In this document: in pieces, positions 1 through 45,983 of the stretch
How positions within the stretch are numbered: position 1 is the first letter of the stretch
How the letters are laid out: each line of letters opens with the position of its first letter
Assembly (NCBI GenBank): GCA_913062845.1
Contig: CAJXVZ010000019.1
Span: forward strand, 1 to 45,983
DNA from: an uncultured Psychroflexus sp.
Lineage (GTDB): Bacteria > Bacteroidota > Bacteroidia > Flavobacteriales > Flavobacteriaceae
Reading direction: 5' to 3'
Length of the DNA stretch: 45,983 bases
Notes under the pieces: model-generated
Database searches by the model: none
Seen by the model: only the letters and a program-made list of their open reading frames with translations
What the model was told of the DNA's origin: nothing
Made by a program: the position numbers and the translations under genes

Positions 1-1126
1 CTACAGGTACTTTACCGATATCATGCAGTAAGCCTGCGCGTTTGGCCAGTTTTGTATTTAAACCTAATTCGGCTGCCATTATGCCACAAAGATTACTGAC
101 CTCCCTGGAATGCTGAAGAAGATTCTGACCGTAAGATGAGCGATATTTCATTCGGCCTACAGCTTTAACCAGTTCCGGTTGAAGACCGTGAATTCCAAGA
201 TCTATAACGGTTCGCTTACCTATTTCTATGATTTCTTCTTCAATTTGTTTTTGTGTTTTTCTAACGACATCTTCGATACGTGCTGGGTGTATTCTACCAT
301 CTGTGACCAATTTGTGCAAGGATAGCCTTGCAATTTCCCGTCTTACGGAGTCAAAGCAGGAAAGAATAATAGCTTCAGGGGTATCATCAACAATAATTTC
401 AACTCCGGTTGCTGCTTCAATGGCACGAATGTTTCGACCTTCACGTCCAATGATTCGCCCTTTTACGTCATCATTTTCAAGATTGAAAACAGACACACAA
501 TTGTCAATAGCTTCTTCAGTACCAACACGCTGAATAGTATTTATAATAATCTTCTTAGCTTCCTGTTGTGCCGTGAGCTTGGCTTCTTCAACGGTATCTC
601 TAACAATCGCCATGGCTTCAGATCTAGCTTTTTCTTTGAGAGATTCCATTAGTTGCTCTTTGGCTTCATCTGCACTTAGACCACTTATAACTTCGAGCTG
701 CTGTATTTTCCTCTGAAGCATTTGGTCTATTTCGTCTTGTTTTTTAAGAATTCTATCTTTCCTTAGGCTTGCGTCTTTAATTTTTTCATCAAGCTCCTGC
801 GCTTTTCTTTTGTTAGCTGCCAGCTCATTATTTATCTTAGATTCCTTGTCTTTTATGCGTTTTTCTGCATCAGAAATCTTTTTATCCCGGGATAGTATAA
901 CCTTTTCGTGTTCGGCTTTCAGTTCAATGAATTTTTCTTTAGCCTGAAGTATTTTATCTTTCTTAATACTTTCAGCTTCTTTCTTTGCCTCAGAGATTAT
1001 TTTTTCCGATTCTTTCTGGGCTGATTGAATGGTACTGCTTGAACTATTTTTTTCTATAAGCTTAGCAATGACAAATCCTATGATAAGTCCAACTGCAATA
1101 GCTATGATCGGTATTACGATGTCCAT
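1..1126 (-). CDS. rny: Ribonuclease Y (C-terminal part outside window)
   Basis: Membrane-anchored endoribonuclease that starts mRNA decay. The frame opens at ATG 1126 and runs off the left edge without a stop, giving 375 residues of a family usually about 520 long. In order I see an N-terminal membrane helix ([20 protein letters not shown]), a long charged coiled coil (roughly residues 30-180), a KH domain with the [15 protein letters not shown] signature, and the start of an HD domain ending in HDIGKVPV, which carries the HD metal pair. It lies downstream of zapA on the same strand, with a structured RNA in the gap. This zapA-rny order is common in flavobacteria. Identity is firm; only the end of the HD domain cannot be judged. 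Confidence 0.96.
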
Positions 1127-1149
1127 GATTATTAATTTAATTTATATAT

Positions 1150-1278
1150 AAAAAAAGCCTGTATTAGTCTTTGTTTTGAATTAAACTCCTATAAAACAGG
1201 ATTAGGGCTAACAGGCTGATCAAACTTCCGCCTTATGCAAAGCATAGCGGCATGTTTTAGCAACCAAAACTCACCCTT
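1150..1278 (-). ncRNA. ssrS: Candidate 6S-type RNA between zapA and rny
   Basis: The 229-base gap between zapA and rny folds well on the minus strand. A hairpin with CCGC/GCGG and TATGC/GCATA arms lies at 1228-1250. A GCCUGU/ACAGGC stem pairs 1211-1216 with 1157-1162 and is followed at once by a run of seven U (1150-1156), so it doubles as an intrinsic terminator. Inside it is a CCU/AGG mini-hairpin (1188-1200). GUUUUG (1265-1270) can pair with CAAAAC (1173-1178) as an outer stem. A long rod with internal bubbles and a terminator next to zapA is what is known for 6S RNA in other phyla, and a Bacteroidota 6S family (6S-Flavo) has been described. The 5' end is estimated. It could instead be only the terminator of the zapA transcript. 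Confidence 0.55.
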
Positions 1279-1355
1279 TTTAATTGTAAAATGTTGAGTT
1301 TACCAAAAAGAAAAACAACTAATACAGGCAGTATTAATATTTTATTTAAAGAACG

Positions 1356-1646
1356 CTATTTAATATATTCCTCCAAACTTCTATTTAAATCCTTCAATCT
1401 TCTATCGACTTCTATGAGTGTTGCACTTTCGTTCAATTGTGATTGTTCAACTTTTGTAGCAAATTGCAGAGCGCTCATAGCCAGAACATCCTGTTTATCT
1501 CTTACTGCATAATTGTCCTCATAATGTTTGATGACCTTGTTGATCTTTTGAGCTGCAAGCCTTAAACCTTCTTCCTGCTCCGGAAAAACTGTCATTGGAT
1601 AAACCCTGTCTGCGATAGAGACTTTTATTTTCAGTTTTTCTTTCAT
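1356..1646 (-). CDS. zapA: Cell division protein ZapA
   Basis: A 96-residue protein of the ZapA family, which bundles FtsZ protofilaments at the division ring. The N-terminal half has the family's beta-rich head (KLKIKVSIADRVYPMTV, then PEQEEGLRLAAQKINKVI). The C-terminal half is a long helix suited to coiled-coil dimerisation (residues about 45-95). Length matches the family. It follows a ZapB-like coiled-coil gene by 6 bases and is probably cotranscribed with it from the promoter at 1961-1990. A 6S-type RNA and rny lie downstream. Confidence 0.9.
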   Translation of the reverse strand: MKEKLKIKVSIADRVYPMTVFPEQEEGLRLAAQKINKVIKHYEDNYAVRDKQDVLAMSALQFATKVEQSQLNESATLIEVDRRLKDLNRSLEEYIK

Positions 1647-1652
1647 TCCACA

Positions 1653-1943
1653 TTATTCAGACAATTGAACAATACAACTATCTACTTCTCTTATCAATTG
1701 ATTTATTTTGAGTTTGGTTTCTCGTTTATAATCTTTACTGCCTAAAATAGCATTTGCAGATTTAAGACGTTCATTTTCAGTATTCAATCGTTTAATTTCT
1801 TTAGATAAAAGCTTATTTTTTTCTATTAAATTCTTTTGTTCTGCCTGAGACTTATTTAAGGCGTCATTAAGTTTATTTAATTTTTGAATAAGCTGAAAAG
1901 CACGACTTTCTAACTGTTTTACGACTTCTAATGTCTGCGCCAT
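1653..1943 (-). CDS. ZapB-like coiled-coil protein
   Basis: A 96-residue protein that is almost entirely heptad-rich helix (residues about 8-75), with charged Lys/Glu-rich repeats and no membrane segment. I start it at ATG 1943 (MAQTLEVV). The longer frame opens only with a TTG at 1955, which coincides with the predicted transcription start of the promoter at 1961-1990. Such short coiled-coil proteins are regularly found directly before zapA in Bacteroidota and are presumed, by position and shape, to work with ZapA in organising the Z ring. There is no motif that proves function. Confidence 0.75.
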   Translation of the reverse strand: MAQTLEVVKQLESRAFQLIQKLNKLNDALNKSQAEQKNLIEKNKLLSKEIKRLNTENERLKSANAILGSKDYKRETKLKINQLIREVDSCIVQLSE

Positions 1944-1960
1944 AACTATTTTCAATACAA

Positions 1961-1990
1961 CAAATTTAAGTTTTTAATTTAAAAAAACAA
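1961..1990 (-). promoter_or_regulatory. Bacteroidota-type promoter of the zapB-like/zapA operon
   Basis: On the minus strand, TTG (1990-1988) is followed after 19 bases by TAAATTTG (1968-1961). This exactly matches the flavobacterial promoter consensus TTG-N17-23-TAnnTTTG. The predicted start of transcription is near 1955, leaving about a dozen bases before ATG 1943. Confidence 0.65.
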
Positions 1991-2072
1991 CACTATTATT
2001 GAATTTATATTGACAGAAACTACATAAAACGCTGAAAGAGCTGAAGCTTTTTGAAGATGAAAGTATATTGCT

Positions 2073-2948
2073 TTACACTGTGTCTATAAAGCTCTTTTCA
2101 GTTTTATTGAAGATTGCCAGGCCCAAAAGAAAGACTATGATTGAAAATACAGCAGCATAAATAAAACCTGACCAGGTAAAAACACCTGTATTTAGAATCA
2201 AAAACCTAAAACCTTCAATGATTTGAGCGAGTGGATTGTATGCCATAACCCAGTAATAATTACCCAGTTTAATTTCAGCCTCGACCATACTATATGGGAC
2301 TGCAGATATGTACATCAGAAGCTGAACACCGAAAGTTAATAGTTGGATTAAATCCCTGTATTTAGTAGTCATTGACGAAACTATCATTCCCAAACCTAGT
2401 CCGGATAAAGCCATCATTATAATGTAAAATGGTAAAAGAAAAATCTTTTGGTCCGGGTAAACCTCAACCCCATTTAATAAAAAATAAATATAGAATACAC
2501 CTAAGATTATAAGTTGAATTCCAAATTTTACAAGGTTTGAAATTGTTATCGAAATTGGCATAACTACCCGGGGAAAGTAAACTTTACCAAATAAATTCTG
2601 GTTTTTTGTAAAAGTCGTTGATGTTGCTGTAAGGCACTCTTTAAAATAATTCCAGGCTGTAATACCCGTCATTTGAAAAAGTATTGCCGGCACAGCACCA
2701 GTATCAAAGTTTGCGAGATTATTGAAAATAAGAGTAAAAACAACAGCTGTAAATAACGGCTGAATCAAAAACCACAGAGGTCCTAAAATAGTTTGTTTAT
2801 AAACCGTTACAATATCTCGTTTAACAAAAAGAAACAATAAGTCCCTGTACATCCAAATTTCAGTAAAATTGAGATCCAGAATTGTTTTCTTTGGACTTAT
2901 GGTGTAAAGCCACTTCTCATTTTGATCAGTTATATGGCTTTGGTTCAT
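2073..2948 (-). CDS. ABC-2 type polysaccharide export permease (Wzm/TagG-like)
   Basis: A 291-residue integral membrane protein of the ABC-2 permease family that carries capsular polysaccharide, O-antigen or teichoic acid across the inner membrane. The N-terminal amphipathic part ends in FVKRDIVTVYKQTILGPLWF, the usual cytoplasmic helix just before the first membrane segment, and about six hydrophobic segments follow. The C-terminal NPLAQIIEGFRFLIL motif is typical of the family. It starts 10 bases after wzc on the same strand and ends the operon. Family members need a partner ATPase (Wzt/TagH), normally the next gene. Here the next gene is the unrelated zapB-like gene, so the ATPase must be elsewhere. 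Confidence 0.9.
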   Translation of the reverse strand: MNQSHITDQNEKWLYTISPKKTILDLNFTEIWMYRDLLFLFVKRDIVTVYKQTILGPLWFLIQPLFTAVVFTLIFNNLANFDTGAVPAILFQMTGITAWNYFKECLTATSTTFTKNQNLFGKVYFPRVVMPISITISNLVKFGIQLIILGVFYIYFLLNGVEVYPDQKIFLLPFYIIMMALSGLGLGMIVSSMTTKYRDLIQLLTFGVQLLMYISAVPYSMVEAEIKLGNYYWVMAYNPLAQIIEGFRFLILNTGVFTWSGFIYAAVFSIIVFLLGLAIFNKTEKSFIDTV

Positions 2949-2958
2949 AAATTAGAAT

Positions 2959-5412
2959 TTATTTAAACAAATCATTTAGTCTTTCAAGAATTCTGTTGCC
3001 GGCTTTTTCTTTTTTTGCGTAACCATAGCCTTTACCGTATTTTCCATAACCATAACTGTAACCATATCCATACCCATAGCCTAGCTTTTGTTTAGCTTTA
3101 TAGTAATTGAAAACTAGTTTTACATTCTGTATTTCACCTTTTTTATTTTTGTTGTTTATAAGGTTCAACATGCCTTTTTTAGTGTAATGCTGCCTGATCA
3201 CATAAAGCGTTGCGTCTGCATAACCTATTAAATTCAAGGCATCCGAAACCAGTCCAATTGGAGGTGTATCTAATATTATGTATTCATAATCTGATTTTAA
3301 TTTGCTCATGAGCTCATCCATAGCATCACTAATCAATAACTCAGATGGATTGGGAGGTATGATACCTGAAGCTATAATATCAAAATTGTCATAACCTGAA
3401 TTTTGTATAATCTCTTCATAAGAGTGTTCACCTGTCATGTAAGTTGAAACACCTATATCCTGATTGACATTAAAGCTTTCATGTATTTTAGGTTTTCTAA
3501 GATCAAGACCAACAACAACTGTTTTTTTTCCACCTATAGACAAAACGGAAGCCAGATTTATAGCATTGAAGGTCTTTCCTTCTCCACTAAATGATGATGT
3601 GACCATAATGGTCTTACTTCCTTCTACTTTATTATTTTTAAAAACAAATTGCAGACTGGTTCTAATATTTCTAAAACTTTCTGAAATGATAGAATTTGGC
3701 TGTTCTAATGTTGCACGATCACCTTTTTTGGATTTACCAACAACTCCTATAACAGGAATATCGGTTAGCCTTTCTATATCTTCAGGCGTATTTATTCTGT
3801 TATCCAAAAGAACCAAAAAGAAAACATAAACTAAAGGTATACCCAAGCCGAAAAATATAGCCATTACATAATTCAACTGGTTATTTGGACCTATTTTTGG
3901 GTTGCCTACATCTTTGGCTTCATCTATAATTTGTATATCGCTAACATTTGAAGCTTTAATCAATTTAGCCTCATTTCTTTTCGCCAAAAATAAATCATAG
4001 GTTTGTTGACTGATATTAAATCTGCGTTCTATCTTGAGCAAACCCTGCTCGCTGGCTGGTAGTTTTTTTACTTTATTTTCTGCAGATCGCAGCTCTCGTT
4101 CTACATTGCTTATTTCCTTGTAAATATTCTGTTTTGAAGATTCTATGTTCTCCGCAAGCACCCTTTTAGTTGCATCAATCTGCCGGTCTATATCCTTAAA
4201 TTCAGGAAGATCAGGCTTTGCCGTATATTGATATTTACTGCGTTCTAAAGATAGTTCTACTATTTTTTTCACGCCACTCACAATACTGCTTTCCTCAATC
4301 CCTGCAATACTCGGCGCTGGTGGATCCTCATAAGTTGTCCTGTTGTTGAGATATTTCTCTAACGTATTAAGATAATTCAGTTGCCTGTTTAAGTTTTTCA
4401 ATTGTAAATCATAACTGATCAGATCCTGCTTCAATTGCTGTGTCTCTGCATCAAGGTCGATAATATTATTATCTTGTTTATACCTGTTTAGCTCATTTTC
4501 AAAAGCTTCAAGCTCAGACGCTTTTTCATTGAGCGTACTATCTATAAATTTTATGGTTTTTGTTGCAAAAAGATTTTTTTGATCAAGTTGTGTTTTACTT
4601 AAAATCCTGGTCGTGGCATTGAGGTAATCCACCATCTTATTTTTATTTTCACCAACCAACCCTAATTTAATAATTGAACTTCCCTGTTCCTGAACACCAA
4701 CATTTATGCCCTGATACCGCTTTACAACTGAATTAAAATCCTGAAAAATAATGTAAAATGCTTTGGTTTCATTTTTTTTGCCATCTATCCTTTCCAATTG
4801 ACCTGAAAAAAACTTTGAATCTACAGGCTTACCAATTTCAAATTTTTCTTTGTAAACACCGGGTACAAACTTTTCAGTGAAACCTTCCTCTGTTTTGTAA
4901 TTATAGTAACTGAGATATCTTGGCTCTTCCTGTATTTCAAAACTGATTTCAAAGAAATATTCATCTAAGAGAACAATCTTCATGAGTTGTCCTTTTAGCT
5001 GATAGCTATCTTCTTTCAGTTTGATCGTGAAAGGTGTTTTACCATAGGCATCTTCCATCTGGTATTGTCCTTCGACCATATAATCCAGATAAAACTGAAG
5101 GTGTTTCACCACTTTTTCATTATGTGTTCTGGTCTTCAATGTGGTTATCGTAGAACTGGTTTTATTGGATTGTCCACCCCAGTTGAACGTTAAACTGGTG
5201 TTTGAATTGGTAAATAAGGGATTTTGATCATCTTTTATAGTAATCAGAGACTCCATTTTGTAAACAGGTAGCTTTCTTACGCTCACGTAATAAGCAATAC
5301 CTAAACCAATACCAATGCAAATAACAAACCAATACCAATGTGATAAAATATTTATCACAAATGACTTAAAATCGAAATATGCCGATGACTGAGAAAAATC
5401 GAGTTCCTGCAT
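2959..5412 (-). CDS. wzc: Polysaccharide co-polymerase/tyrosine autokinase (Wzc-like)
   Basis: An 817-residue inner-membrane protein that couples polysaccharide chain-length control to a bacterial tyrosine kinase. The N-terminal Wzz part has a first membrane helix at about residues 20-45, a long periplasmic coiled-coil region (about 290-460) and a second membrane helix at about 515-535. The C-terminal BY-kinase domain has a Walker A (SSFSGEGKT, about 605), Walker A' (DLRKPK, about 636) and Walker B (ILDTPPIG, about 712). It ends in a tyrosine-rich tail alternating Tyr and Gly near residues 777-800, the usual autophosphorylation cluster. Its ATG shares one base with the wza stop (TAATG), so the two are translationally coupled. 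Confidence 0.94.
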   Translation of the reverse strand: MQELDFSQSSAYFDFKSFVINILSHWYWFVICIGIGLGIAYYVSVRKLPVYKMESLITIKDDQNPLFTNSNTSLTFNWGGQSNKTSSTITTLKTRTHNEKVVKHLQFYLDYMVEGQYQMEDAYGKTPFTIKLKEDSYQLKGQLMKIVLLDEYFFEISFEIQEEPRYLSYYNYKTEEGFTEKFVPGVYKEKFEIGKPVDSKFFSGQLERIDGKKNETKAFYIIFQDFNSVVKRYQGINVGVQEQGSSIIKLGLVGENKNKMVDYLNATTRILSKTQLDQKNLFATKTIKFIDSTLNEKASELEAFENELNRYKQDNNIIDLDAETQQLKQDLISYDLQLKNLNRQLNYLNTLEKYLNNRTTYEDPPAPSIAGIEESSIVSGVKKIVELSLERSKYQYTAKPDLPEFKDIDRQIDATKRVLAENIESSKQNIYKEISNVERELRSAENKVKKLPASEQGLLKIERRFNISQQTYDLFLAKRNEAKLIKASNVSDIQIIDEAKDVGNPKIGPNNQLNYVMAIFFGLGIPLVYVFFLVLLDNRINTPEDIERLTDIPVIGVVGKSKKGDRATLEQPNSIISESFRNIRTSLQFVFKNNKVEGSKTIMVTSSFSGEGKTFNAINLASVLSIGGKKTVVVGLDLRKPKIHESFNVNQDIGVSTYMTGEHSYEEIIQNSGYDNFDIIASGIIPPNPSELLISDAMDELMSKLKSDYEYIILDTPPIGLVSDALNLIGYADATLYVIRQHYTKKGMLNLINNKNKKGEIQNVKLVFNYYKAKQKLGYGYGYGYSYGYGKYGKGYGYAKKEKAGNRILERLNDLFK

Positions 5413-6203
5413 TACAATCTAAGGGCTATAATGGTTAATGTTACGCCTAAAGACAAAATTGAAGTTATAGTGCCAAAGGCATCTGTTCCTAAACCATAAG
5501 ATTTCTGTGGTAATGGGTTGGCAATGATCAAATCGTTGGGTTTTACATAATAATATGGAGAATTTATAGCATCCAAATCTGTCAAATCAATCGAATGTCT
5601 TTTTACTCCCGATGGATACTGCCTTACAACGACAATATTACTTCTGTCACCAGTAATCTGTAAATCTCCTGAATTTGCAATGGCCTCCATAATGGTTATT
5701 CTTTCTTTATATATGACCTGACTTCCTGTTTGATTAAATTCTCCTATTGTCGTAAATGGTATTCCAGGTAACTTTACTGTAACAAAAATATTTGATGTCT
5801 CTTTAAAATAATTCTCCAGGAGTTCTTCTTCAATTTTATGTTCAATTTCTTCTAAAGTCAATCCCAGAACTTTTAAGTTTCCTAATACCGGTATTTTTAT
5901 TTCTCCTTTTCTGTTTACTGTAAAACCATCAAAGTAAACCTTTTCTTCGGTCGTGACGTCCAGATTATTTTCAGAAACAGGATTAAAAGCAGCAACAAGG
6001 TTCTGGTCTAATGCCTTAACCCTGACACTGAGCATATCATTAATCTGAACACGATAAGGTTCCTGAGTCATATGAATTTGTGCTAGACTATCTACTTTTT
6101 GTGCTTCGTTTTCCTGAAGGTAAGTCAGCTTTTTCGTACTAATACAGGATTGCATGGATATAAGTCCTATCAACAATACAAAAACTCTTAAAACAGTCAT
6201 CAT
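5412..6203 (-). CDS. wza: Outer-membrane polysaccharide export lipoprotein (Wza-like)
   Basis: A 263-residue lipoprotein of the polysaccharide biosynthesis/export family, which forms the outer-membrane exit pore for capsule or exopolysaccharide. The signal peptide ends in a lipobox with Cys20 (ISMQSC). The poly-export domain follows at about residues 50-150 (YRVQINDMLSVRV, VNRKGEIKIPVLG), then an SLBB-type region at about 150-230 and a hydrophobic C-terminal stretch. Tandem Met codons leave the start as 6203 or 6200. It is the first gene of wza-wzc-wzm, with a -7 box 15 bases upstream of the start. Confidence 0.92.
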   Translation of the reverse strand: MMTVLRVFVLLIGLISMQSCISTKKLTYLQENEAQKVDSLAQIHMTQEPYRVQINDMLSVRVKALDQNLVAAFNPVSENNLDVTTEEKVYFDGFTVNRKGEIKIPVLGNLKVLGLTLEEIEHKIEEELLENYFKETSNIFVTVKLPGIPFTTIGEFNQTGSQVIYKERITIMEAIANSGDLQITGDRSNIVVVRQYPSGVKRHSIDLTDLDAINSPYYYVKPNDLIIANPLPQKSYGLGTDAFGTITSILSLGVTLTIIALRL

Positions 6204-6217
6204 GATATTTTACATGA

Positions 6218-6225
6218 CAAATATA
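6218..6225 (-). promoter_or_regulatory. Probable -7 box of the wza operon
   Basis: TATATTTG on the minus strand fits the Bacteroidota -7 consensus TAnnTTTG. I find no clear TTG at 17-23 bases further upstream, so this is a half-supported promoter. The predicted leader would be under 15 bases. Confidence 0.4.
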
Positions 6226-6351
6226 ATTTTTTTAAGGGATATTGATGAAAATCAGCTTTACTTCAATTAGTTAAAATATAAAGTCATGAAAAGACCATAA
6301 TTATTTCTATAATCATTGAAGTATCTTAACTTTACAAATTAAAATTTATTC

Positions 6352-6960
6352 ATGCTTACTATAGGTATTGCTGGTGGAACCGGTAGTGGAAAGACGACCG
6401 TTGTTAATCAAATCATCAACGAACTTCAACATGATGAGGTTGACGTAATATACCAGGATTCATATTACAAAGACACTTCACATTTAAGTTTTGAAGAAAG
6501 AAAAGCAATCAATTTTGATCACCCAAAATCTATAGATTTTGAATTACTGGTCGAGCATCTCAAAACCCTTAAAGAAGGAAATGATGTAGAACAACCTATC
6601 TATTCCTTTAAAACACACAACCGAACCGGAGAAACAAAAACCACCCAACCGAGAAAGGTAATGATCGTAGAAGGTATTTTAATCCTTACTAACCCAGCTA
6701 TACGGGAAATGCTGGATATCAAAATTTATGTACAGACCGATAGCGATGAGAGACTCATAAGAAGACTAAAAAGGGATATTACTGAAAGAGGCAGAGATAT
6801 GGATGAGGTATTGAACCGATATCAAAATACGCTAAAACCCATGCACCTTCAGTTTATTGAACCCACGAAAGAATTTGCAGATATTATCATCCCTAATAAT
6901 AAGTACAACAATGTTGCGGTTGAAGTTGTTCAAACCATTATTAAAGAACGTCTGGTTTAA
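6352..6960 (+). CDS. udk: Uridine kinase
   Basis: A 202-residue cytosolic kinase that phosphorylates uridine and cytidine in pyrimidine salvage. The P-loop GGTGSGKT is at residues 8-15. YQDSYYK near residue 40 and NFDHPKSIDFELL near 60 are the typical nucleoside-binding segments, and the lid carries RRLKRDITERGRD. Length is usual. It is divergent from wza and heads a plus-strand run ending with the mutA-mutB-SDR genes. TAACTTTA about 20 bases before the ATG is one base off the -7 consensus. Confidence 0.95.
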   Translation: MLTIGIAGGTGSGKTTVVNQIINELQHDEVDVIYQDSYYKDTSHLSFEERKAINFDHPKSIDFELLVEHLKTLKEGNDVEQPIYSFKTHNRTGETKTTQPRKVMIVEGILILTNPAIREMLDIKIYVQTDSDERLIRRLKRDITERGRDMDEVLNRYQNTLKPMHLQFIEPTKEFADIIIPNNKYNNVAVEVVQTIIKERLV

Positions 6961-6965
6961 TTTTG
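6958..6965 (+). promoter_or_regulatory. -7-like box overlapping the udk stop codon
   Basis: TAATTTTG, including the TAA of udk, fits TAnnTTTG and ends 13 bases before the ATG of the next gene. No TTG lies at the expected distance, so an internal promoter is possible but not shown. Confidence 0.25.
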
Positions 6966-6978
6966 TATTTTTAGCCTT

Positions 6979-7296
6979 ATGAAATGGAAAAATCTAAAAA
7001 ATAAGATCTGGTTCAAAACGATTACAAACAGATACATCCTTGTATTACTGGTGTTTATTGTCTGGATGCTTTTTTTTGATACCAATTCATGGTTTACGCA
7101 CCAAAAACTGGATAATGAAATATCTGAAATCAAAAACAATATAGACTATTACGAGTCTGAAATAGCAAAAGACAAAAAAACACTTCAGCAACTAAATGAC
7201 TCAGTTCTGATTGAAAAATTTGCAAGAGAACATTATTACATGAAGAGAGAAAATGAAGATGTTTTTATCATAAAATACGAAGATAGTCTAAAATAA
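6979..7296 (+). CDS. Septum formation initiator, FtsB/DivIC family
   Basis: A 105-residue bitopic membrane protein. A short basic cytoplasmic N-terminus is followed by one membrane helix (about residues 19-37), then a periplasmic coiled coil (about 45-75) and a short tail (EKFAREHYYMKRENEDVFII) typical of FtsB/DivIC, where it contacts FtsL and FtsQ in the divisome. It lies 18 bases after udk and 7 bases before mutA, an order I know from other flavobacteria. The link to mutase is probably positional, not functional. Confidence 0.88.
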   Translation: MKWKNLKNKIWFKTITNRYILVLLVFIVWMLFFDTNSWFTHQKLDNEISEIKNNIDYYESEIAKDKKTLQQLNDSVLIEKFAREHYYMKRENEDVFIIKYEDSLK

Positions 7297-7303
7297 TACA
7301 CTT

Positions 7304-8614
7304 ATGGACAAACCGCTTTTTGACGATTTTAATCCTGTATCTGAAAAAGAATGGAAACAAAAGATACAAGTTGATCTTAAAGGAAAAGATTACAACGAGG
7401 TGATGATCACCCATACAGATGAAGGGATTGATATAAAACCTTTTTATCATCAGGATTCAAAAACTGATATTGTAATTCCTTCACCAGGACACTGGTATAT
7501 TACCGAAAGTGTGAACATTGAGAAAACAGACCAACTTGAAAAATTCAAAGATAAAGGCTCTGAGGCGTTTTATATGGAAGTTGAGCATAGCGATAACATA
7601 CCGACAGAAATATTAAATATAGATTCGCCTTGTATCATTTCATTAAAGACAGTTGAACCGGAGCAGTTAAAGGTAAACCCAGAAAACATTTATATCTTTG
7701 ACCCTGTAAGTCATTTAATACAAACCGGAAACTGGATAAACGATCAGAAAAATGATCTGAAAAAATTACAGGACTTTGTCAATAAGACAAATAGTCTGAG
7801 CATTGACGGTAGAATATTCCATAACGCAGGCGCAAATATAAGTCAACAGCTTGCTTACATAACTGCACAATTACAGTATTATTTTAATGAACTGGAATTA
7901 GCATCAAAACCCTTGCAGATTAACATTTTAACTGCTATTGGAACCAATTATTTCTTCGAAATTGCAAAATTAAAGGCTCTGCGTCTATTAGTAAATACGA
8001 TATGTAAGAATTCAGATATTGAATATAATTTAAAACTCACTTCAGAACCCGGCCTTCATCATATGAGCATATACGATTACAATGTAAATATGCTCAGGTC
8101 AACTACAGAATGCATGAGTGCTATTCTTGGAGGAAGTGATTACATCAAAAATACCAGCTATGATACCATATTTAAAAACAGAAATGAATTCAGTCAAAGA
8201 ATAGCCAGAAACCAACTCCTGATTCTCAAACACGAGAGTTATTTCGATAAAGTAGAAAATGTTTCCGCCGGAAGTTACTATATCAATTACCTTATAAAAG
8301 CTTTGGCTGAAAAATCACTGGATATTTTTAAAGATATTGAAAGATCCGGAGGTTTTATCCAGCAATTGTTTGATGGAAAAATTCAACTAAAAATTGATCA
8401 GCAACTACAAAAAACGCTGGAGCAATTTCAATCAAAAACCCTGAAACTGGTTGGCGTTAATGTATATATCAACGAAGAGGACAGAATGTCATCTCATTTG
8501 GAAAAAGAAATTTTCGAAAAGACAAAAAGCCGAAAAACACTTATAAAGCCTATAAGACCAAAAAGAATTGCTGAGATTCTCGAACATGAAAGACTTAAAA
8601 AAGAATCTCTATAA
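7304..8614 (+). CDS. mutA: Methylmalonyl-CoA mutase small subunit
   Basis: A 436-residue TIM-barrel subunit of the B12-dependent mutase that interconverts succinyl-CoA and (R)-methylmalonyl-CoA. It resembles the large subunit in stretches such as [26 protein letters not shown] and [10 protein letters not shown]. It lacks the C-terminal cobalamin-binding domain, as expected for the non-catalytic subunit of the heterodimer, and is shorter than actinobacterial MutA (about 600). It precedes mutB by a few bases in the same operon. Confidence 0.92.
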
Positions 8615-8625
8615 AATTTTTGATC

Positions 8626-10758
8626 ATGAAAAATAACATAAAAGATATACAACTGAATTTTGATTTTGACCATCATGCCCCGGCAAAAAAGGATATTTTC
8701 AACACCAATGAAAAGATAAAAGTCAAACCAAAATACGACGAAAAAGATATTCAGGATTTAGAACACTTAGACTTTGCTGCAGGCATCCCTCCTTATTTAC
8801 GTGGACCATATTCAAGCATGTACGTCGGCAGACCGTGGACCATTAGACAATACGCGGGCTTTTCAACTGCTGAAGAATCCAATGCATTTTACAGAAGAAA
8901 TCTAAAAGCAGGACAAAGAGGCTTATCTGTAGCTTTTGACCTGCCAACGCACAGAGGTTATGACAGTGATCATGATCGCGTTGTTGGTGATGTTGGTAAG
9001 GCGGGTGTTGCCATTGACAGCATAGAAGACATGAAAGTGCTTTTTGACCAAATTCCGCTGGATAAAATGTCCGTTTCCATGACCATGAATGGCGCTGTAC
9101 TGCCCATAATGGCTTTTTACATCGCTGCAGCGAACGAAACCGGTGTGGAGACCAAATTACTTTCCGGCACCATTCAAAATGATATTTTAAAAGAGTTCAT
9201 GGTTAGAAACACCTACATCTATCCGCCTACGCCTTCTATGAAGATAATTGCTGATATTTTTGAATATACCTCCCAAAAAATGCCACGATTTAATAGTATT
9301 AGCATATCAGGATATCACATGCAGGAAGCCGGTGCAACGGCAGATATAGAATTGGCCTATACCCTGGCCGACGGACTAGAATACATTAAAACCGGTCTGG
9401 AAGCCGGCATGGACATAGACAGTTTTGCGCCAAGATTATCCTTTTTTTGGGGCATTGGCATGAACCACTTTATGGAAATCGCCAAGATGCGCGCTGCGAG
9501 ATTACTATGGGCAAAATTGGTAAAGAAATTTAATCCTAAGAATCCTAAGTCACTGGCATTGAGAACACATTCACAGACCAGTGGATATTCCCTTACAGAG
9601 CAGGATCCATTTAATAATGTAGCCAGAACCTGTATTGAAGCCATGGCTGCTGCATTTGGAGGAACCCAAAGCCTGCATACCAATGCCCTGGATGAAGCCA
9701 TAGCATTGCCTACAGATTTTTCAGCAAGGATTGCCCGAAATACCCAACTTTACCTGCAAGAAGAAACAAAAATTACAAAAACTGTAGATCCATGGGCAGG
9801 AAGTTATTATGTTGAGAGACTTACCCACGATATTGCTCAGCGTGCATGGGAGCACCTTCAGGAAATTGAAGAACTTGGCGGTATGACAAAAGCCATTGAA
9901 AAAGGTATTCCCAAACTCAGGATTGAGCAGGCCGCTGCTAAAAAACAGGCTAAAATTGATTCCGGAAAAGACAAAATTATTGGTGTAAATTGTTACAGAC
10001 TTGAAAAAGAGGATCCAATTGTTACGCTAGAAGTTGATAACCAAAGTGTAAGACTTCAACAGATAGAAAAACTAAAAAATCTAAGAGCCAGCAGAAATGA
10101 AAATGAAGTTCAGGCAACGCTCGAAAAATTGTACCAAGCAGCCAAAAGTGGAAAAGGGAATTTGCTTGAAATAGCTGTAGAAGCAGCTAAGCAACGCGCT
10201 ACACTTGGAGAAATAAGTATGGCTCTGGAAAAAACCTATGGAAGACATCAGGCAGAAATTCAATCATTTAGTGGTGTATACAGTCGTGAAATGGAAACAG
10301 ATAAAACATTTGAACAAGCCAAAGCTTTGGCAGATAAATTTGCAGAACTTGAGGGCAGAAGACCAAGAATCATGATTGCCAAAATGGGTCAGGATGGTCA
10401 TGACAGAGGTGCAAAGGTTGTCGCTACGAGTTATGCCGACCTGGGTTTTGATGTGGACATAGGGCCTTTATTCCAAACGCCTGAAGAGGCGGCACAACAA
10501 GCCGTTGAAAATGATGTACATGTCCTTGGCGTTTCTTCTCTGGCAGCCGGACATAAGACCCTGGTACCCGAAGTCATAAAAGCACTCAAAGAAAGAGGAA
10601 GAGAGGATATTATGGTCATTGTAGGAGGTGTAATTCCTTCTGCAGATTATGAATACCTGTTTGATGCCGGTGCTGTCGCGGTCTTTGGACCGGGCACAAA
10701 AATCAGTCAGGCTGCGATTGATCTACTGGAAATTTTAATAAAAACTATACCCGATTAA
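8626..10758 (+). CDS. mutB: Methylmalonyl-CoA mutase large (catalytic) subunit
   Basis: A 710-residue B12 enzyme linking propionyl-CoA and odd-chain or branched-chain degradation to the TCA cycle via succinyl-CoA. I start at ATG 8626; the frame can be extended two codons to a TTG at 8620, which is less likely. The substrate barrel covers about residues 40-560 ([37 protein letters not shown]). The cobalamin domain covers about 580-710 with the DGHDRG signature, where His592 would be the cobalt ligand, and a late GGVIPSADY loop. Length and motifs are complete, so the enzyme should be active with mutA. Confidence 0.97.
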
Positions 10759-10759
10759 T

Positions 10760-11641
10760 ATGGATTATAAAGCTAAAATGCTCAGAGATGATGCGCTTAA
10801 AGGAAAAACTTATGTTGTTACAGGAGGCGGTAGTGGTTTAGGCAAATCAATGACTAAATATCTGCTGGAGTTAGGAGCTCAGGTAGTAATCACTTCCAGA
10901 AATCTCGAAAAGCTTGAAAAAGCTGCAAAAGAACTTGAAGAGCAAACAGGAGGCAAAGTTTTGCCTTTACAGTGTGATGTCAGAGATTATGATGCGGTTT
11001 GCGAAATGCGAGATAAAAGTATCGAACATTTCGGAAAGATAGATGGACTGCTTAATAATGCGGCAGGCAACTTTATTTCACCTACAGAAAGACTGTCCTC
11101 TAATGCTTTTGATACCATCATAGACATAGTACTTAAAGGAACTAAAAACTGTACTCTGGCCTTTGGGAAATACTGGATAGATCATAAAGAAACACAGAAA
11201 ACTGTACTTAGTATTGTAACCACTTATGCCTGGACTGGTTCTGCGTATGTTGTGCCAAGTGCGACGGCGAAAGCAGGCGTTATGGCTATGACAAGATCTT
11301 TAGCTGTGGAATGGGCCAAATACGGCATAAGGTTTAATGCCATAGCACCAGGACCGTTTCCGACAAAAGGTGCATGGGACAGGCTTCTTCCCGGCGAACT
11401 AAAAGAAAAATTTGACCTATCTAAAAAAGTTCCACTGAATCGAGTAGGTGATCACCAGGAGTTAGCCAACCTGTCTGCCTATCTATTATCTGATTTTGCC
11501 GAGTACCTCAACGGCGAAGTGATCACAATAGATGGCGGAGAATGGCTAAAGGGCGCTGGTCAGTTTAACTTACTAGAACAAATTCCGGAAGAAATGTGGG
11601 ATATGTTGGAAATGATGATTAAGAGTAAAAAAAATAAATAA
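10760..11641 (+). CDS. SDR oxidoreductase of the 2,4-dienoyl-CoA reductase type
   Basis: A 293-residue Rossmann-fold NAD(P)H oxidoreductase. The cofactor loop TGGGSGLGK is at residues 21-29 and NNAAGNFISPTE at 99-110. The ordinary SDR YxxxK pair is absent: the Lys171 segment reads SATAKAGVMAMTRSLAVEW. That is the pattern of mitochondrial and peroxisomal 2,4-dienoyl-CoA reductases, which use a Tyr elsewhere, so I favour removal of double bonds during unsaturated fatty-acid oxidation over a FabG role. The start follows the mutB stop by one base (TAATATG), so it is cotranscribed with the mutase. That fits a shared role in acyl-CoA breakdown, but the substrate is inferred. Confidence 0.82.
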   Translation: MDYKAKMLRDDALKGKTYVVTGGGSGLGKSMTKYLLELGAQVVITSRNLEKLEKAAKELEEQTGGKVLPLQCDVRDYDAVCEMRDKSIEHFGKIDGLLNNAAGNFISPTERLSSNAFDTIIDIVLKGTKNCTLAFGKYWIDHKETQKTVLSIVTTYAWTGSAYVVPSATAKAGVMAMTRSLAVEWAKYGIRFNAIAPGPFPTKGAWDRLLPGELKEKFDLSKKVPLNRVGDHQELANLSAYLLSDFAEYLNGEVITIDGGEWLKGAGQFNLLEQIPEEMWDMLEMMIKSKKNK

Positions 11642-11852
11642 AACGCTTTTTTTTAGACTACACACTTAAAAAAGTCCTTACCCGGAGGTCCCTAGGCTTC
11701 GGGACAGGGTGGTTTTTAGAGTTTATAAAGTGGTAGTTTTTGGTATTACTCTTAATTTTTAAACATTAAAACATTAAGGAACATTAAGTATAAGATGACC
11801 CATTTAAACAGGATTATTCAATAAAATGACATTTGGTTATAGATTTTAAAAT
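11642..11852. other. Convergent intergenic gap with a small GC-rich hairpin
   Basis: This A/T-rich gap separates the mutAB operon from the convergent Uma2 genes. It holds GTCCC-loop-GGGAC at 11688-11705 inside a GC-rich island (about 11678-11710) that stands out from its surroundings. It looks like one of the short hairpin repeats found between flavobacterial genes and may act as a bidirectional transcription end, though no clean T-run follows it. Confidence 0.35.
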
Positions 11853-12461
11853 TTATCTCTCAAAAATATCCTTCAATTTAAAATCTAGCTCAGGAAAAAG
11901 TTTGCTCTGTATTTTCGCATCAACGGATAGTGGCCTTTCATTAATGTATTTTTCACCTTTTAGATAATACACCAAAATAGTTTGATTAGCAGGTTCTACA
12001 ATCCAATATTCAGGGATTTTGTTTTCTTCATACAAATCGAATTTGATGCCCATTTCTTTTTTAGAATTGCCAGGTGAAAGAATTTCAACAACTAAATCAG
12101 GTGAGCCTTTACAACCGCGTTCATCAACTTTTTCCAAATCACAAATTACTGTAAGGTCCGGTTGGACAACAGTGTTAAAATCACTATCAGTAACAGGTTT
12201 TTTGGAGTCTTTTAATCGAACATCAAATGGAGCTGATATGACTTTGCAAGGTTTATTTTTTAAGAAATTATAAAGGTTACCAAATAATTCTCCAGAAATA
12301 TCCTGATGCGAAAAACTAGGGGCTGGGGTCATTTTCATCAATTTACCCTTAAACAATTCTACACGCTCTTTAAATTTCCAGGTTAAATAATCCGCATAGG
12401 TGTAAAACCCATTTACATCAAGTTGATTGATATCTGTTATTTTCTGTTCTAATGTCTTCAT
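11853..12461 (-). CDS. Uma2 family (DUF820) PD-(D/E)XK-fold protein, copy A
   Basis: A 202-residue protein of the Uma2 family, which has a restriction-endonuclease-like fold and no firmly established biological role. The likely active-site residues are visible: Asp102 in QPDLTVICD, Glu126 in PDLVVEILSPGN and Lys140 in MGIKFDLYEE, followed by the family's PEYWIVEP strand. It is about 90 percent identical by hand alignment to the gene 39 bases upstream. It keeps the canonical SPGN turn (Pro130) that the second copy has lost. Probably cytosolic, as no signal peptide is seen. Confidence 0.85.
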   Translation of the reverse strand: MKTLEQKITDINQLDVNGFYTYADYLTWKFKERVELFKGKLMKMTPAPSFSHQDISGELFGNLYNFLKNKPCKVISAPFDVRLKDSKKPVTDSDFNTVVQPDLTVICDLEKVDERGCKGSPDLVVEILSPGNSKKEMGIKFDLYEENKIPEYWIVEPANQTILVYYLKGEKYINERPLSVDAKIQSKLFPELDFKLKDIFER

Positions 12462-12500
12462 TTGCTTAGATAAAACAAATTCATTAATAGATTTGCAATC

Positions 12501-13109
12501 TTAATTCTCAAAAATATCCTTCAATTTAAAATCTAACTCTGGAAAAAGTTTGCTCTGTATTTTCGCATCAACAGATAGTGGCCTTTCGTTAATGTATTTT
12601 TCACCTTTTAAGCAATACACCAAAATGGTTTGATTAGCAGGTTCTACAATCCAATATTCAGGGATTTTATTTTCTTCGTACAAATCAAATTTGATGCCCA
12701 TTTCTTTTTTAGAATTGCCAGCTGAAAGAATTTCAACAACTAAATCAGGTGAGCCTTTACAACCGCGTTCATCAATTTTTTCCAAATCACAAATTACTGT
12801 AAGGTCTGGTTGTACAACAGTGTTATAATCACTGTCAGTAACAGGTTTTTTGGAGTCTTTTAATCGAACATCAAATGGAGCTGATATCACTTTACAAGGT
12901 TTATTTAAAAAATGATTAAACATATAACCTATGAGTTTTGTTGCAATATCCTGATGCGAAAAACTTGGAGCCGGACTCATTTTCATCAATTTGCCTTTAA
13001 ACAGTTCTACACGCTCTTTAAATCTCCAGGTTAAATAATCCGCATAGGTGTAAAACCCATTTACATCAAGTTGATTAATATCAGTTATTTCATGTTGTAT
13101 TGTTTTCAT
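12501..13109 (-). CDS. Uma2 family (DUF820) PD-(D/E)XK-fold protein, copy B
   Basis: A tandem paralogue of the gene at 11853, with the same 202-residue length and the same Asp102, Glu126 and Lys140. By hand alignment I count about 21 differences, ten of them packed into residues 56-69 (HQDIATKLIGYMFNHFL against HQDISGELFGNLYNFLK in copy A), while the rest is nearly identical. Pro130 of the SPGN turn is Ala here. The pattern suggests recent duplication with local diversification of one helix, or patchy gene conversion. No partner gene is apparent nearby. Confidence 0.85.
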   Translation of the reverse strand: MKTIQHEITDINQLDVNGFYTYADYLTWRFKERVELFKGKLMKMSPAPSFSHQDIATKLIGYMFNHFLNKPCKVISAPFDVRLKDSKKPVTDSDYNTVVQPDLTVICDLEKIDERGCKGSPDLVVEILSAGNSKKEMGIKFDLYEENKIPEYWIVEPANQTILVYCLKGEKYINERPLSVDAKIQSKLFPELDFKLKDIFEN

Positions 13110-13208
13110 AGAAGTAAAGATAAAAAAAAATTGACAATTGGTTTCTTAAGTCAATTCACTAAAGGCGTTTGAATTTTGAAATTAACGAAAATAACAACTG
13201 AAAACTAA

Positions 13209-13703
13209 CTAAGTGCCATCTAAAAAATCTTTATTGAAGGCTAAGGGAAGCAAATCCAGTAGAGATTTAACCATTTTTACTTCGCCGGAAGTCCCCATAA
13301 AGTATATACTAATAGGAGGTTTTTGTTTTTGTTCGTATTCTGCAATGGCCTGCCGACATGATCCACAAGGTGGAACCGGTTTCAAATTTTCTTCACCTTT
13401 AGGGCCTGCGGTAAGTGCTATACTTTTGATTTTTTGATTAGGATACTTTGCGCCTGCATAAAATAGTGCGGTGCGTTCTGCACAAAGACCTGCCGGGTAA
13501 GAGGCATTTTCCTGATTACTGCCGGTTACAATTGTCCCGTTTTCCAGTAAAATTGCAGCGCCGACATAAAAATTTGAGTAAGGTGCATAAGCTTTGGCTC
13601 TGGCCTCCTGCGCTTTTTTCATTAATTTCTGAATTGAAACAGAACAACCAGAAATACTTTCAAATACTTCTATTTCAGTGACTATTTTTTCTTTTCGCCC
13701 CAT
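13209..13703 (-). CDS. cdd: Cytidine deaminase
   Basis: A 164-residue zinc hydrolase that deaminates cytidine and deoxycytidine in pyrimidine salvage. The zinc and catalytic motif CAERTA is at residues 74-79 (Cys74 ligand, Glu76 proton shuttle), and PCGSCRQ at 112-118 supplies Cys113 and Cys116. The substrate segment AYAPYSNFYVGAA is at 39-51. It has a slightly extended N-terminus compared with the 130-residue tetrameric type, which is usual in Bacteroidota. It follows porV by 14 bases, a conserved linkage in flavobacteria without known functional meaning. Confidence 0.95.
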   Translation of the reverse strand: MGRKEKIVTEIEVFESISGCSVSIQKLMKKAQEARAKAYAPYSNFYVGAAILLENGTIVTGSNQENASYPAGLCAERTALFYAGAKYPNQKIKSIALTAGPKGEENLKPVPPCGSCRQAIAEYEQKQKPPISIYFMGTSGEVKMVKSLLDLLPLAFNKDFLDGT

Positions 13704-13717
13704 GAAATAATCTCAAT

Positions 13718-14896
13718 CTAATATTCTATATAAGTCCCTTCTCCTATATTGAAGGTAATGGAAAATCTCAGCGTTCCCTCAAGTGGGTTTTGTACGGGTG
13801 TTGTTGAGAACAAATAAGAAGCATCAATATTTATTGAAGAATACCTAAAGCCTGCACCTAATGTTACAAATTGCCTGAAACCTTTAACCTCAGATTCATG
13901 GAAATATCCTAATCTGAAAGCAAAACTGTCTTCATACCAGTACTCTGCACCAAGAGAATAAGTAATTTCCTGTAATTCTTCAGAAAAACCACCGGGTGCG
14001 TCGGTAAATGATTTAAAAATACCTGAAAATGGATCACCATTTCTATAGTCCTGAATAGCCTGTAAACTTTCAGGGGTGAGGTTTCCATTCTCATCCTCAA
14101 AAACTTCAGGTGGTGTAGGCACTAAAAGTTTGTTTATTTCAGCATATACACCAATTCGGTTTGACATGTCTAATATAAAATCAAATCCACCACCAAGCTT
14201 AAGGTTTGTTGGTAAAAAGTTTTCATCGCCAACATCGTCAAATCTGATTTTAGGACCTATATTTTGGATAACAGCCCCAAAACGCCATCTGCCGTTGAAG
14301 TTATTATAAAATTTTTCTTCACTTCTGTAAAAGGCAGATATATCTGCAGCAAAAGAATTAGCAGCCGTTGCATCGCCGTTGAAACCGGGTATTCTCTGGT
14401 CTGATCTTATATATCTTCCGGTTACAGCCATAGAAAATTGTTCACTTAATCTTAGGGCATAAGTCAAGTCTACTGCGAATTCATTGGGCTCTACAATTCG
14501 TGGCACCTGATCTGCTGTCTCGCGAAGTTCAACACCTCCCAAACCAAAGAATCGTATACCGCCTGCAAAAGCACTTCTGTCATTTATTCTGTTGAAATAG
14601 GACAACTGACCAAGGTTGATATCGGTAACAAGTTCTCTTAGATACGGTGTATATCCCAATCCTATTCCCGACTTGGCTTCAGAAAAAGCAAATTTTGCGG
14701 GATTCCATTGGTTTGAAAATGCATCAACAGGTGTTGCAGCGCCTTGATCTCCCATTCCGGAAGCTCTGGCATCACCGGCAATTAATAGAAACGGTACTGC
14801 TGTAGTAATTACCCTTTCCGGTTCAGCAACCTGAGCTACCATCTTAGCCGAATAAATAAAAAGAAATGAAGCGATTAAAAAATTTGTATATTTCAT
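13718..14896 (-). CDS. porV: Type IX secretion outer-membrane protein PorV
   Basis: A 392-residue beta-barrel of the FadL-like PorV family. PorV collects T9SS cargo at the Sov translocon through its C-terminal domain and hands it to the sortase PorU. The signal peptide ends near residue 22 (MVAQ). The signature after it, ITTAVPFLLIAGDARASGMG, then NQWNPAKFAF, is characteristic. The remaining sequence alternates in barrel fashion and ends in RFSITFNIGEGTYIEY. It is 23 bases downstream of porU and presumably cotranscribed. Confidence 0.95.
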   Translation of the reverse strand: MKYTNFLIASFLFIYSAKMVAQVAEPERVITTAVPFLLIAGDARASGMGDQGAATPVDAFSNQWNPAKFAFSEAKSGIGLGYTPYLRELVTDINLGQLSYFNRINDRSAFAGGIRFFGLGGVELRETADQVPRIVEPNEFAVDLTYALRLSEQFSMAVTGRYIRSDQRIPGFNGDATAANSFAADISAFYRSEEKFYNNFNGRWRFGAVIQNIGPKIRFDDVGDENFLPTNLKLGGGFDFILDMSNRIGVYAEINKLLVPTPPEVFEDENGNLTPESLQAIQDYRNGDPFSGIFKSFTDAPGGFSEELQEITYSLGAEYWYEDSFAFRLGYFHESEVKGFRQFVTLGAGFRYSSINIDASYLFSTTPVQNPLEGTLRFSITFNIGEGTYIEY

Positions 14897-14919
14897 GTGA
14901 CAAAGATATAATTATGTCG

Positions 14920-17900
14920 TTATAGCTTAACGAGTTTTTCGAATTTTTCAATTTTTTTGTTGATTGTTGGTAATTCAACAGTTAACTTGTATATGTAAAC
15001 ACCTTTACCGATCTGATCTCCAAAATCATCGCGCCCATCCCAGGTAATGTCTCTGGATAAAAAGCCATCCGGAGTTATTGTCTGGTTATGAGTCCAAACC
15101 ACTTTACCCGTAACTGTAAAAACCTGCACCTGAACATTTAGGGGTTGAAATGCCTGGTTATGATGAAACCAGAATTCTGTATAATCAACGAACGGATTCG
15201 GGTAATTGAGAACCCTGGATATATCCAGGCCGTCATTATTTGCAACCCTGAAGGTGATCTCTGCTGTTGATGAGTTATTATAGGTATCCCATGCTTTAAA
15301 GCTAATTGTGTGCAAACCATCCTCAAGATCTCTGAGCTTGTACATTACCTCTCCTCTTGAAAAATCGTCTACCTCAGCCTCATAAAACTCATTTAAAATA
15401 ATAGGATTAGCTTCATCGCCATCTAAAATAGCAACAATATCATGACCTATTCCTCCGGCGGTATTAATTCCGTTTTCATCCTGAAGATTTGCCAGTAAAA
15501 AAGGAGAATCGTCGGTGGTCTCGCCATCAACAAAAGACTCGTCGTTCATAAAAAGCTGAATGATAGGACCCTGATTATCCTGCGGTGCGTTTTCATTGAT
15601 GTCTCCAATGAGTATTTCATTACTAAAACCCGATTGGTCTTCCAAAATATTATCGCGTACGGCATAAAAACTAATTCTGCCATTATCCACCGGTATCCTG
15701 GTATCTTTGGGTAATACAAATTCAAATTCAAATTCACCATTGTTAACACTGGCCTGACCTTTAAATAGTATTTCACCTAAGGTTGTAAAATCCATTATAA
15801 GCAATTCACCCTGATTATTTCTTGTTCCGTCATTTGCAAGGGTTGAACGTTCAATTTTTTTATCAAAAAGTGTTGCAGAGAGTACACCGGAGTAATTGTT
15901 TATTTTATTACCGGCATCGTCGACAATTTCACCTGAAAATTTATTTTTGCTGAGCGCCTTCAAGGTATCATTAAAAACATTCAGCGGAATATCATTTACA
16001 CTTGTCAATCTAATATTAGGCTTAGGAAAAGGGATTCTTAGCGCGGGATCACCGATATAGAATACAATTCTACGCCCATTTGAGCTAAGTTCATTTTTTG
16101 CCAGTCTTACAGCCTCACCTACTGTTATCTGATTTTCTGCATAATCAAACAGGAAAGGCGCCATTTCATTATTAAAGGACACACCATCTGTCACTGTTAT
16201 TGCTCTTGTTGTCGTGATCATGCTCACAGGTCCTCCATCTGGATTTCTATAGGCTAATTCTCCTGCTGATATTCTCAGTGGATTATCAAATCGGGTAAAT
16301 TCACAAGTAATTGTGAGAAAAACATTATACCGGTTTGGGTTTTGCCATGACTGAACACTGGATTGCGTCACAATGCGCTCCTGAGCCAATCCTTCTTCTC
16401 CGCCATGACCAAAGTAATTTATAACCGTTGCGCCTAATTCTGTTCTTTCATTAATTTCTTTATTTACAACCGGGTATCTGTTTCCTCCAGCAGAGGTTTG
16501 CTGTTGATAGGCATCGCTGTGTATTTTAATCACATTTATATTTGGCTTGTTTGCTGAAATATCATCACCCAAATTATCCAGATTGACCTGAATGTTTTCG
16601 TGTTCCCAGTTTTCATCAACATCATCTGAAATCAAAATAAAGTCATTCCTCCAGTCATCGTAAGACTCACGAGATTCATAATCAACAATTTTGTCGATCG
16701 CCTGTCTGGCCTCTTCTTGCGTGTCAACGACAATTCTACCAACAGCAAAGTCCATTTTATCTGAGTTGCTCATACTACCCTCATTGGGGTCCATCAGGGT
16801 ATAAAAATCATCAGACATAAAAGAGGATCGAGTGGTTGAAAAACTCCCAAAATTCTGGAAAGTAGGAACTATATTGTTATTTCCCTGTAGTCTGTTTTTA
16901 TAGTCAACGGAAGTGTCACCCAAAAGACATAAGTACTTAATGCGATTCTGCTCTGAGGAAGCATTATCATAAACATACTTCATAAAATTTCTGATCGCCA
17001 CAATATCCTGTTTTCCGGATGAGAATTCTGTATAGATCTTATCTAAATCAACAACCTTGACATTAAAATTATTGGTGTTTCTCCTTATATCTGCTAAGCG
17101 ATTTGCATGAGAAAGAAAATCTGTCCGCGTCAAAATAATATAATCCACATCCTGAAAACTACCTTGTGCATTATTAAATATAGTACCCTTAAGATTTTGA
17201 TTTTCAACAACCCTGTCTGACTGAGATATACGCGGAGTCAAATAATCATTTGGAGATATCGCGAGAAATTTAGTCTCCGGATCATGATTTACGACCACTG
17301 AAAATAAAGAGCTGCTATCCTGATTTTGATATGCAGATATTGACGTAAGGTCATCAATCTTCCAAACTTGTGACAGGTTGGAGGCATTTTCTATTTGGTA
17401 TTCAACCACTGTTGTTGTGTTTAGAATATCAAGATTTTGAAAAATAAACTGTTCATCACCGGCTCTCAGTTCACATTTGGCCCTCAATCTGATATAATCT
17501 AAAAACCCTCTTGCTGCAGGATTACCGTTTTTATTGTAATTCAAAGTGACTGTGATATTGTCTGAAGAAACATTTGTTTGAGAGGCTGTACCTGAGCCGT
17601 TAGACGGAAGACTATCGCCATTTGGCCCAACGAGAACAGAACTGACCTCTGAACCGTTAATGCTGATATTGAATTGGCTTGAGACCGAAGAAATTGCCCC
17701 AAACTGCATTTGATATCTCAAAGGTTCGGAGGTGATTAAATTATTGAATTGGAATTCATAGGTTCTCTCAGTTTCTATATCAAATCTGTCTCCGAACCAT
17801 CTTCGTCCTACAAGTGACATACTGGTTTCATCGACCTCATAAAATCTGAAATCATCAAAGCTGGTCACAATTTCTGAAGGTGTTGAATTCAGGTTTTGAA

Positions 17901-18750
17901 CAGTTGATATTCTTTCAGGTAAATCATTATTTAAGGTTGCATAATAAAAAGCTCTGTCTGCATAGGCATTGATATGTGTCTGACTTTCTTCATTCCAACC
18001 TATGGTAGATTCAGCATATAATAAAATAAAATCACCCGGATCAAACTGACCATCATTTCCGTCAAACACCTGAAGCGGTAATTGCGGAGGATCATAGTAA
18101 AGGTTTTCGGAATTTAAGAATGGTAACATGCCACCGCCATGACTATAAATTTTGATTTGATCCGAACTAACACCAGACAAATTCAAACCAAGCTGGGAAA
18201 GGAATGTATATGTTAATTGATGAACACCTGTTTCTTCAACGTAAAACTTAAACCAATCACCAGTTGCCAATACAGAATTCTGAATACCCTGAGAACTAAA
18301 TGCAGATTTGCTGAAATCGGGACGCCTTGAAGATGGTTGCAAAGTGTAAGCAACTACTCTTTTCACAAGGCCATTCTCTTTAATGTAAGGATTGAAAGTT
18401 ACTGTAAGATATCTTTTGTCTCTGGCATTACTCATTTTGACCTCATAATCAAAATCTGACTGAAAGCTTTCAACGCCCTTCAATTCATCATCAACAACAT
18501 CTTCAAATGCTATGTTGGTAAGTATGTAATTTTCTGCACTTAGGTTTTTAAAAGATCTGGAATAAGTAATTTCTTTTTTTAAGTTGGAATATTGAAAATA
18601 TTTTTTTGTAAAACCATATATTAAAGACACTCTGTCCGCTTCTGTTGACACGTTAATATTTTCGCCCCAATCAATTGAAATATTCTGATCCTGAGCATCA
18701 GATCCAAGAATGACACAGAATAATAATAAAAGCAATAAGTATTTCTTCAT
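14920..18750 (-). CDS. porU: Type IX secretion system sortase PorU
   Basis: A 1276-residue surface-exposed gingipain-fold (C25) cysteine protease. It cleaves the C-terminal domain of T9SS cargo and attaches the cargo to the cell-surface anchor. A Sec signal peptide (about residues 1-19) is followed by a beta-rich N-terminal region, then the C25 domain with His782 in NYFGHGGEEG and Cys816 in TITCEFTRFD. Beyond are Ig-like regions and a C-terminal T9SS-type domain (NYPNPF near 1185, then GKGVYIYKL). Length is usual. It is divergent from gldJ with a 155-base shared upstream region, the standard flavobacterial arrangement. Confidence 0.96.
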   Translation of the reverse strand: MKKYLLLLLLFCVILGSDAQDQNISIDWGENINVSTEADRVSLIYGFTKKYFQYSNLKKEITYSRSFKNLSAENYILTNIAFEDVVDDELKGVESFQSDFDYEVKMSNARDKRYLTVTFNPYIKENGLVKRVVAYTLQPSSRRPDFSKSAFSSQGIQNSVLATGDWFKFYVEETGVHQLTYTFLSQLGLNLSGVSSDQIKIYSHGGGMLPFLNSENLYYDPPQLPLQVFDGNDGQFDPGDFILLYAESTIGWNEESQTHINAYADRAFYYATLNNDLPERISTVQNLNSTPSEIVTSFDDFRFYEVDETSMSLVGRRWFGDRFDIETERTYEFQFNNLITSEPLRYQMQFGAISSVSSQFNISINGSEVSSVLVGPNGDSLPSNGSGTASQTNVSSDNITVTLNYNKNGNPAARGFLDYIRLRAKCELRAGDEQFIFQNLDILNTTTVVEYQIENASNLSQVWKIDDLTSISAYQNQDSSSLFSVVVNHDPETKFLAISPNDYLTPRISQSDRVVENQNLKGTIFNNAQGSFQDVDYIILTRTDFLSHANRLADIRRNTNNFNVKVVDLDKIYTEFSSGKQDIVAIRNFMKYVYDNASSEQNRIKYLCLLGDTSVDYKNRLQGNNNIVPTFQNFGSFSTTRSSFMSDDFYTLMDPNEGSMSNSDKMDFAVGRIVVDTQEEARQAIDKIVDYESRESYDDWRNDFILISDDVDENWEHENIQVNLDNLGDDISANKPNINVIKIHSDAYQQQTSAGGNRYPVVNKEINERTELGATVINYFGHGGEEGLAQERIVTQSSVQSWQNPNRYNVFLTITCEFTRFDNPLRISAGELAYRNPDGGPVSMITTTRAITVTDGVSFNNEMAPFLFDYAENQITVGEAVRLAKNELSSNGRRIVFYIGDPALRIPFPKPNIRLTSVNDIPLNVFNDTLKALSKNKFSGEIVDDAGNKINNYSGVLSATLFDKKIERSTLANDGTRNNQGELLIMDFTTLGEILFKGQASVNNGEFEFEFVLPKDTRIPVDNGRISFYAVRDNILEDQSGFSNEILIGDINENAPQDNQGPIIQLFMNDESFVDGETTDDSPFLLANLQDENGINTAGGIGHDIVAILDGDEANPIILNEFYEAEVDDFSRGEVMYKLRDLEDGLHTISFKAWDTYNNSSTAEITFRVANNDGLDISRVLNYPNPFVDYTEFWFHHNQAFQPLNVQVQVFTVTGKVVWTHNQTITPDGFLSRDITWDGRDDFGDQIGKGVYIYKLTVELPTINKKIEKFEKLVKL

Positions 18751-18787
18751 AAATATCCTTTCGTTAAATAGATTAACGTCGAGATAT

Positions 18788-18795
18788 CAAAAGTA
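18788..18795 (-). promoter_or_regulatory. Probable -7 box of porU
   Basis: TACTTTTG on the minus strand matches TAnnTTTG and would start transcription about 30 bases before the porU ATG. A TTG lies only 14 bases upstream of it, shorter than the 17-23 expected, so the -33 part is uncertain. Confidence 0.4.
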
Positions 18796-18905
18796 GTATT
18801 TAAGGTTTGCAAAGTTGTGGTTTTAGCATTTTTTTTAAATGCGTGAAATATTGTTGATAATATGTCGTTAATTATTATATTGCAACCCATTTTGAAATTT
18901 AGAAT

Positions 18906-20570
18906 ATGATTGTAAACAATAGATCTTTAGTTTTTACTTTCTTGTTTGCTTCTTTGGTATTGGTTTCTTGTAATAACACCAGAAATTATGATAATGTTTC
19001 CAGAGCAACAGGTATAGACCTAACGGGTCGCAAAGGCGGTCCTGATTTTACTACAAAATTCGTTCAGGAAACACCAGGTCCGGGATTAATCCCTATAGAA
19101 GGTGGTTCTTTTACTATGGGTCAGGTAAGAGATGATGTTATGCATGATTGGAATAATACACCAACTCAGCAACACGTACAGTCATTTTATATGGATGAGA
19201 CAGAAGTTACCAACAACATGTATCTTCAGTATCTTTATTATATTAAGAAAAAATTCCCTCCTTCAAATCAAAATTACAGCAATATCTATAAAGGCGCTGT
19301 TCCGGATACTTTAGTTTGGAGAAATCCACTAGGTTTTAATGAAAGTATGGTCAAGCATTATCTAAGACATCCGTCTTATGCTAAATATCCCGTAGTTGGT
19401 GTCAATTGGGTTCAGGCCAATGAATTTAGCGAGTGGAGAACAAATCAGGTAAATTTCAGAAGATTATCCGAGGAAGGATACGTTGAGAGAGATGCACACC
19501 TTAAAGTTTCTGAAGATGTACCGGCTTTCTCTACTGAAACTTACCTTGCAGCACCAAGTAAAGCATTGGGAGGTGATGAAGAATTGTTAACAGGAGGAAA
19601 AATGTCTCAAAGAAATATAGATAGAAACACAGATGAGGATGGTAATGTTTCCGGTAAATATGTTACAATGAGAGATGGTGTTCTATTATCTTCAGAATAC
19701 AGGCTACCAACCGAAGCTGAATGGGAGTTTGCTGCCTTAGGAATGAGTTCTGTAAGAGATTACAATTCTTATCGCGGTAAGAAAAAATATCCTTGGGATG
19801 GAAAATACACCAGAGCAGGAGACAAAAGGATAAGAGGTGACCAAAAGGCAAACTTTAAAAGAACAATTGGAGATTATGGTGGCATATCCGGATGGAACGA
19901 CGACAAAGGTGCTATAACTACTCCGATAAAGTCATTTGAGCCAAACGATTTTGGACTTTACGATATGGCTGGAAATGTAGCCGAATGGGTGCTTGATGTT
20001 TACAGACCTAAAATAGATGAAGAATTTAATGATTTCAATTACTTCAGAGGAAATGTTTACACTAAAAACATGATTTCTTCCGATGGAACTGTAGAAATTT
20101 TAGGTCCCGATGATGTTCAGTATGATACTCTAAGTAACGGAAATATTGTTTACAGAAGTCTTCCCGGTGAAATCAAGAAAAAAGAGGTTGATGAAGAAGA
20201 GACTTACTTGAGAACTCAATTCTCCAAAGCTGATAATATAGATTTCAGAGATGGTGATAAGCAATCATCCAGATATTTTGGGTTATCTGATACCAGTGAT
20301 GATCAAAGAATGTACAACTCACCACAGCACGTAGTTTCTGCTGACACGACTGGTCTGAAAAGAGAATACGACAAAAGTAATGAAAGAACTACCCTTATTA
20401 ACAATGAAATAAGAGTTATAAAAGGTGGTTCCTGGAGAGACAGAGCCTACTGGTTGGATCCGGCACAGCGCCGTTTTTACCCTCAGGACATGTCTACAGA
20501 CTACATTGGTTTCAGAAACGCCATGTCTATGGCCGGAGCTCAAAGCAACTCTCCAAAAAAAAGAAATTAA
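18906..20570 (+). CDS. gldJ: Gliding motility lipoprotein GldJ
   Basis: A 554-residue lipoprotein needed for gliding and for stability of GldK, the ring component of the type IX secretion and motility machine. The signal peptide ends in VLVSC with Cys22. Most of the protein is a formylglycine-generating-enzyme/sulfatase-modifying fold: GGSFTMGQ near 62, DETEVTNNMYLQYL near 98, YRLPTEAEWEFAALG near 265, DMAGNVAEWVLD near 355, and GGSWRDRAYW with GFRNAMSM near the end. I cannot see active-site cysteines of a true FGE, as expected for the structural members. It is followed by a strong terminator. Confidence 0.96.
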   Translation: MIVNNRSLVFTFLFASLVLVSCNNTRNYDNVSRATGIDLTGRKGGPDFTTKFVQETPGPGLIPIEGGSFTMGQVRDDVMHDWNNTPTQQHVQSFYMDETEVTNNMYLQYLYYIKKKFPPSNQNYSNIYKGAVPDTLVWRNPLGFNESMVKHYLRHPSYAKYPVVGVNWVQANEFSEWRTNQVNFRRLSEEGYVERDAHLKVSEDVPAFSTETYLAAPSKALGGDEELLTGGKMSQRNIDRNTDEDGNVSGKYVTMRDGVLLSSEYRLPTEAEWEFAALGMSSVRDYNSYRGKKKYPWDGKYTRAGDKRIRGDQKANFKRTIGDYGGISGWNDDKGAITTPIKSFEPNDFGLYDMAGNVAEWVLDVYRPKIDEEFNDFNYFRGNVYTKNMISSDGTVEILGPDDVQYDTLSNGNIVYRSLPGEIKKKEVDEEETYLRTQFSKADNIDFRDGDKQSSRYFGLSDTSDDQRMYNSPQHVVSADTTGLKREYDKSNERTTLINNEIRVIKGGSWRDRAYWLDPAQRRFYPQDMSTDYIGFRNAMSMAGAQSNSPKKRN

Positions 20571-20592
20571 AATAATTTATAATTTATTTGAA

Positions 20593-20620
20593 AGCCCTAA
20601 TTTTACATTAGGGCTTTTTT
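20593..20620 (+). terminator. Rho-independent terminator after gldJ
   Basis: An 8-base perfect stem, AGCCCTAA and TTAGGGCT, with a 7-base loop is followed by six T. It ends only 13 bases before the murF start. Confidence 0.85.
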
Positions 20621-20633
20621 ATTTAATTAAGAT

Positions 20634-21908
20634 ATGGATATTAAAACACTTCACAGCGAATTTCTTAAAAGTAGCGGCGTCTCTACAGACACCCGAAAAA
20701 TAAAACAGAATGAAATATTTTTTGCTCTAAAGGGTAATAATTTTAATGGTAACCTTTACGCTAATGAAGCCATAAAAAAAGGAGCAAGATTGGCAGTAGT
20801 TGATGAAACAATGCATGACATGGACAAAAAGGTCCTGGTTAAAAATGCACTTCATACATTACAAAGCTTAGCGACATTCCATAGAGACTTTTTACAGGTT
20901 CCTGTGTTGGCTATTACGGGTAGCAACGGAAAAACTACCACTAAAAGACTTATCGCAGAAGTCTTGTCTAAAAAGTTTAATACCAAAGCGACATCAGGAA
21001 ACCTGAACAATCACATTGGCGTACCTCTTAGCCTTCTGGAACTTGATGAAAAAACTGAGATTGGTGTTATAGAAATGGGAGCCAATCACCAGAAGGAAAT
21101 TACTTTCCTTTCTGAAATTACAAAACCGGATTTTGGATATATTACCAATTTTGGAAAGGCGCATCTGGAAGGCTTTGGAGGTGTTGAAGGTGTCATAAAA
21201 GGGAAGAGCGAACTTTATGATTATCTGAAAGCACATAATAAGTTAGCTTTTGTCAATGCGGATGATGAAAAACAAATGGCTAAATTAAAGGATACTAAAA
21301 AATTCAGTTTTGGTGAAGGAAAACACGCCGACTACAAGGTCTTTTTTAAAAAAGCAGATCCGTTCGTTGAACTTGAGTTTGAGAGTATAAATGTCAAATC
21401 AAAGCTCATTGGAGCCTACAACTTCAGAAACATAGCTGCTGCTGTAGGTATTGGTCACTATTTTGGTGTTGATATTCTAAAGGTCAAAGAGGCTATCCAG
21501 AATTTTGAAGCAAAAGATAATCGCTCTCAGATCAAAATAACGAAAGATAATACCTTAATTTCTGATGCTTATAATGCCAATCCTACAAGCATGAAAGCCG
21601 CATTAGAGAGCTTCGATCAACAAAAGGCTGATAAAAAAATTGCTATTCTCGGTGACATGTTTGAACTGGGAGAGGACCAAATCACAGAACATCAAAGTAT
21701 AGCCGAATTAGCTGCAAAACTTAATATTGAAGAAATATATTTTTGCGGAAATATTTTCCATCAAGCGCTTGAAGGCAAAGGCTTTAATACTTTTTACACT
21801 TTTGATGAACTAAAAAAACATCTCAGACAAAATAAAATAAAAGATGCTCATATACTCATAAAAGGTTCAAGAGGTATGGCTCTGGAACGTCTTTACGAAA
21901 TGTTATAG
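20634..21908 (+). CDS. murF: UDP-N-acetylmuramoyl-tripeptide--D-alanyl-D-alanine ligase
   Basis: A 424-residue Mur ligase that adds D-Ala-D-Ala to the UDP-MurNAc-tripeptide, the last cytoplasmic step of the peptidoglycan precursor nucleotide pathway. The N-terminal UDP-binding part has SSGVSTDTRKI and IFFALKG. The ATP P-loop ITGSNGKTTTK is near residues 93-103. GVIEMGANHQKEI and ISDAYNANPTSMKAAL are MurF-specific. The start lies 13 bases after the gldJ terminator and no good promoter box fits in between. The stop is one base from the next ATG. Confidence 0.95.
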   Translation: MDIKTLHSEFLKSSGVSTDTRKIKQNEIFFALKGNNFNGNLYANEAIKKGARLAVVDETMHDMDKKVLVKNALHTLQSLATFHRDFLQVPVLAITGSNGKTTTKRLIAEVLSKKFNTKATSGNLNNHIGVPLSLLELDEKTEIGVIEMGANHQKEITFLSEITKPDFGYITNFGKAHLEGFGGVEGVIKGKSELYDYLKAHNKLAFVNADDEKQMAKLKDTKKFSFGEGKHADYKVFFKKADPFVELEFESINVKSKLIGAYNFRNIAAAVGIGHYFGVDILKVKEAIQNFEAKDNRSQIKITKDNTLISDAYNANPTSMKAALESFDQQKADKKIAILGDMFELGEDQITEHQSIAELAAKLNIEEIYFCGNIFHQALEGKGFNTFYTFDELKKHLRQNKIKDAHILIKGSRGMALERLYEML

Positions 21909-21909
21909 G

Positions 21910-23235
21910 ATGTCAAAAATCAGCTTGAAAGACATCAACAGGATAGCCATACCTGCTATAGTTGCAGGCATAGCCGAACCGCTGATCTCGCTGACAGATA
22001 TTGCTATCATTGGAAACGTGGACCGCAATTCTGTTGAAGCTCTTGCCGCAGTAGGTCTTGTAGGGTCTTTTTTAAGCGCTATTATCTGGATACTTGCACA
22101 GACTAAAACAGCAATCTCCGCCTTAGTCTCGCAACATCTTGGTGCTAACAGACTTAACGCTGTCAAAACTCTGGTACCTCAAACCATTGCCCTCAACTTT
22201 GTGTTAAGCATTCTTATCTATTCCGTTACCGCCTTACTTTCTGAATTTATTTTCAGAGAATTATTTGAAGCCAAAGGTCTGATACTCGAATACTCCACAG
22301 CTTACTATCGTATACGTGCCTTAGGTTTTCCCTTAACCTTAGTAACATTTGCCATATTTGGCGTATTCAGAGGTTTACAAAACACCTCATGGGCCATGAC
22401 CTGCAGTCTTACAGGCGGCGCCGTAAACGTTCTATTTACCTATCTTTTGGTTTACGGTATAGACGGGATTTTTGAAGGCCTACACCTTACAGGCGCTGCC
22501 ATAGGTAGCCTTTTGGCTCAACTCACCATGTTGATCATGGCTTTAATTTATTTCTTTAATAAAACCCCTTTTAACCTCAAAGTAAGTTTAAAACCTAACC
22601 CTCAACTTAGACCATTATTATTGATGAGTCTCAACCTTTTTTTAAGAACCCTTTTTCTTAACATTGCTATTATTACCTCCAACAGGTTGGCAACTACTTA
22701 CGGCAACAACCACATTGCCGCGCAAAGCATTCTGATGAATATCTGGCTGTTCTTCTCTTTTTTTATTGATGGTTTTGCCAATGCAGGAAATGCTATTGGT
22801 GGTCGACTATTCGGAGAAAAAAACTTTAAAGCACTATGGTATTTGAGTATTGATATATCAAAATATGCCATATTAATTGCATTATTGCTTGTAGGTTTAT
22901 GCAGCATTTTTTATAAATCCATAGGCATAATTTTTAATGAAGACCTTGAAGTACTGAATATTTTTTATAGTTTATTCTGGATTGTTCTGGCCATGCAACC
23001 CATAAATGCTTTAGCATTTGTCTTTGACGGGATTTTCAAAGGCCTTGGAAAAGCCGTTTTTTTAAGAAATGTCCTTTTTGCAGCTACATTTTTAGGCTTT
23101 CTGCCAACTGTGTTTATCTGCGACGCTTTTGAACTTGAGCTATACGGCATCTGGATAGCGTTTTTTGTCTGGATGCTGATCAGGAGTTTGAGTTTAATTC
23201 TTAAATTCAGACTAGATTACCTTAACAAAGACTGA
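21910..23235 (+). CDS. MATE family efflux transporter (DinF-like)
   Basis: A 441-residue inner-membrane transporter of the multidrug and toxin extrusion family, probably Na+ or H+ driven. About twelve hydrophobic segments form two repeats of six. The family motifs are visible in the first repeat (IAGIAEPLISLTDIAIIGN, then ALAAVGLVGSF) and in the second (ANAGNAIGGRLFGEKN). The substrate cannot be told. It is translationally close to murF (one-base spacing), which hints at an envelope-related cargo, but that is only an inference from position. Confidence 0.9.
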   Translation: MSKISLKDINRIAIPAIVAGIAEPLISLTDIAIIGNVDRNSVEALAAVGLVGSFLSAIIWILAQTKTAISALVSQHLGANRLNAVKTLVPQTIALNFVLSILIYSVTALLSEFIFRELFEAKGLILEYSTAYYRIRALGFPLTLVTFAIFGVFRGLQNTSWAMTCSLTGGAVNVLFTYLLVYGIDGIFEGLHLTGAAIGSLLAQLTMLIMALIYFFNKTPFNLKVSLKPNPQLRPLLLMSLNLFLRTLFLNIAIITSNRLATTYGNNHIAAQSILMNIWLFFSFFIDGFANAGNAIGGRLFGEKNFKALWYLSIDISKYAILIALLLVGLCSIFYKSIGIIFNEDLEVLNIFYSLFWIVLAMQPINALAFVFDGIFKGLGKAVFLRNVLFAATFLGFLPTVFICDAFELELYGIWIAFFVWMLIRSLSLILKFRLDYLNKD

Positions 23236-23291
23236 TTTATATTTAAAAACAGTTTAACAGAACCTCAGACATCATATCGTCATAATTCTGC

Positions 23292-23299
23292 TACATTTA
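23292..23299 (+). promoter_or_regulatory. -7-like box directly before the VWA gene
   Basis: TACATTTA, one base off TAnnTTTG, ends four bases before ATG 23304. If used, the transcript would begin at or next to the start codon. No TTG is seen at the right distance. Confidence 0.3.
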
Positions 23300-23303
23300 C
23301 GAT

Positions 23304-24425
23304 ATGAATTTTGAATTAAGACAAAGCGGATATAAATTTGAAGCCTATAGTGAAGAAGATATTTCATTGTTTGAAAAGCTATTTGATATCTTTAAGGAGT
23401 TGATCACCTACACGTCCGGTGATTTTGATGAGGCTATAGACTGGCTTAAAGCACTTGATAAAGAATACAATCTAACAACTGAAGACTATACCATTGAAGA
23501 TTTTATAGAAGACCTCAAAAAGAAAGGTTATATAAGAGAAGAGGTAAAGCCAAATGGCGGCAAAAAGATGTCCATTACCGACAAAACTGAACAGGCCATT
23601 AGAAAAAGAGCTTTAGAACAGATTTTTGGCAAACTGAAAAAAAGTGCTTCAGGTAATCATCAGACCAAACTGAAAGGTCTTCACGGTGAACCTTCAGGAG
23701 ACATGCGTACCTATGAATTTGGTGATGCTTTAGACAGAATTTCCATGACTGAAAGCTTAAAAAATGCTCAGTCCAGACAAGGTTTAGCAAGTTTTGACCT
23801 GACTGAAAGAGATTTGGTGGTTCAGGATTCTTACCACAGGACGCAAATGAGTACGGTCTTGATGATAGACATCAGCCATAGCATGATTCTGTACGGCGAA
23901 GATCGTATCACACCTGCAAAAAAAGTAGCCATGGCTTTGGCCGAATTGATTACTACAAGATATCCTAAAGATTCACTGGATATCATCGTATTTGGAAATG
24001 ACGCGTGGCCGATAAAGATCAAAGATCTCCCCTATCTCAACGTTGGTCCTTACCATACCAATACTGTTGCTGGTTTGCAGCTGGCAATGGATTTACTGAG
24101 AAGAAAAAGACAGGCCAACAAACAGATTTTTATGATCACAGACGGTAAACCAAGTTGCCTGAGAATGGCCGACGGTACATATTACAAGAATTCTGCCGGG
24201 CTCGACCCCTTTATTACCAATAAGTGTTATAATATGGCAGCTCAGGCCAGAAAACTGAACATTCCTATTACGACATTCATGATCACCTCTGACCCCTACT
24301 TACAAAAATTTGTAGACCAGTTTACAAAATCCAATAAGGGTAAAGCTTTTTATTCCGGATTAAAAGGTCTTGGCGAACTCGTGTTTAGAGATTATGAGCA
24401 GAACAGAAACAAAAGAACAAAATAA
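23304..24425 (+). CDS. VWA domain protein paired with a MoxR/chelatase-type ATPase
   Basis: A 373-residue cytosolic protein. Residues about 1-140 are charged and helical. Residues about 180-360 form a von Willebrand A domain with an intact MIDAS motif, DISHS (Asp189, Ser191, Ser193), and a later MITDGKPS loop. It resembles the VWA half of chelatase-like and CoxE-like pairs, in which the VWA protein binds a client while the AAA+ ring remodels it. The AAA+ gene starts one base after its stop. No signal peptide or membrane helix is present, which separates it from the BatA/BatB proteins. The client is unknown. Confidence 0.85.
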   Translation: MNFELRQSGYKFEAYSEEDISLFEKLFDIFKELITYTSGDFDEAIDWLKALDKEYNLTTEDYTIEDFIEDLKKKGYIREEVKPNGGKKMSITDKTEQAIRKRALEQIFGKLKKSASGNHQTKLKGLHGEPSGDMRTYEFGDALDRISMTESLKNAQSRQGLASFDLTERDLVVQDSYHRTQMSTVLMIDISHSMILYGEDRITPAKKVAMALAELITTRYPKDSLDIIVFGNDAWPIKIKDLPYLNVGPYHTNTVAGLQLAMDLLRRKRQANKQIFMITDGKPSCLRMADGTYYKNSAGLDPFITNKCYNMAAQARKLNIPITTFMITSDPYLQKFVDQFTKSNKGKAFYSGLKGLGELVFRDYEQNRNKRTK

Positions 24426-24426
24426 A

Positions 24427-25887
24427 ATGGATATACAGCATATTAATACACTTGGCAAACTTAAAGAAAGCGGCTATAATTCTAAATCTGTAAAAGATGA
24501 ATTGAGGTATAATCTTATTGATAACATAAAAAACAACATCAATAGTTTTGAAGGTGTTATTGGTTATGAAAATTCGGTTATTCCCCAGGTTGAAAGGGCT
24601 ATTTTATCCAAACATAATATCAATTTATTAGGTTTACGAGGGCAAGCCAAAACCATGATTGCCAGAAAAATGGTTGACCTTTTAGATGAGTATATTCCAG
24701 TTGTAAAAGGTTCAGAAATTAATGATGATCCTTTACATCCTATTTCCAGATTTGCACAGAAACAAATCAAAGAATACGGCGACGAAACTCCAATCGACTG
24801 GCTGCACAGAGAAGATCGGTTTGCAGAAAAACTGGCTACGCCAGACGTAAGTGTAGCAGACCTCATTGGCGACATTGACCCTATCAAAGCGGCAAATCTC
24901 AAATTAAGTTATGCCGATGATAGAGTGATTCATTTTGGGATGATACCACGAGCTAACCGTTGCATTTTTGTTATTAATGAATTACCGGACCTCCAGGCCA
25001 GAATACAGGTAGCTTTATTCAACATCTTACAGGAAGGTGATCTACAGATCCGCGGATTCAAGTTCAGGTTCCCAATGGAAATTCAATTTGTCTTTACTGC
25101 CAATCCTGAAGATTACACCAATCGAGGCAGTATTGTAACGCCTTTGAAGGATAGAATAGGATCACAGATCCTTACACATTATCCTAAGACTGTTCAAATT
25201 GCAAGAGAAATCACACAACAAGAAGTTGAATTGTCAGAACAACAAAAACACATCAAAGTACCTGAAATTGCCCAATTGCTTTTGGAACAAATCAGCTTTG
25301 AAGCCAGAAAAAGTGAATATATTGATGTAAAAAGTGGCGTAAGTGCCAGGCTTAGCATCAGTGCGTATGAAAATCTAGTGAGTACAGCAGAACGACGTGC
25401 GATGATCAATGATGAGAAATCCACCCAAATCCGGTTAGCTGATTTTGGTGGAATACTGCCGGCCATCACCGGTAAGATAGAATTGCTTTATGAAGGTGAA
25501 CAGGCAGGTGTGGAACTAGTTGCTCAGGGCCTGATAGAAAATGCCATAAAAACCTTGTATCAGACCTATTTTCCCGAGATCAAAAAACTGGAAAAAGAAG
25601 ACGAAGACAAACCTCATGATGCCATAGTCCGATGGTTTGCTGAAAATAAAGGTATTGAAATTTTAGATGATTCACCCGATAGTCTTTACAAAGAAGAATT
25701 GTCTAAAATAAAGCCGCTTAAAGTTTTTGTGAATAAGTACATTGAAGGAGCTTCTGAAAATGACCAGTATTTTTACATGGAATTAGTCTTATGGGCTTTG
25801 ACTATTCATAAAAAACTTAGCAAGCACCGCTTTGATAAAGGCAGTCAGTTTGAAGATCTGTTTGGGGATTTTATTAAAGGCTTATAA
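24427..25887 (+). CDS. AAA+ ATPase, MoxR/Mg-chelatase-I-like
   Basis: A 486-residue AAA+ ATPase. I start it at ATG 24427, one base after the VWA gene, rather than at an upstream in-frame ATG lying inside that gene. The P-loop GLRGQAKT is at residues 69-76. The Walker B segment CIFVINELPDL has Asn-Glu where Asp-Glu is common. Sensor 1 is FTANPEDYTN, and the arginine finger region is TPLKDRIG. Such proteins are often mislabelled as sigma-54 activators, but no GAFTGA loop is seen. With the VWA partner it probably forms a metal-insertion or protein-remodelling chaperone. Confidence 0.86.
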   Translation: MDIQHINTLGKLKESGYNSKSVKDELRYNLIDNIKNNINSFEGVIGYENSVIPQVERAILSKHNINLLGLRGQAKTMIARKMVDLLDEYIPVVKGSEINDDPLHPISRFAQKQIKEYGDETPIDWLHREDRFAEKLATPDVSVADLIGDIDPIKAANLKLSYADDRVIHFGMIPRANRCIFVINELPDLQARIQVALFNILQEGDLQIRGFKFRFPMEIQFVFTANPEDYTNRGSIVTPLKDRIGSQILTHYPKTVQIAREITQQEVELSEQQKHIKVPEIAQLLLEQISFEARKSEYIDVKSGVSARLSISAYENLVSTAERRAMINDEKSTQIRLADFGGILPAITGKIELLYEGEQAGVELVAQGLIENAIKTLYQTYFPEIKKLEKEDEDKPHDAIVRWFAENKGIEILDDSPDSLYKEELSKIKPLKVFVNKYIEGASENDQYFYMELVLWALTIHKKLSKHRFDKGSQFEDLFGDFIKGL

Positions 25888-26240
25888 TAATTATTATTTT
25901 GCTCGATCGAGCGTATTGAAACCTATCATATTCTTTTACCAAAGCTTATTACATGATTAGGACCTGATATCTAAATTTTTTTTGCGGATGTCGTAGTATT
26001 TAATTTAGAAATTTAATCATATTGTTTCAGACCTTGTAGCTTTCAGAATGAGGTAAGTCTATTGTGGAATTGAAAATACCATGATTCAGGCGAGACAATA
26101 TTCATATCAAAAGTAGGCTTTTTTTTTGAAAATTGAAAAATCTGAGGCTACTCATTTACGTTACGGTATTTTTGATCTCATATCTAAATCCGTCCTTCGG
26201 ACTCTTGTCAGATACTGCACATTTATTTAAAACGTAATGT
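25888..26240. other. Gene-free stretch between AAA+ ATPase and accessory patch
   Basis: An A/T-rich intergenic region. It contains a perfect 12-base palindrome GCTCGATCGAGC at 25901-25912, just after the ATPase gene, and a short GTCC-TTC-GGAC hairpin near 26192-26202 of a kind common between flavobacterial genes. There is also a run of nine T near 26119-26127 without a convincing stem. I see no coding signal or RNA gene. Confidence 0.5.
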
Positions 26241-26591
26241 TCAATCTGTGATTCTGAACCTAAATTCTGATTTTTCAATAACCTTATAAGACTCAAGTGC
26301 TTCTTGGGCTTCAGCTACTGTATTAAAAGGATATTCGTCGACTGCTTTTTTCAAATCTTCTCTGGATTTTAGAGAGAGCATTTCTGTATAATTTCTTTTC
26401 AGGTATTTAGAAATTTTTTCCACGCCATTTTTACTTTGAAAATCTGTTTTATTCTGAGCAACAAAATCAAATAATGTTGGATTTGAATAAAATGTAATAT
26501 GATTTTCAAATAAGGACCAGTTTTCTTCGTTTGACCAATTTGACTCTTCTATTTTTTTGAGATATTTTTTAATGACATTTTGAATTTGCAT
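26241..26591 (-). CDS. Small hypothetical protein, accessory patch
   Basis: A 116-residue protein I do not recognise. It is mostly predicted helix, charged, with no signal peptide or membrane segment. It has a Trp/Asn-rich N-terminal part (ESNWSNEENWSLFENHITF) and a C-terminal region with an EAQEALESYKVI helix followed by a short basic strand. The start ATG 26591 is the only good one. It is the last of four minus-strand genes of similar A/T-rich character. Being about 126 bases from its upstream neighbour, it may have its own promoter. It could be an immunity-type or orphan protein; function unknown. Confidence 0.55.
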   Translation of the reverse strand: MQIQNVIKKYLKKIEESNWSNEENWSLFENHITFYSNPTLFDFVAQNKTDFQSKNGVEKISKYLKRNYTEMLSLKSREDLKKAVDEYPFNTVAEAQEALESYKVIEKSEFRFRITD

Positions 26592-26717
26592 TAAGTCGTA
26601 TGGACTATACTTTATGTGCCTGTATAAGAGAAATGCTTTTAGGTTCTTCAGGTTTAAGTTTTTCCTTTTATTTCTTTTTATAGCTTTCCAATCAGATTCT
26701 ATTTGTTTGTAAGTTTT

Positions 26718-27122
26718 CTAAATGTTTAAGTTTTCAATGTGATCATAATCAAGAGTATAGACTATATCTGAAATCAACTCTTCATTTGCATCTATAAAAT
26801 ATATTTGTGGGAAACCTCTCCATGAGTGATGATATTTTTTCAATCTTTTGATTTCATTTTCGCTGGCTTTGTTCAAATTAAATTCAAATACAATGAAATT
26901 GTTATTTAAGAACTTTACCGTTTCAAGGTCTTGATTTATGTTGTTTGTAAAAACATCAAATACATGACAGGATTCACTTTTTGTTATAAAAAAAATGTCT
27001 TTATTGTTCTTTTTTGCGTCAACCAAAGCGGCGTCAAAACTACCGGAATAATAGTGAATGTTTTCCTGAGAAATTGAGCAAATAGTATTGAATATTAAAA
27101 GGAAACTAATTATTAGCCTCAT
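26718..27122 (-). CDS. Exported thioredoxin-fold protein with degenerate active site
   Basis: A 134-residue protein with a Sec signal peptide (MRLIISFLLIFNTICSISQ). The pattern after it resembles the thioredoxin_7/DUF255-type fold: SFDAALVDAKKNNKDIFFI, then KFLNNNFIVFEFNLN and FPQIYFIDANEELI, in which the Pro would be the cis-proline. The redox motif is reduced to SESC, so the first Cys of CxxC is Ser and only one Cys remains. It could still act as a monothiol or binding protein in the periplasm. It ends early compared with usual 150-residue relatives, possibly a C-terminal loss. Confidence 0.6.
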   Translation of the reverse strand: MRLIISFLLIFNTICSISQENIHYYSGSFDAALVDAKKNNKDIFFITKSESCHVFDVFTNNINQDLETVKFLNNNFIVFEFNLNKASENEIKRLKKYHHSWRGFPQIYFIDANEELISDIVYTLDYDHIENLNI

Positions 27123-27313
27123 GAAGTTGATTTAAGTATAAAAAGTAAAAACGTTACTTTAATTATATTTGATGCCTCCAGTGATTTTCTACGGCTTAAG
27201 GTAATAATAGTACTTAAATATTTTTTTGCAGAATACTAAGTAAACTACTGACATAGATAAATGTATTTAAAATACTTTAATAATCCATCAAAAAAATAAT
27301 TACATATCTCAAC

Positions 27314-27967
27314 TTATTGTGTTAACATCTTGCGTTTTGTCATTTCAATTGCAATTTTGAAATTCAATTCGCCTGTTGATTTGTATATTTTTTCGTATAA
27401 CTCAATAGCTTTTAAATACTTTTTTTCCTTTTCGTAGACCCAACCTAAAAAATAAATACTCTGTACACTGTCTGGGGCTAATTCTAAACTCATCTTATAG
27501 TTCTCTTTTGCTTTTGATAATTCTCCTTTGGAAAAGTAGGCGTTACCCCTTTCCCATAAAAGTTGAGACGTTTTATTCTTTTCAATCTTTTTATTTAAAG
27601 TATCTATTTTGGATTGCGGATATTTTTTTTGCATATTTATAATTGATTCATCCCTCAACAATTCAAACATTTCATAAAACGCATCACAATTATGCACTAA
27701 ACTTGTTTGCATATCTCTAAAAAGTTCTGCCGCAAGTTCACCTACGCTTTCATCAGTCGAAGAGGCTGAATTTTCAGAAATAAATCTTTCAAATTCAGAT
27801 TCGTAGGTATTTAATGATTCATAAAAGCATGATCTTAAAGCATCTAATCTTTCTTCTTTATTACTGGTAAAGCATTCACAAATATCCTTATTGAATTCAT
27901 TCATAAAGTCCTGACTATAAGATATATAAATATTCAATAACACAATGATAATTATGATAACTCTCAT
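27314..27967 (-). CDS. Exported TPR-containing protein
   Basis: A 217-residue protein with a short Sec signal peptide (about residues 1-19, ending SYSQ). A cysteine-bearing helical domain follows (DICECF near 28-33, LRSCFYES near 44-51, VHNCDAF near 92), with Cys spacing often seen in small secreted Bacteroidota proteins. Then come about two tetratricopeptide repeats at about 130-215: LLWERGNAYFSKGELSKA and SIYFLGWVYEKEKKYLKA. It probably sits in the periplasm as a protein-binding module. The partner is unknown, and no operon link is tight (gaps of about 90-190 bases on both sides). Confidence 0.65.
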   Translation of the reverse strand: MRVIIIIIVLLNIYISYSQDFMNEFNKDICECFTSNKEERLDALRSCFYESLNTYESEFERFISENSASSTDESVGELAAELFRDMQTSLVHNCDAFYEMFELLRDESIINMQKKYPQSKIDTLNKKIEKNKTSQLLWERGNAYFSKGELSKAKENYKMSLELAPDSVQSIYFLGWVYEKEKKYLKAIELYEKIYKSTGELNFKIAIEMTKRKMLTQ

Positions 27968-28055
27968 ATTAATTTAATATTGACTGAAACTTCTGATTAA
28001 GGAAATTTTTTGAAAAAAATGAATTTTATTTTATTCTGGTAATATGAAATGCTAA

Positions 28056-28496
28056 TCATTTTTTGTCTTCATAATTTTCAGTCAGCTCGCGGTAATTGAG
28101 CAAGTCATTAAGAATAGTAGACTCTATTCCACTACAAAAATTATGTTGATAATCAACAGAATTAAAATAAGTTCCAACTCGTATATATTGAATGGCTGTG
28201 CAGCCTCCGTCTTCATCTTTACCGATTTTAGACTTTAAAAACATTTCTAAGGAGTCCATTTTAACTTTAGATACCGGATGACTTTTTTCTGTACTTTTAG
28301 ATTTCAAAATAAAGGCATTTTTCTTTTTAATAACAGTAAAATAATCGGCTCTACCACCCAGACAACCCCAATTTTGTATTTCAATTTCAAAATTGTTTCT
28401 ATTAAAGACATTCTCAATATTCTTAGCATTATTTATAATTCTTGGTTCACATGAATAATTTAATGCAATCAATAATAAAAGATAAAATGTTTTCAT
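28056..28496 (-). CDS. Hypothetical lipoprotein
   Basis: I start this at ATG 28496 because it yields a clean lipoprotein signal, MKTFYLLLLIALNYSC, with Cys16. The longer frame to 28541 adds 15 polar residues before it. The mature part of about 130 residues is not a family I recognise. It has Cys residues in NWGCLGGRADYF, GGCTAIQYIR and HNFCSG, which could form disulfides in the periplasm or at the surface, and it ends in a charged tail. It is the most upstream of the four small minus-strand genes. Confidence 0.6.
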   Translation of the reverse strand: MKTFYLLLLIALNYSCEPRIINNAKNIENVFNRNNFEIEIQNWGCLGGRADYFTVIKKKNAFILKSKSTEKSHPVSKVKMDSLEMFLKSKIGKDEDGGCTAIQYIRVGTYFNSVDYQHNFCSGIESTILNDLLNYRELTENYEDKK

Positions 28497-28541
28497 TCTC
28501 TTCACAACAGTTGTACTTGAGGTAACGTCCAAAAAGGCCAA

Positions 28542-28907
28542 TAATTTTATATAACACCATAAAATATGTCACCTAATATAAATGCTATTTCAGTTCTGTA
28601 AGTCAAAGGTCAAAACTCAATATGCATTTCAAGCCCTTAAACTTGAAAATCAATTGGATCGACTCAACTAACATTCAAACCATCTTATGAATATTTTATA
28701 TTTAACCATATCCATTAATACCATGAGCCTTTAATTAAAACAGAATTAACACCACTTTAAATCAAATCTTCATCTGATTTTTTATTTTGGATTAAAATGA
28801 TAATCACATCAAAAAAAGCGTATTTTTGCAAACTTTTTTTAACCTTTTTTGTCAGCGTATGGTTTGCGAAAAACTAATTTTAAAACCTTACAAGACGTTT
28901 TTATTCA
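28542..28907. other. Divergent upstream region before the polyamine operon
   Basis: About 366 bases without a gene. The right part holds TATTTTTG at 28821-28828, a full match to the -7 consensus, which would give a leader of about 75 bases before the arginine decarboxylase ATG. A TTTTTGCAAAC sequence at 28823 and its near-inverse GTTTGCGAAAAA around 28862-28873 bracket the early leader and could form a weak stem or a binding site. The left part appears featureless. Confidence 0.4.
28821..28828 (+). promoter_or_regulatory. Probable -7 box of the polyamine operon
   Basis: TATTTTTG fits TAnnTTTG on the coding strand of the arginine decarboxylase gene. The nearest upstream TTG is 31 bases away, too far for a standard -33 element, so the site is half supported. 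Confidence 0.4.
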
Positions 28908-30314
28908 ATGAAAAACACATACTTTAACCTGATTGATCAGAGCTTTTACTTTCCACAGGAAGGCTTTGATCTGCGAGACGACTACCTGACCTTTCACGGC
29001 GTTTCTCTCAAGTACCTCATCGAAAAACACGGTACGCCTTTTAGATTTATCTACCTGCCAAAAATTGGTGACCAGATCAAAAAGACGCGCAACCTGTTTA
29101 ATCGGGCCATCAAAAAAAACAACTATAAAGGCAAGTACCATTTTTGCTATTGTACCAAGTGTAACCACTTTTACCATGTCATTAATGAAGCCCTCAAACA
29201 TAAGGTCAATCTGGAAACTTCATCAGAATTTGACATCGATTTGATCCTGAATCTGGCAGCAAAAGGCCAGGTCGATAAGAACAGGCTCATAATCCACAAT
29301 GGCTATAAAACCGAAGGCTATCTCAAGAAAATTGTGCAATTGCAGGAAAACGGATTTAAAAATTCTATTCTTATCCTGGACAGTACCCACGAAATTGACA
29401 GACTGGAAAAATTAAATCCCAAACAAGTTCTGAAAATAGGTATCCGCATGTCCATCAATGAGGAAGCGCAGTCGGCCTATTACACTTCCCGATTGGGTAT
29501 TCCTTCTAAGGATATCATTGAGTTTTTCAACACAAAGATCAAAAACAACGACAAGTTTGAATTGAAGATGCTGCACTTCTTCGTTGATTCCGGAATCAAG
29601 GACACACTTTACTATTGGGGTGAATTCCAACGTGCACTGAAATTATATACCGATCTTAAAAAGGAAAGTGAAAATTTGACCTCTTTCAATCTTGGAGGTG
29701 GCTTCCCGATCAAAAATTCACTGGGCTTCGAATACGATTATGAATACATGATCAACGAGATCGTTAAAAATATTAAAGAGGCTTGTGAAAAGGAAAATGT
29801 ACTTGAACCGGATCTGTTTACAGAATTCGGAAAATATACAGTTGGCGAAGCCGGTGCCATCATATTTGAAGTCCTGGAACAAAAACACCAGAATGATACC
29901 GAAACCTGGTATATCATCAACAATTCTTTGATGAATACCATTCCGGATGCCTGGAGCATCAATGAAAAGTTTATACTTCTTCCCGTCAATAAATGGGATA
30001 ACGAATACCGACGTGTCAATATTGGAGGTATAAGCTGTGATCATTCTGATTATTACAATTCTGAAGATTTCAATCAGGAAGTGCTTTTACCAAAATACGA
30101 AAACAAGGATAAGGAGCCTTTATACCTCGGTTTCTTTCATACAGGTGCTTATCAGGATTCTATAAGTGGCTATGGCGGTATAAAACATTGTCTTATTCCT
30201 TCGCCAAAGCATGTCATAATAGACAGAGATGAAAAGGGTAATTTTATAGACTATGTCTACCGCGAGGAACAATCTGCAATAGATATGTTTAATATTTTAG
30301 GATACAATTCATGA
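28908..30314 (+). CDS. speA: Arginine decarboxylase, fold-III PLP enzyme
   Basis: A 468-residue alanine-racemase-fold decarboxylase, annotated in Bacteroidota as biosynthetic arginine decarboxylase, making agmatine. The PLP lysine is Lys84 in YCTKCNHF. The phosphate-binding glycines are in FNLGGGFPI. The EPGR-like segment is changed to EFGKYTVGEAGA, and the catalytic Cys is Cys377 in GISCDHSDYY. It is much shorter than E. coli SpeA (about 630-660), so substrate choice against ornithine or diaminopimelate rests on context. The next gene, an agmatinase, overlaps it by four bases (ATGA), which makes arginine the natural substrate. Confidence 0.86.
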   Translation: MKNTYFNLIDQSFYFPQEGFDLRDDYLTFHGVSLKYLIEKHGTPFRFIYLPKIGDQIKKTRNLFNRAIKKNNYKGKYHFCYCTKCNHFYHVINEALKHKVNLETSSEFDIDLILNLAAKGQVDKNRLIIHNGYKTEGYLKKIVQLQENGFKNSILILDSTHEIDRLEKLNPKQVLKIGIRMSINEEAQSAYYTSRLGIPSKDIIEFFNTKIKNNDKFELKMLHFFVDSGIKDTLYYWGEFQRALKLYTDLKKESENLTSFNLGGGFPIKNSLGFEYDYEYMINEIVKNIKEACEKENVLEPDLFTEFGKYTVGEAGAIIFEVLEQKHQNDTETWYIINNSLMNTIPDAWSINEKFILLPVNKWDNEYRRVNIGGISCDHSDYYNSEDFNQEVLLPKYENKDKEPLYLGFFHTGAYQDSISGYGGIKHCLIPSPKHVIIDRDEKGNFIDYVYREEQSAIDMFNILGYNS

Positions 30315-31162
30315 GTACATACGCGGGCATATCTAAAGAACTAGCCACTTTTGAAAAGGCCAAGATCTTATTACAGTCTATTCCTTATGATGGCACATCA
30401 ACCTGGGGAAAAGGCGCTGACAAGGGTTTTGAAGCTTTCCTCGACGCTTCTGAAAACATGGAGCTATACGATATTGAAACTGATTCTGAAGTCTATAAAC
30501 AAGGTGTGCACATTTTGGAAGATATCTCTGAAGACCGTTCACCGGAATTGATGTTTGAAGCCGTTTACAACAAGACCAAAGAACTTCTAAAAACAGGTAA
30601 ATTCCTTACCTTTTTTGGTGGTGAACATTCAGTGAGCATTGGTATCATTAAAGCGCTCTATGAAAAACAATCGGACCTGACCGTGGTCCAGATTGATGCC
30701 CATGCCGATTTGCGACAATCCTATATGGGAACGCCATATAATCACGCCTGTGCTCTTCATGATGCTTCTCAAAATACAAATCTGATCCAGGTAGGCATCA
30801 GAAGTATGGACATTTCAGAAAAACAATATACCAATTACAAACAATGTTATTTTGCACAAGACATTGTCGGCCGAAAAAAATGGATGGAAAAGGCTGTCAG
30901 ACAAATGACAGATAAGGTATATATCACCATTGACCTGGATGCTTTTGATCCCGCTATTCTGCCTGGCACAGGAACACCTGAACCCGGTGGATTAGGCTGG
31001 TACGAGACTTTAGAGTTTTTACTAAAGATCTTTAAAGTCAAGGATGTGATTGGCTTTGACATTGTCGAGCTGGCTCCGATCGAAAACCACAAAGCCTCCG
31101 AATTTCTGGCAGCAAAACTGTATTACAAATTATTATCTTACAAATTTTTAAACCATGGCTAA
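30311..31162 (+). CDS. speB: Agmatinase
   Basis: A 283-residue ureohydrolase that converts agmatine to putrescine and urea. All binuclear manganese ligands are visible: His106 in FGGEHS, Asp129, His131 and Asp133 in DAHADLR, and Asp208 and Asp210 in ITIDLDAFDP. GTGTPEPGGL follows, as in agmatinases. It overlaps the decarboxylase upstream by four bases and the DHS-like gene downstream by eight, so the three are translationally coupled. Guanidinobutyrase or formiminoglutamase activity is less likely given the neighbours. Confidence 0.93.
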   Translation: MSTYAGISKELATFEKAKILLQSIPYDGTSTWGKGADKGFEAFLDASENMELYDIETDSEVYKQGVHILEDISEDRSPELMFEAVYNKTKELLKTGKFLTFFGGEHSVSIGIIKALYEKQSDLTVVQIDAHADLRQSYMGTPYNHACALHDASQNTNLIQVGIRSMDISEKQYTNYKQCYFAQDIVGRKKWMEKAVRQMTDKVYITIDLDAFDPAILPGTGTPEPGGLGWYETLEFLLKIFKVKDVIGFDIVELAPIENHKASEFLAAKLYYKLLSYKFLNHG

Positions 31163-32132
31163 CAAAGGAAAAATATCTCAGTTCATGCTTGAACACTACA
31201 AGCATTTCAATTCTGCAAGTCTTGTAGATGCGGCTAAAGCTTATGAAGCCCATCTGGAATCAGGAAAGAAAATGATGATCACCTTGGCAGGTGCCATGAG
31301 TACAGCAGAATTGGGTAAATCTTTGGCAGAAATGATCAGACAGGATAAAGTGCATATCATTTCAACCACTGGTGCCAATCTTGAAGAAGACATCATGAAT
31401 CTGGTGGCGCATTCGCATTACAAACGTATTCCTGAATACCGCGACCTTACACCTCAGCAGGAATGGGATTTGTTGGAAAAAGGTTTAAATCGTGTTACCG
31501 ATACTTGTATCCCGGAGGAAGAAGCCTTTAGGCGATTACAGCAACAAATTTTTGAGATCTGGAAAACCGCAGAAAATAACGGCGAACGCTATTTCCCGCA
31601 TGAGTATATGTACAAAATGCTGAAATCAGGTGTTTTGGAACAATACTACGAAATTGATCCAAAAAATTCATGGATGCTTGCAGCTGCTGAAAAAAATATC
31701 CCCATCGTTGTTCCGGGCTGGGAAGATTCGACCATGGGAAATATTTTCGCCTCCTACTGTCTAAAAGGTGAACTACAACCTTCTACCATGAAGTCCGGCA
31801 TCGAATACATGACATGGTTAGCCGATTGGTACACTGATAATGCTGAAGATAAAGGCATAGGCTTTTTCCAGATAGGTGGTGGCATTGCAGGTGATTTTCC
31901 TATTTGTGTCGTACCGATGCTTTATCAGGATATGGAACGAACAGACACACCATTTTGGAGTTATTTTTGTCAAATCTCTGACTCCACAACCAGCTTTGGC
32001 TCCTATTCCGGCGCGGTTCCAAATGAAAAAATCACCTGGGGCAAACTGGATATCCATACGCCTAAGTATATCATAGAATCCGATGCAACCATTGTTGCAC
32101 CGCTCATCTTTGCTTATTTGTTAGGTTGGTAG
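31155..32132 (+). CDS. Deoxyhypusine-synthase-like protein, probable polyamine synthase
   Basis: A 325-residue NAD-dependent aminobutyl transferase of the DHS family. The Lys that forms the enzyme-imine intermediate in eukaryotic DHS is retained as Lys297 in SGAVPNEKITWGKLD, and the NAD segments STTGANLEED and PGWEDSTMG are present. The eukaryotic GGGVVKHHI segment reads GGGIAGDFPI here, so the His-containing active-site edge is altered. Bacteria lack eIF5A, and this gene is locked behind arginine decarboxylase and agmatinase. I therefore infer transfer of the aminobutyl group to a free amine, most simply putrescine to homospermidine, a polyamine reported as abundant in flavobacteria. The donor and product remain to be shown. 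Confidence 0.85.
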   Translation: MANKGKISQFMLEHYKHFNSASLVDAAKAYEAHLESGKKMMITLAGAMSTAELGKSLAEMIRQDKVHIISTTGANLEEDIMNLVAHSHYKRIPEYRDLTPQQEWDLLEKGLNRVTDTCIPEEEAFRRLQQQIFEIWKTAENNGERYFPHEYMYKMLKSGVLEQYYEIDPKNSWMLAAAEKNIPIVVPGWEDSTMGNIFASYCLKGELQPSTMKSGIEYMTWLADWYTDNAEDKGIGFFQIGGGIAGDFPICVVPMLYQDMERTDTPFWSYFCQISDSTTSFGSYSGAVPNEKITWGKLDIHTPKYIIESDATIVAPLIFAYLLGW

Positions 32133-32253
32133 ATTACTGATCATAGTGTAAAAAGGCGTCAGATTGAGTGATTTGATATTTTACATATGTAAGTAAAAGA
32201 ATAAATCATTGGATTTGACGTAAAGTTCAATATATAAATATGTTACAAAAAAA

Positions 32254-32290
32254 CGTCATTTTGCGGAGGCACGACGAAGCAATCTTTATC
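32254..32290. repeat. Short dispersed intergenic repeat unit
   Basis: The stretch beginning CGTCATTTTGCGGAGGCACG and running to CAATCTTTATC closely resembles an intergenic motif that I know recurs in Bacteroidota genomes (CGTCATTGCGAGGAGGCACG and its continuation). TTGC at 32261-32264 and GCAA at 32279-32282 can pair around it. Only one copy lies in this window, so the call rests on recognition. Confidence 0.5.
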
Positions 32291-32327
32291 TATTTAAACC
32301 AAGGCTATCTACACCTAAAAAGATAAA

Positions 32328-32626
32328 TTGACCTAGGCACTTTATTAATAAAAACACTTTATCCAATATATCTTTTTATCATATTATTAATCAAACGAAT
32401 ATCGTCAGGTCGAGTGTTTTTTGTTTACTGGTAAGGAAACAAAAAATGTATCGAGACCAACTCGTGACGGTTCTCGATAGTTCTGCTGAGAACCGCCGAA
32501 GTACATTTTTGTATATTTCTATCGTCATATACAAAAACACTCGAACTGACCGAAGTTCTTTAATAACAGTTAACTATATTAGACTTTATACTAAAATATT
32601 AATTAATGCTTAAGTGCCTAGTTCAA
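32328..32626. mobile_element. MITE-like element with terminal inverted repeats
   Basis: The ends are TTGACCTAGGCACTT (32328-32342) and its inverse (32612-32626), matching at 14 of 15 positions. Inside, a second inverted pair starts GTCAGGTCGAGTG at 32404 and ends CACTCGAACTGAC at 32550. Each arm then carries a T/A-rich block ending in AAAAATGTA. The centre is a perfect 8-base stem, CGGTTCTC (32468-32475) and GAGAACCG (32488-32495). There is no coding capacity. Nested palindromes within matched termini suggest a non-autonomous transposable element or REP-type repeat mobilised in trans. No clear target-site duplication is seen. Confidence 0.6.
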
Positions 32627-32703
32627 AAAATAAAATAGCTACTGTTCATGAAAATCACCTTTTAGTAAAATACCTTTCCGGATTATACGCTTTAATGATT
32701 TCT

Positions 32704-33336
32704 CTATATCACAATCTGATCCTGGTCTTTAAACTTTTCGTAGAAATCCGGATAGTTTGATTTGAAAGTGTCTTTAATGAAAGTAAACGGCACATCTTCA
32801 AAATGACCGTAATCTTCCAAATAGGCCATAAATTTATTGCCGTGTTTATTGTATTGCTGAAGAACAGCATCTTCAGTACCATCAAAGTCTAAAACATCTA
32901 CCTGATACAGGTCACAAAGTTCTTTATTGAAAGCCGGTGAACATTTCACCCATTGGTTATCGAAAAAAACATCTACCATACCATGAGGTGCCAATTCATT
33001 GGTGCCAATTATCTTTTCCAGTCTTTCTGTAGCGATATGATTTGAAACTTTTGCAAGATGAAGCCTTGCCGGAATGTTTAGAGCTCTCAAACAGGCCACC
33101 AATAAAATGGCCTTATCAATACAATGTCCTTCTGGTTTTTTGGCAATATTACTGGCTATGAAATGTCCTCTTGTCAACCCGATATTGAATGGTGTATAAC
33201 GCCATTCATCCCGAATTCTAATATATAATTTATGAATGATTTCCTGTGTTGAGGACATATGTTTAAAATCTTCTATTATGATCTGTATTTCAGAATGACC
33301 GTAATCAAAATAAAATGTTTCATTGGTATAATTCAT
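32704..33336 (-). CDS. Transglutaminase-like cysteine protease-fold protein
   Basis: A 210-residue cytosolic protein with a transglutaminase-like core. The nucleophile would be the Cys in PEGHCIDKAILLVACLRA (about residue 77), the His in APHGMVDVFFDNQW (about 113), and an Asp downstream near NQWVKCSPAFN. RALNIPARLH is the usual strand after the Cys helix. There is no signal peptide, unlike many secreted members. It stands alone, convergent with the polyamine operon across the repeat region and divergent from the MutS-like gene. The substrate is unknown; it may be a peptidase or amidase. Confidence 0.8.
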   Translation of the reverse strand: MNYTNETFYFDYGHSEIQIIIEDFKHMSSTQEIIHKLYIRIRDEWRYTPFNIGLTRGHFIASNIAKKPEGHCIDKAILLVACLRALNIPARLHLAKVSNHIATERLEKIIGTNELAPHGMVDVFFDNQWVKCSPAFNKELCDLYQVDVLDFDGTEDAVLQQYNKHGNKFMAYLEDYGHFEDVPFTFIKDTFKSNYPDFYEKFKDQDQIVI

Positions 33337-33510
33337 TTCACAAAGATATTAAAAGCTCAAAATGCGATAACATATCAATTTTAAAACCATAAATTTAGAG
33401 GTATTCCCTTAATTAAGGTATTTTCTTGACAATTTTCAGCATATTCAAACGACATCAAAAAAGAATTTTACTTATTTAAATTTAATATGCCTATGGTTTT
33501 TTATTTTATC

Positions 33511-33518
33511 TAATTTTG
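33511..33518 (+). promoter_or_regulatory. -7 box immediately before the MutS-like gene
   Basis: TAATTTTG is an exact TAnnTTTG match that ends six bases before ATG 33525. A transcript from it would be leaderless or nearly so. No TTG lies 17-23 bases upstream. Confidence 0.4.
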
Positions 33519-33524
33519 CGACCT

Positions 33525-35291
33525 ATGAACAGAGAGCAAACCTACAGGTCACGAATTGAAAAGTTTGAATTGATTAAAAAGCAACTTAAGTCCAAGCTTT
33601 TACAAATTAGTTTGATAAGACTTAGCATATTTTTGGTCTGTGCTGTTGGGATTTACTTCTTTTGGTCAGATACACTGGCTGTAGTTGGTCTTATGCTTTT
33701 ATTTATAGTTTCATTCATATTTCTCATCAGAATTTATGCCAGTCAAAAAAGAGCCTTACAAAAAGCCAAACTTGTAATAAAAATAAACAAGGATGAGATT
33801 AAAGCTTTGCAAGGTGACAGTAAACTTTTCAAAAATGGTGAGCAATACAAAGACGCCAAACATGCTTTCGCTGAGGATATTGATCTATTTGGAGATCACA
33901 GTTTTTTTCAATTTGTAAACAGATCTGGCTTAATACATGGTGAGCAATTATTGGCAAACATTTTAAAAAGCAATGACTGTAAAAACCTTGATTTAAAGCA
34001 GGAAGCCGTAAAGGACCTGTCGGAGAGACTTGATTTCAGACAAAGTTTTACTGCAGAAGCTCAAATGCTTGAAAAACAAGAAGATTTAAATCCGGTATTG
34101 AAGAATCTCATACAGCACAAAGCCTTTGTTCCAAAATTTATGTATGGCTTGAGCCTGATATTCTCAGTTCTATCTTTGGGCGTTATTGCTTTATATGCTA
34201 TGGAAATCATCAGCGAAATGCAGCTGTTATTATGGATATTTCTGGGACTTGGTATAACCGGAGGTTTCCTGAAAAAGATCAATAAGCTTTCACAAACTAC
34301 TGCCAGAGCGCAGGAGTTATTCAGGCAGTACCATAAATTAATATCGGCCATTGAAAATGAAGAATTTACATCAGAGTTACTTTTAGAATATAAAAACAAA
34401 CTGTCGGGTAACACTATTAAGGTTTCAAGGGCTATTGAAGCGTTTTCCAGATACATTGATGCTCTGGAACAGAGACAAAATCTAATGGTTGGCTTTGTTT
34501 TAAATGCATTGAGTTTATGGGATATCAGACAATGCTATAAAATTGAAAAATGGCTAAATAATCATCAAGAGGATTTAGAGGCCTGGTTTGAAACCCTTTC
34601 TTTCTTTGATGCTTACAATAGTCTGGCTAATCTGAGTTTCAATCAAACCCATTTTTGCTACCCTGAATTGACTGAACAGAATGTGGTTTTAGATTGTAAA
34701 TCTGCCACTCACCCACTCATTCCATCAAAGGAAGCTGTTGTTAATGATTTTAAAATACACAATGAATCTTTTCTAATCATTACCGGAGCAAACATGGCGG
34801 GCAAAAGTACATTTTTAAGAACCGTATCGCTCATGATTGTTATGGCAAATTCAGGTTTGCCGGTTTGTGCTCAAAAATGCCTGTATAAGCCTACAAAGCT
34901 CATCACCAGCATGAGAACAACAGATTCCCTCAGCAGTGAGGCTTCTTATTTTTTCTCAGAACTTTCGAGGCTTAAAACCATAGTTGAGCATATACATAAC
35001 GATAATTATTTTATCGTTTTGGACGAAATACTCAAAGGAACTAACTCACACGATAAGGCAAAAGGCTCAAAACAATTTGTAGAACGTCTGGTAAAAAGTC
35101 AAAGTACAGGTATCATCGCTACTCATGACCTGAGCCTTTGCAGTCTGGCAGATGAACTAAATGAGGTTTCTAATTACTATTTTGATGCTGAAATTATTGA
35201 AGGAGAATTACATTTTGACTATAAATTTAAAAAAGGTATTTGCCAAAACATGAATGCTTCGTTTTTACTAAAGAAAATGGGGATTGTATAA
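33525..35291 (+). CDS. Membrane-anchored MutS-family ATPase
   Basis: A 588-residue MutS-like protein that starts at ATG 33525 rather than at the in-frame TTG at 33516. Instead of the mismatch-recognition domain, it opens with a basic stretch and two adjacent membrane helices (about residues 25-70), with another hydrophobic hairpin at about 208-250. The MutS core and ATPase follow: P-loop GANMAGKST at 421-429, TTDSLSSEASYFFSEL, Walker B FIVLDEILKGTNS and ATHDLSL. It lacks the Phe-x-Glu mismatch motif, so ordinary mismatch repair is unlikely. Such MutS-related membrane proteins are widespread in Bacteroidota without a known role. Confidence 0.85.
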   Translation: MNREQTYRSRIEKFELIKKQLKSKLLQISLIRLSIFLVCAVGIYFFWSDTLAVVGLMLLFIVSFIFLIRIYASQKRALQKAKLVIKINKDEIKALQGDSKLFKNGEQYKDAKHAFAEDIDLFGDHSFFQFVNRSGLIHGEQLLANILKSNDCKNLDLKQEAVKDLSERLDFRQSFTAEAQMLEKQEDLNPVLKNLIQHKAFVPKFMYGLSLIFSVLSLGVIALYAMEIISEMQLLLWIFLGLGITGGFLKKINKLSQTTARAQELFRQYHKLISAIENEEFTSELLLEYKNKLSGNTIKVSRAIEAFSRYIDALEQRQNLMVGFVLNALSLWDIRQCYKIEKWLNNHQEDLEAWFETLSFFDAYNSLANLSFNQTHFCYPELTEQNVVLDCKSATHPLIPSKEAVVNDFKIHNESFLIITGANMAGKSTFLRTVSLMIVMANSGLPVCAQKCLYKPTKLITSMRTTDSLSSEASYFFSELSRLKTIVEHIHNDNYFIVLDEILKGTNSHDKAKGSKQFVERLVKSQSTGIIATHDLSLCSLADELNEVSNYYFDAEIIEGELHFDYKFKKGICQNMNASFLLKKMGIV

Positions 35292-35513
35292 ATTCCCTTT
35301 GAAAATCAATTAAAATGATATTGATTAAATAATAATCGTAATTATTTGGTCAGTTTGAAAGTGTAAAAAGCTAAAATTAAGACTTACGACAACGTAGGCT
35401 AAGAAATGGAGAATTGAAGCAAACGAATAGTCAAAATCCTACTCTTCTCATTCACTCTATAATCAATGCTTGGTCCTCAACACTTAAAACTTAAAATTAA
35501 AAAATACTTCTTA
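35292..35513. other. Left part of the gap between the MutS-like and MFS genes
   Basis: About 220 A/T-rich bases after the MutS-like gene. I see no open frame, terminator with a clean T-run, or repeat here. The right half of the gap holds a promoter and a structured RNA, listed separately. Confidence 0.5.
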
Positions 35514-35542
35514 TTGTCATTTAAACTTTTAAACTATATTTA
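35514..35542 (+). promoter_or_regulatory. Promoter of the structured leader RNA
   Basis: TTG at 35514-35516 is followed after 18 bases by TATATTTA at 35535-35542, one base off the flavobacterial TTG-N17-23-TAnnTTTG pattern. Transcription would start near 35548. Confidence 0.5.
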
Positions 35543-35547
35543 CCCAA

Positions 35548-35689
35548 AAACAAGACTTAGTGACAATTGCAAATAGATATACCTGCCAATACTGGAAAGT
35601 CATAAAGACTTGTCGGGCCAATTATCTATTGTAGATTAAAATAAATATCAACAATATTTTAAAAGTCCGACATATCGTTGGACTTTTTT
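35548..35689 (+). ncRNA. Candidate structured leader/attenuator of the MFS gene
   Basis: About 140 bases between a promoter and an intrinsic terminator, 37 bases before the MFS start. AATAGATA (35572-35579) pairs with TATCTATT (35623-35630) and encloses smaller stems, among them AAGTC/GACTT (35597-35601 with 35607-35611). The base of the latter adjoins TGTCGG (35611-35616), which is complementary to CCGACA (35667-35672) inside the 5' arm of the terminator. The RNA therefore has two competing states, terminator formed or sequestered, the hallmark of a riboswitch or attenuator. It matches no riboswitch class that I can recognise. It might alternatively be a free small RNA ending at the terminator. 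Confidence 0.5.
35661..35689 (+). terminator. Intrinsic terminator before the MFS gene
   Basis: AAAAGTCC (35661-35668) pairs with GGACTTTT across an 11-base loop and runs into six T. It lies upstream of and in line with the MFS gene rather than after a coding gene, so it can control entry into that gene. Confidence 0.75.
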
Positions 35690-35725
35690 ATGCCATAAAA
35701 ATCATATTATGTAAAAACCAAAACA

Positions 35726-36937
35726 TTGAAACGTCTTGCTTTAAACTACTTCGGCACTTTTAAAGGTCTGTCAAGAGAAATCTGGTGGTTGGCCTTGATC
35801 ACTTTTATCAACAGATCGGGAACAATGGTCATCCCTTTTCTATCTTTGTATTTATCTGAAGACCTCTCCTTTTCCAAAAATGAGATCGGCTGGATAATGT
35901 TTGCTTTTGGCCTGGGTTCTGTAGCCGGTACCTGGATTGGTGGTAAGGTCACAGATTCTATTGGTTACTATAAAGTATTAGTGAGAAGTTTACTGGGAAC
36001 AGGTGTTCTATTTGTTTTGCTTCAGCTGGCTCAATCCTTTTTTGAAGTATGTGCCGGTATCTTCTTAGTGATGGTTGTTGCTGATACCTTCAGACCGGCC
36101 ATGTTTGTAGCCATAAGTGCTTACAGCAAACCCGAAAATAAAACAAGATCTGTTACCCTGATTCGGTTAGCGATCAACTTAGGTTTCTCTGCAGGCCCTG
36201 CGATTGGTGGACTGATCATATCCACAATGGATTATGATGGATTGTTTTGGGTAGATGGTATAACCTGTGCCTTAGCGGCTTTAATGCTCATCAGGATGCT
36301 AAACCCAAAAAAAACAAAACCCTTTGAAGAAGAAGTTCAAAATAATCCGGTCTCGGCTTACAAAGACAAACCTTACTGGCTGTTTTTTATCGCTATGTTC
36401 ATTTTCATGTTGATATTCATTCAATATTTTTCGACCATGCCTTTATACTACAGAGAGGTTTTTTTAATGTCTGAGGTTAAAATTGGCATTTTGTTGGGTC
36501 TTAATGGATTTTTGATATTTGCTTTCGAAATGCCTCTTATTCATTGGTTAGAAAAAACCAAAAGATCAAAAGTTGGTTTGACCATCATTGGACTTATCTT
36601 GACTGTTATAAGCTTCTTAGTTCTCAATATGTCAGTGTGGATAGGTATCCTGGTTATTGGTATGGTACTCGCTACAGTTGGAGAGATGATAGGATTTCCG
36701 TTCTCCAATGCTTTTGCCATCGAAAGATCAAAAAAAGGAATGAAAGGACAATATTTGGGTATGTATGCAATGTCTTTTTCCTTAGCACATGTGTTTGGAC
36801 ATACATTTGGTTTTAAACTTATTGAAAAAATAGGATACACCTCAACCTGGTATCTTATGGCTCTGATAGGCCTGATTGGTGTGTTATTGTTATGGTTTTT
36901 ACTGAAAACCCTTAGAAATAAAAATGAATTATATTGA
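35726..36937 (+). CDS. MFS transporter, TTG start
   Basis: A 403-residue major facilitator protein with twelve hydrophobic segments. The N-terminal stretch FKGLSREIWWLALITFINRS is the beginning I know from Bacteroidota MFS proteins, so the TTG at 35726 is taken as the start. The next in-frame ATG (in GTMVIPFLSL) would cut into the first helix, and upstream in-frame codons reach a stop without ATG. Motif A-like GTWIGGKVTDSIGYYKVLV lies between helices 2 and 3. The substrate cannot be told. The structured RNA and terminator in the leader suggest its expression is controlled after initiation, perhaps by a ligand related to its cargo. Confidence 0.88.
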   Translation: MKRLALNYFGTFKGLSREIWWLALITFINRSGTMVIPFLSLYLSEDLSFSKNEIGWIMFAFGLGSVAGTWIGGKVTDSIGYYKVLVRSLLGTGVLFVLLQLAQSFFEVCAGIFLVMVVADTFRPAMFVAISAYSKPENKTRSVTLIRLAINLGFSAGPAIGGLIISTMDYDGLFWVDGITCALAALMLIRMLNPKKTKPFEEEVQNNPVSAYKDKPYWLFFIAMFIFMLIFIQYFSTMPLYYREVFLMSEVKIGILLGLNGFLIFAFEMPLIHWLEKTKRSKVGLTIIGLILTVISFLVLNMSVWIGILVIGMVLATVGEMIGFPFSNAFAIERSKKGMKGQYLGMYAMSFSLAHVFGHTFGFKLIEKIGYTSTWYLMALIGLIGVLLLWFLLKTLRNKNELY

Positions 36938-36995
36938 TGTTTTTAAAATGGAATTCATTTACAAAATACCTGTTAACAATATATTATCCAAATAA

Positions 36996-37027
36996 TTGTT
37001 CTTTGTCTGAACCATTAATTATTTTTG
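36996..37027 (+). promoter_or_regulatory. Bacteroidota-type promoter of the thioredoxin-like lipoprotein gene
   Basis: TTG (36996-36998), a 21-base spacer and TATTTTTG (37020-37027) fit TTG-N17-23-TAnnTTTG fully. The start of transcription would be near 37033, about a dozen bases before ATG 37046. Confidence 0.6.
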
Positions 37028-37045
37028 CAAAAAATAAATTTAAGT

Positions 37046-38155
37046 ATGAAGAATATAATTTTTAGTCTTTTTGTTACGATATTTTTAATTTCCTGTAATC
37101 AACAAAAAGAAGCCGGATTTACTGCGACAATTGATGGCGTGGCAGATAACACCAATGTTTATGTCTCTAAACTAGGTAAAAATAATCAGCCGGTGCCTTT
37201 AGACACTGTTCAGGTTGTACAGGGCAATTTTAGCTTCAATATGCCTCAGGATGAGCCGCAACAAATCAATATGATCAAAATAGATGGTGTAGCGAGCAAT
37301 ATATTTTTCGTTTACGAGAATGAACCTATTACGGCTACACTTTACAAAGACAGTTTAAGAAGTTCTGTTATCACCGGCGGAGAGCACAATAAACTTTTGA
37401 TGTCTTACATGGACACCCTCAAAAGTAATGCTATGAAAATGAGGGATATTCAATTGGACATGCGCGCTGCAATGTCTGAACAAGACAGAGAAATGTACAT
37501 GAATCTGAGAGATGAACAAAAAGATCTGGAAGAAAAAGACCTGGAGTTCAGAAAAAAAGTAGCTACTGAAAATAAAAACTCTATCATAGCAGCCTTATCA
37601 TTATCTGATTTGATGGGAGCCAAAAAACTTCCAAATAATGAAATTAAAGCCATTTACGACTCATTCTCTGATGAAGTAAAGGATCATACTTTAGGAAGAC
37701 TGATCAATGAAAACATTGCTAAAATGTCTAAAACAGATATAGGTGCAAAAGCCATGTCTTTTGAAGCTCCGACGCCTGGTGGAGACATGTTATCTTTAGA
37801 AGAAGCCATGGGAAAGCTGACCTTAATAGATTTTTGGGCATCCTGGTGCAAGCCCTGTAGAATGGAAAATCCTAATGTGGTTAGTGTTTACAATGACTAT
37901 AAAGACAAGGGGTTCAATATCATTAGTGTCTCCTTAGACAAAACTAAAAGCAGCTGGGAAAAAGCTATTGCCGACGACAATATGGACTGGTACCATGTAT
38001 CGAATTTAAAATACTGGAGTGAGCCTATCGCATTAGAATGGGGCGTAAGATCTATTCCTGCGACATTTTTGATTGATGAAGAAGGTGTTATTGTAGCTAA
38101 AAACTTAAGAGGTGCTGCCTTGAGACAAAAAGTTAATGAGATTTTAGGAGAGTAA
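37046..38155 (+). CDS. TlpA-like thiol-disulfide lipoprotein with DUF4369-type N-terminus
   Basis: A 369-residue lipoprotein (lipobox LISC, Cys17), started at ATG 37046 because the longer frame opens with a TTG lying inside the -7 box. Residues about 25-110 form the small beta-sandwich typical of DUF4369 (ATIDGVADNTNVYVSKLG). A helical linker runs to about 225. The thioredoxin domain at about 235-369 has the redox pair Cys268 and Cys271 in FWASWCKPCRMENP and a cis-proline region RSIPATFLID. It probably reduces periplasmic disulfides, for example in cytochrome c maturation or envelope repair. Confidence 0.92.
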   Translation: MKNIIFSLFVTIFLISCNQQKEAGFTATIDGVADNTNVYVSKLGKNNQPVPLDTVQVVQGNFSFNMPQDEPQQINMIKIDGVASNIFFVYENEPITATLYKDSLRSSVITGGEHNKLLMSYMDTLKSNAMKMRDIQLDMRAAMSEQDREMYMNLRDEQKDLEEKDLEFRKKVATENKNSIIAALSLSDLMGAKKLPNNEIKAIYDSFSDEVKDHTLGRLINENIAKMSKTDIGAKAMSFEAPTPGGDMLSLEEAMGKLTLIDFWASWCKPCRMENPNVVSVYNDYKDKGFNIISVSLDKTKSSWEKAIADDNMDWYHVSNLKYWSEPIALEWGVRSIPATFLIDEEGVIVAKNLRGAALRQKVNEILGE

Positions 38156-38221
38156 ATTTTAATATCATTAACAATTTTAGCGTTTTTAGTTAAAATTACT
38201 CCAACATAATTATTTGAAAAG

Positions 38222-38254
38222 TCCTTTGGTTCTATCTTAGCCAAAGGATTTTTT
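38222..38254 (+). terminator. Rho-independent terminator after the thioredoxin-like gene
   Basis: The perfect 8-base stem TCCTTTGG (38222-38229) and CCAAAGGA (38241-38248) is followed by six T. It ends 16 bases before the M16 protease ATG. Confidence 0.85.
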
Positions 38255-38270
38255 AATTAAAAATTTATAC

Positions 38271-41240
38271 ATGAAAACCATCAAACCACTAATGATCCTT
38301 TTTATGCTTGCTTTATTATTGGCATGTCAAAAGGAAAAAACCGGGGACAATTCTGTCAAAACCCAAAAAGATGCTAACGGTTATACTTACGAGACCGTTG
38401 AAAATGATCCAACAGGATTAAGACTTTACACCTTGGAAAACGGCCTGAAAGTTTATTTAGGAAAGAACGAGGAAGAACCAAAAATTCAAACCCTTATAGC
38501 TGTAAGAGCAGGTTCAACTTACGATCCGGCCGATAATACAGGTCTGGCCCACTATTTGGAACATATGGTGTTTAAAGGTACTGATGAGATCGGAACCATA
38601 AATTATGAAGAAGAATCCAAAATGATCAAAGAGATTTCAGACCTCTATGAAGCGCACAAAGCTGAAAAAGACGAAGAAAAAAAGAAAGCAATCTATGCCA
38701 AAATAGACTCCGTCTCTTATGAAGCGTCAAAACTGGCAATAGCCAACGAATATGACAAAATGGTGAATTCTCTCGGTGCTGAAGGCACCAATGCTTTTAC
38801 ATCAAATGAACAAACCGTATATGTCAACAAAATACCGTCTAATGAATTAGACAAATGGCTGGAAGTTGAAAGTGAAAGATTCAGCCAGGTGGTTTTACGT
38901 TTATTCCATACTGAACTTGAAGCCGTCTATGAAGAATTCAACAGAGGTCAGGATAGCGATGGCAGAAAAATGTATTTTGCTACGCTTGAAGGCCTTTTCC
39001 CTACTCATCCTTATGGCACACAATCTACAATTGGTATTTCAGAGCACTTAAAGAATCCTTCGATGGAGGCCATTAATGCTTATTTCAAAAAATACTACGT
39101 CCCCAATAATATGGCAGTCATTTTGGTTGGTGATATAGATTTTGACAAAACCATTCAAAAAGTTGACGATGCCTTTGGCAGCTATAAAAAGAAACCAGTT
39201 GAACATCCTACTTTTCCGGAATTAGAACCCATTACCAGTCCTGTTAAAAAAGAAGTATTTGGACCAACATCAGAATCTATTTATGTCTCCTTCAGAGCTG
39301 AAGGCAAAGGCAGTGACCATGAAGTGATGGTAACGCTTATAGATTATATGCTTGCCAATTCTCAGGCAGGACTTATCGACCTGAACCTGAATCAAAAACA
39401 AATGGTACAAGGTGCTTCTTCTTTCACCAATTTTGACAATGATTACGGATTCCATTTGTTGTACGGGATGCCAAAGGCCAATCAAAGTCTGGATGAAGTC
39501 AGGGATTTATTACTGGAGCAAATTGAAAAGATCAAGAAAGGAGAATTTGAAGATTGGCTCATAGATGCGGTTGTCAATGATTTGAGGTTATCTCAAATCA
39601 GACAATATGAAAATGCCTCTTCGACTGCATACGCTTATTTAGATGCTTTTATTGGTTTTCAGGACTGGAAAAGCCGATTAGAAATGCTCGACAGAATGAA
39701 AGAGGTTACCAAAGAAGATGTGGTGAAGTTTGCCAATGAATTTTACGGTGAAAATTACGTTGAAGTTCATAAATTAAAAGGCGAAGACAAAAACATTGTA
39801 AAAGTTGAAAATCCCGGTATTACACCTATTGAACTGAACAGAGGCATGGAGTCTGAATTCCTCAAAGAATTCAACAAAATGGAGTCTCCCGACCTTCAAC
39901 CACAGTTTATAGACTACAAAACGGCTATAAAAACTACAAAAACGGATAATGGCGTAGAAGTATCTTATGTTGAGAATCCAAACAATGATATTTTTGATTT
40001 GAATATCATATTCGATATGGGAAGAGATCACGATCCTATGGTTTCTTTGGCTGCAAATTATCTGGATTATCTGGGCACAGACAAATACTCACCGGAAGAA
40101 TTAAAACAGGAATTTTACAAAATTGGTATCAGTTACAGTGTTTTTTCATCAAATGACAAAACCTATCTGAGCATTTCCGGACTCAAAGAGAATCTGGATG
40201 CAGGACTGGCATTACTTGAAGAATTCTGGGACAATGCCAAAGCAGATCAGGAAGCCTACGACAAATATGTTCAAAGCATTCTTAAAGGTCGACAAGACAG
40301 TAAAACACAAAAAGGGAATATACTCTACGGTGGTTTGATGAGCTATGGTCAATATGGTGAAAACTCCAGACTACGCGACATTTACTCCAAAGACGAACTC
40401 ATGTCATTTGACCCTCAGATGCTCGTTGACAAAATAAAGGACATGCGCAACTATAAGCAAAGAATGTTCTACTACGGTAATGACATTGATGCTGCTGTGG
40501 CCTCTTTGAATACTCATCATCAAATTCCTGAAACCCTGAAAGACTACCCGGAAAAGAAAGAATATGTTAACCTTGAAACAGGTGGTAATGTATACTATGT
40601 AGATTATGATATGGTTCAGGCAGAAATGATGATGATTGCCAAAGGCGACGAGTTTGATCCTAAGAAAATGGCTGCATCAAGATTGTTCAATACCTATTTT
40701 GGCAGTGGATTGTCCTCGATTGTTTTTCAGGAAATCAGAGAGTCCAAGTCTTTAGCCTATTCTGCTTATTCAAGCTATAGTCAGGCATCAGAAGTTGGCA
40801 AACCGGATTATACCATGGCTTATATTGGAACACAGGCCAACAAACTTGAACAGGCTGTTGATGCCATGCTGGAACTCATGACCAATATGCCCGAAGCCGA
40901 AGACCAGTTTAATCAGGCCAAAGAAGCTACCCTGAAAAAAATAGCAGCACAGCGAATCAACAAGTCTAATATCTTTTGGACCTATGAAGGCCTGAAAAAA
41001 AGAGGTATTACAGAAGATAACAGAAAAGAAATGTACGAAACCATAAAGAACATGAGTATGGAAGATCTCAAGAGCTTCTTTATGGAAAACATTAATGGAA
41101 ATGAATATAATGTTCTGGTCATCGGAAATAAAAACGATGTTGACTTTGACGCATTAAAAAAATTAGGTGTCGTTCAGGAATTAGAGTTAGACTATTTATT
41201 CAATTACGATAAAGAAGAACTGGAAGACATTCAGTTGTAA
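38271..41240 (+). CDS. M16 family zinc metalloprotease lipoprotein
   Basis: A 989-residue inverzincin-type protease with a lipobox (LLLAC, Cys19), so it is anchored in the periplasm or outer membrane. The zinc motif HxxEH reads HYLEH with His94, Glu97 and His98. The distal Glu lies in LEAVYEEFNRG near residue 217-222, further than usual because of a charged helical insertion at about 125-150 (EAHKAEKDEEKKKAIYAK). The second, inactive M16 repeat occupies about 560-960, with RESKSLAYSAYS as the usual RxxxxxY-like segment. Both halves are present, so it should be a complete clamshell peptidase degrading peptides in the envelope. Confidence 0.93.
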   Translation: MKTIKPLMILFMLALLLACQKEKTGDNSVKTQKDANGYTYETVENDPTGLRLYTLENGLKVYLGKNEEEPKIQTLIAVRAGSTYDPADNTGLAHYLEHMVFKGTDEIGTINYEEESKMIKEISDLYEAHKAEKDEEKKKAIYAKIDSVSYEASKLAIANEYDKMVNSLGAEGTNAFTSNEQTVYVNKIPSNELDKWLEVESERFSQVVLRLFHTELEAVYEEFNRGQDSDGRKMYFATLEGLFPTHPYGTQSTIGISEHLKNPSMEAINAYFKKYYVPNNMAVILVGDIDFDKTIQKVDDAFGSYKKKPVEHPTFPELEPITSPVKKEVFGPTSESIYVSFRAEGKGSDHEVMVTLIDYMLANSQAGLIDLNLNQKQMVQGASSFTNFDNDYGFHLLYGMPKANQSLDEVRDLLLEQIEKIKKGEFEDWLIDAVVNDLRLSQIRQYENASSTAYAYLDAFIGFQDWKSRLEMLDRMKEVTKEDVVKFANEFYGENYVEVHKLKGEDKNIVKVENPGITPIELNRGMESEFLKEFNKMESPDLQPQFIDYKTAIKTTKTDNGVEVSYVENPNNDIFDLNIIFDMGRDHDPMVSLAANYLDYLGTDKYSPEELKQEFYKIGISYSVFSSNDKTYLSISGLKENLDAGLALLEEFWDNAKADQEAYDKYVQSILKGRQDSKTQKGNILYGGLMSYGQYGENSRLRDIYSKDELMSFDPQMLVDKIKDMRNYKQRMFYYGNDIDAAVASLNTHHQIPETLKDYPEKKEYVNLETGGNVYYVDYDMVQAEMMMIAKGDEFDPKKMAASRLFNTYFGSGLSSIVFQEIRESKSLAYSAYSSYSQASEVGKPDYTMAYIGTQANKLEQAVDAMLELMTNMPEAEDQFNQAKEATLKKIAAQRINKSNIFWTYEGLKKRGITEDNRKEMYETIKNMSMEDLKSFFMENINGNEYNVLVIGNKNDVDFDALKKLGVVQELELDYLFNYDKEELEDIQL

Positions 41241-41265
41241 AGGTCTTGTGCACAAAGCATGTAAA

Positions 41266-41300
41266 CCCATAAATTCGATAATTTATGGGTTTTCTGTTTT
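41266..41300 (+). terminator. Intrinsic terminator after the M16 protease
   Basis: A perfect 10-base stem, CCCATAAATT (41266-41275) and AATTTATGGG (41280-41289), with a 4-base loop is followed by TTTTCTGTTTT. Confidence 0.85.
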
Positions 41301-41384
41301 ATCTGATATAGTTTTAAAACAAATCCTTTTCAACTTGTATAATTTTTTATCTTTACCTTTCGTTAATATTTGATAATTATTTCC

Positions 41385-42089
41385 ATGTCTGAAACTATCC
41401 TTTCCCTTGAAAACGTAGCGGTTTACCAACGTGAATCTCTCATTTTATCACAAGTCAATGTCAATATCAAAAAAGGAGAATTCGTTTATCTTATAGGCAA
41501 AACAGGAACAGGAAAAAGTAGTTTTATGAAAACGCTTTACGGAGATATACCGCTAAAAGAAGGTCAGGGAAAAATTGTAGGTATGGATTTGAAGACCCTG
41601 AAAGAAAAGGACATACCTTATTTAAGGCGAAAACTTGGTGTGGTTTTTCAGGATTTTAAGTTGCTAAACGACCGGAATGTAAAGGATAATCTGGAATTTG
41701 TCCTGAGAGCAACCGGATGGAAAGATAAAAGTAAAATGGAAAGTAAGATAGACCAGGTCCTGAGAAAAGTAGGCATGCACAGCAAGCACTTCAAATTCCC
41801 TTATCAGCTTTCTGGTGGTGAGCAACAACGCATTGCCATTGCCAGGGCATTACTCAACGACCCGGAACTCATATTGGCCGATGAGCCAACAGGAAACCTT
41901 GACCCACAAACATCTGTTGAGGTCATGCAAGTTTTGCAGGATATCAACAAAAACGGAAACACTATATTGATGGCAACGCATGATTATGCACTATTGTTGA
42001 AATATCCTTCCAAAACACTGAAGTGTGATGGTCAAAAAGTATTTGAAGTTGTTCAAAAGCAGAATAAAGCTACTCAAACTAATACTTAA
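41385..42089 (+). CDS. ftsE: FtsE-type ABC ATPase
   Basis: A 234-residue ABC ATPase, started at ATG 41385 rather than at a TTG at 41370. Walker A GKTGTGKSS is near residue 39, VVFQDFKLLNDRNVKDNL is the FtsE-like Q-loop region, the signature is LSGGEQQR, Walker B is LILADEPTGNLDP, and the switch His is in MATHD. With the permease-like FtsX it couples division to peptidoglycan hydrolysis. In Bacteroidota ftsE is often not beside ftsX, and none is present here; glycosyltransferase genes follow. A different MacB-like transporter role cannot be ruled out from sequence alone. Confidence 0.83.
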   Translation: MSETILSLENVAVYQRESLILSQVNVNIKKGEFVYLIGKTGTGKSSFMKTLYGDIPLKEGQGKIVGMDLKTLKEKDIPYLRRKLGVVFQDFKLLNDRNVKDNLEFVLRATGWKDKSKMESKIDQVLRKVGMHSKHFKFPYQLSGGEQQRIAIARALLNDPELILADEPTGNLDPQTSVEVMQVLQDINKNGNTILMATHDYALLLKYPSKTLKCDGQKVFEVVQKQNKATQTNT

Positions 42090-42100
42090 ACAGTCAAATT

Positions 42101-42982
42101 GTGCTTAGTGTTTTAATTCCTTGTTATAATTATGATGCAACCTTACTTTTAAAAAAAATCCATAAGCAACTTATAAGGCAATCATTTCAACATGAAATTA
42201 TATTAATTGATGACTGTTCAACTAATGACCTTTTAGATCAAAAAAATAAAAAAATAGCAGAAAAAGTCAATGCCATTTATATAAAAAATAAAGAAAATCT
42301 CGGCAGAACGGCAACAAGACAGAAACTGGCAAAAACAGCAAGGTATGATAAGCTTCTGTTTATGGATGCTGATGTGCTTCCCGTAAACGAAAATTTTATA
42401 GAAACATTTAATATTGAAAATGATAATCACGATGTGATCTTTGGTGGTATAACCTACTCCAAAGAAAGGCCAGAGAAGAAAATGCGCCTCAGATGGACTT
42501 ACGGTAAAGCAAGAGAAGCAAAAGACAATAAGGAAAGACTGGAAAACCCTTATTTAAGTATCATATCTCAGTGCTTTCTTATCAGGAAATCGGTCTTCTT
42601 AAGTGCCAATAATTTTTTAGAGAACAAATATGGTGTTGATATTGTATTTTGTTTCAACTTAAAAAGACTAAATGCGAGTATAAAGCATATTGAAAATCCT
42701 ATTTTACATTTGGGTCTGGAATATAATAGCTCTTTTATTAAAAAAACAGAAAAGGGCTTAGAATCTCTGTTGGAATTTGAAAAAAGAGAACTTATCCCGA
42801 ACAATTTCAAAAAATTACAATCTTACTATCAGAAATTAGCAAAAACCGGACTAAATAAAATTTATGAGATCGTATTTACAATTGTAAAGACAACTGTTTT
42901 AAGGAATTTAAAAAGTTCAAATCCATCTCTCTTGTTGTTTGATCTTTACCGATTGTATTATTTTTCACGTTTGCATAAATAA
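42101..42982 (+). CDS. Family 2 glycosyltransferase, GTG start
   Basis: A 293-residue GT-A fold transferase. LSVLIPCYNYD opens the nucleotide-binding fold, IDDCSTNDL is near residue 34 and the DxD-like metal site is MDADVLP near 88. The only sensible start is the GTG at 42101, since the fold begins right after it. There is no membrane helix, but a basic amphipathic C-terminus could tether it to the inner membrane. It follows ftsE by 11 bases and precedes another GT2 gene by 5. Likely role: sugar addition to a cell-surface polysaccharide or lipid-linked glycan; acceptor unknown. Confidence 0.85.
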   Translation: MLSVLIPCYNYDATLLLKKIHKQLIRQSFQHEIILIDDCSTNDLLDQKNKKIAEKVNAIYIKNKENLGRTATRQKLAKTARYDKLLFMDADVLPVNENFIETFNIENDNHDVIFGGITYSKERPEKKMRLRWTYGKAREAKDNKERLENPYLSIISQCFLIRKSVFLSANNFLENKYGVDIVFCFNLKRLNASIKHIENPILHLGLEYNSSFIKKTEKGLESLLEFEKRELIPNNFKKLQSYYQKLAKTGLNKIYEIVFTIVKTTVLRNLKSSNPSLLLFDLYRLYYFSRLHK

Positions 42983-42987
42983 ACCAC

Positions 42988-43923
42988 ATGTTACATTTTT
43001 CAGTAGTCATACCATTGTACAATAAAGCCGGTTTTATAGAACAAACCCTGAAGAGTGTGCTTGATCAGAGTTATCAGGAATTTGAAGTTATTATTATAGA
43101 CGATGGCTCAACAGACTCTAGTGTAGAGAAGGTCAGGTCATTTAAAGATGAAAGAATCAAACTCTTTCAGCAAGAAAACAAAGGTGCCTCTGAAGCGCGA
43201 AATAAAGGCGTACAACTTTCCTCTTATGAATGGATTGCATTTCTTGATGCAGATGATATTTGGTACGGAAACCACCTGAAAGAGCTTAAAAAATGTATTG
43301 ATACATTTCCTGAAGTTAATGTGGTTTCAAACGCTTATGAAATTGCTCTGGAGAATGATTTCATCAAAAAACCGCAATTTAGTTTACCCATTCCAAATCA
43401 GTCTTTTATCATTGACGATTATTTTAAATATAGTCTGATAGATCCTTTATTCTGGACATCCAGCATAGCTGTAAAAAAAGCAGCATTTGATAGCATAGGA
43501 GGATTTGATGTTAATATATCAAGTGGTCAGGACACTGACTTAATTTGCAGGCTGGCCTTAAATTATAGACTTGCTTTTAATCCAAAAAAAACTTTTTTAC
43601 ATTTAAAACATACAGAAAATAATTTATCGAAAAGCAATTATTTAGATTCCAGAATTAAAATCATCGAAAAGCTAAAACCAGAAGAATCTCATAATCATAA
43701 CTTAAAAAAATACCTGGACATCAACCGTTTTTCTTTGGCATTGCAGGCAAAAATCAGAAAGAGAAAAAAAATGTACAGGACTTTAAAAACTCAAATTGAC
43801 CTTAAAAATCTAAGTTCCAAACAAAAGTTCTTATTGAATTGCCCGGCCTGGACGCTGGTATTATTAAAAAAAGTACAGAAATTGTTGATCAAATCAGGTG
43901 TTTATAAATCTGCCTTCAATTAA
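42988..43923 (+). CDS. Family 2 glycosyltransferase
   Basis: A 311-residue GT-A transferase: FSVVIPLYNKAGFIEQTL at the N-terminus, IIDDGSTDSS near 36-45, NKGASEARNKG near 65, the metal-binding LDADDIWY near 90, and a GQDTDL acceptor-site segment near 180. The basic C-terminus suggests peripheral membrane binding. It starts 5 bases after the preceding GT2 gene and forms a pair with it. It is convergent with the phosphoethanolamine-transferase-like gene, 14 bases away. Sugar and acceptor are not predictable. Confidence 0.88.
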   Translation: MLHFSVVIPLYNKAGFIEQTLKSVLDQSYQEFEVIIIDDGSTDSSVEKVRSFKDERIKLFQQENKGASEARNKGVQLSSYEWIAFLDADDIWYGNHLKELKKCIDTFPEVNVVSNAYEIALENDFIKKPQFSLPIPNQSFIIDDYFKYSLIDPLFWTSSIAVKKAAFDSIGGFDVNISSGQDTDLICRLALNYRLAFNPKKTFLHLKHTENNLSKSNYLDSRIKIIEKLKPEESHNHNLKKYLDINRFSLALQAKIRKRKKMYRTLKTQIDLKNLSSKQKFLLNCPAWTLVLLKKVQKLLIKSGVYKSAFN

Positions 43924-43937
43924 AATAGATTTGCAAA

Positions 43938-45560
43938 TTACTGCTCTAGTTGTTCATAATATTTACCGTTGCCCAGAAGACGTTTCTCCTGCTTTGAAGT
44001 TTTAAAAAAAATGCTCCTGGTAGAATCATTGGCTTTAAAATCTATGCCGTTAAGGTCTGATAATGTATATATTAGATTTTCGAGCATATACGGTTTATCG
44101 GGATAATAGGTTTTGTCCATATTTTGCCTGAATTGACTGTTCATCCATAGAAAAAAAGGAACTTCATACATGGACCTGGTTGGATACTCTTCTGCGTGCC
44201 CCGCAAAATCGATGCTTTCATAAACTTCATCCCCGTGATCAGAAAAATAAAGTAAATATGAATTATGATCAATTTTATCCAATTCACTGATGATATTTTT
44301 CAGAATATGATCAAGATATAATATAGCATTATCGTAAGCATTAAATCGCATGTGAGCAATATCGTGGTCAAAATTCGAAGGACTTTTTCCGTTAAATTTC
44401 TGAAACGCTTTCGGATATCTTTTCTCATAAGCCAAATGCGTTCCCAATAAATGCAAAACAATGAACTTTTTTTTAGCCTTGTCCTTTAACACCTTTCTAA
44501 ATTCCGGGAGAAGGATTTCATCGTAGGGTGTTACCGTCTTATGGTCTGCTAAATTTTTAACAATGTAGACGTCACTGGCCAATGCCACTTTTGTAGTAAG
44601 ACTTTCAAACTGGCCAATTGGTTTTTGATTTGAGATCCAGAAAGTCTTAAAACCGGCTTCATTCATCATTTGGATAATAGAAAAATCATCCTTAGACTGA
44701 AGATTGTTTGTAACCAGTGTTTTCCGTAAAGATTCTATGGTATAAGCATGACTGCTTATGACATCATTGTAAGCCCATAAATCTTTTTTTAAGCTATCCA
44801 AAGTCGGCGTTGTCTGCCTGTCGTAGCCGTATAGACTAAGGCGGTGCCTGGTTGTTGATTCTCCAACCACCATGACATAGGTCGCTGAATCTATTTGTCT
44901 GATGAGCTGAAAGCCTTCAATATTTGCAACAGGTCTATCAATTTCAAATTCATTCATTTTATGCTGTTCAGCGATGTATTCAAAAACTGAACTAATGCCC
45001 CGGTATATGAAATTGTATTTTTCAAAACCTTTTAAAACCATCAAAATTAGAGGTAGAAATAAAGCTACCGCAGCAAAGGTCTTTCGGTATTGTATTTGCC
45101 TTGGAATTGAAAACACAGGCTTTTTTCTGAGATAAAAAACGATCAGAATAAAATACGTAATCACCATTAATATGGTGTATGAATCAATATAATACTCAAA
45201 AAACTCTGTAGCTTCAGCTGTGTTTGTTTCTAAGAGTATAAAGAATGAAGAAGCGCTTATATTTGCCTTGAACAAGTAATAATACATACTTTCAAAAAGA
45301 TTGTTCAAACAAAAAATTACAAAAGTGAAATATTGGATTGTGCGCTTTACCTTTGTCTTGAAAAATAGTGAAAAACCAATCAGTATAAATATGAGACCGG
45401 CATTTTCTACGAAATTTCGTGGTGTAATTCTATTTATGCCAAAACCATAAGCCTGAAATACAGTAGCCAGCAAAAGGGAAACAGACCAGAAAATCAAAGC
45501 TTCTTTATTGGTCTTGTATTGCCATATGTTTTTTATAATCCTGAACAGCTTCGACACCAT
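43938..45560 (-). CDS. Phosphoethanolamine transferase-like sulfatase-fold membrane enzyme
   Basis: A 540-residue inner-membrane enzyme of the EptA/LtaS-like alkaline-phosphatase superfamily. Five hydrophobic segments occupy about residues 20-185. The periplasmic domain has the nucleophile Thr near 233 in VVGESTTRHRLSLYGY, and the second metal site in YFSDHGDEVYE followed by FAGHAEEYPTRSMYEVPFF. The TTPTLDSL continuation is typical of lipid-A or glycan phosphoethanolamine transferases. It lies among glycosyltransferases, so the acceptor may be lipid A, LPS core or a surface glycan. Its start overlaps the 3' end of the upstream glycosyltransferase by 56 bases, and no later Met fits the first helix. 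Confidence 0.87.
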   Translation of the reverse strand: MVSKLFRIIKNIWQYKTNKEALIFWSVSLLLATVFQAYGFGINRITPRNFVENAGLIFILIGFSLFFKTKVKRTIQYFTFVIFCLNNLFESMYYYLFKANISASSFFILLETNTAEATEFFEYYIDSYTILMVITYFILIVFYLRKKPVFSIPRQIQYRKTFAAVALFLPLILMVLKGFEKYNFIYRGISSVFEYIAEQHKMNEFEIDRPVANIEGFQLIRQIDSATYVMVVGESTTRHRLSLYGYDRQTTPTLDSLKKDLWAYNDVISSHAYTIESLRKTLVTNNLQSKDDFSIIQMMNEAGFKTFWISNQKPIGQFESLTTKVALASDVYIVKNLADHKTVTPYDEILLPEFRKVLKDKAKKKFIVLHLLGTHLAYEKRYPKAFQKFNGKSPSNFDHDIAHMRFNAYDNAILYLDHILKNIISELDKIDHNSYLLYFSDHGDEVYESIDFAGHAEEYPTRSMYEVPFFLWMNSQFRQNMDKTYYPDKPYMLENLIYTLSDLNGIDFKANDSTRSIFFKTSKQEKRLLGNGKYYEQLEQ

Positions 45561-45983
45561 ATCTCCAAAAATCTTTAATCTGCGAGGTTTTAATTACCTT
45601 TTTTTTCAACAAGAACCAAATGTACTTCAGCAACCAAATATAGATTAAATTTTTATGTATCAAATACTTTTGTGCTACAATAGCCTTTGTATATTCCTTT
45701 GTATCTTCACCTTCGGTTGTGGTTTCTCCAAAGTGCTTCACAATAGGCTTAGGCACATATGCAATCTTAAGTCCTGCTCTTGCAATGTCATCGCGAAATA
45801 CCTGTTCTTCGCAGGACTTAAAGACGGCGCCAATACCAAAAAGAAGGTTAAAACTGATATGCTTTGATTTAATCAAATCAGGTTTGAAACTAATCTCAAT
45901 GGAGGACAAATTCTGCTTATGCAGCAGTTCCTGCTGATATCCTGCTTTTGTTTTATAGGCCTTGCAGGTTTCATTATTTTCCC
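45505..45983 (-). CDS. Family 2 glycosyltransferase, N-terminal part outside window
   Basis: The frame is open to the right edge of the window (about 159 residues visible), so the TTG at 45909 is not a real start. The visible C-terminal portion, FGIGAVFKSCEEQVFRDDIA followed by GLKIAYVPKPIVKHFGETT, is the acceptor-side segment of family 2 glycosyltransferases, with the usual late His (KHFGETT). It ends in a hydrophobic, basic stretch (IWLLKYIWFLLKKK) that could associate with the membrane. It overlaps the downstream transferase gene by 56 bases, so the two are cotranscribed. Confidence 0.78.
   Translation of the reverse strand, partial: ENNETCKAYKTKAGYQQELLHKQNLSSIEISFKPDLIKSKHISFNLLFGIGAVFKSCEEQVFRDDIARAGLKIAYVPKPIVKHFGETTTEGEDTKEYTKAIVAQKYLIHKNLIYIWLLKYIWFLLKKKVIKTSQIKDFWRYGVEAVQDYKKHMAIQDQ

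Follow-up and report, generated by a model that had tools for sequence, protein, structure and literature searches.

Described attenuators and the layout of the leader

The described system closest to the leader examined here is the attenuator of mef(E)/mel in Streptococcus pneumoniae, whose leader peptide is Mef(E)L (PMC4335068), followed by msrD (PMC10314930); what is said here of published systems draws on excerpts of the papers cited. Shared with our locus are a gene of the MFS type (for efflux in mef(E)/mel, putatively so here), a short leader ORF, an intrinsic terminator and, on our reading, a stall that allows an anti-attenuator to form, but mef(E)/mel has an 8-codon peptide, MTASMRLR, carrying the +x+ motif (PMC10314930) in a 327-nt leader, whereas here there are 19–30 sense codons, the +x+ motif is depleted and the antiterminator strand lies within the ORF. 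The vmlR leader of Bacillus subtilis likewise combines a uORF, an anti-antiterminator, an antiterminator and a terminator, with antibiotic stalling turning the gene on, although its uORF has three codons, its gene is of the ABC-F type and its host belongs to the Bacilli; two of three sequence variants of that uORF were at least as functional (PMC9226507). The trp/his-type attenuators (general description in PMC1183508) also join competing RNA segments to a leader peptide; unlike them, our leader has no regulatory codon run and precedes no biosynthetic gene. The toiL uORF of Escherichia coli topAI similarly senses several ribosome-targeting antibiotics through a uORF, but its targets are the ribosome binding site and Rho (PMC12121999) where we find an intrinsic terminator. 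Nearer in phylogeny, leader-peptide attenuation has been proposed in Flavobacterium psychrophilum, that is, in the same family and with the same general mechanism, but before amino-acid biosynthesis operons and not before an efflux gene (PMC9723704). Leader-like sORFs have been noted in Bacteroides (PMC7366714), and excerpts of a survey of premature terminators (PMC2965389) make no mention of Bacteroidetes or Flavobact-. Searches of open-access literature listed nothing on the present leader.

The leader lies on the plus strand of the window (the whole stretch of 45,983 nucleotides analysed), in front of an MFS transporter gene, and we take it to be in all probability a ribosome-mediated (leader-peptide) transcription attenuator preceding a putative efflux gene. 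Analysis of the sequence supports this reading through the leader ORF, three competing helices, their geometry, frame-specific selection and the linkage to the MFS gene. The presumed regulated gene (35726–36937, TTG start, 403 aa) matches PF07690 (MFS_1) at E 3.1e-56, and its start aligns with the N-termini of its orthologues. NorA is the nearest solved structure by sequence (E 6.5e-8), and the protein falls below every NCBIfam cut-off among the matches listed (25 of 29 families).

Upstream of this gene an earlier note had described a promoter-like site, an 8-bp closing stem, inner stems and a terminator, and its coordinates for the promoter-like site, the stem, the terminator and the start of the MFS gene all proved correct on reading the sequence. 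The promoter-like site, TTG-N18-TATATTTA, spans 35514–35542 (TTG 35514–35516, TATATTTA 35535–35542). The promoter consensus of Bacteroidota is TAnnTTTG, and in many relatives a TTTG-ending box can be seen by eye at a comparable distance from the leader start codon. A sigma-70 consensus scan called neither promoter nor terminator at the window leader; its terminator rule needs a T run past the stem, and here A-T pairs at the stem foot probably absorb the Ts. The closing stem pairs AATAGATA (35572–35579, the 5′ arm of helix 1:2, which we call segment 1) with TATCTATT (35623–35630). The latter lies within segment 2 (35611–35631, TGTCGGGC followed by TATTG), the 5′ strand of the antiterminator, and so doubles as the 3′ arm of helix 1:2. 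Segment 3 (35652–35671, CAATA and GTCCGAC) is the 3′ strand of the antiterminator and contains the 5′ arm of the terminator (segments 3:4; 35661–35689, followed by a T tract), whose stem is formed by AAAAGTCCGAC (35661–35671) and GTTGGACTTTT (35677–35687). TGTCGG at 35611–35616 is indeed, as had been pointed out, the exact complement of CCGACA at 35667–35672. As a whole the leader folds with a z-score of −3.0, none of 200 shuffles being equally stable.

Absent from the earlier note is a leader ORF, assigned by hand, which takes in the antiterminator strand as well as the whole closing stem. It runs from a GTG at 35560 through 24 codons (VTIANRYTCQYWKVIKTCRANYLL) to a TAG at 35632–35634 and contains segment 2. 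Neither of the window's two frames starts with ATG, the leader ORF having GTG and the MFS gene TTG; most of the MFS orthologues inspected start with ATG. The type of mechanism is already known (mef(E), vmlR, trp), while the Rfam searches returned no family for the leader: whether run with gathering or with relaxed thresholds, they gave only sub-threshold matches for the window leader and the leaders of 16 relatives, in keeping with the initial impression that it belonged to no described class.

Occurrence in relatives and linkage to the MFS gene

Orthologues of the MFS protein were found at E<=1e-60 in 226 of 397 sampled genomes of the window's family. The 131 upstream regions analysed come from 130 of these 226 genomes (the better-scoring ones, hence a non-random choice) together with the same-genus orthologue L003; left out were L001 and L004–L007 (the leader itself or weak MFS matches) and L037 (same contig as L018). 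Most relatives have a common plan, in which a promoter-like box is followed by an ATG, an ORF of 20–31 codons counting the stop (19–30 sense codons), 20–37 bases and a terminator, often of the type AAAGTCCGAC...GTCGGACTTT. By a fixed rule that requires an ATG, a leader ORF is present in 109 of the 131 regions, and the window was added separately by hand. When the rule is applied to the 110 retained leaders 109 pass, the exception being the window, compared with a mean of 5.8 (maximum 14) in 100 rounds of dinucleotide shuffling and with two on the reverse strand; as the 110 were picked for having an ORF, 109/131 is the fairer rate. L127 passed the rule but was removed by hand as its hairpin and ORF look unrelated, and L054 was left out of the ribosome-position and peptide-residue counts, an upstream ATG having been picked automatically. 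The 21 regions in which no ORF was accepted, L127 among them, were inspected by eye, and at least one, L101, has an ATG ORF and terminator overlooked by the rule; in its genome (G084) a covariance model of the leader matches the same place.

Within the window's genus, gene and leader have been lost patchily: a close MFS orthologue occurs in two of 27 genomes (G000 and G022), four more having weak matches near 1e-4, and the orthologue in G022 (L003) has no leader. Among 20 further upstream regions inspected by eye, 19 are without a leader (13 from the large genus g128 and six others); the remaining one, L183 (genome G422, outside the family), apparently has a leader of the same plan. The 19 absences and that in L003 speak against our reading. 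A further contig search for related loci gave a single locus, which duplicates L018. The window's own genome was also searched for another copy, a possibility set aside, a DNA search finding only the leader itself and the covariance model giving six further matches at E 0.34–0.88, one of them the same place on the opposite strand, which we take as chance.

Linkage to the MFS gene is close. With Infernal's stricter filters the model has matches at E<=1e-5 in 72 of 199 family genomes, and 71 of the 72 lie just upstream of an MFS orthologue, 53 by coordinates (15–216 bases upstream of the gene on the same strand) and 18 by tblastn. Weaker matches (L145, L147, L148 and L168) were dismissed as chance, having a different layout and no MFS gene in the DNA examined. 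Genome G150 carries a good copy of the leader (L150:121-264, ORF MRNNVTIYRMQKTSFKERNWAYYILC) with no MFS gene in the 2.2 kb examined; G150 also has no MFS match at E<=1e-60, so that this appears to be an orphan attenuator.

Competing helices and the position of the ribosome

Three mutually exclusive helices can be drawn in the leaders: 1:2 within the ORF, 2:3 (the antiterminator) and 3:4 (the terminator). Segment 1 corresponds to ORF codons 4–9 and pairs with the end of the ORF; segment 2, of the form GTYGGRCT..TATATATTG in relatives, occupies the last third of the ORF just ahead of its stop, and segment 3 has the form CAATATA..AAGTCCGAC. When all 110 leaders were aligned with MAFFT and passed to RNAalifold, the terminator was the one structure of any weight to emerge; hairpins of unequal length and helices that exclude one another probably blur such an alignment, and partner-swap tests and counts on named structures were used instead. 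In the swap test, which needs no alignment, the native partner surpassed the average of 40 swapped ones in 92 of 110 leaders for 1:2, 94 for 2:3 and 106 for 3:4, compared with 45 for 1:3, 34 for 1:4 and 59 for 2:4, the non-partner controls.

The counts were made, like the pN/pS estimates below, on the 65 of 110 leaders that can be aligned without large gaps, a choice that leaves the divergent leaders out of these results. In helix 3:4, 97.7% of cells are paired and the covariation score was reached by none of 500 shuffles. For helix 2:3 the figures are 91.3% and one of 500; its doubly changed cells number only five, sliding by −2 or by +1 to +3 yields more of them, and its variation is mainly one-sided (G-C, G-U, A-U), which we ascribe to strands that serve two partners and encode peptide as well. 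Helix 1:2 is paired in 85.4% of cells with a covariation score reached by none of 500 shuffles, but its pairs changed on both sides show no excess over shuffles (159/500), and versions slid by −3 and −2 equal or surpass it in doubly changed pairs and cells. Counts and swap tests together strongly support the terminator, the antiterminator is supported by its level of pairing and by the partner swap, and helix 1:2 more weakly. In the window the antiterminator duplex is predicted at −17.8 kcal/mol with none of 1000 one-strand shuffles as good, and the 1:2 pairing, which holds the closing stem, is no better than chance (126 of 1000 shuffles as good).

The effect of a ribosome on this competition was modelled by equilibrium folding, not kinetics, masking a footprint of 30 bases in an RNA that ends at the terminator loop; the measure was how far the 5′ arm of the terminator pairs with segment 2, averaged over 109 leaders. 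With the P site at codons 1–13 this pairing has a mean of 0.89–0.92; it falls to 0.72 at codon 14, 0.39 at codon 15 and 0.01–0.05 at codons 17–24, the place of the drop being set by the position of segment 2. In long ORFs it climbs again, to 0.28 at codon 26 and 0.53 at codon 27 in a scan that extends to the stop codon, and this rise counts against our reading. For a terminating ribosome the pairing has a mean of 0.15 and a median of 0.004. Pairing with a ribosome stalled at codon 10 exceeded pairing without a ribosome in 104 of 109 leaders and pairing with a ribosome at the stop in 108. In silico, then, the position of the ribosome decides which helix forms. The idea that an untranslated leader would be off is weakly supported in general and unsupported in the window, since the antiterminator forms without a ribosome as well (mean 0.73 in the 109 leaders; 0.98 in the window, compared with 1.0 stalled and 0.0 at the stop).

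From these predictions the following sequence of events can be proposed. RNA polymerase would start near 35548 and the 24-codon leader ORF would be translated at once. A ribosome reaching the stop codon would cover segment 2; segment 3 could then fold into the terminator, and the MFS gene would be off. A ribosome stalled within about the first 13 codons would leave segment 2 free to pair with segment 3, so that no terminator forms and transcription reads through. Without translation helix 1:2 may sequester segment 2, though less clearly in the window than in its relatives. The stall would most likely come from a translation inhibitor or a similar ribosome stress, sensed through the nascent peptide at codons 9–13, and the response to it would be an MFS efflux pump. 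Leader translation, transcription termination, the inducer and the cargo of the pump are parts of this scheme that we infer.

The leader peptide and the candidate signal

Pooled pairwise pN/pS on the 65-leader alignment, in which kinship is ignored, is 0.49 in the ORF frame over alignment columns 29–46 (about codons 9–13) and 1.62 and 1.22 in the other two frames, consistent with purifying selection at codons 9–13 in the ORF frame only. Over segment 1 the value is 0.82 and over segment 2 it is 1.33, which implies that conservation of segment 2 is not at the protein level; the stall-relevant part of the leader thus seems to be conserved as peptide and segment 2 as RNA.

These results bear on the first guess made for this locus, ‘riboswitch or attenuator’. 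A metabolite-binding riboswitch would make the RNA at 35572–35630 an aptamer for the cargo of the transporter, with the ORF coincidental, and the closing stem, the inner stems and the terminator/antiterminator switch do look riboswitch-like, as does conservation of the 5′ part at the nucleotide level in relatives. It would, however, have to accommodate an ORF found by rule in 109/131 regions at 20–31 codons counting the stop, purifying selection on codons 9–13 in one frame alone, an inner hairpin whose length varies (by eye) and the lack of any Rfam match at gathering score in the window leader and 16 relatives, and we regard it as most improbable. The attenuator half of the guess is supported, terminator and antiterminator competing in the window and in relatives. 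The riboswitch half, with the cargo of the transporter as its ligand, is not supported: the conserved element resembles a translated ORF, and the RNA switch is arranged, in silico, round the position of a ribosome.

Attenuation by a leader peptide could also answer to amino-acid starvation, as in the trp/his type, slow decoding of the codons of a limiting amino acid being the signal. The three-helix layout is that of the trp type, leader-peptide attenuation has been proposed at amino-acid operons of F. psychrophilum (PMC9723704, in excerpt), and almost all of the 109 leader peptides contain Thr (108) and Lys (107), which leaves a place for Thr or Lys limitation. Yet no run of codons for a single amino acid is seen by eye in the leader peptides, no residue beyond the start Met is present in all 109, 37 are without Trp and the downstream gene encodes an MFS transporter and no biosynthetic enzyme; this explanation is very unlikely.

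What the peptides do have in common is positional. Of the 109 peptides, 73 have a Thr/Ser doublet within codons 10–15, where shuffling gives a mean of 16.0, and Ala, Ser or Thr occurs in codons 5–7 in 82 (shuffled mean 56.9). The macrolide motif +x+ (Arg/Lys-X-Arg/Lys) is depleted within codons 5–13, being found in nine of 109 where shuffling gives a mean of 19.6, and a macrolide-inducible arrest of the mef(E)L/ErmDL type was accordingly set aside. In its discussion of chloramphenicol, PMC12121999 (in excerpt) describes pronounced stalling after Ala, Ser or Thr codons; that the same rule might apply to this leader family is a guess by analogy.

The window peptide resembles those of its relatives. 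Its mean similarity to the 109 leader peptides is 12.8 in frame, whereas four other offsets give −2.9 to −5.6; shuffling the order of codons in the window ORF gives a mean of 6.7 (eight of 300 as high as native), the ORF sits at the same distance from the terminator as those of relatives, and the codons AAT AGA ... TGC CAA TAC TGG are matched in frame by AAT AGA TGT CAA AAC TGG in L146. The window copy is nevertheless a divergent member of the family and may be a weakened one. Were it a decaying relic with a weakened start codon, it would be near constitutive or off, which is compatible with the attenuator reading for the relatives. Such decay would fit the GTG start, the missing Thr/Ser doublet, the lowest score among the 72 model matches (54 bits against 164 for the best), a 1:2 pairing no better than shuffled and the one other close same-genus orthologue, which has no leader; it fits poorly with a frame open over 24 codons that resembles relatives, with an antiterminator and terminator that are both intact and with the predicted contrast of 1.0 stalled against 0.0 at the stop. 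On balance we think it unlikely, though worth keeping in mind.

Close behind the MFS gene, 12 of 30 loci carry an ORF of 124–145 aa; those tested (L010 and L022) encode VOC (glyoxalase/bleomycin-type) proteins, and two tested loci (L010 and L028) have a YpdA-family gene behind the MFS gene. In the window a thioredoxin-like gene lies downstream in place of the VOC gene. The VOC and YpdA-family neighbours favour a detoxification reading and suggest, from sequence, a detoxification operon tied to bacillithiol-type redox. They also bear on a metabolite-sensing arrest peptide of the TnaC or SpeFL type, in which the ribosome would stall when a small molecule exported by the pump is in excess. Such a peptide would use the same RNA logic and could show the same peptide-level selection at codons 9–13, but the ten neighbour proteins that were tested included no conspicuous biosynthetic partner and several that are detoxification-like, and we consider it improbable.

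For the attenuator responding to ribosome stress, which we prefer, a more specific form can be offered tentatively, as one possibility that we would not expect to hold in full. It would be a new, family-wide drug-sensing arrest peptide of Flavobacteriaceae without +x+, in which a conserved Thr-Ser step at about codons 13–14 stalls inhibitor-bound ribosomes and so induces a chromosomal efflux operon; the inhibitor would act at the peptidyl transferase with a phenicol- or oxazolidinone-like context rule, and the operon would consist of the MFS gene, sometimes followed by VOC and YpdA. The mRNAs of this phylum are mostly without Shine-Dalgarno sites, and if this form is true drug-type attenuation by the ribosome would operate there. 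At the more general level, a guessed riboswitch has become a specific, testable device, which the fixed rule picks out in 109 genomes of other genera and which predicts which codons should carry a stalled ribosome. It would make the efflux operon of Flavobacteriaceae an inducible one, and the inducer would reveal the natural substrate of the pump or the stress that it answers.

Two further loci in the window can be recorded. Three adjacent ORFs at 28908–32132 on the plus strand form a polyamine-like cluster (a decarboxylase-like and an arginase/agmatinase-like protein, both recognized by eye, and a member of the deoxyhypusine-synthase family, PF01916); lying 3 kb upstream they were considered as a clue to the cargo and set aside, as two genes intervene. 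At 1183–1299 on the minus strand there is a 6S-Flavo RNA (RF01685), which scores 96.9 bits against a gathering score of 85.
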